A stretch of DNA of 64,000 bases, from contig NZ_CP119677.1 in the NCBI RefSeq assembly GCF_029318685.1, positions 1,652,001 to 1,716,000 on the forward strand, written 5' to 3'. The stretch's first letter is position 1, and each line of letters opens with the position of its first letter. Position numbers and translations under genes: made by a program. The notes under the pieces were generated by a model. The model searched no databases. It was not told where the DNA came from and worked only from the letters and a program-made list of their open reading frames with translations. Of the stretch, positions 1 to 64,000 are shown one piece after another. Source of the DNA: Ruminiclostridium papyrosolvens DSM 2782. GTDB lineage: Bacteria; Bacillota; Clostridia; Acetivibrionales; DSM-1351.

Positions 1-4
1 AAAA

Positions 5-451
5 TTGGAAGACTATTTATATTCAAGGGACTGTTCGGATAAGCTGGAAATTTACGATTTTGACGGTAGGACTAAACGTATAAAATATTTACACCAGCTT
101 CTTAAAACAGGAAATTATGTATTTGGCATAAATGTATATGATCAATTGATACTATTTTGTGAAGCTATGAAGAACAAGTATGTTCGTCCCGATTTACGAC
201 CGTTTCATTGCCTGTGGGAACACAAAAGTTGTATGTTAGAGCGATTAAGATATTTAGCAGGCCAGAATTACATTAAAAATATTGATGATTTATGTAATAA
301 TTATAAACTTATCGAGTTAGAAGCGTTAACAATCAGAAACATGATGGTTAGGATGATGTTAATCCGTGACTTCCATTCAATTGAAGATGTTAAGTATCGT
401 CTTGACAAGCTATCTAAGGATGAATACGCCTTATTAATTAATTTATTATAA
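5..451 (+). CDS. Hypothetical protein, possibly 5'-truncated
   Basis: An open frame of 148 codons starts at TTG 5. There is no room to see a ribosome binding site and the frame is open to the window edge, so the real start may lie upstream. The product is charged and rich in Leu, Tyr and Arg, with no membrane segment, signal peptide or motif that I recognise. It ends 340 bases before the glycyl-radical activase and need not be functionally linked to it. It probably lies inside the left cotJC-interrupting element. I assign no function. Confidence 0.5.
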   Translation: MEDYLYSRDCSDKLEIYDFDGRTKRIKYLHQLLKTGNYVFGINVYDQLILFCEAMKNKYVRPDLRPFHCLWEHKSCMLERLRYLAGQNYIKNIDDLCNNYKLIELEALTIRNMMVRMMLIRDFHSIEDVKYRLDKLSKDEYALLINLL

Positions 452-794
452 TTGTAATAAATTAATTTCAATAATTAGTGGGTAGTAAAAGGAAGATTTT
501 TATGTTTAAAATTTTGTGTATGAAGCCTTTTAGACTCAATGATGGCTAAGTATTTCCAAAGTATTAACTCTCAAAAATTTATTCAATGATATTTCTATGC
601 TTTTCCCTGTATTTTGAGGGTCTAGCCCGTCCGGCGATGAGGATTTGCCTTCACAAAAAATGTCAATATAAATGACACTAAAATTTTAAAATATAGTAGC
701 GTAGTTCTTGAAAACAGTGTATAATAATTTTAAATAAGAGATAAATTTGTATACTAATGCATACAAAAAAATTACATTTTTAAGGACACGTTTT
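452..794. other. Intergenic region with no recognised gene
   Basis: About 340 AT-rich bases separate the hypothetical gene from the glycyl-radical activase. I see no open frame with a ribosome binding site, no tRNA and no strong terminator. A TATAAT at 720-725 could be a -10 box, but no good -35 lies 17 bases upstream. Nothing else can be supported. Confidence 0.5.
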
Positions 795-1706
795 ATGAGA
801 ATCAAATATTTTGATATTGGGTGGTTATCAAGAACCGATGGGCCGGGTAACAGAACAGTACTGTTTTTGCAGGAGTGTAATCTGCGGTGCCCCTGGTGCC
901 ATTCTCCTCATTCAAGAGAAGTTGAATCTCCAATCCTTTTTAACGAAGTAAGGTGTATTAATTGTCATAACTGTATGGAGATTTGCATTCAAAATGTCCA
1001 TTCTTTCAGGAACGGAATCCACATGGTTCAAAGAAAAAACTGTATAAAGTGCGGCAGGTGTATTGAAGCCTGTCCGACTTCAAGGTTGGATACCAATTCA
1101 GGAGCCTTGTTTTTGCCTACCCGCAGTATGGAGGTGTCGGACATGTTTTCGTTGTTGCGCCCGCAGCTTGAGGTTTTAAAAACCTCCGGCGGACTTACGG
1201 TAAGCGGTGGAGAAGCTCTTCTTCAAAAGGAGGCTGTTATGGAAATACTGAAACTTTGTAAATCGAGGAACATTCATACAGCCGTAGAAACCTCATTAAC
1301 ACTACCGGAAGAGTATTATGACTCCGTCAGTGAGTATGTGGACTGTTGGCTCATAGGATTGAGAGGTACATATCTGAATAATATATCCGATAAAATCAAA
1401 AGTACAACAATGAATAATGTACGTTACTTTTCACGCTTGGATTCGGAAGTAGTGGTAAGGTTTCCTGTGATAAAAAATTATACAATGTCGGAAATACAGT
1501 TATCCCGGATTGCAGAAACCATGTGTATCGGGGCTTTTAACAATATCGAGATATTGCCGTGCAACAAAAGTATGGAGCATTATTACAAATTATCAGGAAT
1601 AACCTCTGAAATTAATGCAGAGGATGCGTTTCCAGATGCATATGAAATAAAATGTATTGTTTCATTCTTCAAGGCAAAAGGCTTCAATGTAAAGGTAATA
1701 TCCTAA
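795..1706 (+). CDS. Glycyl-radical enzyme activase (radical SAM)
   Basis: This 303-residue protein is a radical SAM activase that would put the glycyl radical on the enzyme encoded next door. The SAM-cluster motif CNLRCPWC (CX3CX2C) is at residues 28-35. A ferredoxin-like insert follows, with two cysteine sets (CINCHNCMEIC and CIKCGRCIEAC) for two auxiliary 4Fe-4S clusters, as in PflA-like activases of non-PFL glycyl-radical enzymes. A TSGGLTVSGGE segment matches the family's SGGE motif. I chose ATG 795, preceded by AAGGA, over the TTG 16 codons upstream. The next gene starts 28 bases downstream, so the two are probably co-transcribed. In the C-terminal half LIGLRGT stands where many activases have a DIK motif, so this is a divergent branch. 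Confidence 0.88.
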   Translation: MRIKYFDIGWLSRTDGPGNRTVLFLQECNLRCPWCHSPHSREVESPILFNEVRCINCHNCMEICIQNVHSFRNGIHMVQRKNCIKCGRCIEACPTSRLDTNSGALFLPTRSMEVSDMFSLLRPQLEVLKTSGGLTVSGGEALLQKEAVMEILKLCKSRNIHTAVETSLTLPEEYYDSVSEYVDCWLIGLRGTYLNNISDKIKSTTMNNVRYFSRLDSEVVVRFPVIKNYTMSEIQLSRIAETMCIGAFNNIEILPCNKSMEHYYKLSGITSEINAEDAFPDAYEIKCIVSFFKAKGFNVKVIS

Positions 1707-1733
1707 ACAAAAAATAAGATAAGGAGAAGATTT

Positions 1734-4334
1734 ATGAGTACTTGTAAATTTGAAATGACAGAAAGAGTCAGAAATTTGCTTAACAGCTTGTACGAACAGG
1801 GCAAAAAAGACAGGAGCAGTGAATGGTTTAAGAAGGAGGAGTTTGAAAATATAGCGGTTGCTTATCCTGATGAATCGGTTATCATCAGAAAAGCCTATGC
1901 AATCAATGAAATGCTCACAAAACTAACTGACAAAAAGATTTCAGAAAGGACACTTACATATAAAATAAATGAGGGTGAGCTTATAGTTGGTGTATTGCCC
2001 ATGGGTTCCAACGGATTAGGCAAAGTGTTCCCAAATTACTTAACTGAAAATGAGCAGAGGGCCGGAGCATTTACAAACAAAACCGAGCTTTCTCTTCTGG
2101 GGCATAACTCAGTGAATTATGACAACCTGTTGGATAAGGGGCTGAATGCAATTATCAAGGAAGCAGAAGAAAAGCTGGAAGACTTGAAATCTGTTGGTGA
2201 AATGTTCGAAACAGGCGACGACAAAAGAAAAAATGCTATTGATTTCTATAACGCAGTGATAATAAGTTGTTCGTCAGTTATAGAATATTCATTAAAATTT
2301 GCCGACCTTGCAGGAGAGATGGCAAAAGGTCTCACAGACCCAAAAGATGGGGCCAGAAAAAAAGAACTGCTTGAAATTGAGAGAATATGCAGGAAGGTAC
2401 CTATGGAAAAGCCGGATACCTTTCACGAAGCACTCCAGAGCATATTTACATTCCATACAGCACTTCATGCAAGCTTGAATTACCTGTCACTCGGGCGTCT
2501 GGATCAAGTTCTGGTTAAATACTTAGATAAGGACAAAATAACCGATGAGGATTATTTGAAAAAATGCACAGAATTGTTCGAGTGCTTCATAATAAAAGCT
2601 GCATGGCGGCTTAACATGACAACCGAATACCTGGTGGAGCAGGACCATATGGACCATAATGCCGCTCTTGGAGTCCACCCGTATTATATTGACCAAAGGG
2701 CAGGAGTGAACAACTTCCTTCAAAACATTATTGTTGGAGGAAAAACACCTGATGGAAAAGATGCGGTCAACAAGATGACATACATAATCCTTAATGCATT
2801 TGAGAATGTGAATCTCTCAACTCCGGGTATATATGCGAGGCTTCATAGCCAGTCTGATGACAAGTTGAAAAAAAGAGTGGCTGAGATGCTTTCAAAAACC
2901 AAAAACCTCCCGGGTATACTGAACGATGATGTATTAATTCCTGCAATGTTCAATGGCCTACGTGAAAATGACGTTGATCTTGATATTACCAAAGTTAAAT
3001 CATTTTCCGGTAAAGAAGCTGAATATATGAGGCTGGCAAATGACTACTGTGTTGACGGATGCTGGGAGCCAATTCTAAACGGCAATTCAGACTGGACTTT
3101 CGGAATGCTGAACGGAATGACCATACTTCAGTGTACTTTAAATAGGGGAGCTACGTTAGATACAAATCCCGGAATGTTAAGGGGCGGAAAAATGAGCTTT
3201 ATATCCGATGTCCCCACAGATTACAATAGCTTTAAGAAAATATTTGAAAAGCAAATGCAGTTTTTCATAGACCAGTCTACGTTCGGACTTTATGAATATT
3301 ATATGCTTGACGAATTTGTAAATCCTTCTCCGTTATTTTCATCTGTTTTCGGAGGCTGTATGCAGCAGGGCCGTGACAAATCATGGGGAGGAGCAGAATA
3401 CAACCTGGGTGGTACAATACTGATAGGTATACCAGATATGATTAATACTCTTGCTGCAATTAAAAAATGGGTATTTGACGAAAAGAAATACTCTCTTCAG
3501 GAAGTACTGGATGCCATGAGAAGTAATTTTGTATCACCTGCAAAGGAAAATGTAATTCTGCAGAAAAGATACGATAGTATTCGAATTGATTTTAATACAA
3601 ATACACCTAAATTTGGTGAAAATGACAAGGAAATTAGCGAAATAGGAAGCTATATAATTGAAACCTATTGTAATTCCATTAAAAGCTCTAAAAAACTTGC
3701 TGATAAAGTATTTCTGATTCCGTTAAGAGAGTTTTCCGAGAAGGAAAAGGCAGAGATATTGAGACTCAGGAAGATTTGTGGATATTTTGGAAATTCTCTT
3801 CAAAACAAGTTTGGTAAGGACTTCAATATCAGGTTTACAGCAGGCTGTGGTACATTTGAACAGTATCCGCTACAAGGTCTGGGTATCGTCGCATCGCCGG
3901 ACAGAAATTCCAACGACCCCCTGGCGCCTAATCTCTCACCTTATCCCGGAACAGTTCAAAAGCCCACGGCTCATATTCTTGAGTCACTAAAAGCATTGAA
4001 CCTGAACAAACTTGCGGCAGGAGCCATAACTGACTTGTGCATCGATTACAAGGCAAATAACGTGGAGCATATTGCAGGGATTATTAATAAATTCATTGAA
4101 AGTGATGGTAATATGATGACACTTGCCATAGGCGACAAGGAGGAGTACCAGAAAATATATGAACTATCGGTTACGGCAAGCAACTCTTCAGATAAGGAAG
4201 CATCAAAAGCGGCTTATGAGAAATTGGAACAGTACAAACATGTCAATGTCAGAGTCGGGGGATGGCAGGCACCGTTTGTTTCCATGAGCCTCGACCAGCA
4301 AAAAAGCTATATACTCAGAATATTAGAAGAGTAA
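1734..4334 (+). CDS. Glycyl-radical enzyme (PFL-like), substrate unknown
   Basis: This 866-residue protein has the length and layout of glycyl-radical lyases, dehydratases and decarboxylases. The thiyl-radical cysteine is probably the one in VDGCWEP (middle of the protein). The C-terminal glycyl loop reads RVGGWQAPF (about residue 843), where pyruvate formate-lyase and diol dehydratases have RVxGY. Gly-Trp in the loop and a Trp after the active cysteine argue against classical pyruvate formate-lyase (which has two adjacent cysteines) and against glycerol dehydratase. I cannot pick between a decarboxylase, a C-S or C-N lyase, or something new. It follows its activase by 28 bases, with AGGAGA as ribosome binding site. 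It probably lies inside the left cotJC-interrupting element. Confidence 0.85.
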   Translation: MSTCKFEMTERVRNLLNSLYEQGKKDRSSEWFKKEEFENIAVAYPDESVIIRKAYAINEMLTKLTDKKISERTLTYKINEGELIVGVLPMGSNGLGKVFPNYLTENEQRAGAFTNKTELSLLGHNSVNYDNLLDKGLNAIIKEAEEKLEDLKSVGEMFETGDDKRKNAIDFYNAVIISCSSVIEYSLKFADLAGEMAKGLTDPKDGARKKELLEIERICRKVPMEKPDTFHEALQSIFTFHTALHASLNYLSLGRLDQVLVKYLDKDKITDEDYLKKCTELFECFIIKAAWRLNMTTEYLVEQDHMDHNAALGVHPYYIDQRAGVNNFLQNIIVGGKTPDGKDAVNKMTYIILNAFENVNLSTPGIYARLHSQSDDKLKKRVAEMLSKTKNLPGILNDDVLIPAMFNGLRENDVDLDITKVKSFSGKEAEYMRLANDYCVDGCWEPILNGNSDWTFGMLNGMTILQCTLNRGATLDTNPGMLRGGKMSFISDVPTDYNSFKKIFEKQMQFFIDQSTFGLYEYYMLDEFVNPSPLFSSVFGGCMQQGRDKSWGGAEYNLGGTILIGIPDMINTLAAIKKWVFDEKKYSLQEVLDAMRSNFVSPAKENVILQKRYDSIRIDFNTNTPKFGENDKEISEIGSYIIETYCNSIKSSKKLADKVFLIPLREFSEKEKAEILRLRKICGYFGNSLQNKFGKDFNIRFTAGCGTFEQYPLQGLGIVASPDRNSNDPLAPNLSPYPGTVQKPTAHILESLKALNLNKLAAGAITDLCIDYKANNVEHIAGIINKFIESDGNMMTLAIGDKEEYQKIYELSVTASNSSDKEASKAAYEKLEQYKHVNVRVGGWQAPFVSMSLDQQKSYILRILEE

Positions 4335-4345
4335 GGGAGGTCCCT

Positions 4346-5386
4346 ATGATGAATAAGTATATTAAGTCACTGACATCTGCATTACTTGTGTCCATATTAA
4401 TACTGTCACTGAATTCCTGCGGTATGAACAGTGCATCAAAAAGCCTTGACGCATGGGCGGACAATTCGCCGAACAAGCAAAAAATCATTACCTTTGTCAA
4501 AGAAATCACTGACAGAAACAGTAAGAATTTCGTTCCGGAGGAGGATAGAATTGCCACCTTTGATATGGATGGCACAATTGCATGTGAACAGCCTCTTTGG
4601 ATAGAGCTTGCTTCGGCGGAATACAAGATAATGAATGATATGAAGGACAGGAAAGGTCTGGTTGCAGAAGTTGAAAAACTAAATAAGGATCTGAAACAAA
4701 GCCCGGAGCCAGGTGAAACGGGTCAACTAATTGATGATGTTACAAGTCAGGCGTTCTTGAATATGTCGGAAGAAGATTATGTAAATTATGTTCAAAAATT
4801 CATGAGTACCAATAAAATTGAGTTTACCAATCTTCAATACAAAGATACATTTTACAAGCCTATGCTTGAACTAATAGACTATCTGATGCTGAATAAGTTT
4901 CAGATATACATTGTGTCAGGCTCCGAACGGGGGTCGGTCTGGGGTGCATGCAGGGAAAGTATACCGAATATTCCGAGATCCCATGAAATAGGTTCGGATA
5001 TTGTCCTGAAGCCTTTAAATCAGACAGACCCGTCAGACAATCAATATATTTATGCACATGATGACAATTTGATAAGACAGGGGACTTTTTCTCAAAAAGA
5101 CTTGAAGCTTGGAAAAGTATATAACATTTATCATCAAATAGGTCAAAAACCAATTTTGGCTTTTGGAAATACAGACGGGGACTTTTCCATGCTGAATTAC
5201 GCAAAGTCCAATAAGTATAAAAGTATTTCCTTCCTGTTATGCCATGATGACAATAAACGTGAATATGACTATAATGTAAATCAGAGAGCACAATGGGATA
5301 AGGAGGCCAAATCCAATGGCTGGAATGTTGTATCCATGAAAAATGAGTTTAAACAGATATTTTTAAAAGAAACAACAAAAAAATAA
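4346..5386 (+). CDS. HAD-superfamily phosphatase lipoprotein
   Basis: This 346-residue protein is probably an extracytoplasmic phosphatase. The N-terminus is a lipoprotein signal (hydrophobic core, then a lipobox ending LNSCG), so it should be anchored to the outer face of the membrane. HAD motif I is FDMDGTIACE. A VSGSERG segment may supply motif II, and FGNTDGDFSML looks like motif IV. I chose ATG 4346, five bases after AGGGAGG; an upstream frame overlapping the glycyl-radical enzyme lacks such a site. It follows that gene by 11 bases, so it is probably in the same operon. The substrate is unknown. Confidence 0.75.
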   Translation: MMNKYIKSLTSALLVSILILSLNSCGMNSASKSLDAWADNSPNKQKIITFVKEITDRNSKNFVPEEDRIATFDMDGTIACEQPLWIELASAEYKIMNDMKDRKGLVAEVEKLNKDLKQSPEPGETGQLIDDVTSQAFLNMSEEDYVNYVQKFMSTNKIEFTNLQYKDTFYKPMLELIDYLMLNKFQIYIVSGSERGSVWGACRESIPNIPRSHEIGSDIVLKPLNQTDPSDNQYIYAHDDNLIRQGTFSQKDLKLGKVYNIYHQIGQKPILAFGNTDGDFSMLNYAKSNKYKSISFLLCHDDNKREYDYNVNQRAQWDKEAKSNGWNVVSMKNEFKQIFLKETTKK

Positions 5387-5838
5387 AATAGCAAATCATA
5401 TAAAATTTTAGCCAACTTGACGTAACAAAAAAATATTACATTGCTTAGCAATAGGTCAGGTATAGATTACTTTTTTGTTTTTGGAGATTTGAACTGTTTG
5501 AAAGATACAAAAAGCAGTGCAAGTGGACTTCTAAAAAAGTGTGTTCATGGGAATCAGATATAGAAAAATATAAATGCCCATCAGAAGCTGGATACACTGA
5601 TAATGCTCTACAAAACAGGAAAGTGCGAGATGGAGGTAGAAGACGGGTTCTATCAAAAACATCGGGTAATGTTGTTACATATATATGTAATGTAACAGTT
5701 AGCAATTAAACTATAAATAAAAGCCACGCCTTGGATGTGAAGTGCACCCCATTATTAGATGAATGTTAATCTAACAATGGGATGCACTTTTTATGACAAA
5801 GTTTAGTATAGAGTTCCGAAATGGATACCTCATTAGTA
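5387..5838. other. Intergenic region with possible gene remnant
   Basis: The 450 bases between the HAD gene and the convergent synthase gene hold a possible remnant at about 5455-5708. It is an open plus-strand stretch of roughly 84 codons rich in Lys, Cys, Trp and Ser, ending at TAA, without an ATG, GTG or TTG start or a ribosome binding site. The composition looks coding, but I recognise no family. A strong terminator follows. Confidence 0.35.
5740..5793 (+). terminator. Rho-independent terminator
   Basis: Two 21-base arms (5740-5760 and 5769-5789) pair at 19 of 21 positions around an 8-base loop and run into five Ts on the plus strand. It should stop transcription from the glycyl-radical operon before it enters the convergent synthase gene. 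Confidence 0.85.
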
Positions 5839-6984
5839 TTACCTGTACATCTTTTTGATTTCCTGTATTACAATTTCCTCCGGTACTAAAGTAATCAAAG
5901 CACCATTTTGATTTTTTAGTGGCTTGCCTATGCTGCCTAAAAGCAATAGTTGCACGGTGTCTGGCATATTACTGATATAACCCCTTTTGTTATCGAATTT
6001 CATTATGGACATAATAGTGTCGGAATCTATGTGGGCAGGTATTATAGTAGGAGCTCCTGCCTTCTCTAAAAGCTCTTTATGTAAATAAACTTCTTGTTCA
6101 GATAAATAACCCAGTGTGTGTGATATTCTTGCTGCACACAGCATACCTAAACCTACAGCTTCACCGTGAGATATCCCTCTGGCATCGGCTAACTCTATAG
6201 CATGTCCTATTGTATGTCCATATTCCAGTATCAGTCCCTCATTTATTTCAAAAGGATCGTTTTTCATTACTTGTTCTTTTGCTTGAATAGACATATCTAT
6301 AAAGTAGCGATAGTCCTGCCATGAGTAAATACACTCTGAATTCAACATATCTAATAAACGTGTTATAGTTTCAGGTAAAATAGTAAGAGAATTTTTGATA
6401 ACTTCACATAAACCGGAGATTACTTCCTTATTAGGTAATGTACTTAAAAATTGAGTACTTGTAATTACCATATCAGGAGTATAAAAAGTACCAATTAGAT
6501 TCTTACCTAATTTTGAATTTATTGCCTGCTTTAATGATAAGACAGAATCAAGTATAGCCATTAGTGTTGTTGGAATATGTACAAACTTTAACCCTCTAAA
6601 TAGCAATGATGCTACCATTCCTGAGATATTGCCACAGATTCCGCCACCAAGACCGATTATGCATGTCCGCCTTGTTGCTTTTAATAATAGTACTTTTTCA
6701 ATTAGCTGTTGTAACCCATCAAGACTTTTATTTTTCTCTGTACATTCAAACAAAATTAAATCACACTTGTATTCTTTACTTATTTGCTCAACCAAGCTTT
6801 GTCCGCATATATCTGCTACATTTTTATCAGCTATTATTACAAATGATTCAATATCGGTTAACTCATTTAAAAGTCTTGTACAGTCATTTAGCTCGTTGTT
6901 ATATAGAAAATATTTAAATGAATTATTTCCAAATCTTATATTGTATGTATAGTAGGTTTCTTCCAAGCATTCTAATGACTCCAT
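5839..6984 (-). CDS. 2-deoxy-scyllo-inosose synthase-like sugar cyclase
   Basis: This 381-residue protein belongs to the 3-dehydroquinate synthase superfamily of NAD-dependent sugar-phosphate cyclases. GLGGG (111-115) is the NAD-binding loop, and E194, H257 and H273 fit the zinc ligands. Two segments separate it from ordinary AroB: DSVLSLKQAIN (146-156), where AroB has an SVGGKT-type sequence, and EYGHTIGHAIE (254-264), where AroB has N/F before GHTFGHA. Both are what I recall from BtrC, the enzyme that turns glucose 6-phosphate into 2-deoxy-scyllo-inosose for butirosin-type aminoglycosides. I chose ATG 6984, eight bases from GGGAGG; the GTG at 6993 overlaps that site. No aminotransferase or glycosyltransferase partner is present within the window, so the pathway product is unknown. 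A divergent dehydroquinate synthase is the alternative. Confidence 0.78.
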   Translation of the reverse strand: MESLECLEETYYTYNIRFGNNSFKYFLYNNELNDCTRLLNELTDIESFVIIADKNVADICGQSLVEQISKEYKCDLILFECTEKNKSLDGLQQLIEKVLLLKATRRTCIIGLGGGICGNISGMVASLLFRGLKFVHIPTTLMAILDSVLSLKQAINSKLGKNLIGTFYTPDMVITSTQFLSTLPNKEVISGLCEVIKNSLTILPETITRLLDMLNSECIYSWQDYRYFIDMSIQAKEQVMKNDPFEINEGLILEYGHTIGHAIELADARGISHGEAVGLGMLCAARISHTLGYLSEQEVYLHKELLEKAGAPTIIPAHIDSDTIMSIMKFDNKRGYISNMPDTVQLLLLGSIGKPLKNQNGALITLVPEEIVIQEIKKMYR

Positions 6985-7454
6985 TAAAATCACCCTCCCT
7001 TTTGTTTACCTATTATCTTTTGCCAAAAATAGAAATCGTCATAAGCAAATAACCTTTTATAGACTAATTAAGTAATATAATACAATTATATTATAAACTT
7101 CCACAAAATACATGTCAATATATACTATAAAAGTATATATTTGGTATATTTAATTTATTGCAATTAGCACATAATTTGATTTATTCCGCATAGCAAACTG
7201 TGAGGAAACAAGGTGACCCTTTCTCAATCAAAGATACAGCAATAATCCCTAAGCTTAAAAGTTTGGCATAGTTACATTACGCTAAGTGCTGGGCATTAGG
7301 AGAGTTTCTTGTAAGAGAAATGAGTCATGCGATACAATAAACCACCTAACAGTTAAAATAAAGTTGTTCAAGTACATCTGTTAAGAAAAAGAACATAGAC
7401 AAAGAACCAGATTCTTTCTTTTGAATATCATGTAGGTATAGGGGGGCGAATTAA
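6985..7454. other. Promoter region and degenerate sequence
   Basis: The left part holds the cyclase promoter. From about 7190 to 7440 the plus strand contains short in-frame stretches broken by stops that look like decayed coding sequence (for instance a run translating to about LGEFLVREMSHAIQ). No intact gene is present. Confidence 0.35.
7090..7118 (-). promoter_or_regulatory. Consensus sigma-A promoter for the cyclase gene
   Basis: On the minus strand a perfect TTGACA (7113-7118) and TATAAT (7090-7095) are separated by 17 bases. The -10 box lies about 105 bases upstream of the cyclase start codon. It is the only perfect-consensus promoter I found in the window and suggests strong vegetative expression. 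Confidence 0.75.
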
Positions 7455-7631
7455 GTGAGGACTGGGCGACAGCTGTATTTATTGAGAATCAGGGATACAA
7501 AAATATCTGATAAGCAATTATCAGAATTACTGGACATGAGTGTAAATGACATACTTATTTATGAATATGGCTTAAAACCAATTCCAAAAGATTTATATGA
7601 TAGATGGGAAGGAATTGTCTGCAATCATTGA
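7455..7631 (+). CDS. Small helix-turn-helix-like protein before recombinase 1
   Basis: A 58-residue frame starts at GTG 7455, just after a GGGGGGCGAA ribosome binding site, and ends 32 bases before recombinase 1. The stretch ISDKQLSELLDMSVNDI (about residues 17-33) resembles the two helices of a small helix-turn-helix. The other recombinases here also have a small frame nearby. By position, and by analogy with small basic recombination directionality factors of large serine recombinases, this is a candidate excision partner or regulator; that role is inferred only. Confidence 0.55.
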   Translation: MRTGRQLYLLRIRDTKISDKQLSELLDMSVNDILIYEYGLKPIPKDLYDRWEGIVCNH

Positions 7632-7663
7632 GGTATATTTATTGATATTGGAGAAAATTATAA

Positions 7664-9310
7664 ATGAGATGTGTTGCATATTGCAGAGTAAGTTCTGACA
7701 GTAAAGAGCAGATGAATAGTTTGGAAAATCAGATAAAGCATTATACGGAATTGTTTAATAAGAATGGCTTTACCAGAGCAGAATGTGGGATGTATTATTC
7801 CAAAGATAAGAAAAATGAGGTTGTTAAATATATACCTTCCATTTTTGCAGACGAAGGAATTTCCGGAACAAAGCTCAAAAATAGGGGAGCTTTTAACTAT
7901 ATGCTCGAATGTGCATACAGAAAAGAGTTTGACGCTATTCTTGTAAAGAATGTACAGCGTTGGGCCAGAAACGTGGAGGATGGTGCAGGAATTCTCAAGA
8001 AACTCAAAGTAATGGGAATTAAAGTAATATTTGAGGATGGATGGCTTGACAGCTTGAATCCGGCAAATGAAGCTACAATTAATATATTATTCGTTATGGC
8101 GCAAGAAGAGAGTAGGGCGAAAAGTATTGCAATTCAATTCGGAATAAGGAAAGCTCAGGAGGCAGGTAAATTTACAAGTGCTTTGCCCTACGGATATAAA
8201 AATAATAAGGGTTATCTGGAGCCTGTACAAGAGCAGTTGGATGTCGTAAAAAATATATTCAACTTATATTTGGAAGGCTGGGGAAGCACCAAAATAGTAA
8301 AATATCTGAATGGTGAAAAGATACCTACACAGAAGGGGAGAGGATGGTCTACCTCACAGATTTTTGGTATCATAACAAATTCAATATATACAGGAAAACA
8401 AATAACACATAGACAAATTAATACTGATATTAATTTGGACAGATTTGTCCATGATGGACAAGTTTATAAAAGTAGAAAGCCGGTATCAGAAGACGAATGG
8501 ATAATAAATCAAATAGAAGAGCTGAGAATAATATCGGATGAAACCTTTCAGGAAGCACAAAGAGAGTACACTAAAAGAAAAGAGATGTATATTACGGCAT
8601 CAAGACCCAGTAATGCGAATATTTTCAGTAATCTCCTTTACTGTAGAAATTGCGGAATAGCAATGAGAAGAAAAAAATTGTGGGGTTGGAAGCGTAAAGA
8701 CGGAACAAGAAAATTCGGAGTTGAATGGGTCTGTACCCAACATGATAAGTATCACAATGACATATGCCAGTACAGAAATTCATGGCATGAGGATGTGCTT
8801 ATTGAAAGAGTAAAAAAAGAAATAGAAAAACTCAGAGAAAACAAGGGTTCTCTTGATAAAATGTTTAGCGAATATATGCAGTCTTTTTTCAGCAGCGAGG
8901 AAGTAGCAGAGAAAATTATGGAGCTTCAGACACGGCTGGACGAGATTAAAGCAGAAGTATCAGCAAATTTAAAGCTATTTTCAAAAAGCATTATTGACGA
9001 AGAGCAGTATAAGCAGCAAAACGATGAGTTGCAAAACAATAAAAAAATGATAGACACCGAGCTTGCTAAGATTAAAAGAATAGACCATGCAAGAAATGAA
9101 GTAAAAAGAAAATATAATAACTATGTTGATTTCATTAATAAAGTTGACGTTAATAATTTAAATAATGCATTGCTTAAAAGAGTTATTAATAAAATTGAGG
9201 CATATACCGTAAAAGATGAAAAAGGAAACGAAGTAAAAGATATATATATTGATTGGAATATGCTTGATAAGTCCTTTGATGATGTTTTCTATTTTAGAGC
9301 CAAGGAATAA
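7664..9310 (+). CDS. Large serine recombinase 1 (cotJC left element)
   Basis: This 548-residue site-specific recombinase has the N-terminal resolvase domain (AYCRVSSD, nucleophile S10), a Recombinase domain (about residues 170-280), a zinc-ribbon segment starting LLYCRNCG, and a C-terminal coiled-coil region rich in Lys and Glu. It ends about 15-20 bases from the point where the cotJC reading frame breaks off. The cotJC element on its right has the same arrangement: recombinase at the right end, stop codon next to the attachment site. It most likely excises the left element to restore the C-terminal part of cotJC. Start ATG 7664 has only a weak ribosome binding site. Confidence 0.93.
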   Translation: MRCVAYCRVSSDSKEQMNSLENQIKHYTELFNKNGFTRAECGMYYSKDKKNEVVKYIPSIFADEGISGTKLKNRGAFNYMLECAYRKEFDAILVKNVQRWARNVEDGAGILKKLKVMGIKVIFEDGWLDSLNPANEATINILFVMAQEESRAKSIAIQFGIRKAQEAGKFTSALPYGYKNNKGYLEPVQEQLDVVKNIFNLYLEGWGSTKIVKYLNGEKIPTQKGRGWSTSQIFGIITNSIYTGKQITHRQINTDINLDRFVHDGQVYKSRKPVSEDEWIINQIEELRIISDETFQEAQREYTKRKEMYITASRPSNANIFSNLLYCRNCGIAMRRKKLWGWKRKDGTRKFGVEWVCTQHDKYHNDICQYRNSWHEDVLIERVKKEIEKLRENKGSLDKMFSEYMQSFFSSEEVAEKIMELQTRLDEIKAEVSANLKLFSKSIIDEEQYKQQNDELQNNKKMIDTELAKIKRIDHARNEVKRKYNNYVDFINKVDVNNLNNALLKRVINKIEAYTVKDEKGNEVKDIYIDWNMLDKSFDDVFYFRAKE

Positions 9311-9329
9311 AAACCTATATACACTTATA

Positions 9330-9416
9330 CAATATCTCTTTTGCCTGCTCATAGGGCATAGTATATCTCTGATTAAGATAACGGAGGGATGCAGCAAGTT
9401 CTCCATCAGGCCCGCC
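9330..9416 (-). CDS. cotJC: cotJC, middle segment (29 codons)
   Basis: On the minus strand 29 codons from 9416 to 9330 encode the CotJC segment beginning GGPDGELAASLRYLNQRYT and ending KEIL. Upstream of 9417 the frame is not CotJC, and after 9330 it is not CotJC either, so this is an isolated internal piece. Joined to the segment at 14186-14100 across the shared GGCGGGCC it reads in frame, ITQLGGPDGELAASL, as in CotJC of other spore formers. CotJC is a manganese-catalase-like spore coat protein made in the mother cell. Confidence 0.9.
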
Positions 9417-9417
9417 G
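9409..9417. repeat. Left attachment core of the GH44-carrying element
   Basis: GGCCCGCCG here is repeated exactly at 14092-14100. Just inside the element, 9417-9432 and the reverse complement of 14076-14091 match at 14 of 16 bases (GGATTTCATGTTTTTA against GGATTTTATGTTTTTT), forming inverted arms around each core. This is the layout expected of large serine recombinase sites. Confidence 0.88.
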
Positions 9418-9499
9418 GATTTCATGTTTTTACAAATTCACCCTATTAACACAATGATGCAAATAAGAAGAAATTTTAACAATATATTACTTTAATTTA

Positions 9500-9508
9500 T
9501 GATATAAT
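9500..9508 (+). promoter_or_regulatory. Possible extended -10 promoter for GH44
   Basis: TGATATAAT is an extended -10 (TG, one base, TATAAT) about 160 bases upstream of the GH44 start. The -35 position (around CAATAT) is poor, which fits an extended -10 or activator-dependent promoter. The long leader between it and the gene is unexplained. Confidence 0.4.
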
Positions 9509-9665
9509 TTAAGTTACAACATATTAAAAATATGTTAAAAACAAGAATTAAATTATCATTTGCAATATTAGGGGTAGAATTCGAAAAGAAAGGGGGATTT
9601 TAGTGTTAACCATTTACCCCAATGTCTGCCGATGAGTAAAAAACATAAAAGGAGACTTGAGTTAA

Positions 9666-12251
9666 ATGACGAAAGTATCAAAAATGAGAAAGGTTGGGGC
9701 ATTACTTGCTGGATCTGCATTGCTTTTTACAACCATGATTCCGGCAAGCTTCTCTTCCGTAGCTGCCAGTGAAGCGATAAATGTAAGTATAGACACAACT
9801 GCTGAGAGAACTGCAATCAGCCCATATATTTATGGAGGAAACTGGGAGTTCAATAATGCTAAATTAACTTCAAAAAGATTTGGCGGAAACAGAACAACAG
9901 GTTACAACTGGGAAAATAACTTCTCCAACGCAGGTAGCGACTGGCAACAGTCCAGCGACACTTATATGTTGACAAACCCCAAAATTCCACAAGAAAAATG
10001 GGGTGAACCGGGAGTAGCAATAACTGATTTTCAGGATAAAAACCTTGCAGCAGGCGAACCATATTCATTGGTAACCTTGCAGGCAGCAGGATATGTTGCT
10101 GCTGATGCAAATGGAACTGTAGCAGAAGATGAAGTAGCACCTTCAGCAAGATGGAAAGAGGTAAAATTCAAAAAGGATGGGCCTTTATCACTTACTCCGG
10201 ATACGACTGACAATTATGTATACATGGATGAGTTGGTAAACTTCCTTGTAAATAAATACGGAGCTGCCTCTACAGCAACAGGAATAAAAGGCTACGCTAT
10301 TGACAATGAGCCTGCTCTATGGCCGAGCACACACCCAAGAATTCACCCTAAACAGCCAACTTGTGCAGAAGTGGTTGATAAGAATATCAACCTTGCAAAA
10401 GCTGTAAAAGGTGTGGACCCAAGTGCAGAAACCTTTGGACTTGTGGCATACGGATTTGCAGCATACAATGAATTCCAGTCTGCAACTGATTGGAAGAGTT
10501 TAAAGGGCGATTACACATGGTTCCTTGATTATTATCTGGACAGCATGAAAAAGGCTTCTACTGAAGCAGGAACACGTTTAGTAGATGCTCTTGATCTTCA
10601 CTGGTATCCAGAGGCAAAGGGTGGAGAACAAAGAATATGTTTTGGCGAAGACCCGACAAACATATTGTGTAACAAAGCTCGTCTGCAGGCAGCGAGAACA
10701 TTATGGGATCCTACATATAAAGAGGACAGTTGGATAGCACAGTATTGCAGTTTTGGACTTCCTTTAATACCAAAAGTACAAGAGTCCATAGACAAATACA
10801 ATCCGGGAACAAAGCTTGCTTTCACAGAATACTCCTATGGAGCAGATGATCATATAACTGGTGGTATAGCTGAAGCTGATGTATTGGGTGTATTCGGCAA
10901 ATACGGTGTTTACCTTGCAACAGTTTGGGGTGGAGGAACTTACACAGCAGCTGGTGTAAACATGTATACAAACTATGATGGTAATGGTTCAAAATATGGA
11001 GATACAAAGGTAAAAGCAGAAACTTCTGACGTAGAAAATACTTCAGTATATGCTTCTGTTGACTCAAAAGACGATTCAAAATTGCATGTAATCTTAATAA
11101 ATAAAAATTATGATAGTCCTATGACAGTTAACTTTGGCATAAACGGTGACAAACAGTATACATCAGGAAGAGTATGGTCCTTTGACAGAAGCAGCGCAAA
11201 CATAACAGAAAAAGATTCAATAAATGCTATTAACGCCAACAAATTAACTTATACAATACCTGCATTAACCGTATGCCACATAGTGCTTGATTCAAGTAAC
11301 TCTGCTGTAGTTTACGGTGATGTTAATAAAGATGGAGCTATAGATTCTATAGATTATGCACAATTTAAGAAAATATTGTTAAACCCCGATTCTAGTTATG
11401 ATAAAGCATGTGATTTAAACCTTGATAATGCTGTTGACGCAGTTGACTATGGATTACTAAAACAATACTTACTTGGAAAAATACAAACACTACCATACAC
11501 AACAATAACAGAAAACAAACCACCGGTAGCAGCTTTTACAGTATCACCAAAAGAAGCATTTACCGGAGATAATATAAATTTCGATGCGACAGCTTCAACT
11601 GACCCTGATGGAAAAGTTCATATTTATTCTTGGGATTTCGGTGACGGTAAAGAAGGTTCCGGCTCAACAATTGTCCATAAGTACAAAGCTCCCGGAACAT
11701 ATACAGTCAAATTAACGGCAATAGATGAAAAAGGTCTGTCAAATTCAGTGACAGATACAGTTACAATAACTTCAGCTACAGGGGATAATGCTGACGTTAA
11801 CTTTGAAGATGGAGAATTACACGGTTTTACAACAAATGAAAGCACTACAACAAAATTATCAGTTACCTCTGAGAAGGCTTTCCAGGGAAACAAGTCCCTT
11901 AAATGGGAAGCTGTGGGTTCAAAAGACGGTAAAGTAGATGCTGAAATAAACAGCAGCGTACCTGTTTTAAAACCCGGACAAACAATGACCTTCAGAGTTT
12001 GGATTCCGGAAGGAGCTCCAATAAAATCTATTCAGCCGTATGTAATGCCACATAACGCTGATTGGACAGCAATGGAATGGAATTCATCATGGAAGGGCTA
12101 CGACATGGTAAAGAAAGGTGACTGGAATGAATTTACAGTTACACTTCCTCTTACTACAGATGTTAGTTTAACTCAGCATCAGTTTGGTATTCAGGTTGAA
12201 ACATCTGCAGAAGGCAACTTTACAATGTATGTAGATTCAATTGACTGGTAA
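9666..12251 (+). CDS. Cellulosomal GH44 endoglucanase/xyloglucanase (dockerin, PKD, CBM44-like)
   Basis: This 861-residue secreted glycoside hydrolase cuts beta-1,4-glucans such as xyloglucan or cellulose outside the cell. Layout: signal peptide (about 1-35); GH44 domain (about 38-545) with RFGGNRTTGYNWENN near its start, probable acid/base E215 in IDNEPALW, DLHWYPE (310-316), and probable nucleophile E388 in FTEYSYG; type I dockerin (about 549-610) with two calcium-binding repeats (DVNKDGAIDSIDY and DLNLDNAVDAVDY); PKD domain (about 618-702); and a C-terminal module (about 705-861) fitting the CBM44 that accompanies GH44-PKD enzymes. The dockerin should plug it into a cellulosome scaffoldin. 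The organisation is close to Cel44O of R. cellulolyticum as I recall it. AAAGGAGA sits 10 bases before ATG 9666. It is the only cargo gene of the right cotJC element. Confidence 0.93.
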   Translation: MTKVSKMRKVGALLAGSALLFTTMIPASFSSVAASEAINVSIDTTAERTAISPYIYGGNWEFNNAKLTSKRFGGNRTTGYNWENNFSNAGSDWQQSSDTYMLTNPKIPQEKWGEPGVAITDFQDKNLAAGEPYSLVTLQAAGYVAADANGTVAEDEVAPSARWKEVKFKKDGPLSLTPDTTDNYVYMDELVNFLVNKYGAASTATGIKGYAIDNEPALWPSTHPRIHPKQPTCAEVVDKNINLAKAVKGVDPSAETFGLVAYGFAAYNEFQSATDWKSLKGDYTWFLDYYLDSMKKASTEAGTRLVDALDLHWYPEAKGGEQRICFGEDPTNILCNKARLQAARTLWDPTYKEDSWIAQYCSFGLPLIPKVQESIDKYNPGTKLAFTEYSYGADDHITGGIAEADVLGVFGKYGVYLATVWGGGTYTAAGVNMYTNYDGNGSKYGDTKVKAETSDVENTSVYASVDSKDDSKLHVILINKNYDSPMTVNFGINGDKQYTSGRVWSFDRSSANITEKDSINAINANKLTYTIPALTVCHIVLDSSNSAVVYGDVNKDGAIDSIDYAQFKKILLNPDSSYDKACDLNLDNAVDAVDYGLLKQYLLGKIQTLPYTTITENKPPVAAFTVSPKEAFTGDNINFDATASTDPDGKVHIYSWDFGDGKEGSGSTIVHKYKAPGTYTVKLTAIDEKGLSNSVTDTVTITSATGDNADVNFEDGELHGFTTNESTTTKLSVTSEKAFQGNKSLKWEAVGSKDGKVDAEINSSVPVLKPGQTMTFRVWIPEGAPIKSIQPYVMPHNADWTAMEWNSSWKGYDMVKKGDWNEFTVTLPLTTDVSLTQHQFGIQVETSAEGNFTMYVDSIDW

Positions 12252-12266
12252 TATAAGCATCTTAAA

Positions 12267-12303
12267 AAGCTCTGAAGCGCTTAAATCGCTTCAGAGCTTT
12301 TTT
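12267..12303 (+). terminator. Rho-independent terminator after GH44
   Basis: The inverted repeat AAGCTCTGAAGCG / CGCTTCAGAGCTT surrounds a 7-base loop and is followed by a run of Ts to 12303. It begins 15 bases after the GH44 stop, so the gene is monocistronic. Confidence 0.9.
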
Positions 12304-12364
12304 GCATGAATAGCTTTATTCACAAAAGAGCTTTACCCCCATATTATATATATGGGGTGAGTTT

Positions 12365-12493
12365 ATGACCAAAAAGGAAATACTTGATGAAGTTATCGAA
12401 ATTCTTATAAAAAGAGCCTTGGAAGAAAAAACAATAGATTCAAGGGGTGAAAAAGAAAATGGAGTATATTCCTCCTCTGGTTACGGCAAATAG
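12365..12493 (+). CDS. Small protein overlapping the start of recombinase 2
   Basis: A 42-residue frame starts at ATG 12365, preceded by GGGGTGAG, and overlaps the recombinase 2 start in another frame, which suggests translational coupling. The N-terminal half is strongly helical and charged (MTKKEILDEVIEILIKRALE). No family is recognised. By position next to a recombinase it is a candidate regulatory or directionality partner. Confidence 0.5.
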   Translation: MTKKEILDEVIEILIKRALEEKTIDSRGEKENGVYSSSGYGK

Positions 12494-14072
12494 ATTTGAA
12501 CAGTATAATGATATCAAAAATTCCATAGGGGAAGTCGGCTTGGAAGTAGGAGGATACATACGAATATCAACTAAAAAAGACAGTCAAATAACTTCAATAG
12601 AAAATCAAAAAAAATATATATTAGAATGGGCAAGTGTTAATGGCTATAAAATAATAGATTTTTACATAGACATGAAAACCGGTGCGTACAGTTATCAGAG
12701 GCAGGAAATGGTAAAGATGAAAAACGATATTTCCTCCGGGAAAATAAAAGGAATTGTTTCAAAGGAAATATCCCGAACCTCACGTGACATACTTGACATA
12801 ATTGAACTTAAAAGGAGCCTTGCAAATCAAGGAGCTTTTTTTATTTCAATAAAGGAAGGTTATGACAGCAGGACTGACGATGATGAGTTTCTTTTGATAA
12901 TACATGCGGGACTTGCGCAAAAGGAGAGAAAAGTAACCGGTTCAAGAGTTAAAATAACACAGATGATAAAAGCACGAGAAGGTAAAACCAATGTACCGAT
13001 ACCGGCTTTTGGGTACAAGCTGTCTTCTGACGGACAGCATATTATTATTAATCCTTCAACAGCAGAGGTATACAAAATAATAGTTGATAAATTTCTTGAA
13101 GGCTGGGGCAGGCTTAAAATATGCAAATATCTTAGCTCAAAAGGAATAAGGACAAACAGAGGAAATGCCAGTTGGAGTACCAATTCCATATATGCAATTC
13201 TGACAAACCCCGTATACCTTGGTATAACCATGTATAACGTAACTCTGACAGTGCGGGACGATACAGGAAAGGCAAAAAGAATGGTAAGACCGCGTGAACA
13301 ATGGATTGTACGGGAGAATACTCATCAGCCCCTTATTACAAAAGAAAAATTTGATAGAATTCAACGAATAATTCAAGATAAAAAACAAAAAGACCAAAAG
13401 GAATGGAGCTGTACCAAGAAGTACCTTTTATCAGGGCTTGTTTACTGCGGTTCCTGCGGCAGTAAATTATACGGGGGAAAATTTCCTAAAAAGGAGGCAA
13501 AGTTGAAAAACAAGTCAGAAAGAACGCCGGAGGACTACTATTATTATTACTTTGATAGAAAGACATCAGGGCTATGTGGTAACAGTAAAGCAAATTACCA
13601 CATGGATATTCTTGAAAAAAAGGTAATTGAAAAGGTAAAGGAAATTCTTTTGTCCTATGACAAATTGGATGAAAGAATTAATAAGAAACAGTTCCTTTAC
13701 GAAAAAGGGTTTACAAGAGAAAAAATTGAGCATCAGCGACTTCAAGACAAGCTTGAAGCAGTTGCAAATGCAATAAGAAGACAACAGGCGGCATACGAGG
13801 AAGAAGTAATTACAATAGATGAATACAAAACACGGTTGGAGGAGCTTCGGCGTGAAAAGCTTTCACTGGAGGGCAGAATTGAAAAAATAAACACCATACC
13901 TGTAAAATCAAGTTCCTTAGAGCTGATAAACAAGGTAAAGGCTATTATATTCAATTTACATAATGCGGATTCGGATTTTCAATATGAAATAATTAGAAAA
14001 TTAATAAACAAGATATATATATATGATAATTGCTTTCTTGAATTTGAATATACTTTTAATGAATCAAATTAA
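12459..14072 (+). CDS. Large serine recombinase 2 (cotJC right element)
   Basis: This 537-residue recombinase has its resolvase motif GGYIRISTKKD (nucleophile about S37) after an unusual 30-residue N-terminal extension. A Recombinase domain and a zinc-ribbon segment starting LVYCGSCGSKLYGG follow, then a long C-terminal coiled coil. I prefer ATG 12459, with GGGGTG nine bases upstream, over GTG 12447, which overlaps that site. The stop codon is 20 bases from the right attachment core, and a cotJC segment ends immediately beyond at 14073. It should catalyse excision of the 4.68 kb GH44-carrying element. Confidence 0.93.
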   Translation: MEYIPPLVTANRFEQYNDIKNSIGEVGLEVGGYIRISTKKDSQITSIENQKKYILEWASVNGYKIIDFYIDMKTGAYSYQRQEMVKMKNDISSGKIKGIVSKEISRTSRDILDIIELKRSLANQGAFFISIKEGYDSRTDDDEFLLIIHAGLAQKERKVTGSRVKITQMIKAREGKTNVPIPAFGYKLSSDGQHIIINPSTAEVYKIIVDKFLEGWGRLKICKYLSSKGIRTNRGNASWSTNSIYAILTNPVYLGITMYNVTLTVRDDTGKAKRMVRPREQWIVRENTHQPLITKEKFDRIQRIIQDKKQKDQKEWSCTKKYLLSGLVYCGSCGSKLYGGKFPKKEAKLKNKSERTPEDYYYYYFDRKTSGLCGNSKANYHMDILEKKVIEKVKEILLSYDKLDERINKKQFLYEKGFTREKIEHQRLQDKLEAVANAIRRQQAAYEEEVITIDEYKTRLEELRREKLSLEGRIEKINTIPVKSSSLELINKVKAIIFNLHNADSDFQYEIIRKLINKIYIYDNCFLEFEYTFNESN

Positions 14073-14091
14073 TTAAAAAAACATAAAATCC

Positions 14092-14100
14092 GGCCCGCCG
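14092..14100. repeat. Right attachment core of the GH44-carrying element
   Basis: This is the second copy of GGCCCGCCG, inside cotJC codons 29-32. The inner inverted arm occupies 14076-14091. If the arms are placed symmetrically the centre of the crossover falls on the CC at repeat positions 4-5. Confidence 0.88.
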
Positions 14101-14186
14101 AGTTGTGTTATTATAACTTTTGCAAGAGCTGCATTTGGTCTGGCTATTTTAACAGGATATTGCAATTTCTTTTCATAAATCCACAT
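14092..14186 (-). CDS. cotJC: cotJC, first segment (codons 1-32)
   Basis: Spore coat protein CotJC, N-terminal piece. ATG 14186 lies five bases after the cotJB stop, with GGGAGG as ribosome binding site inside the cotJB end. The translation begins MWIYEKKLQYPVKIARPN and continues to ITQLGGP, as in CotJC. As it stands the frame then runs through element DNA for a few codons and stops at 14073, giving a useless 37-residue peptide. Joining across the 9 bp repeat continues the true sequence with the segment at 9416-9330. The remaining C-terminal part, including most of the manganese-binding ferritin-like domain, lies outside the window. Confidence 0.92.
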
Positions 14187-14191
14187 GTATA

Positions 14192-14677
14192 TTAAACCTC
14201 CCGTCCTATTTCCCATGGCCATGGATTCTCAATCCATCTCCATGTTGATAAATCGTTATCCATGTGAGTGGCAGTCAGAGGGCCAAACCTCTTTGTAAAT
14301 TCAGACTCCAGCTTATTCTTCATTTCACGGTACTGTTTAAAGTATGCCAGTGCTGTTTTATCGGTGGGATGGGTATTGAGAAACAAACCTACTTCGACAC
14401 AGGCAAATTCATAAGCCTGAACCTTCCAAAGCAGTGCTTCACGTTCATTCATAGGCTTTGATTTGCTGGTCATGCCCATGTTTCCCATACCGCCGCAATC
14501 ATTCATGCCACCCATATTGTTCATGCCACCCATATTGTTCATGCCACCCATATTGTTCATGCCACCCATATGGTCCATACCACCCATATGGTCCATACCA
14601 CCCATATGGTCCATACCACCCATATTGTCTTTACCTGCCATATTACCCATACCGCCAACACCGGTGTTAGTATTCAT
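14192..14677 (-). CDS. cotJB: Spore coat protein CotJB with Gly-Met repeat arm
   Basis: This 161-residue coat protein is made in the mother cell. The C-terminal half is the CotJB domain (LLWKVQAYEFACVEVGLFL, then HPTDKTALAYF and a terminal PWPWE motif). The first 70 or so residues are an extra arm of about ten repeats of the type GGM-N/D-H/N-M, rich in Gly, Met, Asn and Asp, which ordinary CotJB proteins of about 90 residues lack. The start ATG 14677 overlaps the end of cotJA by 11 bases, so the two are translationally coupled. It is the second gene of the cotJABC operon. Confidence 0.92.
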   Translation of the reverse strand: MNTNTGVGGMGNMAGKDNMGGMDHMGGMDHMGGMDHMGGMNNMGGMNNMGGMNNMGGMNDCGGMGNMGMTSKSKPMNEREALLWKVQAYEFACVEVGLFLNTHPTDKTALAYFKQYREMKNKLESEFTKRFGPLTATHMDNDLSTWRWIENPWPWEIGREV

Positions 14678-14879
14678 TCCTGTTTCCCCCTCCCAAGAAA
14701 GGCTTATCCAAAGCCGGGAAAAGAGTACCTCTGTCTAATCCTTCATTTACATCATAAGGCCTTTCCCATACCTGATCAGGCACATAGGCCATAGCGATAG
14801 CTATCTTAGCAGGATTAAAGGGTTTTATAGGACTTTTGTCTCTTTCCTGATAACCGTATTCATTTACCAAGTCACCCAT
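14667..14879 (-). CDS. cotJA: Spore coat-associated protein CotJA
   Basis: This 70-residue protein carries the CotJA signature: AMAYVPDQVWE, a GLDRGTLFPALDKPF block, and an otherwise polar composition. It is the first gene of the minus-strand cotJA-cotJB-cotJC operon, with AAGGAGA a few bases before ATG 14879. In Bacillus the operon is under mother-cell sigma-E; I could not identify a convincing sigma-E promoter in the 190 bases upstream. Confidence 0.92.
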   Translation of the reverse strand: MGDLVNEYGYQERDKSPIKPFNPAKIAIAMAYVPDQVWERPYDVNEGLDRGTLFPALDKPFLGGGNRNEY

Positions 14880-15069
14880 TATTCTTCTCCTTTCAAATAA
14901 AACGAATAACTTTCTCTATTTATAGAATATGAAGATACAATGGTATGGGTTACATAATATCGAATAAAATGAATTTATGTATTAGGTTTAAGTATTTTCT
15001 TGACAGGAAATATCTTACAAGTGTAATATTTAAGATAAAATAACCAGTTCTTATGAGGAGGAATCTGTT

Positions 15070-16002
15070 TTGAATAAGCCTTCAAGAAAAGTTGTGACAG
15101 TACTTGTATCTATTACATGTGTTTTTGCTTTAGTAATTATTTTGGTATTTGCTACCAAGGGGAATACTCCCGGAGCTTTTGATAATAGTGCAAAGATAAA
15201 CGCAAAAGGGCAAGTCTATAATGCAGATTACTTATTTGAAAACAAAACTCCTTATGTGGGAAACAACAGCAAGGTTTTACATATTGTCGGAAACCTGCAG
15301 TTTAATAACTACATAGAAAAAGTATCACTTCAAACTGATAAAACTCCTTACGGAGTAACAGTCAACTATGATTTTCAAAATGTGGCTAATGGGGATTTCC
15401 AAAAGGCAAAAATAGAAAACGAAGAACGATTAAAACTTGCTTTTAAAAGAAACGCAGCAATGATGTTTTGTCTTATAGAAAATCTGGACATGCTAACATT
15501 TAGCTGTCGCACAATAAAAGGGACGGCTGAGTACGGATTTACCAGAAAAGAAGTACAAAAAGATTATAATGAAGATTTGAAAGAATATTCAAAGGATAAA
15601 AACAAGTTTGGCAGCTTTGCAATTACATTGAATAATGACAATATTATTGTACATTCAATGAAAAAATACTCTCCTGCCATGTCAAGTATATTTGGTTTGA
15701 AAATCATGTCTGCCTATGAAGGGAAAGCAGATAATATAAGATATACAGCCACGGAGGGTACACTAATGAGAGACATTAGTTCCGAAAATCGAGGAAAGAC
15801 ACTGACAGTTCCGGCGAATACGCCTATATACTGGAGTCCCTTGACCGGATATGATACAAGTTTAAAAACTGATAAAATTATTGTTAAAGTTGAAGCCCTT
15901 AACCAAGGGATAAAGATTGCGGAGCAAAAAGTTTGTATTAACAAGGATGGTTTAATGTATTCTATAGAAGAAAATACCAATGTGCTGGCAGATTTACAAT
16001 AA
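15070..16002 (+). CDS. DUF4825-like membrane-anchored protein
   Basis: This 310-residue protein has one N-terminal membrane anchor (about residues 8-28) and an outward-facing domain that begins YLFENKTPYVGNNSKVLHI. That resembles the DUF4825 domain found in some Firmicutes membrane proteins, including BlaR1-like ones. No enzyme motif is visible and its function is unknown. It starts at TTG 15070 behind GAGGAGGAAT and runs divergently from cotJABC. It sits between two mother-cell loci, so a sporulation role is possible but unproven. Confidence 0.65.
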   Translation: MNKPSRKVVTVLVSITCVFALVIILVFATKGNTPGAFDNSAKINAKGQVYNADYLFENKTPYVGNNSKVLHIVGNLQFNNYIEKVSLQTDKTPYGVTVNYDFQNVANGDFQKAKIENEERLKLAFKRNAAMMFCLIENLDMLTFSCRTIKGTAEYGFTRKEVQKDYNEDLKEYSKDKNKFGSFAITLNNDNIIVHSMKKYSPAMSSIFGLKIMSAYEGKADNIRYTATEGTLMRDISSENRGKTLTVPANTPIYWSPLTGYDTSLKTDKIIVKVEALNQGIKIAEQKVCINKDGLMYSIEENTNVLADLQ

Positions 16003-16115
16003 AATATTAAAATATTTATATTTGGACACGCATTATTTTTTTATTTTATCATAGAATGGAAAGGTACACTATTTTTGAGGTGTTAATTACTTCATTATCA
16101 TAGGGGGTGCCTTGC

Positions 16116-16458
16116 TTGATAGATATACTATTTTCAACTATCTTTGATGTATTAAGCAATTTTTTTGTAATGATTGGCTACGTATCAAATGTGAATTCCT
16201 TCCCCCAGCCATTAAAACCGGAGGAGGAACAATACTATGTTGAGGCATACAAAAATGGTAGTGAGGATGCAAGAAATATTCTTATAGAAAGAAACTTGAG
16301 ACTTGTTGCACACATTGTAAAAAAATACGGTTCGTGCGGCAGCGACAGTGATGATCTTATATCAATAGGTACTATTGGCCTAATTAAGGCAATATCTACA
16401 TTCAACATGGATAAAGGAACCCGTCTTGCTACATATGCTGCCAGGTGCATAGAAAATG
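16116..16458 (+). CDS. sigK: sigK, first segment (codons 1-114)
   Basis: N-terminal part of the late mother-cell sigma factor sigma-K. It has the hydrophobic pro-sequence (MIDILFSTIFDVLSNFF), the SFPQPL start of the mature protein, NLRLVAHIVKKY and DLISIGTIGLIKAI of region 2, and LATYAARCIEN. At ATAGAAAATG the reading frame leaves sigma-K and runs 25 codons through element DNA to a stop at 16532. I chose TTG 16116, eight bases after TAGGGGG; GTG 16107 overlaps that site. The pro-sequence implies processing by a SpoIVFB-type protease. Joined to the segments at 23048 and 27563 it gives a 236-residue protein (B. subtilis sigma-K is about 241). Confidence 0.95.
16454..16458. repeat. Left attachment core of the CODH-carrying sigK element
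   Basis: AAATG is shared with 23044-23048. The inner arm at 16461-16485 matches the reverse complement of the bases just left of 23041 at 19 of 25 positions, including ACAC, CGG and AACATT blocks. From memory the B. subtilis skin recombination core is AATGA at the corresponding place in sigK, so the same target codons appear to be used. Confidence 0.85.
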
Positions 16459-16491
16459 CTATTCTCACACAACGGAAACATTTTATATATG

Positions 16492-17262
16492 TTAAATATA
16501 GTACTCTGTCTTATCAGGGTCTTTCATATTAAATTCGGAGAATACCCTGTCACGGATTTTCAGAAAATCATGACTGGTTCTGTCACGTTTTCTCGCCAAC
16601 GGAACACTGACAATTGACTTAATTTTGCCGGGATTAGGCGTCATAATAACAATCCTGTCAGCAAGAAATACAGCTTCTTCAATATCATGAGTAACAAAAA
16701 TAATGGTCTTTTTTTGCTGTTCCCAGATATTTGAGATTTCATCCTGCATTTTAAGTCTTGTTAATGCATCCAAAGCACCGAAAGGCTCATCCATAAAAAT
16801 AATTTCAGGGTCAACAGCCAGAGCACGGGCTATTGCAACACGCTGCTGCATACCGCCTGATAACTGGGAGGGGTGACTTTTGCTGAATTTCGAGAGTCCT
16901 ACCAAATCAATGTATTTACTGGCGATATCATGTCTGTCTTTTTTTGATAGCTTTTTACTTTCCAAACCCAATTCTACATTTTTTTGCACCGACCTCCAAG
17001 GCAGAAGACCATAGTTCTGAAAAATGGTTACATTGCTGATGCAAGGCTCCAAGACCTGTTTGCCGTCTATTTCAATACTTCCGCTGTTAACCTTTTCAAA
17101 GCCTGCAACGGAGTTCAGAAGTGTAGTCTTACCGCAACCGCTTGGGCCAAGGAGGCATATAAACTCTCCTTTTTCAATTTGCAAGGATACGTGGTCCAAG
17201 GCTTTAAAAGTTGAATTATTTTGAAAATATTCCTTTGAAACATCCTTAATATCAATGAACAT
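16492..17262 (-). CDS. ABC transporter ATP-binding protein (SsuB/TauB type)
   Basis: This 256-residue ATPase powers the importer encoded with it. Walker A is GPSGCGKTT, the signature [15 protein letters not shown], Walker [14 protein letters not shown], and the switch histidine is in VTHDIEE. This matches the nitrate/sulfonate/taurine (NitT/TauT) family. I chose ATG 17262, preceded by GGAGGTAACA. The 5' end overlaps the end of the permease gene by 11 bases. Its stop codon lies 34 bases from the left attachment core, the first gene inside the element. Confidence 0.9.
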
Positions 17263-18019
17263 TGTTACCTCCAATAATTCCCCATCTTTTCAAGAGCTGC
17301 TTCTCTGCAAAACCTATAAAACTGTCCAAAACAAGTCCTATAAGCCCGATGGATAATATTCCTGCAAGTAATAAATCTGCCCTTAGATTGTTTCTTGCAT
17401 CAATAATCATAAAACCTAATCCTGTCTGAGCTCCTACCATTTCACCTGCCACCAGAAACACCCAGGCTGTACCTAAAGCTATATGTAGACCGGATGCAAT
17501 AACGGGAAAAGCGGAAGGGAGAATTATTTTAGTCAATAAATGAGGTTGGCCGATGCCAAAATTCTTTGCAACCTTAATATAGGTTTGGTCAACCTTTCCT
17601 ACAGCATTTACAGTGGTTAAAAGTACGGGGAAAAATGCTGCAATGAAAATAATAATAATGGCAGGAAGGTCACCTATTCCAAAAAGAAGTACAATAAAAG
17701 GAAACCATGCTATGGGTGAAATAGGTCTTACCAATTGGACAACTGGATTAACAAAGCTCCACGCATTTCTGAACCAACCCAGAACAAGACCCAGTGTAAT
17801 TCCTGCAAAGGCAGCCAGAAGATAGCCTATAAAAAATCTGTACATACTGGCCTTTACACCCGTAAAAAGAGTTCCTTCCGAAATAAGCTCTCCAAATCCC
17901 CTTCCAACATCAACAGGAGAGGGCAGCAGAGCTTGATTCCAGTGCCCCAAAGACACGGCTCCCTGCCATAAAAGCAATAATATTGTGAATGATACTAAAA
18001 TATGAATCAGTTTCTTCAT
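17252..18019 (-). CDS. ABC transporter permease (SsuC/TauC type)
   Basis: This 255-residue integral membrane protein has about six transmembrane helices and the EAA-like loop of NitT/TauT permeases ([19 protein letters not shown]). It forms the membrane channel for the substrate-binding lipoprotein upstream and the ATPase downstream. Start ATG 18019 has TGGAGAA nine bases upstream. It belongs to the minus-strand operon headed by cooS. Confidence 0.9.
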
Positions 18020-18035
18020 GAATTATTCTCCATTT

Positions 18036-18977
18036 TTATTTTTCTAAAAGGCTGGAATCTACAAAATCGTCATATGCCGGAGGATTTGAGGATATCCCGA
18101 ATTCTTTGATCTTGGAAGTAAGGCTGTCATATGCTTCTCTGGTAATTTTAAGGTCGTTGTATGAAATCCATTTCATTGACAAATCCAGAACCTTGTCGTC
18201 AAGCTTTAGATACTTCTTGGCAATAGTATTTGCCTCATCCTTGTGAGAACCGATGTATTCACCTGCTTCACTATAACCTGATACCACATTTTTTGCTAAA
18301 GCTTTGTTGCTGCTGATAAACTTGTCGGATAAAACCAAAGAGCAGCATATTGAATCCTTCCACAGTTCATTGGATTCAAAAAGTACTTTTCCTGTGTTCA
18401 GAGCCACGGACTTTGCACCAAAGGGCTCTGCAACACTATATCCCGCTATTTGGCCTTGAGCGAGAGCCGCAGGCATTTCCGGAGGAGGAAGTTCAACAAT
18501 ATTTACATCCTTGTAAGATAGTCCGGCATTTTTAAGCATTTGTCCCAAAAGGATATTATGAGAAGATTGTCTATGGGGAATGGCAAATTTCTTTCCTTTT
18601 AAATCCGTCACATTATTAATATTTTTGGATACAACTACAACGTTACCGTCCTTATGTCCCAGTGCTACCGCTTTAACGCCAACACCCTGCTCTTTTGCTT
18701 TCATGGCAAGCTCTATAAGCACCGAAGCCCCGTCAACATGCCCTGTGTTCAGGGCGTCCATCAATTCAGGCCATGAACCGTACTTGACCAGATCAATTTT
18801 ATATTTTTGCCCGGCTTTATCCGTTAATTCATTTTCTACAAACACAGGAAGTGCGTGAGTAATAGGAAGGTAGGCGATTTTAACGGCTTTTACATCTGCT
18901 GCAGATTTTCCACAGGCTGCAGTACCTGCAATTAGTCCAAAAACTAAAGCTGCTGCAATAAACTTTTTAAATTTCAT
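18036..18977 (-). CDS. ABC transporter substrate-binding lipoprotein (SsuA/NMT1-like)
   Basis: This 313-residue periplasmic-binding-type lipoprotein has a signal sequence ending IAGTAACG (lipobox cysteine near residue 22). The NMT1/SsuA-like fold is suggested by AYLPITHALPVFVE near the start and AIPHRQSSHNILL in the middle. Nitrate, sulfonate, taurine and bicarbonate binders all belong to this family, and sequence alone does not reveal the ligand. Its place directly after cooS suggests the ligand relates to CO dehydrogenase, for example a carbon compound or a metal complex, but that is speculation. Confidence 0.85.
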   Translation of the reverse strand: MKFKKFIAAALVFGLIAGTAACGKSAADVKAVKIAYLPITHALPVFVENELTDKAGQKYKIDLVKYGSWPELMDALNTGHVDGASVLIELAMKAKEQGVGVKAVALGHKDGNVVVVSKNINNVTDLKGKKFAIPHRQSSHNILLGQMLKNAGLSYKDVNIVELPPPEMPAALAQGQIAGYSVAEPFGAKSVALNTGKVLFESNELWKDSICCSLVLSDKFISSNKALAKNVVSGYSEAGEYIGSHKDEANTIAKKYLKLDDKVLDLSMKWISYNDLKITREAYDSLTSKIKEFGISSNPPAYDDFVDSSLLEK

Positions 18978-19000
18978 AGTTATTCCTCCATATAATCATT

Positions 19001-20992
19001 TTAATCCCATCCCAGAGCTTTTCTCTGCTGCTTGAGGTTATTGACAATCTCATGTGCCAATTCTGTGTGATTAACATTGACAATCATTTTTGAACCCAAA
19101 ATGTCTTTGGTTCCATTACTCATAAATTCTGTAACATTATCTGAGCCTTGAGTGGGTGCATATACACAATGGTAAGAATCAATCCCCAGCAATCTGAAAC
19201 TAAGAGCCGCACAGATTCCTTTTTCGTTAGACCATTCGGGACTGGCAAAAGCATAGGGCATATCTTTGATGTAAATATCCGAAGTCTCAGCTACAGCCTT
19301 AAAAAGTGCGGATGCTCTTGCATTATCCAAACATTCTCCCATATGCCATACGGGGGGAAGCTCCTTTAAAAATCCTTTCAAGCTGTCCCCTGTGCGCTCC
19401 AATGCCGAAGCAGAGCAGTACCCGAGTTTCATAAGAGGAAAGGAAGCACACCCGTTAGTCAGAACCAGAACATTATTCTCCAGAAGAATGTCCGTAAGCT
19501 CAACAATAGCTTTTTCATATACAATACGTGGATTATTGCAGCCAACAAGATTAACAATACCGAGAATTTCTCCTCTTTTCAGCGCTTCTGCAATAGGCTT
19601 TACGCTTCCGAAATGTTTATTGATATATTCAACGGAAAAACCTACTTCTGCTTCAATTTCATACGGCGGAATATAAACAGGAACCTCTCTTCTCTGGGTA
19701 AAGCTTTCAATAGCTCTGTTCAGAATCTTTGCTGCAAGTTCAGCAGTCTGATTCATATTAGAGTGGTGATGGTCAAAACCGTAATGCTCTGCGCCGGGCA
19801 ATCTTGCAGAGTCATTTGTGGTAACAACAGTTGTTTTAAAACATCGTGCAACCTCCATGATGGAAGGAAAAACATCCTGAACATCAGCTACCCATAAATC
19901 CAAGGCCCCTGTTCCCAGAACAAGTTCAGCCCCGATAGCATTAGAAAGGGGAATAACCCCTCCATACCTGTACATTGCAGAAAGTCCTGAACAGCAAATG
20001 CCGTAAAACTTGATTCCCAAAGCACCGTTTTGTTTTGCAAGCTCTTGAAACTCATCTGAATTACCAAGCTTTACAATTTCACTTACCAAAATCGGAGAGT
20101 GACCATGAATTGCAATATTAACATAGCCTTTTTCCAAAGCACCTATATTAACTTTTGAAGTACTTCTTACAGGCAGTCCGAACAGGCTGTCCATAGCAAT
20201 GGAGGAGCCCAGAACACAGGACCATGCAAAGGCTATACCTGTACGCAGCATTTGTTTCATTATATTATTCCAATCACTGTCATTACCCGTACCTGTTCTG
20301 TTAAGACTCTCAAAGACTTCGTGGTAAGGACTGATAGGAAGAATATCAAGTTCACTCCATACTTTAATTCGTTCCTTTGCAGCAAATGCATTGAGAGTAC
20401 GGTGTGGGCCCGGAAGAGTTCTGGACAAATCCTCCAGAAGAATATCCGCAATTAGTCCGGCAAGTTCCTTAATGCTTTTATTTTCAGTGTCAATACCGAA
20501 TGCTTTGGCGGTGGCTAATACTTTACTTTCTCCCTCAATAGAAATATTGATTAAACCTTCAGAGGCGTACTTCAAAGCCAGCATACTTTCACGGCCTCTT
20601 CCGCCGTGTTCTGCGGCGCCTGCAGCTACACTTCTTAGAAGATTTCTTGCTACAATTACATCAGCATCAGCTCCACAGACCCCTTTGGGACTCTTTTTGG
20701 TGATTTTACACGGCCCCATGTTGCATATTTTGCAGCAAACTCCTGCAAGGCCAAAGCTACACTGGGGCTTTTGAGCATCAAACCTGTCAAAAACAGTCTC
20801 ACACCCTTTTTCCTCCATATATAAAAGCATAGCTTTTACAGCAGGGTCTGGTGTTTGTTCAAGAACGTCCTTTTTAGAAGCAAAACTCTTTCGGTATTCA
20901 GCTACGGCAGTTGCATAATCGTTGCAGCCGGAATCATTATGATGATGATTTTCTGAATGATCAAATTTTGCATGATGATATCTAAAATCCAT
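19001..20992 (-). CDS. cooS: Anaerobic Ni-Fe carbon monoxide dehydrogenase CooS
   Basis: This 663-residue homodimeric CO dehydrogenase oxidises CO to CO2 at a Ni-4Fe-5S C-cluster. The B/D-cluster cysteines are in CSFGLAGVCCKICNMGPCK, followed by GVCGADADVIVARN. IHGHSP carries the catalytic histidine, and C-cluster ligands are visible in GICCSGL, LVGCNNPR, TNGCASFP and MGECLDNAR. EWSNEKG carries the catalytic lysine. The N-terminus is unusually His-rich (eight His in the first 20 residues), perhaps for nickel handling. No cooF ferredoxin, cooC or acetyl-CoA synthase gene is adjacent; instead an ABC importer follows 23 bases downstream. AAGGAGAGAG precedes ATG 20992. Confidence 0.95.
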   Translation of the reverse strand: MDFRYHHAKFDHSENHHHNDSGCNDYATAVAEYRKSFASKKDVLEQTPDPAVKAMLLYMEEKGCETVFDRFDAQKPQCSFGLAGVCCKICNMGPCKITKKSPKGVCGADADVIVARNLLRSVAAGAAEHGGRGRESMLALKYASEGLINISIEGESKVLATAKAFGIDTENKSIKELAGLIADILLEDLSRTLPGPHRTLNAFAAKERIKVWSELDILPISPYHEVFESLNRTGTGNDSDWNNIMKQMLRTGIAFAWSCVLGSSIAMDSLFGLPVRSTSKVNIGALEKGYVNIAIHGHSPILVSEIVKLGNSDEFQELAKQNGALGIKFYGICCSGLSAMYRYGGVIPLSNAIGAELVLGTGALDLWVADVQDVFPSIMEVARCFKTTVVTTNDSARLPGAEHYGFDHHHSNMNQTAELAAKILNRAIESFTQRREVPVYIPPYEIEAEVGFSVEYINKHFGSVKPIAEALKRGEILGIVNLVGCNNPRIVYEKAIVELTDILLENNVLVLTNGCASFPLMKLGYCSASALERTGDSLKGFLKELPPVWHMGECLDNARASALFKAVAETSDIYIKDMPYAFASPEWSNEKGICAALSFRLLGIDSYHCVYAPTQGSDNVTEFMSNGTKDILGSKMIVNVNHTELAHEIVNNLKQQRKALGWD

Positions 20993-21046
20993 TATATGCT
21001 CTCTCCTTAATAATCCATAGAAATCCGGTAAAAATAGTATGAATTG

Positions 21047-21075
21047 ATTATAATAAGTGAATAATAAAAAGTCAA
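21047..21075 (-). promoter_or_regulatory. Sigma-A promoter of the cooS operon
   Basis: On the minus strand TTGACT (21070-21075) and TATAAT (21047-21052) are 17 bases apart, about 55 bases upstream of the cooS start. It should drive cooS and the ABC transporter in vegetative cells. Confidence 0.75.
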
Positions 21076-21194
21076 TGATATTTTTATATAATTCATATAT
21101 AATTACTATGTAATTAAAAGAATTCTCTTAAACACATTTGTACGAGTAGTACTGTCATATAGTTAAACAGCAACTAAATCATGGAGTTCTCAGA

Positions 21195-21383
21195 ATGGGG
21201 AAGCATAAAAATGAATATGAAATTATTATTTTTACTCCTGAGAAGAATGAACAAGAAATGTATCTGAAAAATGAAATAGGGAGAGCATATGGTGAATTTA
21301 TAATTAAACATCTGATTAATTCAGAAATTCCTGATAAACAAATTTCTAGTATCTTTAGAAAAATAATAAAAGAAATCAGGTGA
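21195..21383 (+). CDS. Small protein before recombinase 3
   Basis: A 62-residue charged protein starts at ATG 21195, eight bases after GGAG, and ends seven bases before recombinase 3, so the two form an operon. The C-terminal part has EIPDKQISSIFRKIIKE, faintly like the SDKQLSELL stretch of the small protein before recombinase 1. No family is recognised. It is a candidate directionality factor or regulator for the first sigK element, by position only. Confidence 0.6.
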   Translation: MGKHKNEYEIIIFTPEKNEQEMYLKNEIGRAYGEFIIKHLINSEIPDKQISSIFRKIIKEIR

Positions 21384-21390
21384 TTTATTT

Positions 21391-23049
21391 ATGAGGGCTG
21401 CAATCTATTCCAGAAAAAGCAGGTTTACAGGGAGAGGAGAGAGTATAGAAAATCAGATTCAAATGTGTAAAGAGTATGCCATAAACAATATTGGATTAAC
21501 AGAAAATGATTTTGTAATTTTTGAAGACGAAGGATTTTCGGGAGGAAATACAAACAGACCGGAGTTCAGGCAAATGATGCGGGAAGCACGAAGCAAAAAA
21601 ATCGACATAGTAATTTGCTACAGGTTGGATCGTATAAGCAGAAACGTATCTGATTTTTCTCAGCTCATAAATGAACTTGAAAAATATAAAGTGAGCTTTA
21701 TTTCTGTTAAGGAACAGTTTGATACAACAAAACCAATGGGTAGGGCTATGATGTATATAGCATCGGTTTTTTCTCAGTTGGAAAGAGAGACTATTGCGGA
21801 AAGAATAAGAGACAATATGCTGCAGCTTGCAAAAACAGGAAGATGGTTGGGTGGTGTTACCCCCACCGGTTATAAATCCGAAATGCTCAATAAAAAGGAT
21901 TCGTCTTTGAAACAAACAAGAATTTTCAGGCTTAAAGTCATTCCTGAAGAAGCCGAACTTGTAAAAGAAATTTATGATAAATTTATTATTTTCAAATCAC
22001 TGACCAAGGTAGAAAAAAGTCTTCTTGAAAACAGACTTACAACAAAAAACGGTGTGGATTTTTCAAGGTTCTCTCTGAGATTTTTACTTACAAATCCTGT
22101 ATATGCAATTGCTGATGGGGCTCTGTACCGCTATTTATCAGAGCAGGGGTATGAAATATATTCTGACATAAAGGAATTCAACGGTGTTAACGGGCTTATG
22201 GCCTACAACAAAACAAGGCAGGGCAAAAACACATCCGGTGACAAGTACAGAGAGCCGAAGGAGTGGATAATAGCCGTAGGAATGCACCCGGGAATCATAC
22301 CTTCAGGTAAATGGATAGAAGTTCAGGAAGTGTTGCAGCGTAACAAAAGCAAAGCTTACAGGAACGTTAAAAGTACCAATGCACTTCTGTCGGGGATACT
22401 AAAATGTGAAAACTGCGGTAGCTTTATGAGGCCTAAAATCATGACAAGGCTGGATTCGGAAGGGGAAAAAGTTTATTACTATATTTGTGAATTAAAGGAA
22501 AAAAGTAATAAAACACGCTGCGATGCTCCAAATATAAACGGTAATATATTGGATTCCTTAATACTTGAAAGACTTATCAGCATCATAAATGACTATCCTC
22601 CGGCAGTTAATCCCGGATTATTATTGACTCTGAATTATAATACACAGGCTGCTAAAAATCCTGAAATAAAGCTAATAAGAGGAAAACTCGCATCAGCAGA
22701 AACAGAAATGAAGAACCTTATTAAACTTGCAGCCAAGCAGGCAGACGAAAAGGTACAATCCTTGATATTAAAGCGTATGGAGAATATAGCAAAAAATATC
22801 AATATATACACAAACAAAATAAAACAGTTGGATGGTGTACAGGAACAAACGGACCTTGAAGAACATAACGAAGAAAAAATAATACAAATGTTGTCAGACC
22901 CCGGTTACTGCATTATGAATCTAATAGATATAAAGCAAAAAAGAGAGCTTTTAAAAAGTGCAATTGAATTTATTGCATGGGACGGCAGACAGGTGAAGGT
23001 TTGGCTTAACTACGGTAGAATGTTGCCGGAGTGTAAGGATTGCAAATGA
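21391..23049 (+). CDS. Large serine recombinase 3 (first sigK element)
   Basis: This 552-residue serine recombinase has the resolvase motif [13 protein letters not shown] (nucleophile S10), [14 protein letters not shown], the [10 protein letters not shown] helix, a Recombinase domain, a zinc-ribbon segment starting [12 protein letters not shown], and a C-terminal coiled coil. It is the SpoIVCA counterpart for the CODH element. Unusually, its stop codon TGA (23047-23049) lies in the AAATG attachment core. In the excised circle the frame would read through and gain 12 residues. Transcription runs in the same direction as sigK. Confidence 0.94.
23044..23048. repeat. Right attachment core of the CODH-carrying sigK element
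   Basis: This second copy of AAATG overlaps the recombinase 3 stop codon on one side and the first codon of the sigK middle segment on the other. Symmetric placement of the inner arms puts the crossover centre on the AA at repeat positions 2-3. Confidence 0.85.
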
Positions 23050-23134
23050 GATTCTAATGCAAATCAGAGCATCCAAGAAAATTCAGAATGAAGTTTCACT
23101 GCAAGACCCTATAGGTGTTGATAAAGAGGGTAAT
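23048..23134 (+). CDS. sigK: sigK, middle segment (29 codons)
   Basis: These 87 bases encode the sigma-K linker that begins [11 protein letters not shown] and ends [14 protein letters not shown], the stretch between regions 2 and 3/4 that is conserved across SigK/SigE proteins. It has no start codon of its own and is followed by an unrelated reading (CSCCIPCC). Frame phase matches both neighbours: codon 115 begins with the G of AAATG, and the next codons GAA ATA ACA are shared with 27563. It can only make sense as the middle of a gene cut twice. Confidence 0.94.
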
Positions 23135-23144
23135 GAAATAACAT
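23135..23144. repeat. Left attachment core of the GH127-carrying sigK element
   Basis: GAAATAACAT is repeated exactly at 27563-27572. The inner arm TTCATGTTGTATACCTT (23146-23162) matches the reverse complement of 27537-27553 (TTCATATTGTATACTTT) at 15 of 17 bases. Confidence 0.9.
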
Positions 23145-23308
23145 GTTCATGTTGTATACCTTGTTGCAACTCGCTAGCTTAAGTCGTGATGACTTTTTAC
23201 CACCTATTCTGTGAAAAATCCATTTAAATTAAGTATATTAATTGGTAAACTGAATTAAAGTACAATTAAACTGTTAAAGGGGCGCTTATTACGATTAAAT
23301 CATTTTCT

Positions 23309-25540
23309 ATGTCACAGGTGAAGCTGATTGATCCTTATTTGGTAAATGCATTCAAAAAGGAAATAGAGTATCTGGAAGCCTTCGACTGCGACAAACTATT
23401 ATCCTGCTTTTATATTACAAAAGGCCTTACACCTAAAGCGGAAAACTACCGGGGATGGGAGAATACAGAAATCAGAGGACACACCATGGGGCACTATCTG
23501 ACGGCTTTGGCACAAGCTTATTCTGCTACTAATGATAGCAAAATATATGAACGGCTGCAATATTTGATGAAGGAGCTTTCTTTGTGTCAATTTGAAAGTG
23601 GGTATCTATCTGCATTTCCTGAGGAGTTTTTTGACAGGGTTGAAAACAGAAAACCTATATGGGTACCTTGGTATACAATGCATAAAATAATTACAGGGCT
23701 AATATCTGTATATAAACTCGCTAAAATTGAAACAGCACTAAAAATAGTTTCCCGACTGGGAGAATGGGTATTTAGCAGAACTGACAAATGGACACCTGAA
23801 ATACATGCAAATGTTTTGGCTGTGGAATACGGTGGTATGAACGATTGCATGTATGAACTTTATAAGATATCAGGAAATGAAAAACACTGTACTGCTGCCC
23901 ATATGTTTGATGAAATAGAGCTTTTCAAGGAAATTCATGACGGAAAAGATATACTTAACAACAGGCACGCAAATACTACAATACCAAAATTTTTGGGTGC
24001 TTTGAACCGTTATCTGGCTATTGGAGAAGAGGAACAGTTCTATCTTGATACATGTAAAGAGTTCTGGAGTATTGTAACAAATAACCATAGCTATGTTACA
24101 GGAGGAAACAGTGAATGGGAACATTTCGGCGAACCTGGTATTCTGGATGCAGAGCGTACTTCAACTAATTGTGAAACCTGCAATACCTATAATATGCTTA
24201 AAATGACAAGAGAGTTGTTTAAAATTACCGGGAACAAAAAATATGCCGATTTTTATGAAAATACCTTTACCAATGCAATATTATCCTCACAAAACCCTGA
24301 TACAGGAATGACTATGTACTTTCAACCCATGGAAACTGGTTATTTCAAGGTTTATGGTAAACCTTTCGAGCATTTTTGGTGCTGTACCGGAACAGGTATG
24401 GAAAATTTCACTAAATTAAATAACAGTATTTATTTTTATGAAGAAGACAGGCTGTACGTTAATATGTATTACTCCACGGAGTTAAACTGGGAGGAAAAGG
24501 GGGTAAAGCTTACTCAGAATTCTGATATACCCGGTACTGACAGGGCTGGTTTTACAATCAAAGCAGAAACAGGAGCAGAGTTCACATTATGTATGCGTAT
24601 TCCTACCTGGGCAAAGGGAGTAAAAATCAATGTAAATAATAATTTAAGCATATTCACAGAAGAAAGAGGTTATGCACTAATTCACCGCACTTGGAAAGAT
24701 AATGATACTGTTGAAATCATTTTTAAAATTGAACCCCAACTGTCAACTTTACCCGATAATCCAAATGCAGTTGCATTTACTTACGGGCCGGTTGTATTAA
24801 GCGCCGGACTTGGGGCAGATGAAATGGAAGAGTCAACTACCGGAGTTATGGTAACAATTCCAAGCAAGCATGTGGAAATAAAAGATTATTTAGTTATTAT
24901 GAATCAAAGCGTTGATGAATGGAAAAAGGATATTGCATTGAACCTTAAAAAAGCCGAGGGCAAACTGGAGTTCCGGCTAAATGGTACCGACGAAGATGGA
25001 AGGCTGGTTTTTACCCCTCATTACAGACAGCATAGCCAGAGGTACGGAATATATTGGCTTCTTGTGGAGGATGGTTCAGATGAGCTGAACAAATACATTG
25101 ATGAGAAGAAAAAAGTTGAAGACATCAAATCGGCAGAGATAGACAGCATACAGATTGGCAATGACCAATATGAACTGTCCCATGGTATTGAGGGCCAATA
25201 TACAGAGTCAGGCGATAGGGATGGATTCCATTATAGATTTGCAAAACAGAAGGGCTGGTTCAGTTATAACTTAAAGGCTAGAAATCATGAGAACTCTTTT
25301 CTGCAAATTAATTATATGCCGGCAGACTGTAAAGCGGGTTTTGATATATTAATAAATGATACTCTGCTTTCACGGGAAGTTATAGGAGAAACTCCTTGGA
25401 ATAAAACAGTTTCCAAGATATACCATATCCCAAAAGAATTGATTGGTGACAGAGATTATGTCACTGTTAAAATCATGGCTTCAGAGAAGGAAGCAACTGC
25501 AAGGGTAATTGATATTCTTCGTACAATGAAAGCAGTGTAA
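23309..25540 (+). CDS. GH127-type beta-L-arabinofuranosidase (DUF1680)
   Basis: This 743-residue (alpha/alpha)6-barrel hydrolase is expected to release beta-L-arabinofuranose or a related sugar from plant glycans. Family features include GWENTEIRGHTMGHYLTAL near the N-terminus, TSTNCETCNTYNMLK, and FWCCTGTGMENFTKL. The last holds the paired cysteines, one being the zinc-bound thiolate nucleophile known for GH127. There is no signal peptide, so it acts in the cytoplasm on imported oligosaccharides. ATG 23309 has no close ribosome binding site. An AAAGGGG at about 23276-23282 would suit an in-frame ATT at 23288, so the start is uncertain. It is the only metabolic cargo of the second sigK element. 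Confidence 0.87.
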   Translation: MSQVKLIDPYLVNAFKKEIEYLEAFDCDKLLSCFYITKGLTPKAENYRGWENTEIRGHTMGHYLTALAQAYSATNDSKIYERLQYLMKELSLCQFESGYLSAFPEEFFDRVENRKPIWVPWYTMHKIITGLISVYKLAKIETALKIVSRLGEWVFSRTDKWTPEIHANVLAVEYGGMNDCMYELYKISGNEKHCTAAHMFDEIELFKEIHDGKDILNNRHANTTIPKFLGALNRYLAIGEEEQFYLDTCKEFWSIVTNNHSYVTGGNSEWEHFGEPGILDAERTSTNCETCNTYNMLKMTRELFKITGNKKYADFYENTFTNAILSSQNPDTGMTMYFQPMETGYFKVYGKPFEHFWCCTGTGMENFTKLNNSIYFYEEDRLYVNMYYSTELNWEEKGVKLTQNSDIPGTDRAGFTIKAETGAEFTLCMRIPTWAKGVKINVNNNLSIFTEERGYALIHRTWKDNDTVEIIFKIEPQLSTLPDNPNAVAFTYGPVVLSAGLGADEMEESTTGVMVTIPSKHVEIKDYLVIMNQSVDEWKKDIALNLKKAEGKLEFRLNGTDEDGRLVFTPHYRQHSQRYGIYWLLVEDGSDELNKYIDEKKKVEDIKSAEIDSIQIGNDQYELSHGIEGQYTESGDRDGFHYRFAKQKGWFSYNLKARNHENSFLQINYMPADCKAGFDILINDTLLSREVIGETPWNKTVSKIYHIPKELIGDRDYVTVKIMASEKEATARVIDILRTMKAV

Positions 25541-25656
25541 ATAAGATGATGTTTGATATTCAGTAATTGCTATGACATAAGGGGTTGAATCGAATTTCTT
25601 TTGAAACAGCCTCCTTATATCATTTATTACCATTATAAAAATCCTGCCCATGTTAC

Positions 25657-27219
25657 CTAAATGTTTTGTGCCATGGCATGAAAGGGAGGACACTGTATTT
25701 TAGGATACAATGCGATTTTAAAATCATCAGCTCCTGCATCGGGTTCTTTGCTATATACTACTTTATCCAGTACTGATTTTATAAGCAGATTTTTATCCGA
25801 AGGAGAATCCATTTTTATATAGGCATCTAAAACACTTCTAAGTTTAATGATATAATCCTGATTAGCTGTAAGCTTCAGTTCAATATCATGTAATTGCCTT
25901 TCCGATTCTGACATAGAATTGTCTATTTGAGTGATTTTTCCCGAGATATAGTTTGTTCTTTCCGTAAAGGTGTCTATATCATATATGCCTTGTTCCAATA
26001 AATCAAAGGCCTTAACTTTTTGCTGTTCCAGTGTTTTTAGTTCATTTTCCAACGATGTTATATTTTTTTTAATTAGTAAGGATTTTGTTGGCTCTCTCAT
26101 TTGGGATGTTTTTTTTGCACTGAGCAGCATGTTGGAATAATAGCTTTCAAGTCTCTCAAGCAATAAGTTTTCTACGGTTATAAACTTGTTGCTTTTCTGG
26201 CCGCAGCTTTTGGGGCACATAATTCTAGGGGCTTTGTTTGCTACAGGACGTTGAATCATTTTGCTGCCGCAAATGCCGCAAATAACAATACCTGCAAGAG
26301 GATTCGCAATACGGTTTTTAAGCTGATAGGGTACATGATATTTCTGAGCCAGAATTTCCTGAGCCTTTAGATATATTGATTCTTCTATTATTGCTTTATG
26401 CTTTCCATTGCATACAATCCATTCGTCAGCGGGTCTGGTATATGTGTCTCTCTTTTTTCCGGATTCTTTCGACTTGCGAATGCATTTTTTCTTCCAGACA
26501 AGTTTCCCGATGTAAATGGGGTTTTTAATCAAATTAGTTATGGTGGATTTTTCCCACTCGGCGCCTGTATATGATTTTATACCCAGTTGGTTAAGCTCGT
26601 TGGCAATTTTACTGCAGCCCATGTTTTCATTTACGTACCCGTTAAATATCATTTTTACAACATCTGCTTGTTGTGAATTTGGTGTTAATGTTCTGGTGTT
26701 TTTATCGATTCTTAAAACATCATATCCATATGGAGGTCTCGTTGCAATATAATTTCCTTCTTCAACCGAATTAATTCTGCCTCGCTGCATTCGTCGGTTA
26801 ATCATTTTATATTCTTTACGACTCATAAAGGCTTCAAATTCACTATATTCCTCATCAAATTCGTCATTGAGGTCGTAAATTTTTTTGGGTGTGATTATTT
26901 TAGTATTAGATTTTTTAAAGGCCTTTAGAATAAGCCCCTGCTCTTCCATGTCACCACGTCCGAGCCTTTGAATATCCATTACAAGCACACCGTCACAGGC
27001 ACCGGCTTCTACATCTTTTAATGTAGCAAGCATTGCAGGCCTGAAAAATAATTCTTCTCCGGATACAAGTTCTTCATGGATATTTAAAATTGTAAGCCCG
27101 TTTTCTTTTGCATATCTTAATAGGGCTTTGCGATGTCTGGCAAGGGTTTCACCATTTCCTAATGTCTTTTCCAGCTCTTCATCAGATCTTGATTTCCTCA
27201 GGTAGATATCAACTATCAT
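25657..27219 (-). CDS. Large serine recombinase 4 (second sigK element)
   Basis: This 520-residue serine recombinase begins with a resolvase domain (IYLRKSRSDEE, nucleophile S10; GVLVMDIQRLGRGDMEEQG). A Recombinase domain with PPYGYDV, a zinc-ribbon segment starting IVICGICGSKMIQRP, and a coiled coil follow. ATG 27219 has AGAAGGGA upstream. It is transcribed opposite to sigK, from near the right boundary inward, and should excise the GH127 element. Its sequence is clearly unlike recombinases 1-3, which implies a separate origin and its own site specificity. Confidence 0.94.
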   Translation of the reverse strand: MIVDIYLRKSRSDEELEKTLGNGETLARHRKALLRYAKENGLTILNIHEELVSGEELFFRPAMLATLKDVEAGACDGVLVMDIQRLGRGDMEEQGLILKAFKKSNTKIITPKKIYDLNDEFDEEYSEFEAFMSRKEYKMINRRMQRGRINSVEEGNYIATRPPYGYDVLRIDKNTRTLTPNSQQADVVKMIFNGYVNENMGCSKIANELNQLGIKSYTGAEWEKSTITNLIKNPIYIGKLVWKKKCIRKSKESGKKRDTYTRPADEWIVCNGKHKAIIEESIYLKAQEILAQKYHVPYQLKNRIANPLAGIVICGICGSKMIQRPVANKAPRIMCPKSCGQKSNKFITVENLLLERLESYYSNMLLSAKKTSQMREPTKSLLIKKNITSLENELKTLEQQKVKAFDLLEQGIYDIDTFTERTNYISGKITQIDNSMSESERQLHDIELKLTANQDYIIKLRSVLDAYIKMDSPSDKNLLIKSVLDKVVYSKEPDAGADDFKIALYPKIQCPPFHAMAQNI

Positions 27220-27367
27220 TTAAGCATATTCCCTTCTTTTAAGTTTGAATATCCTTATTTCCAGTTTATACACTTAAAACAATATATAGACTTGTATCTA
27301 CCAATGAAATAATCATTGAATAATGTACAAACAATTCAAAATAGGTATATAGTGGAGGTGAATTTCA

Positions 27368-27514
27368 GTGGCGATAGCAGTGATTATCCCACCAAAGATA
27401 ACACCTGAAGAAAACGAGAAAAGCATTAAAGAACTGGAGAGAGTTTTATCAAATATTTTTAAATGTGAGATAGATATCTCTTTCACTAACAGCATAAAGA
27501 GTCATTCTACATAA
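27368..27514 (+). CDS. Small protein divergent from recombinase 4
   Basis: A 48-residue frame starts at GTG 27368 behind GGAGGTG and ends about 50 bases before the right attachment core. It contains an amphipathic helix (PEENEKSIKELERVLSNIF). It lies within the element, divergent from recombinase 4, with a shared 150-base upstream region. No family is recognised. It is a candidate directionality factor or repressor by position. Confidence 0.55.
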   Translation: MAIAVIIPPKITPEENEKSIKELERVLSNIFKCEIDISFTNSIKSHST

Positions 27515-27562
27515 CAAATTTTTTTATAGGGTTTAAAAAGTATACAATATGAAGAAGTCAAC

Positions 27563-27572
27563 GAAATAACAT
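27563..27572. repeat. Right attachment core of the GH127-carrying sigK element
   Basis: This second copy of GAAATAACAT encodes the EIT of NEITLID in sigma-K. The inner arm is at 27537-27553. Symmetric arms would centre the crossover on the GA at repeat positions 1-2. Confidence 0.9.
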
Positions 27573-27844
27573 TGATAGACTTAATAAGTAATGATTCCGA
27601 GTCCGTAGTGGATGAAGTTGAATTGAAAATGCAGGTTAAAAAACTGTATAGTAAAATGAAAGGTACTTTGAAAAACAGGGAAAAGGTAGTCTTAGAATTA
27701 AGATACGGACTCCTTAACGGCTCAAGTAAAACTCAGAGAGAAATAGCTAAAATGTTGGGAATCTCCAGATCCTACGTATCAAGAATAGAAAAGAAAGCAA
27801 TAAAAAAATTAAGCAAAGAGCTGAAACCGGAGGGCTGCCATTAA
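27563..27844 (+). CDS. sigK: sigK, last segment (93 codons)
   Basis: C-terminal part of sigma-K with the region 4 DNA-binding domain. It begins EITLIDLISNDSESVVDEVE and contains LKNREKVVLELRYGL and the helix-turn-helix KTQREIAKMLGISRSYVSRI. The frame is open a few codons upstream but is not sigma-K there, and a stop lies at 27527. A TTG at 27572 would allow a lone 90-residue peptide, but no ribosome binding site precedes it, so this is not an independent gene. The stop codon lies inside a palindromic terminator. Confidence 0.95.
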   Translation, partial: EITLIDLISNDSESVVDEVELKMQVKKLYSKMKGTLKNREKVVLELRYGLLNGSSKTQREIAKMLGISRSYVSRIEKKAIKKLSKELKPEGCH

Positions 27845-27856
27845 TGGCAGCCTTTT
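27833..27856 (+). terminator. sigK: Terminator overlapping the sigK stop codon
   Basis: GGCTGCCATTAATGGCAGCC is a perfect 20-base palindrome followed by TTTT. The sigK stop TAA (27842-27844) lies inside it. Confidence 0.85.
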
Positions 27857-27970
27857 GGATGTAACGATAGCAATAACTAAATATAATGACTCAATTACAC
27901 AATATAAGTTTGTATACCGGTATTCAAAAGTTGCATATAATGGCTTTCAGGGGTAGAATGTATGTGAAAA

Positions 27971-29353
27971 ATGTCGAAAATTAATTACAATACAGAAGGC
28001 CGTGATAACACTTTGTATACAAAAAAGGATTTATTACGCCTCTTTTTTCCTGCTCTTACCGAACAGTTTCTTTCTACGGCAATAGGTGTAGTAAATACTA
28101 TGATGGTAAGCGGATTAGGGGCATTTGCAGTATCGGCAGTGGGCATAGTAGATTCTATAAACTTTGTAGTTATGAATCTTTTTGTTGCTGTGTCCACAGG
28201 TGCTACAGTTACTATAGCACAGCATTTGGGAGCTTCAAACAGAGGAGATGCTTCAAAGACTGCGGCTCAGGCAATTACGGCTGTTCTTTTAATGTCCACA
28301 ATTGCAGGACTTGGTCTCTACATATTCGGAAACCAGATAATAAATTTTCTTTTTGGAGATGCCGAATACGCCGTTAAATCAGCGGCAAGAACATATATGA
28401 TTTGTTCAGCTATATCGTATCCGATACTGGGACTCTTTGACGTATGTACAGGTATATCAAGGGCCAGTAATAATTTCAGGGCATCAATGTTTGCAGTTGT
28501 TGCATCAAATATGGTTAATTTTATGGTGGGGGCCCTGTTGATTTTTGTATTTGATTTCGGGGTACTGGGAGCCGGCATCGGCCTGATTTGCGCAAGACTA
28601 ACCGGAGCAATTATCGTGGTATTTTCGTTATTTAAGTCACATCATTTGGATGTTTTTCGCAGTTCATTTAGAATAACTTCAAAAATCTTAAAGCCTGTTT
28701 TATATATTGGACTTCCGGCAGGGATAGACAGTCTTGTCTTTAACGGAGGAAAACTTCTGGTGCAGACAATAGTGGCATCCCTTGGAACCTCGGCACTTGC
28801 TGCAAACAGTATTGCAAGCTCTACAAATTCACTGCTGAACATACCCGGAAATGCAATAACAATAGTTGCTGTTACGGTTGTGGGGCATTATGCCGGAGCA
28901 GGATTAAAAGAGGATTTGAACAAAATTATTAAGAAGCTCATGGTTTATACAATGGTGCTTTTAGGTGCTGTTTCTCTGGCCTTTTTCCCGTTTGTACACC
29001 ATTTTCTGAAATTGTATTCTCCGGCACCGGATGTGGCAAGCCTTGCTTTGCATATAACATATCTTACACTTATATGTATACCTATTTTCTGGCCGGCTGC
29101 TTTTCTCCTTCCGGCATGTCTGAGAAGTACAAGAGATGTTGTATTTGTAACAGTTATTTCCATAATGAGTATGTGGCTCATAAGAGTTTTCGGGGGCTAT
29201 ATGTTAGTAAAGTATACAAGCCTTGGCCTTATGGGAATATGGGTGGCATGGTGCTTTGACTGGGTCACAAGGGGAATTCCTTTTCTTGGAAGAGTGGTTG
29301 CAAGACGATATGAGAGATATTTACCAAAAACAGAAGCTGAGGTATCTTCTTAA
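27971..29353 (+). CDS. MATE-family multidrug/cation exporter
   Basis: This 460-residue membrane protein has twelve predicted helices and the MATE layout of two six-helix halves (LFFPALTEQFLSTAIGVVNTMMVS at the start of the first, VLYIGLPAGIDSLVFNGGKL in the second). It would export drugs or metabolites in exchange for Na+ or H+. It lies 126 bases after the sigK terminator and reads as an independent gene. ATG 27971 has only a weak ribosome binding site. The substrate is not predictable. Confidence 0.9.
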   Translation: MSKINYNTEGRDNTLYTKKDLLRLFFPALTEQFLSTAIGVVNTMMVSGLGAFAVSAVGIVDSINFVVMNLFVAVSTGATVTIAQHLGASNRGDASKTAAQAITAVLLMSTIAGLGLYIFGNQIINFLFGDAEYAVKSAARTYMICSAISYPILGLFDVCTGISRASNNFRASMFAVVASNMVNFMVGALLIFVFDFGVLGAGIGLICARLTGAIIVVFSLFKSHHLDVFRSSFRITSKILKPVLYIGLPAGIDSLVFNGGKLLVQTIVASLGTSALAANSIASSTNSLLNIPGNAITIVAVTVVGHYAGAGLKEDLNKIIKKLMVYTMVLLGAVSLAFFPFVHHFLKLYSPAPDVASLALHITYLTLICIPIFWPAAFLLPACLRSTRDVVFVTVISIMSMWLIRVFGGYMLVKYTSLGLMGIWVAWCFDWVTRGIPFLGRVVARRYERYLPKTEAEVSS

Positions 29354-29370
29354 AAAAATATTTAAAAAGA

Positions 29371-29399
29371 TTGATAAATAATTTTCAATGTGTTATACT
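29371..29399 (+). promoter_or_regulatory. Sigma-A promoter for rpsB-tsf
   Basis: TTGATA (29371-29376) and TATACT (29394-29399) are 17 bases apart, about 100 bases upstream of rpsB, leaving a leader of about 95 bases. Confidence 0.8.
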
Positions 29400-29419
29400 A
29401 TCAAACGGCAAAATACACA

Positions 29420-29486
29420 CGCATTTTTAAGTTAAAGTGTCGGACAGGTTCCGATAAAACGTGAATGCGGAGGTATTAACTTTAAC
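29420..29486 (+). promoter_or_regulatory. Structured rpsB leader, possible pseudoknot
   Basis: Three perfect pairings are visible: CGCATT (29420-29425) with AATGCG (29464-29469); GTTAAAGT (29431-29438) with ACTTTAAC (29479-29486); and TCGGA (29440-29444) with TCCGA (29450-29454). The first two cross, so together they form a pseudoknot enclosing the third as a hairpin. The structure ends right before the GGAGGTG of rpsB, well placed for autoregulation by S2. Confidence 0.55.
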
Positions 29487-29501
29487 GGAGGTGTTTATAT
29501 T

Positions 29502-30260
29502 ATGGCAGTTATTTCAATGAAACAACTTTTGGAGGCAGGTGTTCACTTTGGTCATCAGACTAGAAGATGGAACCCTAAGATGGCAGAATATATCTTTACG
29601 GAGCGTAACGGTATATACATCATAGACCTTCAGAAAACAGTAAAAAAGGTTGACGATGCATACTTCTTCATCAGAGAAGTAGCTATGAACGGACAGGATG
29701 TATTGTTCGTTGGAACTAAGAAACAAGCACAGGATTCAATTAAGGAAGAAGCTGAAAGAAGCGGACAGTTCTTTGTAAACAACAGATGGTTGGGCGGAAT
29801 GCTTACAAACTTCAAGACTATTACAAAGAGAATCAACAGATTGAATCAGTTGACTGCTATGGAAGCAGACGGAACTTTCGATGTACTTCCTAAGAAGGAA
29901 GTTAGCAAGCTGAAGAAGGAAATGGCTGATCTCGAAAAGAATCTTGGCGGAATCAAGAACATGAAGAAGCTTCCTGGCGCAATGTTTGTTGTTGACCCAA
30001 GGAAGGAAAGAAATGCTATTCTTGAAGCAAAGAGACTTGGTATCCCGGTTGTAGCTATTGTTGATACAAACTGTGATCCTGATGAAGTTGATTTTGTAAT
30101 TCCCGGTAATGACGATGCAATCAGAGCTGTTAAGCTTATTGCTGCTAAAATGGCTGATGCTGTTATAGAAGGACGTCAGGGAGAACAACTTTCAGAAACT
30201 CCTGCTGAAACAGCTGAAGTAGCTGAAGAAGCACAAGTAGCTGTAGAAGCTGCAGAATAA
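29502..30260 (+). CDS. rpsB: 30S ribosomal protein S2
   Basis: This 252-residue protein is S2 of the small ribosomal subunit, with [18 protein letters not shown] at the start and [21 protein letters not shown] and PGNDDAIRA further on. The tail is Ala/Glu-rich. AACGGAGGTG lies eight bases before ATG 29502. It is followed by a hairpin and then tsf, the usual pair. Confidence 0.98.
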
Positions 30261-30273
30261 TTTGAATAAAAAA

Positions 30274-30300
30274 GGGTATATTATCAGGCATAGCCTGATA
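30274..30300 (+). terminator. Attenuator-like hairpin between rpsB and tsf
   Basis: A near-perfect inverted repeat (TATTATCAGGC / GCCTGATAATA) lies between the genes, with no long T run after it. It could reduce read-through into tsf or protect the rpsB message. Confidence 0.55.
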
Positions 30301-30382
30301 ATATCCTTATGTTTACAATAAAACGATAATTAAATATTAGTCTTATTTTAATATAGGATAATACGGTTTGGAGGATTCAAAG

Positions 30383-31030
30383 ATGATTACTGCTGAAATG
30401 GTAAAGCAGCTCCGCGAAAGAACCGGAGCAGGAATGATGGACTGCAAAAGAGCACTCAATGATGCAAACGGAGATGCTGAAAAAGCTATCGAATTGTTAA
30501 GAGAAAAGGGTCTCTCTGCTGCAGCTAAGAAAGCGGGAAGAATTGCTGCTGAAGGTTTGGTTGAGGCTTATATACACGGCGACGGAAGAATTGGTGTTCT
30601 TGTTGAAGTAAATATTGAAACAGATTTTGCTGCAAGAGGAGACGAATTCAAACAGTTCGTAAAGGATATTGCAATGCAGATAGCTGCAAGCAAGCCTGAA
30701 TTTGTTAAGAAAGAAGATGTTCCTGCTTCAGTTATTGAAAGCGAAAAGGAAATATTAAGAGCTCAAGCAAGAAATGAAGGAAAACCTGAAAAGATAATAG
30801 ATAAAATGGTTGAAGGCAGAATTGAAAAGTTCTATGCTGAAAACTGTTTGATGGAACAAGCATTTATAAAAGATCCTGATATGACAGTTGGACAGTTATT
30901 AACTGAAAAGATAGCTCATATCGGTGAAAATATTTCAATCAGAAGGTTTGCAAGATTTGAAAGAGGCGAAGGTATCGAAAAGAAAGATGAAAACTTTGCT
31001 GATGAAGTAATGAAACAAATAAATGGTTAA
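30383..31030 (+). CDS. tsf: Translation elongation factor Ts
   Basis: This 215-residue protein recycles EF-Tu by releasing GDP. The N-terminal UBA-like domain with [13 protein letters not shown] and the [10 protein letters not shown] motif are typical. I chose ATG 30383 behind GGAGGATTCAAAG; an upstream in-frame TTG overlaps that site. It is followed by a terminator. Confidence 0.98.
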
Positions 31031-31034
31031 TATA

Positions 31035-31065
31035 AAAGGGAACATATTCATTGTATGTTCCCTTT
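31035..31065 (+). terminator. Rho-independent terminator after tsf
   Basis: AAAGGGAACATA pairs with TATGTTCCCTTT around a short loop, with a T-rich tail. It separates the ribosomal pair from pyrH. Confidence 0.75.
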
Positions 31066-31169
31066 ATTCGGGCCTTTTTTGAAAATAAACATAAAATATG
31101 TAATAAATTTACTACATATATGTATTCGCAACGATTACATATATTACGATTTGAACGGGGGAAATATCC

Positions 31170-31877
31170 ATGAGCGAACTAAAATATAAGAGAATAATGT
31201 TAAAAATCAGTGGAGAAGCACTTGCAGGTGATAAGGGACAAGGTATTGATACCGACACAGTAAACGAAATATGTGAAAGAATATCAGTAGTATACAAAAT
31301 GGGTGCTGAAATAGCTATTGTAGTAGGCGGAGGCAATTTCTGGAGAGGCAGAAGCGGAAAAGGTATGGACAGAACAACTGCCGACCATATGGGAATGCTT
31401 GCAACAGTCATTAATTCTCTTGGATTGCAGGATGCACTTGAATCTAGAGATATTCCCGTGAGAGTTCAGACTGCTATTGAAATGAGGCAGATTGCTGAAC
31501 CTTATGTAAGAAGAAAAGCTGTAAGGCATCTTGAAAAGAAGAGAATAGTTATATTTGCATGTGGAATGGGAAATCCTTATTTTTCAACGGACACAGCGGC
31601 AGCATTAAGAGCAGCCGAGATAGATGCCGAAGCAATATTAATGGCAAAGAATGTAGACGGAATTTATGATTCTGATCCGTCACAAAATGTTAATGCAGTA
31701 AAATACGACAAGCTCAGCTATCAGGAATATATGAACAAAGGACTTTGTGCAATTGACCTGACAGCCGCTTCATTTTGTAAAGATAATGCTATACCAACAC
31801 TGGTTTTCGGTCTTAATGATCCGGATAACATAATCAGAGCTGTAAAAGGTGAAGAGATTGGTACTACTATATATTGA
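31170..31877 (+). CDS. pyrH: UMP kinase
   Basis: This 235-residue amino-acid-kinase-family enzyme phosphorylates UMP to [14 protein letters not shown] at the N-terminus, [11 protein letters not shown], and [13 protein letters not shown] are typical of bacterial PyrH. GGGGGAAATATCC precedes ATG 31170. frr follows 52 bases downstream, the usual order. Confidence 0.98.
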
Positions 31878-31929
31878 AATCCTTCATAAATAAAGGTATT
31901 ATATAAGTATTAATTTAAGGAGGAGTTTT

Positions 31930-32487
31930 ATGGATAAGGAACTTTACAAGCCAATCGAAGAAAAAATGAAAAAAACCATAAATGTATTAAAGGACAATCT
32001 TGCTGGAATCAGAGCAGGAAGAGCGAATCCTGCAATATTGGATAAACTCACAATTGATTATTATGGTGCAGCCACTCCTATTCAGCAGATTGCAACAGTG
32101 TCAGTACCTGAAGCCAGAGTTATTTTAATTCAGCCATGGGAAGCAAAACTGTTAAAAGACATTGAGAAGGAAATTCAGAAATCTGACATAGGAATCAACC
32201 CAAACAATGACGGCAAAGTTATAAGGCTTGTTTTTCCTGCATTAACAGAAGAAAGACGTAAAGAACTTACAAAGCAGGCAAAAAAAGAAGGCGAAGAATC
32301 AAAAGTTGCCATAAGGTCAATCAGAAGAGATTCTATTGAAGGCATGAAGTCAAAGAAAAAGAACGGCGAAATCACAGAAGACGATTTAAAGGATGCAGAA
32401 AAGGATATACAAAACCTTACTGACAGATATATTGCCGACATTGACAAGATTATTGAAGCCAAAGATAAGGAAATAATGGAGGTATAA
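31930..32487 (+). CDS. frr: Ribosome recycling factor
   Basis: This 185-residue protein splits post-termination ribosomes together with EF-G. GIRAGRANPAILDKL, the central IQPWE, and the charged three-helix bundle (EERRKELTKQAKKE) are typical. AAGGAGG precedes ATG 31930. Confidence 0.98.
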   Translation: MDKELYKPIEEKMKKTINVLKDNLAGIRAGRANPAILDKLTIDYYGAATPIQQIATVSVPEARVILIQPWEAKLLKDIEKEIQKSDIGINPNNDGKVIRLVFPALTEERRKELTKQAKKEGEESKVAIRSIRRDSIEGMKSKKKNGEITEDDLKDAEKDIQNLTDRYIADIDKIIEAKDKEIMEV

Positions 32488-32492
32488 CTTCA

Positions 32493-32756
32493 TTGGGTTA
32501 TACGGAAATAAATGAAAGCAATGGTTGTACAGAGGATGAAGAGGTTCACATGACCTCTTTCTGTAACAGCCTTATCGGATATACAGTGGGAGATGCGCTT
32601 AAAGCGGCCGGTGACAGGGGATATCCCGTCGATGGTATTTTTATTTCATCACCGCCTAAAATCAATATTACTGAATATGATGATACATTCAGAGTAATAA
32701 GAGTTAAGACTCTTAACAATAAAAGTTTAAATTTACTTGTTTGCAAACCCCTCTAA
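32493..32756 (+). CDS. Small hypothetical protein between frr and uppS
   Basis: This 87-residue soluble protein starts at TTG 32493, ten bases after the GGAGG that overlaps the frr end. ATG 32550 is an alternative start. The part from residue 20 on (NSLIGYTVGDALKAAGDRGY, then INITEYDDTFRVIRVK) looks like a compact alpha/beta domain. I do not recognise it. It is probably co-transcribed with frr and followed by a terminator. Confidence 0.6.
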   Translation: MGYTEINESNGCTEDEEVHMTSFCNSLIGYTVGDALKAAGDRGYPVDGIFISSPPKINITEYDDTFRVIRVKTLNNKSLNLLVCKPL

Positions 32757-32771
32757 ATTGAGGGGTTATTT
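32746..32771 (+). terminator. Hairpin overlapping the end of the small gene
   Basis: AACCCCTCTAAATTGAGGGGTT (32746-32767) is a perfect inverted repeat followed by a T-rich tail. The stop codon of the upstream small gene lies in it. Confidence 0.7.
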
Positions 32772-32828
32772 TCAATAATCGTTACGCTTTTTATGCAAAT
32801 ACATATAAAATAGGAGTTGGAAAAATAT

Positions 32829-33584
32829 ATGGGGTTTTTTGATAAGATATTCCCCCAAAAGAAAATAGACAATAATTTTCAATGTATTCCGCAGCATATA
32901 GCTATAATTCCTGACGGAAACGGAAGATGGGCAAAAAAGAGAAGCTTGCCCAGAAACGTTGGACATAAAGAAGGCTCAATGACTCTTAAAAAGGTTGTCA
33001 TTTATTGCTCAAAGGTTGGAGTTAAACATTTAACGGTTTATGCCTTTTCTACCGAGAATTGGAAAAGACCGCAAAGTGAAGTTGATGCACTTATGGGCCT
33101 GCTTTTGGAATTTCTTCGCAATGCAGAAAGAGAACTGGCAGGAAGTAATGTAAGAATAAGGGTTATTGGAGATATTAACGGACTTCCTGAGGAACTGCAA
33201 AATGAAATTGCTAGAGTTGAAAAGATGACAAGCATAAATAACGGATTGAATCTAAATATTGCCCTTAACTATGGCTCAAGGTTTGAGATATTATATGCAG
33301 TTAAAAAAATAGCTAAGGAAATTAAAGACGGAAAACTATCAATAGATGATATAGATGAAAATCAGATGGAACAGCATTTGTATACCAAAGGTATACCTGA
33401 GCCTGACTTACTCATCAGAACCAGCGGTGAGCAGAGAATCAGTAATTATCTGCTATGGCAATGTGCTTATACAGAGTTCTGGTTTACCGATACACTATGG
33501 CCTGATTTTAACGAGAGTCATATTGCCGAGGCAATAAAAGCTTTTGAGAAAAGAAATCGTCGGTATGGCGGAATAGAAAATTAA
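32829..33584 (+). CDS. uppS: Isoprenyl transferase (undecaprenyl diphosphate synthase)
   Basis: This 251-residue cis-prenyltransferase makes the lipid carrier for cell-wall synthesis. IAIIPDGNGRWAKKR contains the catalytic Asp, and YAFSTENWKRP and LLIRTSGEQRISNYLLWQ are typical. I chose ATG 32829; the in-frame TTG at 32817 directly abuts the AGGAG. cdsA and dxr follow in the standard order. Confidence 0.97.
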   Translation: MGFFDKIFPQKKIDNNFQCIPQHIAIIPDGNGRWAKKRSLPRNVGHKEGSMTLKKVVIYCSKVGVKHLTVYAFSTENWKRPQSEVDALMGLLLEFLRNAERELAGSNVRIRVIGDINGLPEELQNEIARVEKMTSINNGLNLNIALNYGSRFEILYAVKKIAKEIKDGKLSIDDIDENQMEQHLYTKGIPEPDLLIRTSGEQRISNYLLWQCAYTEFWFTDTLWPDFNESHIAEAIKAFEKRNRRYGGIEN

Positions 33585-33641
33585 TCACACGGAACATGAA
33601 TATACTTATTCATGCAGTGTTTTATAACATGGAGGGTTCTT

Positions 33642-34469
33642 ATGGCAAGAACAAGGATAATAAGCGGACTGGTTGGATTGGTGTTATTAATTGGAGTACT
33701 GTATATGGGTTCTATTGTACTGGGAATTGCAGTAAGTATTATAGCTGCAATCGGTTTATATGAATTTTATAATTCCATATCCAAAACAAAAGGAATACAT
33801 CCTATAAAAATAGTAGGTTACTTGTCTATTGTTCCTTTATTGCTTTTGGGACTTGAAAAGACTGGTTGGTATAGTTTGGATTTGGGTACCATGACAGGTA
33901 TGTCTGTTTGCCTTATTATTTTTGTAAGCATGGCAGTTATTGTATTCGGACATAAAAAATACAATATCGTAGATGTTTGTGCAACAGCTTTTGGTATAGC
34001 ATATATTCCATTTCTTATGAGCTTTTTGATTATGCTTAGAAACATGGAATACGGAAACATACTCATTTGGTTGATTTTTATAGGAGCATGGGGAACTGAC
34101 ACACTTGCTTATACCTTCGGAAGATTGTTCGGCAAAAGGAAAATAATACCCGAAATAAGCCCCAAAAAAACACTGGCGGGAGCAATAGGCGGAATACTGG
34201 GATGTATTTTTCTCATGATAGTCTTCGGTGTTATTGTCAGAAATTATTTTGGTCTGAGTATAAGTTATGTTGCATTGATTTTATTGGGATTATTATGCGG
34301 AACTATATCTCAGATAGGTGATTGGGCTGCATCGGCTATAAAAAGATATGTAAATGTAAAAGATTTTGGGAATATAATGCCGGGACACGGCGGAGTACTT
34401 GACAGGTTTGACAGCATATTATTTGTTGCTCCTGTAATATATTACGTATTAGTTCTATTTATAAAATAA
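33642..34469 (+). CDS. cdsA: Phosphatidate cytidylyltransferase
   Basis: This 275-residue membrane enzyme makes CDP-diacylglycerol from phosphatidate and CTP. It has about eight helices and the CdsA region GTDTLAYTFGRLFGKRK, ISPKKTLAGAIGG, and near the C-terminus KDFGNIMPGHGGVLDRFDS. I chose ATG 33642, six bases after GGAGGG. Confidence 0.97.
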   Translation: MARTRIISGLVGLVLLIGVLYMGSIVLGIAVSIIAAIGLYEFYNSISKTKGIHPIKIVGYLSIVPLLLLGLEKTGWYSLDLGTMTGMSVCLIIFVSMAVIVFGHKKYNIVDVCATAFGIAYIPFLMSFLIMLRNMEYGNILIWLIFIGAWGTDTLAYTFGRLFGKRKIIPEISPKKTLAGAIGGILGCIFLMIVFGVIVRNYFGLSISYVALILLGLLCGTISQIGDWAASAIKRYVNVKDFGNIMPGHGGVLDRFDSILFVAPVIYYVLVLFIK

Positions 34470-34503
34470 TTAAGAGCTTTTCTTAGGTTATGGTGGTGTG
34501 ACA

Positions 34504-35649
34504 ATGGCAAAAATTATATCCATAATAGGTTCAACAGGTTCAATAGGCAGGCAAACCTTAGAGGCGGCGAAAAACCTTGGGGTCAAAGTTGCTGCGTTAT
34601 CAGCCAATTCCAATATAGAGCTTTTGGAAAAGCAGGTACGTGAATTCAAGCCTGATATTGCTTCTGTAGGGAATACCGAGTTGGCAAAAGAGATGTCATA
34701 CAGATTGGGTGATACAGGCGTAGAAGTGGTATGGGGACAGGAAGGTATGAAAAGAGTTGTAGAGCACTCTGAAGTTGATACCGTAGTTACTTCTGTAGTT
34801 GGAACAGCAGGTTTGATACCCACAATGCATGCTATCAGGCATAAAAAAAATATAGCACTTGCAAACAAGGAGACACTTGTAACTGCAGGTCAGCTGGTGA
34901 TGGAAGAGGCAAAAAAGAATAATGTAAATATCTTTCCTGTTGACAGTGAACACTCAGCTATATACCAGTGCCTTTTGGGGAATAAAGACAAACAGGTAGA
35001 AAAAATAATAATAACTGCTTCAGGTGGTCCTTTTAGGGGTAAGAAAATAGAAGAACTCAAAAATATAACACCTATGCAGGCATTAAAACATCCAAACTGG
35101 AGTATGGGAAACAAGATAACAATTGATTCTGCAACTCTTATGAACAAAGGACTTGAGGTAATAGAGGCAAAATGGCTGTTCCAGAGGGATTTGGACAGTA
35201 TTCAGGTTTTGGTGCATCCCCAGAGTATTATACATTCGATGGTACAATATGTGGATGGCTCCGTTATGGCTCAACTTGGTTCCCCTGACATGAGGATACC
35301 TATACAGCTGGCATTAACCTATCCGGACAGATGCCAAAATGATTTTAATAAACTTGATTTTCTCAAATGTCCTCCTTTGACCTTTGAAGAGCCGGACATA
35401 GCTACCTTCAAGTGTCTTCGTCTGGCATACTCGTCATTGGAGACAGGTGGGACAATGGCTGCGGCAATGAATGCTGCAAATGAGATTGCAGTTGCGGCAT
35501 TTCTGGATAATCGTATAGGCTTTACTGAAATTGCGGATACAATAGAAAGGGTAATGCAAAAACACAATGTGAATATTTGTCCTTGCATGGATGATATAAT
35601 AGAAGTAGACTGTTGGGCAAGGGAAACAGCAAAACAACTTATAATTTAA
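34504..35649 (+). CDS. dxr: 1-deoxy-D-xylulose 5-phosphate reductoisomerase
   Basis: This 381-residue NADPH enzyme makes MEP in the non-mevalonate isoprenoid pathway. IIGSTGSIGRQTLE is the nucleotide-binding motif, LANKETLVTAG and VDSEHSAIYQCL carry metal and substrate residues, and NKGLEVIEA is typical. ATG 34504 and GTG 34498 are both possible; the ribosome binding site (GGTGGTG) is weak. With ispG two genes on, it shows that the MEP pathway is used. Confidence 0.97.
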   Translation: MAKIISIIGSTGSIGRQTLEAAKNLGVKVAALSANSNIELLEKQVREFKPDIASVGNTELAKEMSYRLGDTGVEVVWGQEGMKRVVEHSEVDTVVTSVVGTAGLIPTMHAIRHKKNIALANKETLVTAGQLVMEEAKKNNVNIFPVDSEHSAIYQCLLGNKDKQVEKIIITASGGPFRGKKIEELKNITPMQALKHPNWSMGNKITIDSATLMNKGLEVIEAKWLFQRDLDSIQVLVHPQSIIHSMVQYVDGSVMAQLGSPDMRIPIQLALTYPDRCQNDFNKLDFLKCPPLTFEEPDIATFKCLRLAYSSLETGGTMAAAMNAANEIAVAAFLDNRIGFTEIADTIERVMQKHNVNICPCMDDIIEVDCWARETAKQLII

Positions 35650-35683
35650 ATAAATCTGCCGATTTCGGCTTATGGAGGATTGT

Positions 35684-36970
35684 ATGGGAATTTTACTGGC
35701 TATATTGGCCTTAAGCTTTTTAATAATAATTCATGAATTGGGTCATTTCTTAGTTGCAAAGGCATTCAATGTAAAAGTTAATGAATTTTCACTCTTTATG
35801 GGGCCTAAAATCTTTAGTTTTGTCAGAGGTGAAACAACCTACTCTTTAAGACTAATTCCATTAGGCGGATATGTAAAAATGGAAGGTGAAGAAGAAGCTT
35901 CTGAGGATGACAGGGCGTTTAACAGAAAACCAATAGGTGTAAGAGCTGCAATAATAGCGGCGGGGCCTATAATGAACATAATTATAGCAGTTGTATTTGC
36001 ATTTATAATTATGGCTCACTCAGGTTTTTATACAAACCAGGTCAAGACAGTTTTAGCAGGTTCTGCAGGTGAGAAGGCAGGGATTCAGGTTGGTGACGTA
36101 CTTGAAAAATATAATGGGAAAAATATATATCAGGTAAATGACCTTGAGATATTTGCCTACCCTCTTACCAACGAGAGCATAGACCTTCAGTTAAAAAGAA
36201 ACGGTGAAAGTAAAAATATTAGTTTCAAACCCGACAGAATGTCCGGATATAAGCTGGGCTTTTCACCTAAAGCAGAAAATGGCAATGATTCAAATGTAGT
36301 TGCAAACGTAAGCAGCAAATCTCCGGCAAAAAAGGCAGGAGTTAAGGATGGAGACAGGATTGTAAAGCTTAACGGAACACCTGTTAATTCCCGTCAGGAT
36401 ATAGCAAGTGCTCTGGACAAGATAAAGTTGAATAATGTTACCATAACAGTCAACAGAAACGGTAAGGATGTTAATTTGACTCCTGTAGTACCTATGCAGG
36501 GTAAAAACCCGGAATACTATGCAATAGGGGTTGACTTCAATCATGCAAAAAGCGGAATATTTGCAACTTTGGGGCAATCAGTAAAATACAATATATCTAT
36601 TGCAAGATCAATATATTACTCAATCGGATGGCTGTTTACGGGTACAGTTCCGGCAAGTGACCTTATGGGGCCTGTAGGAATTACTACTACAATAAAAGAT
36701 GTAGTGCAACAGGGGCCGTCAGTAATGGATAAACTATTAAACCTCTTATCGTTTACTGCTATGATTAGTTTGAACCTTGGATTGGTAAATCTTATACCAT
36801 TTCCGGCGCTGGACGGAAGCAAGCTGGTACTTCTTCTTGTTGAGGGTATCCGTAAGAAACCACTGAGTCCTGAGAGAGAAGCGCTAATATCCATGATAGG
36901 CTTTGTATTTCTTATAATGCTAATGATATATGCAACCTTTAATGATATATTAAGAATAGGAAGAGGATAG
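35684..36970 (+). CDS. rseP: Site-2 protease RseP (RIP metalloprotease)
   Basis: This 428-residue intramembrane zinc protease has HELGHF near the N-terminus (HExxH) and a C-terminal FPALDG for the third ligand. Two PDZ domains lie between (GSAGEKAGIQVGDVL and KSPAKKAGVKDGDRI), where many Firmicutes homologues have one. I chose ATG 35684 behind GGAGG; ATG 35672 overlaps that site. It is expected to cut anti-sigma factors or signal-peptide remnants. Confidence 0.96.
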   Translation: MGILLAILALSFLIIIHELGHFLVAKAFNVKVNEFSLFMGPKIFSFVRGETTYSLRLIPLGGYVKMEGEEEASEDDRAFNRKPIGVRAAIIAAGPIMNIIIAVVFAFIIMAHSGFYTNQVKTVLAGSAGEKAGIQVGDVLEKYNGKNIYQVNDLEIFAYPLTNESIDLQLKRNGESKNISFKPDRMSGYKLGFSPKAENGNDSNVVANVSSKSPAKKAGVKDGDRIVKLNGTPVNSRQDIASALDKIKLNNVTITVNRNGKDVNLTPVVPMQGKNPEYYAIGVDFNHAKSGIFATLGQSVKYNISIARSIYYSIGWLFTGTVPASDLMGPVGITTTIKDVVQQGPSVMDKLLNLLSFTAMISLNLGLVNLIPFPALDGSKLVLLLVEGIRKKPLSPEREALISMIGFVFLIMLMIYATFNDILRIGRG

Positions 36971-36979
36971 GGTTTTAAA

Positions 36980-38041
36980 TTGGAAGATTATATACAAAGA
37001 AAGAAAACCAAAAAAATAAGAGTTGGAGATATCTTCGTTGGAGGAGATTCTCCAATCTCTGTTCAATCTATGACAAATACTGATACAAGGGACATTAAGG
37101 CTACCGTTGACCAGATAAAGAGCCTTGAAGCTGCCGGATGTGATATAGTCCGGCTGGCAATTCTTGACAATGAAGCTGCAACTGCAATAGGCGAAATAAA
37201 AAAACTTGTAAAAATTCCTCTTGTTGCTGATATTCATTATGATTACAGACTTGCAGTAGAATGTATGAAAAACGGCGTAGACAAAATAAGACTCAATCCG
37301 GGTAATATCGGAGGAAATGACAGGGTTAAAATAGTAGCAGGTATGGCGAAGGAGAGAGGAATACCTATCAGAATAGGTGTTAACTCCGGCTCAGTTGAGA
37401 AAGGTATTCTGGATAAATTCGGCGGTGTAACAGCTGAGGGAATGGTGGAAAGTGCTTTGGCTCATGTAGCTATGCTGGAAAATGTAGATTTTAATGACAT
37501 AGCAATATCCATTAAGGCTTCCAGTGTACCAATGACAATAGCTGCTTACAGGCTGCTGTCTGAAAAGTGTTCATATCCTTTACATGTAGGAGTTACAGAA
37601 GCAGGTACGGTATATAAAGGAACTATAAAATCCTCAGTTGGTATAGGCTGTCTTCTTGCAGAGGGAATCGGGGATACCATCAGAGTTTCATTGACGGGAG
37701 ACCCTGTTGAAGAAATAAAAGCAGGAAAGCAGATACTGAAGTCTCTGGGATTATTGAGAGAAGGCATAGAGATAGTTTCATGTCCCACCTGTGGGAGAAC
37801 TCAGGTTAATCTTATAGATATAGCAAACAGCATCGAGCCTTTGTTGGAAAAAATGGATAAAAATATTAAAGTGGCAATTATGGGGTGTGCCGTAAACGGC
37901 CCAGGAGAAGCTAAGGATGCCGATATTGGTATTGCAGGTGGTGTAAATGAGGTTTTGCTGTTTAAAAAGGGTCGTATAATAAGAAAAATTCCTCAGGAAA
38001 ATGTTGTTGAGGAATTGCTAAAAGAGATAAGTCAAATGTAG
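36980..38041 (+). CDS. ispG: 4-hydroxy-3-methylbut-2-enyl-diphosphate synthase
   Basis: This 353-residue 4Fe-4S enzyme is the penultimate step of the MEP isoprenoid pathway. The N-terminal TIM-barrel has ISVQSMTNTDTRD and VDKIRLNPGNIG. The C-terminal cluster domain has SCPTCGRTQ and MGCAVNGPGEAKDADIG. It starts ten bases after the rseP stop at TTG 36980, with a weak ribosome binding site. Confidence 0.97.
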   Translation: MEDYIQRKKTKKIRVGDIFVGGDSPISVQSMTNTDTRDIKATVDQIKSLEAAGCDIVRLAILDNEAATAIGEIKKLVKIPLVADIHYDYRLAVECMKNGVDKIRLNPGNIGGNDRVKIVAGMAKERGIPIRIGVNSGSVEKGILDKFGGVTAEGMVESALAHVAMLENVDFNDIAISIKASSVPMTIAAYRLLSEKCSYPLHVGVTEAGTVYKGTIKSSVGIGCLLAEGIGDTIRVSLTGDPVEEIKAGKQILKSLGLLREGIEIVSCPTCGRTQVNLIDIANSIEPLLEKMDKNIKVAIMGCAVNGPGEAKDADIGIAGGVNEVLLFKKGRIIRKIPQENVVEELLKEISQM

Positions 38042-38111
38042 TTTGGGGCCGGATAATATATAGAACGTAAATGCGAGGCACAAAAAGATTTGGATAAAAT
38101 GGGGTCAAGCT

Positions 38112-41100
38112 ATGGAAAATACAAATAATACAAATAAATATTTATGTGATTTATTCCCCGGTGAAATGGATTTTGACGGGGAATTTTCTACATTAAAGCA
38201 ATTAAAAGTAGAAAGAATGAGCGTTTTTATAAAGGACAGCAAGATTGAGATACATACTACAAGTTCTGATATTGTCAGTATTGCTCTTATTATAAAAGCG
38301 GAAGAACGTCTCAAGCAAAAGCTCGGAGCGCCAAATCTCACTTTAAAAGTAAAATGCATCAGGAATTGCAGTATTGAGGAGTACCTGAGCAGCATGTGGA
38401 GTGAGCTTGTAATGATGCTTACTTCAAAGGTAGCATTATGCAGAGGTATCCTTCCCGGCTCTAAATATGAACTTTCCGGTAATAAAATAATAATAAATCT
38501 GCTGACATCAGGATCTGATATATTAAAAGCACAAAACTGCCATTTAATGTTAGAACAGCATATAAAGGATACAATAGGCCAGAATGTAAAGGTTGAATTC
38601 TGTGATATTCATGTTGACCATGCCAAAATTGAAGAGTATGTTGCTGAAAAAGTTAAGATTGAGGCAAAAGTAGTAAGTTCAGCCATAACTGCTCTCCCTT
38701 CAGACCAGAAACAGAAGAAGCAGGAATTCAGGTCATCGGGGTCGGGAGAAATGCCTGTAAGGGGAGTAATAGCAGGAAAGCCCTTTACTGACAGTATAAT
38801 GAACATATCAGAAGTAACGCCTGATTCCGGAAAGGTCGCTATAGCAGGAGAAGTCTTTAAAACAGAGTCCAGAGAAATAAGAGGCGGTAAATTCATATAC
38901 ATATTTGATGTTACTGATTACACCAGTTCTGTTACCGTAAAAATGTTCGTTGAAAAGAAGGACTTTGCTAATATATCAGAGAGAATAACAGAAGGTGTTT
39001 GTTTACGTATACGTGGAGAAGCCCAGTATGATAAATTTTCAAAAGAACTTACTATAATGGCATTTGACATAACTGAAACAGAAAAAGAAATAAGGCACGA
39101 TGATGCCGAGGAAAAGCGGGTTGAACTTCACCTGCATACTCAAATGAGTTCAATGGACGGAGTAACCCCGGTAAAAGAACTGGTAAAGCGTGCTGCCCAA
39201 TGGGGACACAAGGCAATAGCCATTACAGACCACGGTATAGTTCAGGCCTATCCTGATGCGTATGCAGCATCCAAGAAAAACAATATTAAGGTGATTTACG
39301 GACTTGAGTGTTATCTTCTGGATGACAGTGTACCTATAGTATATGATATGAAAGAACATTCTCTGGAAGATGATTTTGTAGTATTTGACATAGAAACAAC
39401 AGGCTTAAATCCTCATCAGGACAAAATTACCGAAATTGGTGCAGTCAAGGTCAGAAACGGTCAGATTGTTGACCGGTTCAGTGCCTTTGTAAATCCTGGG
39501 GTTTCAATTCCAAGCTTTATAGTTAAATTGACAGGTATCACTGATGATATGGTAAAGGACGCACCGCCTGTTGAACAGGTTTTGAATGAATTCATGGAAT
39601 TTATCCAAGGGAGTGTTCTGGTAGCACACAATGCTAACTTTGATGTGGGCTTCATAAAGCAAAATGCAAAATTAATGGGTGAAAAGGTTAAAAACCCATA
39701 TATAGATACATTAGAGCTGTGCAGGAAAATGTTTCCTGAGCTTGGCAGGTACAAACTCAATATAGTTGCAAAGCATTTGAAAATTGAATTGGAAAATCAT
39801 CACAGAGCAGTTGATGACTCAATGGCTACGGCTAAAATATTTATGCATTGTATAAATATACTTAAAGAAAAAGGCTGTAAAACCATAAAGGATATACAGA
39901 ATGCATTTGATGGAGAGATAAACCTTAAAGCCAGTTCCTATCATGCAATTATTCTGGTAAAGAACAAGGTGGGCCTTAAAAATCTGTATAAAATAGTTTC
40001 TCAATCCCACTTAAAGTACTTTTACAAAAAGCCCAGAGTACCTAAAAAACTTCTAATGGAATACAGAGAGGGACTTATTCTGGGAAGTGCCTGTGAAGCA
40101 GGGGAGCTATACAGAGCTATACTAAACAACAAAAGTGAAGAAGAGATATCTAAAATAGTCCGATTTTACGATTATCTTGAAATACAACCCTTGGGGAACA
40201 ACCAATTTCTGATAAATAACGGGAAAGTTTCCTCTCAGGAAGAATTAAAGAAAATAAATAAAAAAATCATCAGACTTGGAGAAAGGCATAGAAAGCTGGT
40301 AGTTGCCACTTGTGACGTTCACTTTATGGACCCGAGGGATGAGGTGTTCCGAAGAATACTAATGGCGGGACGGGGATTCACAGACGCTGACAATCAAGCA
40401 CCCCTCTATTTAAGAACAACCGATGAAATGCTAGAGGAGTTCAGCTACCTTGGTGAGGAAAAAGCCAGGGAAGTAGTAATAGAAAACACAAATCTCATTG
40501 CCGATATGATTGAGAGCATTGCCCCGGTGCTTGAGGGAACGTATCCACCGAATATAGAGGGTGCGGAGCAGGACATAGAAAATATGGCCATGACCCGTGC
40601 AAAAGAGATTTATGGAGAAGATTTACCGGAGGTTGTGGCACAGAGACTTGAAAAAGAGTTGAATTCCATTATAAAAAATGGGTTTGCTGTTATGTACCTC
40701 ATAGCACAAAAGCTGGTTTCCAAGTCCCTGAGTGACGGTTATCTGGTTGGTTCCAGAGGTTCTGTAGGTTCATCTTTTGTAGCAAATATGTCAGGTATAA
40801 CCGAAGTTAATTCTTTGCAGCCTCATTATGTATGTGAGAAGTGCAAATATTCCGAATTTGTTCTTGACGGTACATATGACTGTGGATTTGATATGCCTGA
40901 AAAGGAATGTCCCAATTGCGGTAACAAGCTTAAAAAAGACGGCTATGATATTCCCTTTGAAACCTTCCTTGGCTTTGACGGTGACAAGGAGCCTGATATT
41001 GACTTAAACTTTTCAGGGGATTATCAGCCTGTGGCACACAAATATACAGAGGAACTTTTCGGAGAGGGCTATGTATTCAGAGCCGGTACTATAGCATCAG

Positions 41101-42413
41101 TTGCCGAAAAAACTGCATACGGATATGTTAAGAATTATCTGGATGAAAGAGAAATAATTGTAACAAACTCTGAAATAAACAGATTGGTAAAAGGTTGTAC
41201 GGGAATAAAGAGAACTACTGGACAGCATCCCGGAGGAATAATGATAGTGCCAAAGGATAAGGAAATATTTGATTTTTCGCCAATACAAAGGCCTGCGGAT
41301 GATACACAGTCAGAAATAATAACTACTCACTTTGACTATCACTTTCTTCATGGGAGTATACTAAAGCTTGATATTCTGGGGCACGATGATCCTACGGTAA
41401 TTAGAATGCTTGAAGATTTAACGGGAGTGGATGCAACAACAATCCCAATAGGTGAGGAAAAAACCATGAGTTTGTTCAATTCCACAGAGGCTCTTGGTGT
41501 GAAGCCCGAAGATATAGGAAGCGAAACAGGAACCTTTGCTATTCCTGAGTTTGGAACTAAGTTTGTAAGACAAATGCTTATGGACACCAAGCCCCGGTCT
41601 TTTTCAGAATTGATTAGAATATCAGGTCTTTCACACGGTACCGACGTTTGGCTTAATAACGCACAGGAGTTAATCAGAAATGGAATTACAACGCTATCAC
41701 AGAGCATATGCTGTCGTGATGATATCATGATTTACCTGATGCACGCAGGACTTCCTCCAAAGACAGCCTTCAAAATAATGGAGGATGTACGTAAGGGAAA
41801 AGGTGTAAAAGATGAGTATGAAGTCGTAATGAAAGAGAATAAGGTTCCTGATTGGTATATTCAATCATGTAAGAAAATAAAGTACATGTTCCCCAAGGCT
41901 CATGCTGCTGCGTACGTTATGATGGCGTTCAGAATAGCCTGGTTCAAGGTATATTATCCTGAAGCCTTCTATACAACTTACTTTACGGTAAGAGCCGATG
42001 ATTTTGATGCTGAAATGATGGCTCACGGACAGGATAAGGTAAGGAATAAAATAAAGGAATTTGAAATGAAAGGCAATAACATTACTACAAAAGAGAAAAA
42101 TGTCCTTACCATACTTGAAGTTGTAAATGAGATGTACGCAAGAGGAATAAATTTCCTTCCTATACACTTATATCTTTCTGAGGCAACTAAATTCAGAATT
42201 GAAGATAAAGGTATAAGGCCCCCGTTGAATGCACTTCAGGGCTTGGGAGGAGCTGCAGCACAGAACATTGTTGAGGCACGCAAAAATGGTGAATTCCTGT
42301 CAATTGATGAGCTGAGGACCAAAGCGAAAATCAGCAAATCCGTTATTGAAATACTGGAAAGAAATAACGTATTGGAAGGAATGCCGGAGAGTAACCAACT
42401 TTGTTTATTTTAA
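38112..42413 (+). CDS. polC: DNA polymerase III alpha subunit, PolC type
   Basis: This 1433-residue replicative polymerase has, in order, an N-terminal domain, an OB-fold (about 220-330), a PHP domain starting HLHTQMSSMDG split by a 3'-5' exonuclease domain (FDIETTGLNPHQDKITEIG, about 425-590), and the polymerase core with a zinc-binding insert (CEKCKYSEF, CPNCGNKL). The catalytic aspartates are in PDIDLNFSGD. PolC is the low-GC Firmicutes form. It is the last gene before the rimP promoter. Confidence 0.98.
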   Translation: MENTNNTNKYLCDLFPGEMDFDGEFSTLKQLKVERMSVFIKDSKIEIHTTSSDIVSIALIIKAEERLKQKLGAPNLTLKVKCIRNCSIEEYLSSMWSELVMMLTSKVALCRGILPGSKYELSGNKIIINLLTSGSDILKAQNCHLMLEQHIKDTIGQNVKVEFCDIHVDHAKIEEYVAEKVKIEAKVVSSAITALPSDQKQKKQEFRSSGSGEMPVRGVIAGKPFTDSIMNISEVTPDSGKVAIAGEVFKTESREIRGGKFIYIFDVTDYTSSVTVKMFVEKKDFANISERITEGVCLRIRGEAQYDKFSKELTIMAFDITETEKEIRHDDAEEKRVELHLHTQMSSMDGVTPVKELVKRAAQWGHKAIAITDHGIVQAYPDAYAASKKNNIKVIYGLECYLLDDSVPIVYDMKEHSLEDDFVVFDIETTGLNPHQDKITEIGAVKVRNGQIVDRFSAFVNPGVSIPSFIVKLTGITDDMVKDAPPVEQVLNEFMEFIQGSVLVAHNANFDVGFIKQNAKLMGEKVKNPYIDTLELCRKMFPELGRYKLNIVAKHLKIELENHHRAVDDSMATAKIFMHCINILKEKGCKTIKDIQNAFDGEINLKASSYHAIILVKNKVGLKNLYKIVSQSHLKYFYKKPRVPKKLLMEYREGLILGSACEAGELYRAILNNKSEEEISKIVRFYDYLEIQPLGNNQFLINNGKVSSQEELKKINKKIIRLGERHRKLVVATCDVHFMDPRDEVFRRILMAGRGFTDADNQAPLYLRTTDEMLEEFSYLGEEKAREVVIENTNLIADMIESIAPVLEGTYPPNIEGAEQDIENMAMTRAKEIYGEDLPEVVAQRLEKELNSIIKNGFAVMYLIAQKLVSKSLSDGYLVGSRGSVGSSFVANMSGITEVNSLQPHYVCEKCKYSEFVLDGTYDCGFDMPEKECPNCGNKLKKDGYDIPFETFLGFDGDKEPDIDLNFSGDYQPVAHKYTEELFGEGYVFRAGTIASVAEKTAYGYVKNYLDEREIIVTNSEINRLVKGCTGIKRTTGQHPGGIMIVPKDKEIFDFSPIQRPADDTQSEIITTHFDYHFLHGSILKLDILGHDDPTVIRMLEDLTGVDATTIPIGEEKTMSLFNSTEALGVKPEDIGSETGTFAIPEFGTKFVRQMLMDTKPRSFSELIRISGLSHGTDVWLNNAQELIRNGITTLSQSICCRDDIMIYLMHAGLPPKTAFKIMEDVRKGKGVKDEYEVVMKENKVPDWYIQSCKKIKYMFPKAHAAAYVMMAFRIAWFKVYYPEAFYTTYFTVRADDFDAEMMAHGQDKVRNKIKEFEMKGNNITTKEKNVLTILEVVNEMYARGINFLPIHLYLSEATKFRIEDKGIRPPLNALQGLGGAAAQNIVEARKNGEFLSIDELRTKAKISKSVIEILERNNVLEGMPESNQLCLF

Positions 42414-42770
42414 TAAAACAAGCACTAAAAAGTACCTTAAATAGTAGCAATTTTTTATAAAACAGCAATAAATTGTTGATAATTAGAAATAATAGTGATA
42501 TAATACACTAGGATAGAGGTTTAATAGACTTGACTACCAAGAGTGGGAAATCCCACTCTTTATTGTTTATCCGAACTCTATTAGGTCTTAAAAAGAGTAG
42601 AACTGGGTAAACTTATAATAAGGACAGTTAGCTGTCTGGTTCATGTTAAAATTATTACAAGGGCACTTATAGTGCCTACGTTTTTGTGTTTTTAAAATTT
42701 GTGCCATAAAAAGAGTAAAAGGCATAACTGAACCGGTCTTTAAACCCTAACTACGGAGGCAGAAAAAAAC
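42414..42770 (+). promoter_or_regulatory. polC-rimP intergenic region with long structured leader
   Basis: No gene is present here. Downstream of the promoter the leader can form AGAGTGGGA / TCCCACTCT (42540-42559) followed by TTTATT, a small GACAG / CTGTC hairpin near 42634, and GGGCACT / AGTGCCT (42660-42676) followed by ACGTTTTT. The first and last look like intrinsic terminators, so premature termination could control the operon. Confidence 0.6.
42476..42504 (+). promoter_or_regulatory. Sigma-A promoter of the rimP-nusA-infB operon
   Basis: TTGATA (42476-42481) and TATAAT (42499-42504) are 17 bases apart, giving a leader of about 260 bases before rimP. Confidence 0.85.
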
Positions 42771-43229
42771 ATGAAGAAAAATATTCAGCAAACTGTAACA
42801 GAGCTTGTATCACCGGTAGTAGAAAATTTAAACTATGAGTTGGTGGATGTTGAGTATGTTAAAGAAGGTGCCAATTGGTACCTCAGAGTTTATATCGACA
42901 AGCCCGGCGGCATCAGTATTGATGATTGTCAGGCAGTAAGCGAACAGGTAAGTGAATTACTTGACAAAAACGATCCTATTGATCAGAGCTATTATTTAGA
43001 GGTATCTTCACCAGGCCTTGACAGACCATTAAAAACAGAGAAAGACTTTACTAAATATAAAGGCGAACTTGTAGAAGTAAAAGTTTTTCAACCTATAGAC
43101 GGCAAAAAAATATTTGAAGGGGAATTGGTTGGCTTAATGGATAATTTTATTGTAATTAGCCAGGACGGTCACGATGTCCAGTTTGAAAGAGATAAGGTTG
43201 CTGTAGTTAAAAGGGTCATTAAATTTTAA
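42771..43229 (+). CDS. rimP: Ribosome maturation factor RimP
   Basis: This 152-residue protein assists 30S subunit assembly. The N-terminal domain has YELVDVEYVKEGANWYLRVYID and then YYLEVSSPGLDRPL, and the C-terminal barrel ends in VAVVKRVIKF. ACGGAGG precedes ATG 42771. It is first in the nusA-infB operon. Confidence 0.97.
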   Translation: MKKNIQQTVTELVSPVVENLNYELVDVEYVKEGANWYLRVYIDKPGGISIDDCQAVSEQVSELLDKNDPIDQSYYLEVSSPGLDRPLKTEKDFTKYKGELVEVKVFQPIDGKKIFEGELVGLMDNFIVISQDGHDVQFERDKVAVVKRVIKF

Positions 43230-43261
43230 ATTTTGATTAGTAAACGGAGGTTGACAAGAAG

Positions 43262-44410
43262 ATGAGCGCTGAGTTGATATTAGCTCTTGAACAGCTGGAA
43301 AAGGAAAAAGGAATTAAGAAGGAAATAATTATTGAGGCTATTGAAGCTGCACTTATTTCTGCATATAAGAAAAACTTTGGTTCAGCAATGAATGTTAAAG
43401 TAAATATAGATAGGGTAACAGGGGATGTAAAAGTGTATGCACTCAGGAAAGTTGCCGAAGACCCTGATATGGAAGCAATGGATATATCTGTTGGAGAAGC
43501 TGCAATACTTAATCCCACACTTGAAATAGGGGATTACGTTGAATCAGAGGTAACTCCAAGATCCTTTGGAAGAATAGCTGCTCAGACTGCCAAACAGGTA
43601 GTTGTTCAAAAACTTAGAGAAGCAGAAAGAGGAATTATTTACGATGAGTTTTACAATAAGGAAAGTGATATTGTAACGGGAATAATTCAAAGGATAGAAA
43701 AGAGAAATGTAATTGTAGACCTTGGTAAAACCGAAGCTGTTCTTGGACCTACTGAACAGACCCCCGGTGAGGAATACAGATTCAATGAACGTTTGAAGTC
43801 GTACATTGTAGAAGTTAAGAAGACTACAAAAGGTCCTCAGATTATGATTTCAAGGACACACCCGGGCCTTGTAAAAAGGCTTTTTGAATTGGAAGTGCCT
43901 GAAATACATGACGGTACCGTTGAGATAAAGAGTATTTCAAGAGAGCCGGGTTCAAGAACTAAGATTGCCGTGTACTCTAAGGACGAAAATGTAGACCCTG
44001 TTGGAGCTTGTGTAGGACAAAAGGGTACCAGAGTTCAGGCTATAGTTGATGAACTCAGAGGCGAAAAAATTGATATCATTAAATGGAGTAATGATCCAAG
44101 AGACTATATATCAAGCAGTTTAAGTCCCGCTAAGGTTGTAAGGGTAGACGTGGACGAAGATGAGAAATCTGCAAAAGTTGTGGTTCCTGACTATCAGCTT
44201 TCATTAGCAATAGGAAAAGAAGGTCAGAATGCAAGACTTGCTGCAAAGCTTACCGGCTGGAAAATTGATATAAAGAGTGAATCTCAGCTGAGACAGTCAA
44301 TCGAGAAACAACTGTTTGATGATAGCATAGGCAGTGGATTTTTGGATGAAACTGATCCAGATGATATAAATTATGATAATAATGACCATGAAGATATTAT
44401 TATTGAATGA
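43262..44410 (+). CDS. nusA: Transcription termination/antitermination factor NusA
   Basis: This 382-residue RNA polymerase-binding protein has an N-terminal domain (ALISAYKKNFG), an S1 domain (DIVTGIIQRIEKRNVIVDLG), and two KH domains (VGACVGQKGTRVQAIVDELR and LAIGKEGQNARLAAKLTGW). The acidic C-terminal tail is short, without the extra repeats of E. coli NusA. ACGGAGG lies 11 bases before ATG 43262. Confidence 0.98.
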   Translation: MSAELILALEQLEKEKGIKKEIIIEAIEAALISAYKKNFGSAMNVKVNIDRVTGDVKVYALRKVAEDPDMEAMDISVGEAAILNPTLEIGDYVESEVTPRSFGRIAAQTAKQVVVQKLREAERGIIYDEFYNKESDIVTGIIQRIEKRNVIVDLGKTEAVLGPTEQTPGEEYRFNERLKSYIVEVKKTTKGPQIMISRTHPGLVKRLFELEVPEIHDGTVEIKSISREPGSRTKIAVYSKDENVDPVGACVGQKGTRVQAIVDELRGEKIDIIKWSNDPRDYISSSLSPAKVVRVDVDEDEKSAKVVVPDYQLSLAIGKEGQNARLAAKLTGWKIDIKSESQLRQSIEKQLFDDSIGSGFLDETDPDDINYDNNDHEDIIIE

Positions 44411-44470
44411 CCCTTTATCACCTTTGGCAAGAATTGAGATATTAAATTAAAATATGGAAGGTGTGGATGG

Positions 44471-44743
44471 ATGAAGCAAAAAAAGATTCCATTGCGTATG
44501 TGCCTTGGCTGTAAGGAAATGAAGCAAAAGAGGGAACTAATACGCGTGGTAAAAAATAATGAGGGAGAAATCAGTATTGATCTCGTTGGTAAAAAGCCTG
44601 GCAGGGGTGCATACATATGCAGAAGTGCCGATTGTCTAGAACAGGCGATTAAGGCTAAAAGACTAGAAAAGGCTTTTGAGACTACAATTGACATGGACAT
44701 TTATCATATTCTGAAAAACCAATTGGAGGAAAACGATGGATAA
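44471..44743 (+). CDS. rnpM: YlxR-family RNA-binding protein (RnpM)
   Basis: This 90-residue basic protein of the YlxR family contains LRMCLGCKEMKQKRELIRVV and GRGAYICRSADCLEQAIK. B. subtilis YlxR has been described as an RNase P modulator, which is the basis for the symbol. It sits between nusA and the L7Ae-like gene as in most Firmicutes and overlaps the next gene by eight bases. Confidence 0.93.
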   Translation: MKQKKIPLRMCLGCKEMKQKRELIRVVKNNEGEISIDLVGKKPGRGAYICRSADCLEQAIKAKRLEKAFETTIDMDIYHILKNQLEENDG

Positions 44744-45074
44744 GGTTTATTCCTTATTAGGGCTTGCAAAGAAAGCAGGTCAGCTGTTATCAGGTGATGA
44801 AACCTGTGAAAGGACAATAAAGTCCGGAAAGGCTGTACTTGTTGTCGTTGCAAATGATGCTTCTGAAAACACGAAGGACAAATTTAAAAGTATGTGTAAT
44901 TACCACTCTGTTCCGTACAGAGAGTATGGGCTAAAACTTGAACTTGGTAAGTATACCGGTAAAGAAATAAGAGCGGTAGTTTCAATTACATCAAAAGACT
45001 TTAAAAATGGCCTTCTTAAATTAATAGATAAATCAACAAACGAAACAGGGGGTGAAGGTTTTGGAAAAAGCTAG
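44736..45074 (+). CDS. ylxQ: L7Ae-family K-turn RNA-binding protein (YlxQ)
   Basis: This 112-residue ribosomal L7Ae/L30e/Gadd45-like protein has [20 protein letters not shown] at the start and [15 protein letters not shown], typical of the K-turn-binding YlxQ group. It overlaps the end of ylxR and the beginning of infB, so the block is translationally coupled. Confidence 0.92.
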
Positions 45075-48000
45075 AATATACGAGCTTGCCAAAGAACTTA
45101 ATACTACAAGTAAAAGGTTAATGGAGAAGCTTGCTGAGATAAATGTAAACGTTAAAAATCATATGAGCCTTCTTGAACCTCATGAATTAGATGCACTATA
45201 TAAACATATAGGTGTTATAAGACATGATGTTAAAAAAAATGAGGTTGGAGAAAAGAAAACTGTAGCGGAAAGTACCAATACGGTTGCAGAAAAGAAGAAA
45301 GAAGTAAAAAAGGAAGTAAAGAAAGATAATAAGAGTGCACCGAGAATTATCAGAACGACGGAAATAATTATTGATAGTAACACGGATGATTCACCGCAGT
45401 CTAACAATTTTTCAAAGAATGAAACAAAAAATGTCCAAAAGAAAAATTACAGAAATGATTATGTCAAAGTGGAATCAAGTACATCAGGTTTAAGACCTGG
45501 ATTTGTAAGGGATGTTAAACCGGATTTTAAAAATAAAAGAAATGAAGTACAAAAGGTAGTTCCAAAGGAAACGCAGGTACCAAAAGAAGAGATTTTAAAT
45601 AATTCAAAAATAAATCAGGACATTCATAAAGAGGAAAAAATTGTGGCGGATAACAAGGGAAATGAATCTAAAGTATTAAATGATAACTCAAATGCGGAAT
45701 CAGCACAGTTGAACAACAAGGTTGCTGCCGCTGAAAAAGAAGGGCAGAAAAGCATTATTAAACCAGAGAGTGTAGAACCATCTGCACAGCCGGAGATTAA
45801 GCCACAGCAGAGTGTTGGTGCCAAGAAGCCGGAAGAGGCGGGTTCACATGGTAACGAAGAATCTCATGGTAAATCTGAAAAACAGGTGACTGTTCAAAAT
45901 GACAATTCATCTGCAAACAATGTTCCGGCAGCTGAGAAGCCTGTACAAGTGACAGACAGACCACAGGGTCAGTACAACAACCAGAGGTCAGACAGACCAC
46001 AGGGACAGTATAACAACCAGAGGACAGACAGACCACAGGGTCAGTACAACAACCAAAGATCAGACAGACCGCAGGGTCAGTACAATAACCAGAGGACAGA
46101 CAGACCGCAAGGTCAGTACAACAACCAGAGGTCAGACAGACCACAGGGTCAGTACAATAACCAGAGGACAGACAGACCACAGGGTCAGTACAACAACCAG
46201 AGGTCAGACAGACCGCAAGGTCAGTACAACAACCAGAGGTCAGACAGACCGCAAGGTCAGTACAACAACCAGAGGTCAGACAGACCGCAGGGTCAGTACA
46301 ACAACCAGAGGTCAGACAGACCACAGGGTCAGTACAACAACCAGAGGTCAGACAGACCACAGGGTCAGTATAATAACCACAGGTCAGACAGACCACAGGG
46401 TCAGTATAATAACCAAAGGTCAGACAGACCACAGGGTCAATACAATAACCAAAGGTCAGACAGACCACAAGGTCAGTACAACAACCAAAGGTCAGACAGA
46501 CCACAAGGTCAGTACAACAACCAAAGGTCAGACAGACCACAGGGTCAGTACAGACAGCAAAATCTGGATATACCAAAGCCGGATGCTTCAGTAGCACAGG
46601 AAGCTTTTGATTCACAGAGAAATGAGGCAAGAAGAGAGTTCCAAGGAAGAGATTTCGATAAGAGTGTTAAGAGGGAAGAGAAGCAAAAGAAAGAAACTCC
46701 AAAGAACAACAATCCAGCAACAAAGCAGAGATTCAGGCCTCAGAAGATAGTTATAGAAAAGAAGGGAGTTTCTGAAATTCTCTCCGAAGACTATATTTTT
46801 AATGAATTCTATAACGATGACGGTAAAAAGAAGAAACAAAGAAATAGAAGAAATGAAAAGGTTCAGGAGAAGTACATTCCGCCAAAGGCAGTACTTACTT
46901 CAATAACCATTCCGGAGTCACTTACAGTAAAAGATTTGGCTGAGTCACTTAAAAAGACTTCTACAGATATTATTAAGAAATTGATGGCTTACGGTGTAAT
47001 GGCAACTCTCAATAACGAGGTTGATTTTGAAACAGCTACGGTAATCGCTGAAGAATATGGAGTTAAGACCGAAAAGGCTATTCAGGTAAGCGAAGAAGAT
47101 ATACTGTTCGATGATAATGAAGTTCAGGATGAAACCAACCTTCAGCAAAGACCACCTGTTGTTGTTGTTATGGGACACGTTGACCATGGTAAGACCTCCT
47201 TGCTGGATGCTATCAGAAGCGCACATGTTATAGACAGCGAAGCAGGCGGAATTACACAGCATATAGGTGCTTATACTGTTAAGGCAAATGACAGACTTAT
47301 AACTTTCTTAGATACACCGGGTCACGAAGCGTTTACTGCAATGCGTGCCAGAGGTGCTCAGGTAACAGACGTTGCGATACTCGTTGTTGCAGCTGATGAC
47401 GGTGTTATGCCTCAGACAATTGAAGCAATCAACCATGCCAAGGCTGCAAATGTATCAATCATAGTTGCAATAAACAAGATTGATAAGCCGGGTGCAAATC
47501 CTGATAAGGTTAAGCAGGAGCTTACCGAGTATGGTATTGTTGCAGAAGAATGGGGCGGAGATGCTATAATGGTTCCTGTTTCCGCTAAAAAGAGAGAAAA
47601 TATAGATCAATTACTTGAAATGGTACTTCTGGCTGCAGATATGCTTGAATTAAAGGCAGATCCTGAAAGACAGGCAAAGGGTACAGTTATCGAAGCAAAA
47701 CTTGATAAGGAAAGAGGCCCTGTTGCTACAGTTCTTGTCCAGAGAGGTACTTTGAAAACAGGAGATTCATTAATTGCAGGCTCATCATTTGGTAGAATCA
47801 AGGCAATGACAAGCGATAAAGGTTATACCATTAAAGCAGCAGGACCATCAATGCCGGTTGAAATTCTGGGTATGGATGAGGTTCCTGAAGCAGGAGAAGT
47901 ATTCTATGCAGTAACTGATGAAAAAGTAGCAAAACAGCTTGTTGAAAAACGTAAGTTCAAACAGAAGGAACAACAGTTCAAAGCAACTGCAAAGGTTACT

Positions 48001-48645
48001 CTTGAAGACCTGTTTACTCAGATAAAAGAAGGTAAAGTAAAAGATTTAAATATTATTATTAAAGCCGATGTTCAAGGTTCTGTTGAAGCAGTAAAACAGT
48101 CTCTTGAAAAATTAAGCAATGAAGAGGTAAGAGTAAAGACCATACATGGTGCGGTTGGAGCAATTACCGAGTCAGATGTAACTTTGGCTCAGGTTTCAAG
48201 TGCAATAATTATCGGATTTAATGTAAGACCGGGTGCAAATGTTACCGAAGCTGCAAAGAATGCTGAAGTTGACATGAGACTATATAGCGTTATTTACAAG
48301 GCCATAGAAGATGTTCAGGCTGCTATGAATGGTATGCTTGAACCAACCTATCAGGAAGTAGTACTGGGACACATTGAAATCAGACAGACATTCAAGGTTT
48401 CAGGTGTTGGAACCATCGGAGGAGCTTACGTAACTGACGGTAAGGTTCAGAGAAATTCTGAAGTTAGGGTTGTCAGAGAAGGTATTGTTATTCACGAAGG
48501 TAAGCTTGCTTCTCTCAAGAGGTTCAAGGATGATGTCAAGGAAGTTGCTCAAGGTTATGAATGTGGTGTATCTATCGAGCGTTTCAATGACATTAAAGAA
48601 GGCGATGTAATAGAAGCCTTCATTATGGAAGAAGTAAAGAGATAA
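45061..48645 (+). CDS. infB: Translation initiation factor IF-2 with repeat-rich N-terminal arm
   Basis: This 1194-residue initiation GTPase brings initiator tRNA to the ribosome. It begins with an IF2 N-terminal domain ([20 protein letters not shown]). A low-complexity arm then holds 17 tandem 12-residue units of the type [12 protein letters not shown] (45961-46548). The conserved part follows: IF2_N, G domain with [31 protein letters not shown] and NKIDKP, then domains II, III and C2. I chose TTG 45061, eight bases after GGGGGTG; GTG 45052 overlaps that site. It is longer than most IF-2 proteins because of the repeat arm. Confidence 0.97.
45961..46548. repeat. infB: 36 bp tandem repeat inside infB, 17 copies
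   Basis: Contiguous 36 bp units encode RPQGQYNNQ[RH][ST]D. Copies differ by a few silent changes (CCACAGGGTCAG against CCGCAAGGTCAG) and by a Ser/Thr alternation in the first units, a sign of recent slippage or unequal crossing-over. The length is an exact multiple of three, so copy-number changes keep the frame. Confidence 0.95.
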
Positions 48646-48664
48646 CAATAAAAGTACTGCGATT

Positions 48665-48704
48665 AAATAGGTTGAAGTTGGAGGATATCCAATTCAACCT
48701 ATTT
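48665..48704 (+). terminator. Terminator-like hairpin after infB
   Basis: AAATAGGTTGAA pairs perfectly with TTCAACCTATTT around an inner small stem, about 20 bases after the infB stop. A second hairpin (CTCCTTTATTC / GAATAAGGGAG, about 48797-48828) precedes rbfA and could act as a further attenuator. Confidence 0.6.
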
Positions 48705-48874
48705 ACATATTAAAATGAAATTTGAATATGAATTGACATACTGTATTTAACCACAAATAAATGTCAATAATTGCATTAGTATATTGTATGATTAGCCTCC
48801 TTTATTCGCTGCATGTGAATAAGGGAGAAGTATAAAAAATATTCAGCCGATAGCGGCAGATGGAGGCTAATAGT

Positions 48875-49228
48875 ATGGCAGACAGAATAATTAGAATATC
48901 AGAAGAAGTTAAAAAGGAAATAAGCAATATAATTCAAAATGATATAAAAGACCCTAGACTTCCAAGTATGGTTAGCATAGTTTCATGTAATGTAACCAAG
49001 GATTTAAGATATGCCAAGGTATTTGTCAGTGTTTTGGGGAATGAAGAGCAAAAGAAAAATGCCATTAGCGCTTTGAAAAGTGCCGCAGGTTTCATCAGAC
49101 GTGAGCTTGGGCATAGAGTGCAACTCAGGTATACACCTGAAATACACTTTGAACTTGATACATCTATTGAACATGGTATCCACATCAACAAGCTTCTTGA
49201 TGATGCCAAAAAGGAATTTACCGAATAA
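48875..49228 (+). CDS. rbfA: Ribosome-binding factor A
   Basis: This 117-residue KH-fold protein is needed for late 30S maturation. RIIRISEEVKKEISNIIQ, SIVSCNVTKDLRYAKVFVS and LRYTPEIHFELDTSIEHG are typical. I chose ATG 48875, preceded by GGAGG. Confidence 0.97.
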   Translation: MADRIIRISEEVKKEISNIIQNDIKDPRLPSMVSIVSCNVTKDLRYAKVFVSVLGNEEQKKNAISALKSAAGFIRRELGHRVQLRYTPEIHFELDTSIEHGIHINKLLDDAKKEFTE

Positions 49229-49261
49229 CATGTTTAATTTAAATTATCGGGGGATAAAATC

Positions 49262-50224
49262 ATGGACAAAGAATTAGTAAAGGCAGTTGAAGGGGCAGAA
49301 AGCGTAGCTATTTTTCCCCACATTTCTGCCGATGGCGATGCAATAGGTTCATCCCTTGCGTTGGCTTTAGCATTAAAGAAAACCGGTAAAAAGGTAATTG
49401 TGTATATGGAAGAAAATATACCTGATACTTTCAAATTTCTTCCAGGAATTGAGCTTGCGGGGTTTATAAGCGAAGACCAAGAAGTTATGGACTTGAATAT
49501 TGCACTTGATACCGGAGATACAGGTAGACTTGGGACAAGAGCAGACCACTTCTTCAAAGCTCCTGTTACAATAAACATCGACCACCATATTACAAATACA
49601 GAGTTTGCACAGTATAACCATGTGGAGGCTTTATCAGCATCCACTGGTGAACTTGTATTTTTGCTTCTGAATGAAATGAAGTATGAAATTGATACTGATA
49701 TGGCGAAGTGTCTTTATACTGCCATTGCAACGGATACAGGTGGTTTCAAGTACGGCAATACTACTGCTGAAACCCACAGAGCTGCAGCAGAATTACTTTC
49801 AACAGGTATTGACGTTGCTGAGCTTTCTCAGAAAATATTTGATAATACAACTTTTATTAAACTAAAACTTACCCAGAAAGCAATAGAGCTTCTGGAACTA
49901 TATGAAAATGATTCGTTGTCTGTAATAGCAATTACTCAGGACATTCTACAGTCAACAGGAGCCAGAGACGAAGACTGTGAAGGGTTGGTAAATATTGGAA
50001 GGTCAATAATTGGCGTAGAAGTATCCGTTCTTATAAAAGAAAAGAGCAGCAATGAAATCCGTGTAAATTTAAGGTCAAAAACATATGTAGATGTATCGGA
50101 GATTGCAGCTTTGTTTGGAGGCGGCGGACATAAACGGGCGGCCGGATGTACAATAAAAGGCAGTATATCGGATGCTAAAGAGCAATTGATAAGCATTATC
50201 AAGGACAAACTTAATCGGAGATAA
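49262..50224 (+). CDS. nrnA: DHH/DHHA1 phosphoesterase (NrnA-type nanoRNase/pAp phosphatase)
   Basis: This 320-residue enzyme degrades short oligoribonucleotides and pAp. The DHH-family metal motifs are HISADGDAIGSSLALA, DTGDTGRLG and NIDHHITN. The C-terminal DHHA1 domain has GGGGHKRAAGCTI. GGGGGAT precedes ATG 49262. Its position between rbfA and truB is the Firmicutes norm. Confidence 0.95.
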   Translation: MDKELVKAVEGAESVAIFPHISADGDAIGSSLALALALKKTGKKVIVYMEENIPDTFKFLPGIELAGFISEDQEVMDLNIALDTGDTGRLGTRADHFFKAPVTINIDHHITNTEFAQYNHVEALSASTGELVFLLLNEMKYEIDTDMAKCLYTAIATDTGGFKYGNTTAETHRAAAELLSTGIDVAELSQKIFDNTTFIKLKLTQKAIELLELYENDSLSVIAITQDILQSTGARDEDCEGLVNIGRSIIGVEVSVLIKEKSSNEIRVNLRSKTYVDVSEIAALFGGGGHKRAAGCTIKGSISDAKEQLISIIKDKLNRR

Positions 50225-50226
50225 AT

Positions 50227-51156
50227 ATGAACGGTATTTTAAATGTTTTAAAGCCTGCAGGTATGACATCTTTTGATGTAATTGGATTTATGAGAAGGAT
50301 AACAGGACAAAAAAAGATAGGTCATGCAGGTACACTTGATCCTTCGGCAGTGGGAGTTTTACCATTATGCATTGGCAATGCCACAAGGGCTTTAGAGTTT
50401 ATGATAGACAAGGATAAGGTTTACCGTGCAGAACTGACACTGGGAGTTTCCACCGACACTCAGGACTCTTCCGGTATTGTGTTGGATTCATATTCCGTAG
50501 AAGTTAATGAGGATGAAATAAAAAAGACAGTTATGAGCTTTGTAGGTACTATTGAACAGCTTCCACCAATGTATTCTGCCATAAAAATCGGCGGTAAGAA
50601 GCTTTATGAGTTAGCCAGACAAGGCCAGACAATAGAACGGGAATCAAGAACTATTCAAATTTACAGCATAGATGTTATAAGAGTTTGGGAGGATAGTGCA
50701 GTATTTGATTCGGAAGGTACAGCAAAAGAATTTGCCGTAAAAAAAGCTCTTTTGGATGTTCACTGTTCAAAGGGAACATATATAAGAACCTTGTGCAACG
50801 ACATTGGTGATAAGCTTGGCTGCGGCGGTCATATGTCTTTTCTCGTAAGAACAAGGGCGGGACAGTATAACCTTGACAACGCCCTTACAATGGAAGAGGT
50901 AATTCAGCTTTCAGAAACTAAAGCTCTTGAGGGGCATTTATTGCCTGTTGAAAAGATATTTGAAGTGTTTGATAGTATTAAATTAAGCAACAAGGAACTT
51001 TTTAAGTATAATAACGGAGTATGGCTGGAAGTTGAGAAAAACAAATATAAAAAAACTGTTTACAGAGTATATGATAATAATAGTTTTCTTGGGATAGGGG
51101 AAGTTTTTGAAAAAGAAAACACACTATATTTAAAATCAAAGAAGTTTTTTAAGTGA
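50227..51156 (+). CDS. truB: tRNA pseudouridine-55 synthase
   Basis: This 309-residue enzyme makes pseudouridine 55 in tRNA. GILNVLKPAGMTSFDV, KKIGHAGTLDPSAVGVLP (catalytic Asp in GTLDP) and VHCSKGTYIRTLCNDIG are typical. It starts two bases after the nrnA stop, with CGGAG within that gene's end. Confidence 0.97.
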   Translation: MNGILNVLKPAGMTSFDVIGFMRRITGQKKIGHAGTLDPSAVGVLPLCIGNATRALEFMIDKDKVYRAELTLGVSTDTQDSSGIVLDSYSVEVNEDEIKKTVMSFVGTIEQLPPMYSAIKIGGKKLYELARQGQTIERESRTIQIYSIDVIRVWEDSAVFDSEGTAKEFAVKKALLDVHCSKGTYIRTLCNDIGDKLGCGGHMSFLVRTRAGQYNLDNALTMEEVIQLSETKALEGHLLPVEKIFEVFDSIKLSNKELFKYNNGVWLEVEKNKYKKTVYRVYDNNSFLGIGEVFEKENTLYLKSKKFFK

Positions 51157-51178
51157 TGAAAAACTAAGGAGACATAAT

Positions 51179-52114
51179 ATGCAGGTTATTCATTCAAATG
51201 ATACTAACAATATATTCAGTTGCTATACCGGTGTCGGTCTTGGTAATTTTGACGGCTTGCATATCGGACATATGGCTCTTATTAACACACTAATAAGAGA
51301 ATCCAAATTAAACGGACTATCATCAGTGGTTTATACATTTACCAAGCATACAGAAAATATTCTCAGAAAAAAGCTTATTACACCTCTGTTACTTACTGAA
51401 ACTAAAAAAATAGAACTTTTAAGTGAAACCACACTTGACAACCTATATCTTGACGAATTCAATGAAGGATTCTCAAGAATGTCTCCCGAAGAATTTGTTG
51501 TAAATATTCTTAAAAACAAGCTGAATATAAAGCTTGCTGTTGCAGGTCATGATTACAGATTTGGCTATAAGGGCGGCGGAGACATACCTTTACTGGAGGA
51601 ATACGGAAAGAAATATGGCTTCAAGGTGGTAGCTATCCCGCCCATTACCTGTGATGGTGAAATTATAAGCAGCACCAGCATCAGACAAGCTATAATAAAT
51701 GGGAATATTGAAACTGCTTACAAGCTGTTGGGGAGAAATTATTCTATTATAGCTGAGGTTGTAAATGGGAGGCGTGTAGGCAATACAATAGGCTTTCCTA
51801 CTGCCAATATTCATCCTGAAAAATACCTTGTACTGCCACACAATGGAGTATATATAACAAAGACACTGTTAAATGGTCGTCTGTACAATAGTATGACTAA
51901 TGTTGGCTATAACCCTACTTTTGAGGATGTAAGACAGAAGACGGTTGAAACTCATATTATGGACTTTGATAAGGATATTTACGGTGAAAAAATTGAAGTA
52001 TTCTTTTTGAAAAAAATTCGCGATGAAAAGAAATTTAACAATGTAGAAGAATTAGTAAATCAAATCTCTAAGGATATGAAGATTTCAAGGGATTACTTGA
52101 GCATAGTAAGTTAG
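51179..52114 (+). CDS. ribF: Bifunctional riboflavin kinase/FMN adenylyltransferase
   Basis: This 311-residue protein makes FMN and FAD from riboflavin. The N-terminal nucleotidyltransferase has GLGNFDGLHIGH and later ISSTSIRQAI. The C-terminal flavokinase has GRRVGNTIGFPTANI and NVGYNPTF. AAGGAGA lies eight bases before ATG 51179. Confidence 0.97.
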   Translation: MQVIHSNDTNNIFSCYTGVGLGNFDGLHIGHMALINTLIRESKLNGLSSVVYTFTKHTENILRKKLITPLLLTETKKIELLSETTLDNLYLDEFNEGFSRMSPEEFVVNILKNKLNIKLAVAGHDYRFGYKGGGDIPLLEEYGKKYGFKVVAIPPITCDGEIISSTSIRQAIINGNIETAYKLLGRNYSIIAEVVNGRRVGNTIGFPTANIHPEKYLVLPHNGVYITKTLLNGRLYNSMTNVGYNPTFEDVRQKTVETHIMDFDKDIYGEKIEVFFLKKIRDEKKFNNVEELVNQISKDMKISRDYLSIVS

Positions 52115-52134
52115 GAGATTAATTATAGTTATAT

Positions 52135-54507
52135 ATGATAGGTTACAGAATTATTATAACAGGTATTGTACAGGGAGTTGGCTTCAGACCCTTCATTTTT
52201 AATCTGGCTGAACGTTTTGGTGTAAAAGGTTGGGTAGGCAACTCCGACAGTAACGTAATAGTAGAGATTGACGGAGATTTTCAAAGGGCTGCCGATTTTA
52301 TAGATGAAATAAGAAAATCGGCACCTGTTTTATCACTAATCGAATCAATAGAATATAATGAGATAGAATATCAAGGCTTTAGGAATTTTGAAATAAGGCA
52401 CAGTCAAAAAAATTCCAAGGGGCCTGTTTTCATTTCACCTGATGTTGCTACTTGCGATGATTGTCTAAATGAAATGAAAGATAAAAGCGACAGAAGGTAC
52501 AAGTATCCGTTTATTAACTGTACCAACTGTGGCCCAAGATTTACCATAATAAAGAATATCCCCTACGACCGGGATAAGACTACTATGGAATACTTTGAAA
52601 TGTGTGATGCTTGTAAGAAGGAGTACACTAATCCTTCTGACAGACGGTATCATGCCCAGCCCGTTTCCTGCCACCAGTGCGGCCCTAGTCTAAGTGTAGC
52701 CGATGAAACAGGCAAAGTTCTGCAAGAGATTAAAACCAGCAGTCAATGTATCGGGTACACTGCCGACATGATTAAAAGGGGCTATATTGTTGCTATAAAG
52801 GGAATAGGAGGATATCATCTTGCTTGCGACGGACTGAACAAAGAGGCCGTTGAAAGACTCAGATGCAGAAAGCATAGAGATGATAAGCCTTTTGCGGTAA
52901 TGGCAAAAGATTTAAAGACAGCTGAAAAATACTGTGCAATCAGCACTGCTGAAACAAAAATATTAAATTCACCTGCAAGTCCCATAGTTTTACTTGAAAG
53001 AATTGATGGTGATATACTGCCTGATGCTATCGCTCATCTTAACAGGTACCTTGGGGTTATGCTGCCCTATACTCCCGTTCATCATCTTTTATTTGAAGAA
53101 GAAGGTTTTCCGGAACTTTTAGTTATGACCAGCGGAAATTTGAGCAGTGAACCTATTTTTTACCGGGATGAGGAGGCAATGGAAGGTCTTCAAGGGATTG
53201 CAGATGCCTACCTGACCAACAACCGAGAAATATATATAAGAACAGATGACTCCGTAACCAGAGTTTTCAAAGACAAGGAATATATCATAAGAAGGGCCAG
53301 AGGCTATGTACCAAAACCTGTTTCTATGAATGTACACCAATTGCTTGAACTGGAGGAAGATGTTGAAATACCTTCGGTTCTTGCCTGTGGAGGAGAATTA
53401 AAAAATGTTTTTTGCCTTAATAAAGGAAAGAACTTTTATTTGAGTCATCATATCGGGGATTTGGAAAATGAGAGTACAAATATTGCTTTCCGTAATGGGA
53501 TTGAACACTTTAAACGATTGTTTGAAATTTCACCCAAATGCATAGCATATGATCTTCACCCAAATTACTATTCATCTCAATATGCACTTAGTCAGCCGGA
53601 TATTGATAAAATTGCCCTTCAGCATCACAAGGCGCATATAGCTTCTTGCATGGCTGAGAACCGACTCAAAGGTGATGTAATAGGAGTTTCCTTTGATGGA
53701 ACTGGCTACGGTGAGGATGGGAAAATATGGGGAGGAGAGTTTTTTACGGGAGGTTATTACGGCTTGCGTAGGGCCGGACATTTGGATTATGTTATGATGC
53801 CGGGCGGTGATTCTGCCGTAAAACATCCGTGGCGTATGGCTTTAAGCTATTTATATGCCTCAGAACAGGGTGTGCTTGATAATATAATGGAAATTGTGGC
53901 CAAACTCCCGGCATTTAAAGACAGAAGTAGGGAAGAGATAATTTTTACATTAAGAATGCTTGAAAAGAAAATTAACAGTCCATTTACTTCAAGTATGGGC
54001 CGGTTTTTTGATGGTGCTTCTGCTTTATTGGGTGTTAAAACAGATATCAGCTATGAAGGACAGGCTGCAATTGAACTGGAATACTATGCTGATTTATGCT
54101 GTACAGAGCCATATAACTTTGATATTGAAAATGTAAACTCTGAAGAAGGCTTTAAAGTCAATATAAGCGATATTATTAAGCAGCTTGTTAATGATATTCT
54201 GACAGGTAACGGTTTTGAGTATATCTCAACCAGATTTCATGCCACAATAGCAGATATGGTACTTGAAGGATGTGTAAATATCAGGAGCAGGAATGGTTTG
54301 AATAATGTAGTTTTAAGCGGAGGAGTATTCCAAAATGTAACTCTGCTTCAATTAACGGCGGATTTATTGGAACAACAAGGTTTTAAGGTCTTTACGCATT
54401 CTGAAGTTCCTGCTAATGACGGAGGAATCGCTCTGGGACAGTCAATAATGGCGATTGCACAAATGCTTAAAAGGGGACAACAGGACTTTCCAGCTCTTGA
54501 AGATTGA
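52135..54507 (+). CDS. hypF: [NiFe]-hydrogenase maturation carbamoyltransferase HypF
   Basis: This 790-residue enzyme uses carbamoyl phosphate to start cyanide-ligand synthesis for [NiFe]-hydrogenases. Domains in order: acylphosphatase (GIVQGVGFRPFIFNLAE), two zinc fingers (CDDCLNEM and CTNCGPRFT; CDACKKEY and CHQCGPSL), a YrdC-like domain (AIKGIGGYHLACDG) and a Kae1-like domain with HHKAHIAS and LSGGVFQNV. AGGAG lies about 20 bases before ATG 52135, so the start is slightly uncertain. hypC, hypD and hypE follow. Confidence 0.97.
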   Translation: MIGYRIIITGIVQGVGFRPFIFNLAERFGVKGWVGNSDSNVIVEIDGDFQRAADFIDEIRKSAPVLSLIESIEYNEIEYQGFRNFEIRHSQKNSKGPVFISPDVATCDDCLNEMKDKSDRRYKYPFINCTNCGPRFTIIKNIPYDRDKTTMEYFEMCDACKKEYTNPSDRRYHAQPVSCHQCGPSLSVADETGKVLQEIKTSSQCIGYTADMIKRGYIVAIKGIGGYHLACDGLNKEAVERLRCRKHRDDKPFAVMAKDLKTAEKYCAISTAETKILNSPASPIVLLERIDGDILPDAIAHLNRYLGVMLPYTPVHHLLFEEEGFPELLVMTSGNLSSEPIFYRDEEAMEGLQGIADAYLTNNREIYIRTDDSVTRVFKDKEYIIRRARGYVPKPVSMNVHQLLELEEDVEIPSVLACGGELKNVFCLNKGKNFYLSHHIGDLENESTNIAFRNGIEHFKRLFEISPKCIAYDLHPNYYSSQYALSQPDIDKIALQHHKAHIASCMAENRLKGDVIGVSFDGTGYGEDGKIWGGEFFTGGYYGLRRAGHLDYVMMPGGDSAVKHPWRMALSYLYASEQGVLDNIMEIVAKLPAFKDRSREEIIFTLRMLEKKINSPFTSSMGRFFDGASALLGVKTDISYEGQAAIELEYYADLCCTEPYNFDIENVNSEEGFKVNISDIIKQLVNDILTGNGFEYISTRFHATIADMVLEGCVNIRSRNGLNNVVLSGGVFQNVTLLQLTADLLEQQGFKVFTHSEVPANDGGIALGQSIMAIAQMLKRGQQDFPALED

Positions 54508-54607
54508 AATGTAACTCAGCAGGGTATATACTCATTAATATGTATAAATGAATAAATTCTGATGTATATAATATAGTAGATAAACTTGACAACAGGAGGA
54601 TTAAGAT

Positions 54608-54832
54608 ATGTGTTTGGGATTGCCTGCAAAGGTTGTAAGTATTGATGGTAACAGTAGTAATGTTGAAATGATGGGAGTAACAAATAAGATTTCTATAGAA
54701 CTTTTGGAAAACGTACAGGTGGGTGACTATGTTCTTGTTCATGCAGGATGTGCCATACAGGTCCTTGACGAAGAAGAGGCACTTAGAACCATAGACATTT
54801 TCAACGAAATAAAGGAGCTGGGCATTAAATGA
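54608..54832 (+). CDS. hypC: Hydrogenase maturation chaperone HypC
   Basis: This 74-residue chaperone starts MCLGLPAKV, with the essential Cys2 that carries the Fe(CN)2CO unit, and has VGDYVLVHAGCAIQVLD. AGGAGG precedes ATG 54608. Its stop overlaps the hypD start (ATGA). Confidence 0.96.
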   Translation: MCLGLPAKVVSIDGNSSNVEMMGVTNKISIELLENVQVGDYVLVHAGCAIQVLDEEEALRTIDIFNEIKELGIK

Positions 54833-55914
54833 GAAATTATATAGATGAATTCAGGGACAGCGAAGTTATTGGCAAAATAGTGCAAAGTCTTCAAGGTTAC
54901 TCCGGACGCAGACTAAAGATAATGGAAGTATGCGGAACTCATACAATGGCTATTTCCAGATATGGACTCCGTTCCCTTCTACCTCCTCAGATAGAACTGA
55001 TTTCCGGGCCGGGATGTCCTGTCTGCGTAACGCCTACGTCATATATTGACAGTGCGACAGAACTTGCAGATAACAAAAATGTTGTTATTACAACATTCGG
55101 GGACATGATGAGAATCCCGGGGAGTAACAGCACACTGATTCACAAAAAGGCCCAAGGCAGCAACGTCCAAATGGTATACTCTCCGCTTAACGCAGTAGAA
55201 TTAGCGAGAGAGAATCCAGATAAGGAGGTTGTTTTTTTATCAGTTGGTTTTGAAACAACAACGCCTGTAATAGCACTTTCCGTATCAAAGGCAAAAAGTG
55301 AGGGTATTACGAATTATTCAGTTCTCACTGCAAATAAAACTATGCCGGAAGCAATAAAAACTCTGTCAGGGGACAGTGAATTATTGATTGATGGATTTTT
55401 ATATCCGGGACATGTTTCTGCAATAATAGGTACAGACTTTTTTTCTTACGTAGCGTATAATATGGAAAAGGCAGGTGTAGTTGCAGGCTTTGAGCCGTTG
55501 GATATACTGTACTCTATCAAAGTACTGGTAGACAATATTACAAATGGAAATATCGTTTTAGAAAATATGTACTCAAGAATAGTATCAAAGGAAGGAAATA
55601 TTAAGGCTCAGCAAAAAATGTATGAAGTTTTTGAGCCTGTAGATTCAGTTTGGCGTGGAATAGGAATGATTCCCAAGTCAGGTCTTGGTATTGTAAAAGA
55701 GTATGAGATATTCGATGCGGCAAAAAAGTTTGATATTAAACAAAAGGATACACCTGAGCCAAAAGGATGTTTGTGCGGGGAGGTTCTTAAAGGAAAAAAA
55801 CGTCCTGGAGACTGTAAGCTTTTCAAAAAAAGATGTACTCCAGAAAACCCGGTAGGTTCTTGTATGGTTTCTTCTGAAGGAACTTGTGCCGCCTACTATA
55901 AATACGGAGGATAA
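54829..55914 (+). CDS. hypD: Hydrogenase maturation protein HypD
   Basis: This 361-residue 4Fe-4S protein builds the Fe(CN)2CO centre together with HypC. EVCGTHTMAISRYGLR, SGPGCPVCVTP, FLSVGFETTTP and the C-terminal cysteines (CLCGEVLKGKKRPGDC) match the family. It overlaps hypC by four bases. Confidence 0.97.
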   Translation: MRNYIDEFRDSEVIGKIVQSLQGYSGRRLKIMEVCGTHTMAISRYGLRSLLPPQIELISGPGCPVCVTPTSYIDSATELADNKNVVITTFGDMMRIPGSNSTLIHKKAQGSNVQMVYSPLNAVELARENPDKEVVFLSVGFETTTPVIALSVSKAKSEGITNYSVLTANKTMPEAIKTLSGDSELLIDGFLYPGHVSAIIGTDFFSYVAYNMEKAGVVAGFEPLDILYSIKVLVDNITNGNIVLENMYSRIVSKEGNIKAQQKMYEVFEPVDSVWRGIGMIPKSGLGIVKEYEIFDAAKKFDIKQKDTPEPKGCLCGEVLKGKKRPGDCKLFKKRCTPENPVGSCMVSSEGTCAAYYKYGG

Positions 55915-55915
55915 A

Positions 55916-56929
55916 ATGGAAAAAAATATGATAACCATAGCTCACGGTAGCGGTGGAACAGCTACTTCAAAGCTGATAGAGCAAATATTTAAGAAGCACT
56001 TTTGTAATGACATACTGTCACAGGGAGATGACAGCGCAAGATTAGATATAGGTGATGCAAGGAATCTGGTATTTACTACTGACAGCTTTGTTGTTACTCC
56101 AATTTTTTTTAATGGGGGAAATATAGGCAAGCTGGCAGTATGCGGCACGGTAAACGATCTGGCAACAAGCGGTGCAAAACCTCTTTATTTAAGCTGTGGT
56201 TTTATTATAGAAGAGGGTTTTGATATTGAGGAGCTGGAAAGAATAGTTGAAGCTATGGGCGCAACTGCCAAGGAATGTGGTGTCAAAATTGTTACAGGCG
56301 ACACAAAGGTAGTTCAAAAGGGAGCGGCTGACAAAGTATTCATAAATACTTCAGGTATAGGCATACTCCCCGATGGAGTAAACATTTCCGGCAGAAATGC
56401 AAAAGTCGGAGACAAAATCATAATTTCAGGTACTATAGGCGACCACGGTAGCAGTATATTTCTCGAAAGGGAAAGCATAGGCTTTAATGCGAATATAAAA
56501 AGCGATTGTGCTCCTTTGTCCGGTATGGTTCAGGATATATTATCTGTTGTCCCGGAGGTTCATGTTTTGAGAGACCCTACAAGAGGAGGAGTTGCCACAA
56601 CTCTGAATGAGATAGCTGTTCAGAGCAATGTTTCCATTTTGATAAGGGAAGACAGCTTGCCTGTTAAGCGTGAGGTTCAGGGAGTATGTGAGCTTTTGGG
56701 TATGGACCCATTATATATGGCTAATGAGGGAAAAATGCTCTGTTTTGTTGGTGAGGACAAGGCTGATACAGTATTAGAAGCACTTCGTAATAACAAATAC
56801 GGAAAAGATGCGAGGATAATAGGAGAGGTGACTGAGGAGGGACAACCCAAGGTTCTGCTAAAGGCACTTAGCGGCGGAAGTAGAATTATCAGCGTTCTTG
56901 CAGGGGATCAGCTCCCACGTATATGCTAA
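55916..56929 (+). CDS. hypE: Hydrogenase maturation protein HypE
   Basis: This 337-residue ATP-dependent dehydratase turns the thiocarbamate on its C-terminal cysteine into thiocyanate. AHGSGGTATSKLI opens the protein and LPRIC closes it with the required terminal Cys. DPTRGGVATTLNEIA is typical. I chose ATG 55916, behind GGAGG at the hypD end. hypA, hypB and hydrogenase structural genes are absent from the window. Confidence 0.97.
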   Translation: MEKNMITIAHGSGGTATSKLIEQIFKKHFCNDILSQGDDSARLDIGDARNLVFTTDSFVVTPIFFNGGNIGKLAVCGTVNDLATSGAKPLYLSCGFIIEEGFDIEELERIVEAMGATAKECGVKIVTGDTKVVQKGAADKVFINTSGIGILPDGVNISGRNAKVGDKIIISGTIGDHGSSIFLERESIGFNANIKSDCAPLSGMVQDILSVVPEVHVLRDPTRGGVATTLNEIAVQSNVSILIREDSLPVKREVQGVCELLGMDPLYMANEGKMLCFVGEDKADTVLEALRNNKYGKDARIIGEVTEEGQPKVLLKALSGGSRIISVLAGDQLPRIC

Positions 56930-56956
56930 TAATTGTTTTTTAGGGGGCGGTAAAAC

Positions 56957-57685
56957 TTGATAATATCAATAAAGGATTTGGGAAAGGTCTATAAAAACGG
57001 ACAGATAGAAGTTGAGGCGCTAAGAAATGTCAATGTAAATATAAACAAGGAAGAATTTGTTGCAATAATGGGGCCGTCTGGTTCAGGAAAATCAACATTA
57101 ATGAACATAATTGGATGTCTTGACAAATCTACAGCGGGGGAATACTGGCTGGATGGAGTTAATATTTCTACATTGAACGAAACTGAACTTGCAAAGGTAA
57201 GAAACCACAAAATAGGTTTTGTATTTCAATCATTCAATCTACTTCCAAGAATTACTGCATTGCAAAACGTAGAACTTCCAATGATATATGCCGGAGTAGG
57301 CGCTAGAGAAAGGCGCAAAAGAGCCATGCTGGCACTGGAGAGGGTTGGCCTTGAGAAAAGAGTGCATCACAAGCCAAACGAGATGTCCGGAGGGCAGAAG
57401 CAGAGGGTTGCAATAGCAAGATCCCTTGTTAATTCTCCTGCCATTATACTTGCCGATGAACCGACAGGAAACCTTGACAGTACGGCAGGGGAAGAAATAA
57501 TGACAGTATTTCAGGATTTGAACCGTGAAGGAGTTACTATTGTGCTTGTAACTCACGAGCCGGACATTGCAGAGCATACCAAAAGAGTATTACGATTTAA
57601 AGACGGTACGCTCAGAAGTGACGAAATGGTCCAAAACCCTCTTGACGCAAGAATTGTATTAAGTCAGTACAAGGAAGATGTTTAG
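56957..57685 (+). CDS. MacB/LolD-type ABC transporter ATPase
   Basis: This 242-residue ATPase has Walker A GPSGSGKSTLMNIIG, Q-loop FVFQSFNLLPR, signature MSGGQKQRVAIARSL and Walker B AIILADEPTGNLDS, the LolD/MacB subtype. It begins at TTG 56957 behind GGGGGCGG. It pairs with the MacA-like and MacB-like genes downstream to export an unknown substrate, or act as a mechanotransmission complex. Confidence 0.93.
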   Translation: MIISIKDLGKVYKNGQIEVEALRNVNVNINKEEFVAIMGPSGSGKSTLMNIIGCLDKSTAGEYWLDGVNISTLNETELAKVRNHKIGFVFQSFNLLPRITALQNVELPMIYAGVGARERRKRAMLALERVGLEKRVHHKPNEMSGGQKQRVAIARSLVNSPAIILADEPTGNLDSTAGEEIMTVFQDLNREGVTIVLVTHEPDIAEHTKRVLRFKDGTLRSDEMVQNPLDARIVLSQYKEDV

Positions 57686-57746
57686 CTACTGATTATTTAT
57701 AAATATAAAAATTTTTGCCGCATTAAGTGGCCATGGAGGTATGAGG

Positions 57747-58481
57747 ATGGAAGACAATATGCAAGTATCCGTTAACGGAGCTGCTAATCTCCCGCAAAGC
57801 ACGAAAATGAACTTTTTTAAAAGAATTGCAGGAGTGTTTTTCTGGCCGGGAAAAGTGATGGATAACCTTGCTGAAAGACCAAGAATAGTTTTTCCTTTTA
57901 TTTTTCTGCCAATTGTTCAACTGGTAGCTGTGCTAGCTATGATTCCAATGTACAAAGAGTTTACCAGAAATAGTACAGCAGAATTACTTGCCAAACAAAA
58001 TCTTGAAATGACAACGGAACAATTAAACAAGGCTGTAAATCTTGCAATGTTTTGGGGCCCGGTGGGGATAGCAATAGGAGTTGTAATAGCATGGGTTCTG
58101 GGAGCTTTGATTTTATTGGGGATTATTAAAATATTCAAAGGACAGGGCGGTTTTAAACAGGTACTTTCAATAACAGGGTATTCCGCTGTAATTACAACTC
58201 TTTCAACGGTGGTGCATGTAATTAAGACAAATATCACAGGTGTATACGACCTTTTCAGTTATACCAGTATAGCTGTACTAATGCCTAATATGAATGGAAA
58301 CTTCTTTTATGGTATGGCGAAATTCCTGGATGTATTCAGTATATGGCAGTATGCTGTTATAGCTATAGGTGTTGCAGCAGTTAGTAAGCTGCCTAAAAAG
58401 AAGGCGTATTTGATTGTAGCCGGTATATTTGTTGTTCAATTGCTGTATGCAGGAATAACTGAAGGCAGGATAGCAGGATAA
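57747..58481 (+). CDS. Yip1-domain membrane protein
   Basis: This 244-residue protein has about five membrane segments and the Yip1-family opening (FFKRIAGVFFWPGKVMDNLAE, then PRIVFPFIFLPIVQL). I chose ATG 57747, eight bases after GGAGGT, over ATG 57741. It sits between the ATPase and the adaptor gene of a MacAB-like operon, so it is probably an accessory subunit. Its function is unknown. Confidence 0.75.
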   Translation: MEDNMQVSVNGAANLPQSTKMNFFKRIAGVFFWPGKVMDNLAERPRIVFPFIFLPIVQLVAVLAMIPMYKEFTRNSTAELLAKQNLEMTTEQLNKAVNLAMFWGPVGIAIGVVIAWVLGALILLGIIKIFKGQGGFKQVLSITGYSAVITTLSTVVHVIKTNITGVYDLFSYTSIAVLMPNMNGNFFYGMAKFLDVFSIWQYAVIAIGVAAVSKLPKKKAYLIVAGIFVVQLLYAGITEGRIAG

Positions 58482-58516
58482 ATGTAGAATTTTCATTGGG
58501 GGACATGGAGGTTAAA

Positions 58517-59854
58517 ATGAAAAAAAAGATAATTATTGGTGTGAGCATTGCAGTTGTTGTAGTGGCTCTGATCACTGTAGGTATAGTAAATAATGCAGGT
58601 TCAGTTGGTTCTGGTACTGTTTTTACAGTACAAACAGGTGAAATAAAAAAAGGTGATGTAAGTTCATTTATTTCTGCAAATGGTACAGTTTCTGAAATAG
58701 AAAAGGCTGAGGTGTACATTGATAACCCGGTAAAGGTAACTAAGCTATATGTAAAACAGAATGACATCGTTAAAAAGGGACAGAAGCTTGCAGATATTGA
58801 TTTGGATGATCTGAATAATCAACTTGAGACGCAAAAGCTTCAGAAGAAAAGTCAGGAGCTGCTACTAAGAAAGGCCAGGTCAGCTGATACAACAATCAGT
58901 ACTGTAAACAATCAAAATGAAATAAAAGCAGCTGAAAATGATGTTGCTTCAAAACAGAGAGCATATGAACAGGCCCTCAAAAACCGCAACGAGAAAAAGG
59001 CTTTATATAGCGCAGAAGCTATATCCAAGGTTGAACTTGACAGCGCCGAAAGTACCTTAAAAGATGCCGAGGATATGCTGGGTGTTGCAAAACTGACTCT
59101 TCAGGCAAAGAAAGATGTCCAAAACGAGAACAGCAAAACAAATAGTAAAACTAAGGCAGCACAGCAGATAGATATAGAGTCACAACAGGTAGCAATAGAA
59201 ACAACCGATGTCGCAATTAAGAACCTAGAAAACAAGATTGACAAGTATAAGAAATCAATGTTCAGTACAATGGATGGAATTGCATCTCAGGTAAATGTTG
59301 CAGAGGGTTCATACACAATGTCAGGTCAGCCCGTATTTGTGGTTATCAATCCCGGAAAGCTGGAAGTTAAGCTTAATATAAATGAGTATAACGCCAAGCT
59401 TTTAAAGTCTGGACAAGCTGTGGATATAAGCGGTGATTCTATTTCCGAATCAGAAAAAGTTACGGGTAAGGTTAAGAGCATAGCCCCTATGGCAAAAGCA
59501 AATACAACTAACACCGGTTCTTCTGAAACGGTTATTCCTGTAGTTGTCAGCATTGATAATATTACGCCTTCCATAAAGCCCGGTATTACTGTAAGCTGTG
59601 ATATTAAGACCGTAGATATTTCGAATGTGCTTACTGTAGATTTGGATATGCTGAGCCAGGATAAGGATGATAGCAAGTATGTATTTGTAATAAGCCCTGA
59701 CAAAAAGACCATGCAGAAAAAGAAAATTGTGCTTGGAACAACTTCTGATATGAAAGCAGAAGTGGTAGGCGGCGGATTAAAGGAAGGCGATCTTGTTGTT
59801 ACGAATCTAAACCCTGCATATAAGGACGGAGCCCGTGTAAAAATTAAAGATTAG
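58517..59854 (+). CDS. Periplasmic-adaptor (HlyD/MacA-like) subunit
   Basis: This 445-residue membrane-fusion-type protein has an N-terminal membrane anchor (residues 4-24), a lipoyl-like half motif (VYIDNPVKVTKLYVKQNDIVKKG), a long helical hairpin (about 95-230) and beta-barrel domains ending in GLKEGDLVVTNLNPAYKDG. I chose ATG 58517, behind GGAGG. It would link the MacB-like permease to partners outside the membrane, as in Gram-positive MacAB-like exporters. Confidence 0.9.
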   Translation: MKKKIIIGVSIAVVVVALITVGIVNNAGSVGSGTVFTVQTGEIKKGDVSSFISANGTVSEIEKAEVYIDNPVKVTKLYVKQNDIVKKGQKLADIDLDDLNNQLETQKLQKKSQELLLRKARSADTTISTVNNQNEIKAAENDVASKQRAYEQALKNRNEKKALYSAEAISKVELDSAESTLKDAEDMLGVAKLTLQAKKDVQNENSKTNSKTKAAQQIDIESQQVAIETTDVAIKNLENKIDKYKKSMFSTMDGIASQVNVAEGSYTMSGQPVFVVINPGKLEVKLNINEYNAKLLKSGQAVDISGDSISESEKVTGKVKSIAPMAKANTTNTGSSETVIPVVVSIDNITPSIKPGITVSCDIKTVDISNVLTVDLDMLSQDKDDSKYVFVISPDKKTMQKKKIVLGTTSDMKAEVVGGGLKEGDLVVTNLNPAYKDGARVKIKD

Positions 59855-59879
59855 TAAACGGGATTGGAGGATACAGAAA

Positions 59880-61097
59880 ATGAATTTAGTTGAGAGCTTT
59901 AAACAGGCTTTATCGAGTCTTAGGGCAAACAAGCTCCGTTCCGTCCTGACAATGATAGGTATAATTATGGGTGTATTCTCGGTTATAACTATAGTAGCAA
60001 TCGGAAATGCTACGCAAAGTTATGTGGACAACCAATTTGCAAAAATCGGAGCAAATATACTAATAGTATCATATAAGACAGACAGCCTGAGTACAAATGA
60101 TAGGCTGGCTAGTGATGATTTAAAGGCTATAAGCAGAAATGTTAAAAAAATAAAAAATGTTGGAACAAATGTCAACCGACCAGGAACTATAAGACTTGAT
60201 AACAAAACAAGAAATGCCAGTTTAAATGGTGTTTCGTCCCAGTACAAGGATATTGTACCAGTTGATATGGCACAAGGCAGAATGATAAATGAGATAGACA
60301 ATTCTACAAGATCAAATGTAGTTGTGATTGATGAAGAATTTGCAAAAGCAAATTTCGGAAAACAAAATCCCATCGGTCAAAAACTAAAGGTTACCCTTGG
60401 CTCAGGAAGTACTCTGAGACTAAGAGTAATAGGAGTTACAAAAATTGAAGAAACTCCCTTCGGAGGAATGATTGATAACGAAAGCAGACCGGTAAGCCTT
60501 ACTGTTCCTATGACTACGCTTCAGTCATATTCTCCTGATTCTGACCGACTGAACTACATTTATATTTCGGTAGACGAAAAGGATAAGACTACTCTGAAAA
60601 AAATTGCTGATGAAATAATAAAAACCCTTGAAAATAAGCATGGAAATAAGGACAAATATACAATACAGTTTAATTCTGATTTTCAGGAGGGCTTAAATAC
60701 AGTACTGAATGTCTTATCTACAGTACTTCTGGTTATAGCTGTAATTACATTAATTGTTGGAGGTATAGGTATAGTAAATATACTTCTGGTTTCTGTTACC
60801 GAGCGTATAAGGGAGATTGGTGTAAGAAAAGCATTGGGTGCCAGAAAGCGAGATATAGTAATACAGTTTATAACAGAATCTATTATATTAACAGGAATAA
60901 GCGGTACAATCGGTATAATTATGGGAATATTAGGTGGGTTTGTAATTTCATCACTTGTAAAAATTCCACCGGTTATAAACATACAGGTAATTGTACTAGC
61001 TTTTCTGGGATCTGTTGCATTAGGACTGCTATTTGGAGTTTATCCTGCGAAACGGGCAGCAGACCTTGATCCTATAGAGTCACTGAGATATGAATAA
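59880..61097 (+). CDS. MacB-like FtsX-domain ABC permease
   Basis: This 405-residue protein has one N-terminal helix, a large extracellular MacB core domain (about 50-280) and three C-terminal helices with the FtsX domain (LIVGGIGIVNILLVSVTERIR, then EIGVRKALGARKRDI). This is the MacB topology with the ATPase on a separate gene. GGAGG precedes ATG 59880. It is last in the operon and followed by a terminator. Confidence 0.93.
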   Translation: MNLVESFKQALSSLRANKLRSVLTMIGIIMGVFSVITIVAIGNATQSYVDNQFAKIGANILIVSYKTDSLSTNDRLASDDLKAISRNVKKIKNVGTNVNRPGTIRLDNKTRNASLNGVSSQYKDIVPVDMAQGRMINEIDNSTRSNVVVIDEEFAKANFGKQNPIGQKLKVTLGSGSTLRLRVIGVTKIEETPFGGMIDNESRPVSLTVPMTTLQSYSPDSDRLNYIYISVDEKDKTTLKKIADEIIKTLENKHGNKDKYTIQFNSDFQEGLNTVLNVLSTVLLVIAVITLIVGGIGIVNILLVSVTERIREIGVRKALGARKRDIVIQFITESIILTGISGTIGIIMGILGGFVISSLVKIPPVINIQVIVLAFLGSVALGLLFGVYPAKRAADLDPIESLRYE

Positions 61098-61112
61098 TTA
61101 GAGTTTTATTTT

Positions 61113-61149
61113 AAGCGGCCAGTCTTTTTGAGAGTTGGCCGCTTAAAAT
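61113..61149 (+). terminator. Terminator after the MacAB-like operon
   Basis: TAAGCGGCCA pairs with TGGCCGCTTA around a loop of about 15 bases and is followed by AAATTTTAA. It could serve both this operon and the convergent small gene. Confidence 0.7.
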
Positions 61150-61162
61150 TTTAATACCTGAT

Positions 61163-61339
61163 TTATATCCTTTTGCACATTGAGACCAGTGTTCCTGAGA
61201 CCATTCCGATTAGAAAAGCTCCTCCGACAATCCCTAAGGCCATTGTTGTAGAGAGTGAAAATTCTGTATCCTCGGATATATCAGGTAACTGTTGGCATTT
61301 TTTAGTTGTTCTTGCGTATTTTCGGTTTCGTCCGTTCAA
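61163..61339 (-). CDS. Small single-span membrane protein
   Basis: A 58-residue frame on the minus strand starts at TTG 61339, behind AAGGGAGGGG, and ends at 61163. It has a basic N-terminus (NGRNRKYARTTKK) and one membrane span (MALGIVGGAFLIGMVSGTLV) near the C-terminus. It lies convergent to the MacAB-like operon. No family is recognised. The strong ribosome binding site supports it as a real gene. Confidence 0.6.
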   Translation of the reverse strand: MNGRNRKYARTTKKCQQLPDISEDTEFSLSTTMALGIVGGAFLIGMVSGTLVSMCKRI

Positions 61340-61431
61340 GTATACCCCTCCCTTTTAAGTAAAAACTTTTTTTAATCAATTGTATTATTTGCATTTATAA
61401 CATATTTAATTACTTAATAACCTTGTCTAAC

Positions 61432-61461
61432 TTGAATATATACGAAAAATTTTATTATACT
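61432..61461 (+). promoter_or_regulatory. Possible promoter for the M16 peptidase pair
   Basis: TTGAAT (61432-61437) and TATACT (61456-61461) are 18 bases apart, about 50 bases before the start codon. This is a reasonable sigma-A match. Confidence 0.55.
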
Positions 61462-61510
61462 ATATAAAGAAAAGTAAAAATTCTATAATTTGTAATTGAA
61501 GGAGGTATTT

Positions 61511-62815
61511 ATGATTGATACCCATGTAGAGGAAAAGCTATGCAGGTTGTTTGAAAAGAACGGAATAGAGGTTTACAATATCAATTCAAATAGATTTAAA
61601 ACAAATACAATCAATATTTTCTTTCAGGATAATTTGAACAAGGATACAGTTGCTTTAAATGCACTTTTTCCTTCGGTATTGAGAAGAGGCTGCAAAGGTC
61701 TTCCTACAATAAAAGATATTAATTTATATCTTGAAAAGCTTTACGGTGCAGTGTTTGACTGCGGTATAGTAAAAAAGGGAGAAAGACAGATAATACACTT
61801 TTATTTTGAATATATTTCAGATAAGTATACTAACGATAGCCAAAGAAATTTTGAAAAGGCATTTGAATTTCTTATGAATATCATTTTCCGACCTGAACTT
61901 AAGGACGGCTCGTTTAATGAACAGTATGTACAACAGGAAAAAAATAATCTGAAAATGATTGTTGAAGGCAGAACCAATGACAAGATTCAGTATAGTATGG
62001 AAAGATGCTATGAGCTGATGTGCAAGGAGGAACCCTTTGGTCTGTACGAATACGGTACTGTTGAGCAAATAGATGAAATAACCAATGAGAAGCTTTATGA
62101 GCATTACAAGAAGAAAATAGCATCACTTCCTGCAGAGATTTTTATAACCGGAGAAATTGATGAAAAAGAGGTTGCTTTTATAAAGGAAAAACTGTCCCTT
62201 GTGGAAAGAAGTATACCTCAAAAATTGAATTCTAGCATTATACTTAAATGCGTTAAAGATGTAAGAGAGTACGAAGACAAAATGGATGTTAATCAGGCTA
62301 AACTGTGTATGGGCTTAAGGACACATGTACAGCCTGCTGATAATGATTACTATGCACTGTTGGTATTTAACGGCTTACTGGGAGGAGGTATGCATTCAAA
62401 GCTCTTTCAGAATGTCAGAGAGAAAGCAGGACTTGCGTACTATGTATACTCCGGGTTGGAAAAGTTCAAGGGGCTGATGGTTATTGCAAGCGGTATAGAT
62501 ATTAATAACAAAGATACTGCTCAGGAGATAATTATGAAACAGTTGGAGGAATTGCGTTCGGGAAATATAACGGAGTATGAATATGAGGCTACCTTAAAGT
62601 CTATAAAAACAGGAATTATGTCACTAAAAGACAGTCAGCTTTATGTGGTGGATTTTTATCTGAGTCAGTTAATAAACGGCACACATGATACAATGGAAAC
62701 CTTGGTAGAAAAAATAAACAGAGTAACGGTTGACGATATTATCAAGGTAGCAGATAAGATACAGTTGGATACGGTATATTTTCTGACTTCAAACACACAA
62801 GAAAGCAATAAATAA
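61511..62815 (+). CDS. ymfF: M16-family peptidase-like protein, inactive type (YmfF/YfmF)
   Basis: This 434-residue member of the insulinase/processing-peptidase family resembles the pitrilysin-like YmfF group. In the place where active M16 enzymes have HxxEH it reads LPTIKDINLYLEKLYG, so it lacks the zinc site and is probably the non-catalytic partner of the next gene, as in heterodimeric M16 pairs. GGAGG lies seven bases before ATG 61511. Some database names link the pair to EF-P modification; nothing in the sequence tests that. Confidence 0.85.
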   Translation: MIDTHVEEKLCRLFEKNGIEVYNINSNRFKTNTINIFFQDNLNKDTVALNALFPSVLRRGCKGLPTIKDINLYLEKLYGAVFDCGIVKKGERQIIHFYFEYISDKYTNDSQRNFEKAFEFLMNIIFRPELKDGSFNEQYVQQEKNNLKMIVEGRTNDKIQYSMERCYELMCKEEPFGLYEYGTVEQIDEITNEKLYEHYKKKIASLPAEIFITGEIDEKEVAFIKEKLSLVERSIPQKLNSSIILKCVKDVREYEDKMDVNQAKLCMGLRTHVQPADNDYYALLVFNGLLGGGMHSKLFQNVREKAGLAYYVYSGLEKFKGLMVIASGIDINNKDTAQEIIMKQLEELRSGNITEYEYEATLKSIKTGIMSLKDSQLYVVDFYLSQLINGTHDTMETLVEKINRVTVDDIIKVADKIQLDTVYFLTSNTQESNK

Positions 62816-62841
62816 AAAAGTTATGCAAAGCGGAGGAGCTT

Positions 62842-64000
62842 ATGAATTTTGATACCATTGAATACAAAAAGTATAACGAATTATTTTACCGGTATGAACA
62901 TCCCAGTGGTTTGAATTGTATAGTAATTCCTAAAAAAGGCTACTACAAAAAGTATGCCACATTTTCTACCCAATACGGTTCTGTAGACAATGAATTTATC
63001 ATACCCGGAGAAAACGAACCCACAAAAGTTCCTGATGGAATTGCCCATTTTCTTGAGCACAAGCTTTTTGAGCAAAAAGACGGAAGTGTAATGGACAAAT
63101 TTGCCGCTTTAGGTTCTAAACCAAATGCATTTACAAGCTTTAACCAAACAGTTTACCTTTTTTCATGTACAGACTTGTTCCATGAAAATTTCAAACTTTT
63201 ATTAAATTTTGTTCAAAACCCGTATATTACTGATGAAAGTGTTGAACGTGAAAAGAAAATAATAGGTCAGGAAATTAATATGTACCGTGACGATCCCGGG
63301 TGGAGAGTAAACTTCAACCTTTTGAAGGCAATATACAAGAACCACCCCGTAAGATATGATATAGCCGGCACTATTGAGAGTATCAGCGAAATTACAAAAG
63401 AAACCTTATATCAATGCTACAAGACCTTTTACCATCCCTCCAACATGCTGATAACAGTAGTTGGTGACGTGGATCACATTAAAGTTTTTGAACAGGTTGA
63501 GAACTGTATACAAACATCGGAAAAGGCTTCTGAAATTAAAAGAATCTTTCCAAATGAAAGCACTGATATTAACAAAAGTTATATAGAGCAAAATATGCCG
63601 GTTTCTACACCTATATTTTATATGGGATTTAAAGACAGCAATCTTGACTTAGAAGGTGCGGAAATACTCAGGTATGAGCTTGCCACAAAACTTCTGCTTT
63701 CAATGCTTATGGGTAAAAGTTCGAGACTATACGAAGAGTTGTATGACAAGGGACTTATTAATTCCAGCTTTGAAATGGATTTTTCATTGGAGAAAAGTTA
63801 TGCGTATTCAATGTTTGGGGGAGAGTCTGTAAACCCGGAAGAGGTTCAGGACAGAATTACAAAAGAAATTAAGTTACTGAAAAAACAAGGCCTTGATGAG
63901 GACACCTTTAAGAGACTTCTTAACGCTTCCAAAGGAAGATTTTTAAGGCAGCTTAACTCACTTGAAAATATTTCGAGGTCATTTATTAATTTATATTTCA
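62842..64000 (+). CDS. ymfH: M16-family zinc peptidase (YmfH/YfmH), 3' end off window
   Basis: The frame starts at ATG 62842, behind CGGAGGAG, 26 bases after the partner gene, and runs off the right edge after 386 codons. The inverted zinc motif HFLEH is in DGIAHFLEHKLFEQ, and the downstream zinc glutamate is probably in EREKKIIGQEINMY. This is the catalytic member of the M16 pair. The C-terminal lobe begins around MPVSTPIFYMGFKD. Confidence 0.93.
   Translation, partial: MNFDTIEYKKYNELFYRYEHPSGLNCIVIPKKGYYKKYATFSTQYGSVDNEFIIPGENEPTKVPDGIAHFLEHKLFEQKDGSVMDKFAALGSKPNAFTSFNQTVYLFSCTDLFHENFKLLLNFVQNPYITDESVEREKKIIGQEINMYRDDPGWRVNFNLLKAIYKNHPVRYDIAGTIESISEITKETLYQCYKTFYHPSNMLITVVGDVDHIKVFEQVENCIQTSEKASEIKRIFPNESTDINKSYIEQNMPVSTPIFYMGFKDSNLDLEGAEILRYELATKLLLSMLMGKSSRLYEELYDKGLINSSFEMDFSLEKSYAYSMFGGESVNPEEVQDRITKEIKLLKKQGLDEDTFKRLLNASKGRFLRQLNSLENISRSFINLYF

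Follow-up and report, generated by a model that had tools for sequence, protein, structure and literature searches.

The sigK locus of R. papyrosolvens

Sigma-K is the final mother-cell sigma factor in sporulation. In the cellulose degrader Ruminiclostridium papyrosolvens DSM 2782, its gene, sigK, is split into three exons by two elements, A and B. The features of the locus are collected in Table 1 and numbered as in the window, which is the whole analysed stretch of DNA of 64,000 nucleotides. The initial annotation had placed the three sigK segments correctly, with the exception of the end of exon 1, which lies at 16457 and not at 16458, base 16458 belonging to the shared repeat. The short direct repeat that it had noticed at each cut and the large serine recombinase that it had assigned to each element were both found as described.

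Table 1. Positions of the sigK exons, the two elements, and their genes and attachment-site cores in the window.
Feature	Position	Strand	Remark
sigK upstream region	16000..16115	+	contains block GAAAGGTACACTA
sigK exon 1	16116..16457	+	TTG start, pro-sequence, to ...ARCIEN
attL-A core AAATG	16454..16458	+	direct repeat
Element A	16458..23047		6,590 bp, exon 1 to exon 2 interval
ABC transporter ATPase, cargo	16492..17274	-	taurine/nitrate-type by family matches, below the specific families' curated cut-offs
ABC transporter permease, cargo	17252..18019	-	family matches below the specific families' curated cut-offs
ABC transporter substrate-binding protein, cargo, SsuA-like	18036..18977	-	TIGR01728 151.8 bits, below cut-off 163.5
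Anaerobic CO dehydrogenase catalytic subunit, cargo	19001..20992	-	TIGR01702 508.3 bits, above cut-off 478
Candidate directionality factor RDF-A, 62 aa	21195..21383	+	iterated-profile relatives 5' of LSR-A; putative function
Large serine recombinase LSR-A, 552 aa	21391..23049	+	Resolvase, Recombinase, and Zn ribbon domains
attR-A core AAATG	23044..23048	+	direct repeat
sigK exon 2	23048..23134	+	29 codons, EILMQ...DKEGN
Element B	23135..27562		4,428 bp, exon 2 to exon 3 interval
attL-B core GAAATAACAT	23135..23144	+	direct repeat
GH127 beta-L-arabinofuranosidase-like enzyme, cargo, 743 aa	23309..25540	+	PF07944 343.5 bits
Large serine recombinase LSR-B, 520 aa	25657..27219	-	resolvase and recombinase domains over cut-off, zinc ribbon just under
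Candidate directionality factor RDF-B, 48 aa	27368..27514	+	GTG start preceded by GGAGGTG; oriented divergently to LSR-B; putative function
sigK exon 3	27563..27844	+	EITLID... to stop
attR-B core GAAATAACAT	27563..27572	+	direct repeat

Both elements interrupt sigK, and joining at the short repeats restores the frame for each of them. Splicing of 342, 87, and 282 nt at both repeats gives 236 codons and a stop codon, as had been claimed. The joined product scores 355.5 bits against TIGR02846, the SigK equivalog of NCBIfam with a curated cut-off of 298.65; exon 1 (169) and exon 3 (105.6) taken singly remain below this value. The junctions read ...CIEN/EILM... at site A and ...KEGN/EIT... at site B. 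Both sites fall on Asn-Glu-Ile codons, with the sequences AAATGAGAT and AATGAAAT. The open frame would have 158 codons if only A were excised, and 138 codons if only B or neither were excised. Judged by its reading frames, the 236-codon sigK is thus predicted to exist only once A and B are both removed, so the logical AND that the initial annotation had proposed follows from the sequence.

An intact second sigK, which would speak against this reading, was sought in the same genome with exons 1, 2, and 3. Only a SigE-like gene and other sigma factors were matched. The SigE-like gene was the next-best match to exon 1 (50%, E 1e-25), and exon 3 had a single genomic match at E<=1e-20; hence, no second sigK was found. 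Exon 1 is 83-98% identical across the other 10 Ruminiclostridium genomes examined, and the block upstream of sigK (Table 1) is invariant in 10 aligned genomes (G008 left out).

In both elements, the attP arms form an inverted repeat, of 22 pairs in A and 20 pairs in B, and each was equalled by 0 of 2000 shuffles. The attB sites, unlike attP, have no inverted-repeat arms. The stop codon of LSR-A overlaps the attR-A core. The initial annotation had called the elements unrelated. They are indeed different elements, but LSR-A and LSR-B share 20.9% identity and the same Pfam domains, which places them, by sequence comparison, as distant members of one superfamily. The family-matched cargo of A and B is metabolic and not prophage-like. 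No phage genes were recognised in either element, the PHROGs results covering the recombinases and RDF-B.

The small protein RDF-A matched no Pfam family and no PHROGs entry. With an iterated profile, a relative was found 5' of LSR-A, on the same strand, at 14 of 17 LSR-A loci, including 9/9 in Ruminiclostridium; two of the three loci missed by the profile (L092 and L121) lie in doubly cut genomes. RDF-B likewise belongs to no Pfam family and gave one weak PHROGs match, to an entry that carries no functional annotation (E 0.003). Its iterated-profile relatives occur at most 2.6 kb from the 5' end of an LSR-B-family gene at 39 of 105 loci, some of which repeat one gene, and two C. difficile loci are among them.

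In the case of LSR-B, Ser10 is invariant in all eight family rows aligned (8/8). Genes of the LSR-B family mostly lie away from sigK: no sigK piece was present in the fetched flank at 60/80 loci and, in another set, at 19/22. A homologue of LSR-B (47%) is located elsewhere in the R. papyrosolvens genome, with no adjoining sporulation gene recognised by eye. A further recombinase is encoded at 12447-14072 of the window, and its two flanks share no 9-16 base repeat.

Occurrence and selection in related genomes

Among the 11 Ruminiclostridium genomes examined, sigK is cut in 10, so that intact, singly cut, and doubly cut genes all occur within one genus. The second species with a doubly cut gene, G007, has the same two sigK junctions as R. 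papyrosolvens, which indicates that the double cut is not a chance event. Outside the genus, the double cut was observed in five genomes (four named genera and one further genome) of varying completeness and uneven quality. In other genera, relatives of LSR-A are found at site A and relatives of LSR-B at site B; the recombinases adjoining sigK site B there are 47-51% identical to LSR-B.

In the comparison of R. papyrosolvens (G000) with G007, amino acids differ at 1 of 114 codons in exon 1, 0 of 29 in exon 2, and 0 of 93 in exon 3, at a dS of 0.26-0.55. The dN/dS values for the same pair are 0.13 for LSR-A, 0.18 for LSR-B, and 0.12 for GH127. For LSR-A, values of 0.12-0.14 were obtained against G002, G005, G006, and G007, and dS was saturated against four other genomes. 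On these substitution rates, the three sigK exons and both recombinases are judged to be under purifying selection.

Proposed excision and the alternatives

We estimate a probability of about 0.86 that A and B are each excised during sporulation, in the mother cell, and that both excisions are needed for sigma-K. According to this proposal, two compact elements of the skin type interrupt sigK, A at CIEN/EILM and B at KEGN/EIT. Each large serine recombinase would have a small directionality factor of its own, which sets it to excise in the mother cell; it would then join its own attL to attR, so that the element is lost as a circle and the gene is resealed. An unbroken frame for the 236-codon pro-sigma-K would arise only after both excisions. 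The cut copy would be inherited via the forespore, and the resealed copy would die with the mother cell. Excision itself, its cell and timing, the roles of the small proteins, and the pairing of recombinases with att sites are what we infer from this arrangement. In favour of the proposal are the score of the joined SigK product, the failure to find a second sigK, the purifying selection, the attP arms, the placement of recombinase relatives at sites A and B in other genera, the small element A of G004, the clean empty B site of G006, and the C. difficile precedent. The LSR-B-family genes away from sigK, the LSR-A loci missed by the RDF-A profile, the poor family matches of both small proteins, and the unassignable promoters of their genes count against it. 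A wider generalisation is put forward tentatively, as we rate it doubtful. It holds that sigK is a repeatedly evolved two-lock recombination switch with two recombinase families, one per Asn-Glu-Ile site and each with its own directionality factors, and that sigma-K would be made in the mother cell after both have acted. On this view, certain relatives would apparently open one of the locks by inverting DNA instead of excising it.

As to why two elements are present, the elements may both excise and yet be selfish or cargo-bearing tenants in a harbour that costs the host nothing, the gene being required only by a cell about to die, in which case the AND would have no regulatory value. We consider this rather probable. 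Element B is missing from G006, which has element A only and a clean empty B site, and which, as a very close relative of G007, shares 96.7% identity with it across the SigE region; in G003, sigK is whole. Site A is occupied by a different recombinase in G009. In G004, element A is 2.1 kb long, with an RDF-A relative and LSR-A as the only recognised genes; by gene content, this shrunken element corresponds to the smallest set that a functional excision module would be expected to need. The cargo varies between species, and doubly cut genomes do not cluster on the LSR-B tree (247/500 shuffles as low). Against mere tenancy, both cuts are kept in R. papyrosolvens and G007 at a dS of ~0.35-0.52, with the recombinases under purifying selection, and deletion of the C. 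difficile element was reported to make sigma-K active too early and to alter the surface layers of the spore (PMC5025042).

Alternatively, the second cut may persist because it postpones sigma-K or lends fidelity to its onset, with separate triggers for the two excisions. The recurrence of the double cut in several genera and the different candidate directionality factors of the two modules are in line with such a role. We nevertheless regard it as unlikely: G006 manages without B, and promoters lent no support to separate control, since the scan with a sigma-E-like pattern gave scattered matches and nothing convincing at the RDF-A and RDF-B genes. SpoIIID promoters were likewise unassignable.

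A permanently broken sigK in a strain that no longer completes sporulation would agree with the interrupted gene in the assembled state and with a frame break in exon 2 of P. cellulosolvens sigK, as deposited. The strong purifying selection on the three exons and both recombinases makes this very improbable, and spore formation is described for members of the genus (PMC10701907); we rejected a dead sigK on the dN/dS values. Similarly improbable is recombination between the ends of site A and site B, which would remove A, B, and exon 2 and leave a shorter sigma factor. Exon 1 fused straight to exon 3 does remain in frame and both sites lie on Asn-Glu-Ile codons, but the recombinases and attP arms differ between A and B, and the amino acids of exon 2 are identical in R. 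papyrosolvens and G007. An assembly or rearrangement artefact at one break, of which the initial annotation had warned, was rejected as having a negligible chance, as the genome is published as complete from next-generation and PacBio sequencing (PMC10701907) and G007 has the same structure.

Comparison with known systems

The cutting of one gene by two elements has a counterpart in heterocyst cyanobacteria, where several elements interrupt a single gene in a cell line that differentiates terminally; multiple cuts are reported in 10 of 87 interrupted genes, with Rivularia nifD cut by four elements (PMC4874684). Phylum, genes, and cell type differ from the sigK case. The initial annotation named no earlier case of a doubly cut sigK, and we recognised no report in the literature searched, most subscription journals being outside its scope; the structure is, however, not unique to this genome, as it occurs in G007 and the five genomes outside the genus. 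Multiply cut genes were already known; a doubly cut sigK is apparently unreported. A paper from 2016 described skin elements as exceptional among clostridia (PMC5025042), and the cut sigK of 10/11 genomes in this genus suggests that annotation overlooks split sporulation genes. With all three states of sigK (intact, cut once, cut twice) present in one genus of cellulose degraders, a direct test is possible of interruptions as regulatory devices versus harmless tenants. The gene also supplies two pairs of a recombinase and a small protein whose attachment sites differ.

The B. subtilis skin element (SpoIVCA, Skr), with the 5-bp core AATGA, is matched by element A in that both cut sigK and have a recombinase. 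RDF-A, located just 5' of LSR-A, can be likened to the 64-residue Skr by size and place (PMC6957869). Unlike A and B, the B. subtilis skin is described as a single, phage-like element of 48 kb (PMC10745906). The gin element of B. cereus likewise intervenes in a mother-cell gene, gerE, and is not of phage type; a small factor of 42 aa is reported to be required alongside the recombinase; it differs as one element of 28.6 kb with three recombinases in one gene (PMC5595907).

Element B sits at the same place in sigK as skinCd of C. difficile, whose excision is reported to require CD1231 and CD1234 and to need nothing beyond these two (PMC5025042). The site-B recombinases in the C. difficile records L122 and L145 share 48-49% identity with LSR-B, and both of these loci encode a small protein of the RDF-B profile family. 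In contrast to skinCd, element B has 4.4 kb, one carbohydrate enzyme, and no recognised phage genes, and R. papyrosolvens has a second element 87 bp upstream of B. The SigK of R. papyrosolvens keeps a pro-sequence, whereas that of C. difficile is described as being without one (PMC5025042). Compared by length and pI alone, the C. difficile relative of RDF-B has 83 residues when read from its first ATG and 72 when read from a GTG further in, the latter being the reported length of CD1234, and its computed pI is 4.9 versus 5.5 reported for CD1234.

The divided sigK gene and its reading frame

The three segments of sigK claimed by the initial annotation, interrupted by element A at site A (exon 1/exon 2) and element B at site B (exon 2/exon 3), were present in the window. 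Their places were right, except that exon 1 stops at 16457 and not at 16458, because base 16458 belongs to the shared repeat. The joined exons gave the expected complete frame of 236 codons followed by a stop. Against the SigK equivalog TIGR02846 (cut-off 298.65), the conceptual product reached 355.5 bits, and exon 1 and exon 3 alone reached 169 and 105.6 bits, respectively. In the same genome, whose chromosome is one contig of 5,027,861 bases, the best match to exon 1 apart from its own locus was a SigE-like gene (50% identity, E 1e-25), and exon 3 gave a single match at E ≤ 1e-20. An intact second sigK was not found in this genome with either exon. Members of Ruminiclostridium are described as spore-formers in PMC10701907.

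The site A and B junctions (16457/16458 and 23134/23135) both coincide with codons for Asn-Glu-Ile (AAT GAR ATH). The joined SigK contains NEI at exactly two places, residues 114 and 143. A direct fusion of exon 1 to exon 3 would keep the reading frame.

Removal of element A alone would leave a frame of 158 codons, and removal of B alone, or of neither, one of 138 codons, so both removals are needed for the full frame. The proposed AND gate of two recombination events therefore holds at the level of reading-frame logic. In C. difficile, a recombinase and a factor that depends on sigma-E and SpoIIID excise the sigK element, according to PMC5025042. By analogy, elements A and B should each be excised in the mother cell of R. 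papyrosolvens.

Occurrence and history of the double cut

Among the 11 genomes compared from Ruminiclostridium, a genus not known to be pathogenic, sigK was intact in one (G003), cut only at site A in seven (G001, G002, G004, G005, G006, G009, and G010), and cut at both sites in two (G000, which contains the window, and G007). In G008, exon 1 was cut at site A and adjoined a relative of the element A recombinase (LSR-A); exons 2 and 3 were not found in this fragmented assembly. Site A of G009 holds a different recombinase on the opposite strand, 36% identical to LSR-A. A locus of G001 shares 100% identity with a Ruminiclostridium cellobioparum record (L119) across 4,524 bases.

Between G000 and G007, amino-acid differences were found in 1 of 114 codons of exon 1, 0 of 29 of exon 2, and 0 of 93 of exon 3, at a dS of 0.26-0.55. 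LSR-A had a dN/dS of 0.13, LSR-B (the element B recombinase) 0.18, GH127 0.12, and CO dehydrogenase 0.04. The tree of the SigE region placed G006 and G007 together with G000 outside (support 0.82; identity 96.7% for G006-G007 and 94.5% for G000-G007), and the LSR-A tree branches alike. In the sigK-exon tree, built from a short alignment, G000 pairs with G007 instead (support 0.86). Element B is present in G000 and G007 and absent from G006. Taken with the trees, this pattern may reflect a clean loss from G006, two gains, or transfer along with sigK.

Searches with exon 2 matched 52 of 57 genomes in the order and, among the matches listed, 247 of 393 genomes sampled from the class. The doubly cut cases drawn from the class sample are a lower bound; further cases were traced through short open frames around exon 2 and an LSR-B alignment scan of named genomes (best 80 of 299 relatives). 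Outside Ruminiclostridium, the double cut was found in at least five genomes of uneven completeness.

Exons of sigK in the window, and doubly cut genomes outside Ruminiclostridium
Feature or genome	Position or handle	Assembly	Arrangement
sigK exon 1	16116-16457		
sigK exon 2	23048-23134		
sigK exon 3	27563-27844		
Pseudobacteroides cellulosolvens	L103	one contig	three sigK pieces, collinear; relatives of LSR-A and LSR-B also present
Anaerobacterium chartisolvens	G025 (by shared coordinates); L083, L188, L102		exon 1, LSR-A, exon 2, then window-like B arm
Anaerosolibacter carboniphilus	L121, L193		exon 1 on separate contig
Candidatus Petromonas tenebris	G400; L092, L113, L194	metagenome bin	exon 1 (L113) inverted at site A relative to exons 2 and 3
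G187	L093, L191, L094		sigK pieces spread over several contigs

Exon 2 of P. cellulosolvens (L103:12809-12936) has a frame break in the deposited sequence, which is either a sequencing error or decay. The A. chartisolvens contig stops about 84 bases into the B arm, with LSR-B (61%) on another contig; this case was traced through exons 1 and 2. The weakest case is G187, because its pieces are scattered over several contigs and the genome has another partial sigK copy that runs uninterrupted across both sites. LSR-A and LSR-B relatives were present in all seven doubly cut genomes. On the LSR-B tree (21 rows, that of A. chartisolvens without the label), the label "double" required five changes, at least three of them forced by well-supported branches.

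Single sigK elements have been described in B. subtilis, C. difficile, C. tetani, C. perfringens, the B. cereus group, and Alicyclobacillus, and in heterocyst cyanobacteria there are published cases of genes interrupted by several elements (PMC4874684). A literature search of partial coverage found no published report of a doubly cut sigK. The arrangement is recurrent and open to direct testing. We consider it more likely that the elements are cost-free tenants of sigK than that the second cut is kept as a useful double lock.

Recombinases, attachment sites, and candidate directionality factors

Each element has its own large serine recombinase, as initially proposed; the description of the two elements as unrelated can be refined, in that LSR-A and LSR-B have common domains, at only 20.9% identity. 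In element A, LSR-A is immediately preceded by a gene of 62 residues (RDF-A, a candidate directionality factor), and the element also encodes CO dehydrogenase and an ABC transporter. The genes of element B are LSR-B, a divergently oriented gene of 48 residues (candidate RDF-B), and a GH127 enzyme. In the genus, element A ranges from 2.1 kb (G004), where the only recognised genes are an RDF-A relative and LSR-A, to 16.4 kb (G005, L065), where the stretch from exon 1 to the usual cargo holds about eight extra ORFs of at least 120 aa.

The attP sites, assembled from both element ends, formed inverted repeats of 22 pairs (A) and 20 pairs (B) in the window, each equalled by 0 of 2000 shuffles of the arms. 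The values in G007 were 23 pairs for A (0/2000) and 19 for B (2/2000); the weakest of ten sites tested was A of G001 (18 pairs, 6/2000). No inverted repeat of this kind was seen in attB, the joined gene site.

The RDF-A profile, whose E-values are inflated since matches were added into it, detected a relative upstream of LSR-A on the same strand in 14 of 17 loci, including 9 of 9 in Ruminiclostridium, and none at L084, L092, and L121. Plain tblastn returned close relatives and L083, L087, L089, and L103 only. With the RDF-B profile, small genes were detected close to 39 of 105 LSR-B-family loci, C. difficile among them. The C. difficile gene encodes 72 residues counted from an internal GTG, with a computed pI of 4.9 in strain CD160. 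CD1234, the proven factor, has 72 residues and a reported pI of 5.5 (PMC5025042). A link between the two is likely, their lengths agreeing and their pI values differing.

LSR-A-family matches occurred in 39 of 393 class genomes, and a sigma-K-like piece was found in 21 of 30 loci fetched from the class search, two of these weak (36-37% identity). For the LSR-B family, the fetched flank held a sigK piece at 20 of 80 loci (the best 80 of 299 relatives) and at 3 of 22 newly fetched loci, some seen before. The LSR-B family is broader than the LSR-A family. At two loci (L086 and L099), recombinases that do not belong to the LSR-A family (24-30% identity to the one in the window) occupy the site A region, a few codons away.

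In Petroclostridium sp. X23 (L107:11490-13568, the same locus as L097) and at L138:2881-6917, exons 1 and 2 lie head to head with exon 3, adjoining an LSR-B-family gene. As the GGTAATGA cores are in opposite orientation, the gene would rejoin there by inversion, not excision. In A. chartisolvens, the end of an LSR-B element abuts an ABC-transporter permease gene (L102:11492-13195). The junction peptide, NEITSSCC, is the same as at sigK exon 2 of this organism, which suggests a second insertion or copy. Another genome (G014; L090, L091) has one intact sigK and several partial copies.

A third large serine recombinase lies 2 kb upstream of sigK in the window (12447-14072), with a 63% identical gene upstream of sigK in G008 (L068:1573-3225); no repeat common to both its flanks was found. 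The product of a nearby minus-strand gene (14192-14677) begins with a long Gly-Gly-Met-type repeat and, by eye, looks like a candidate coat protein. Elsewhere in the R. papyrosolvens genome, a second LSR-B-family recombinase (47%; G000:C1:3186396-3187901, L080) is accompanied by a small, divergently oriented gene resembling RDF-B. Other Ruminiclostridium genomes have comparable loci, and some matches carry internal stops.
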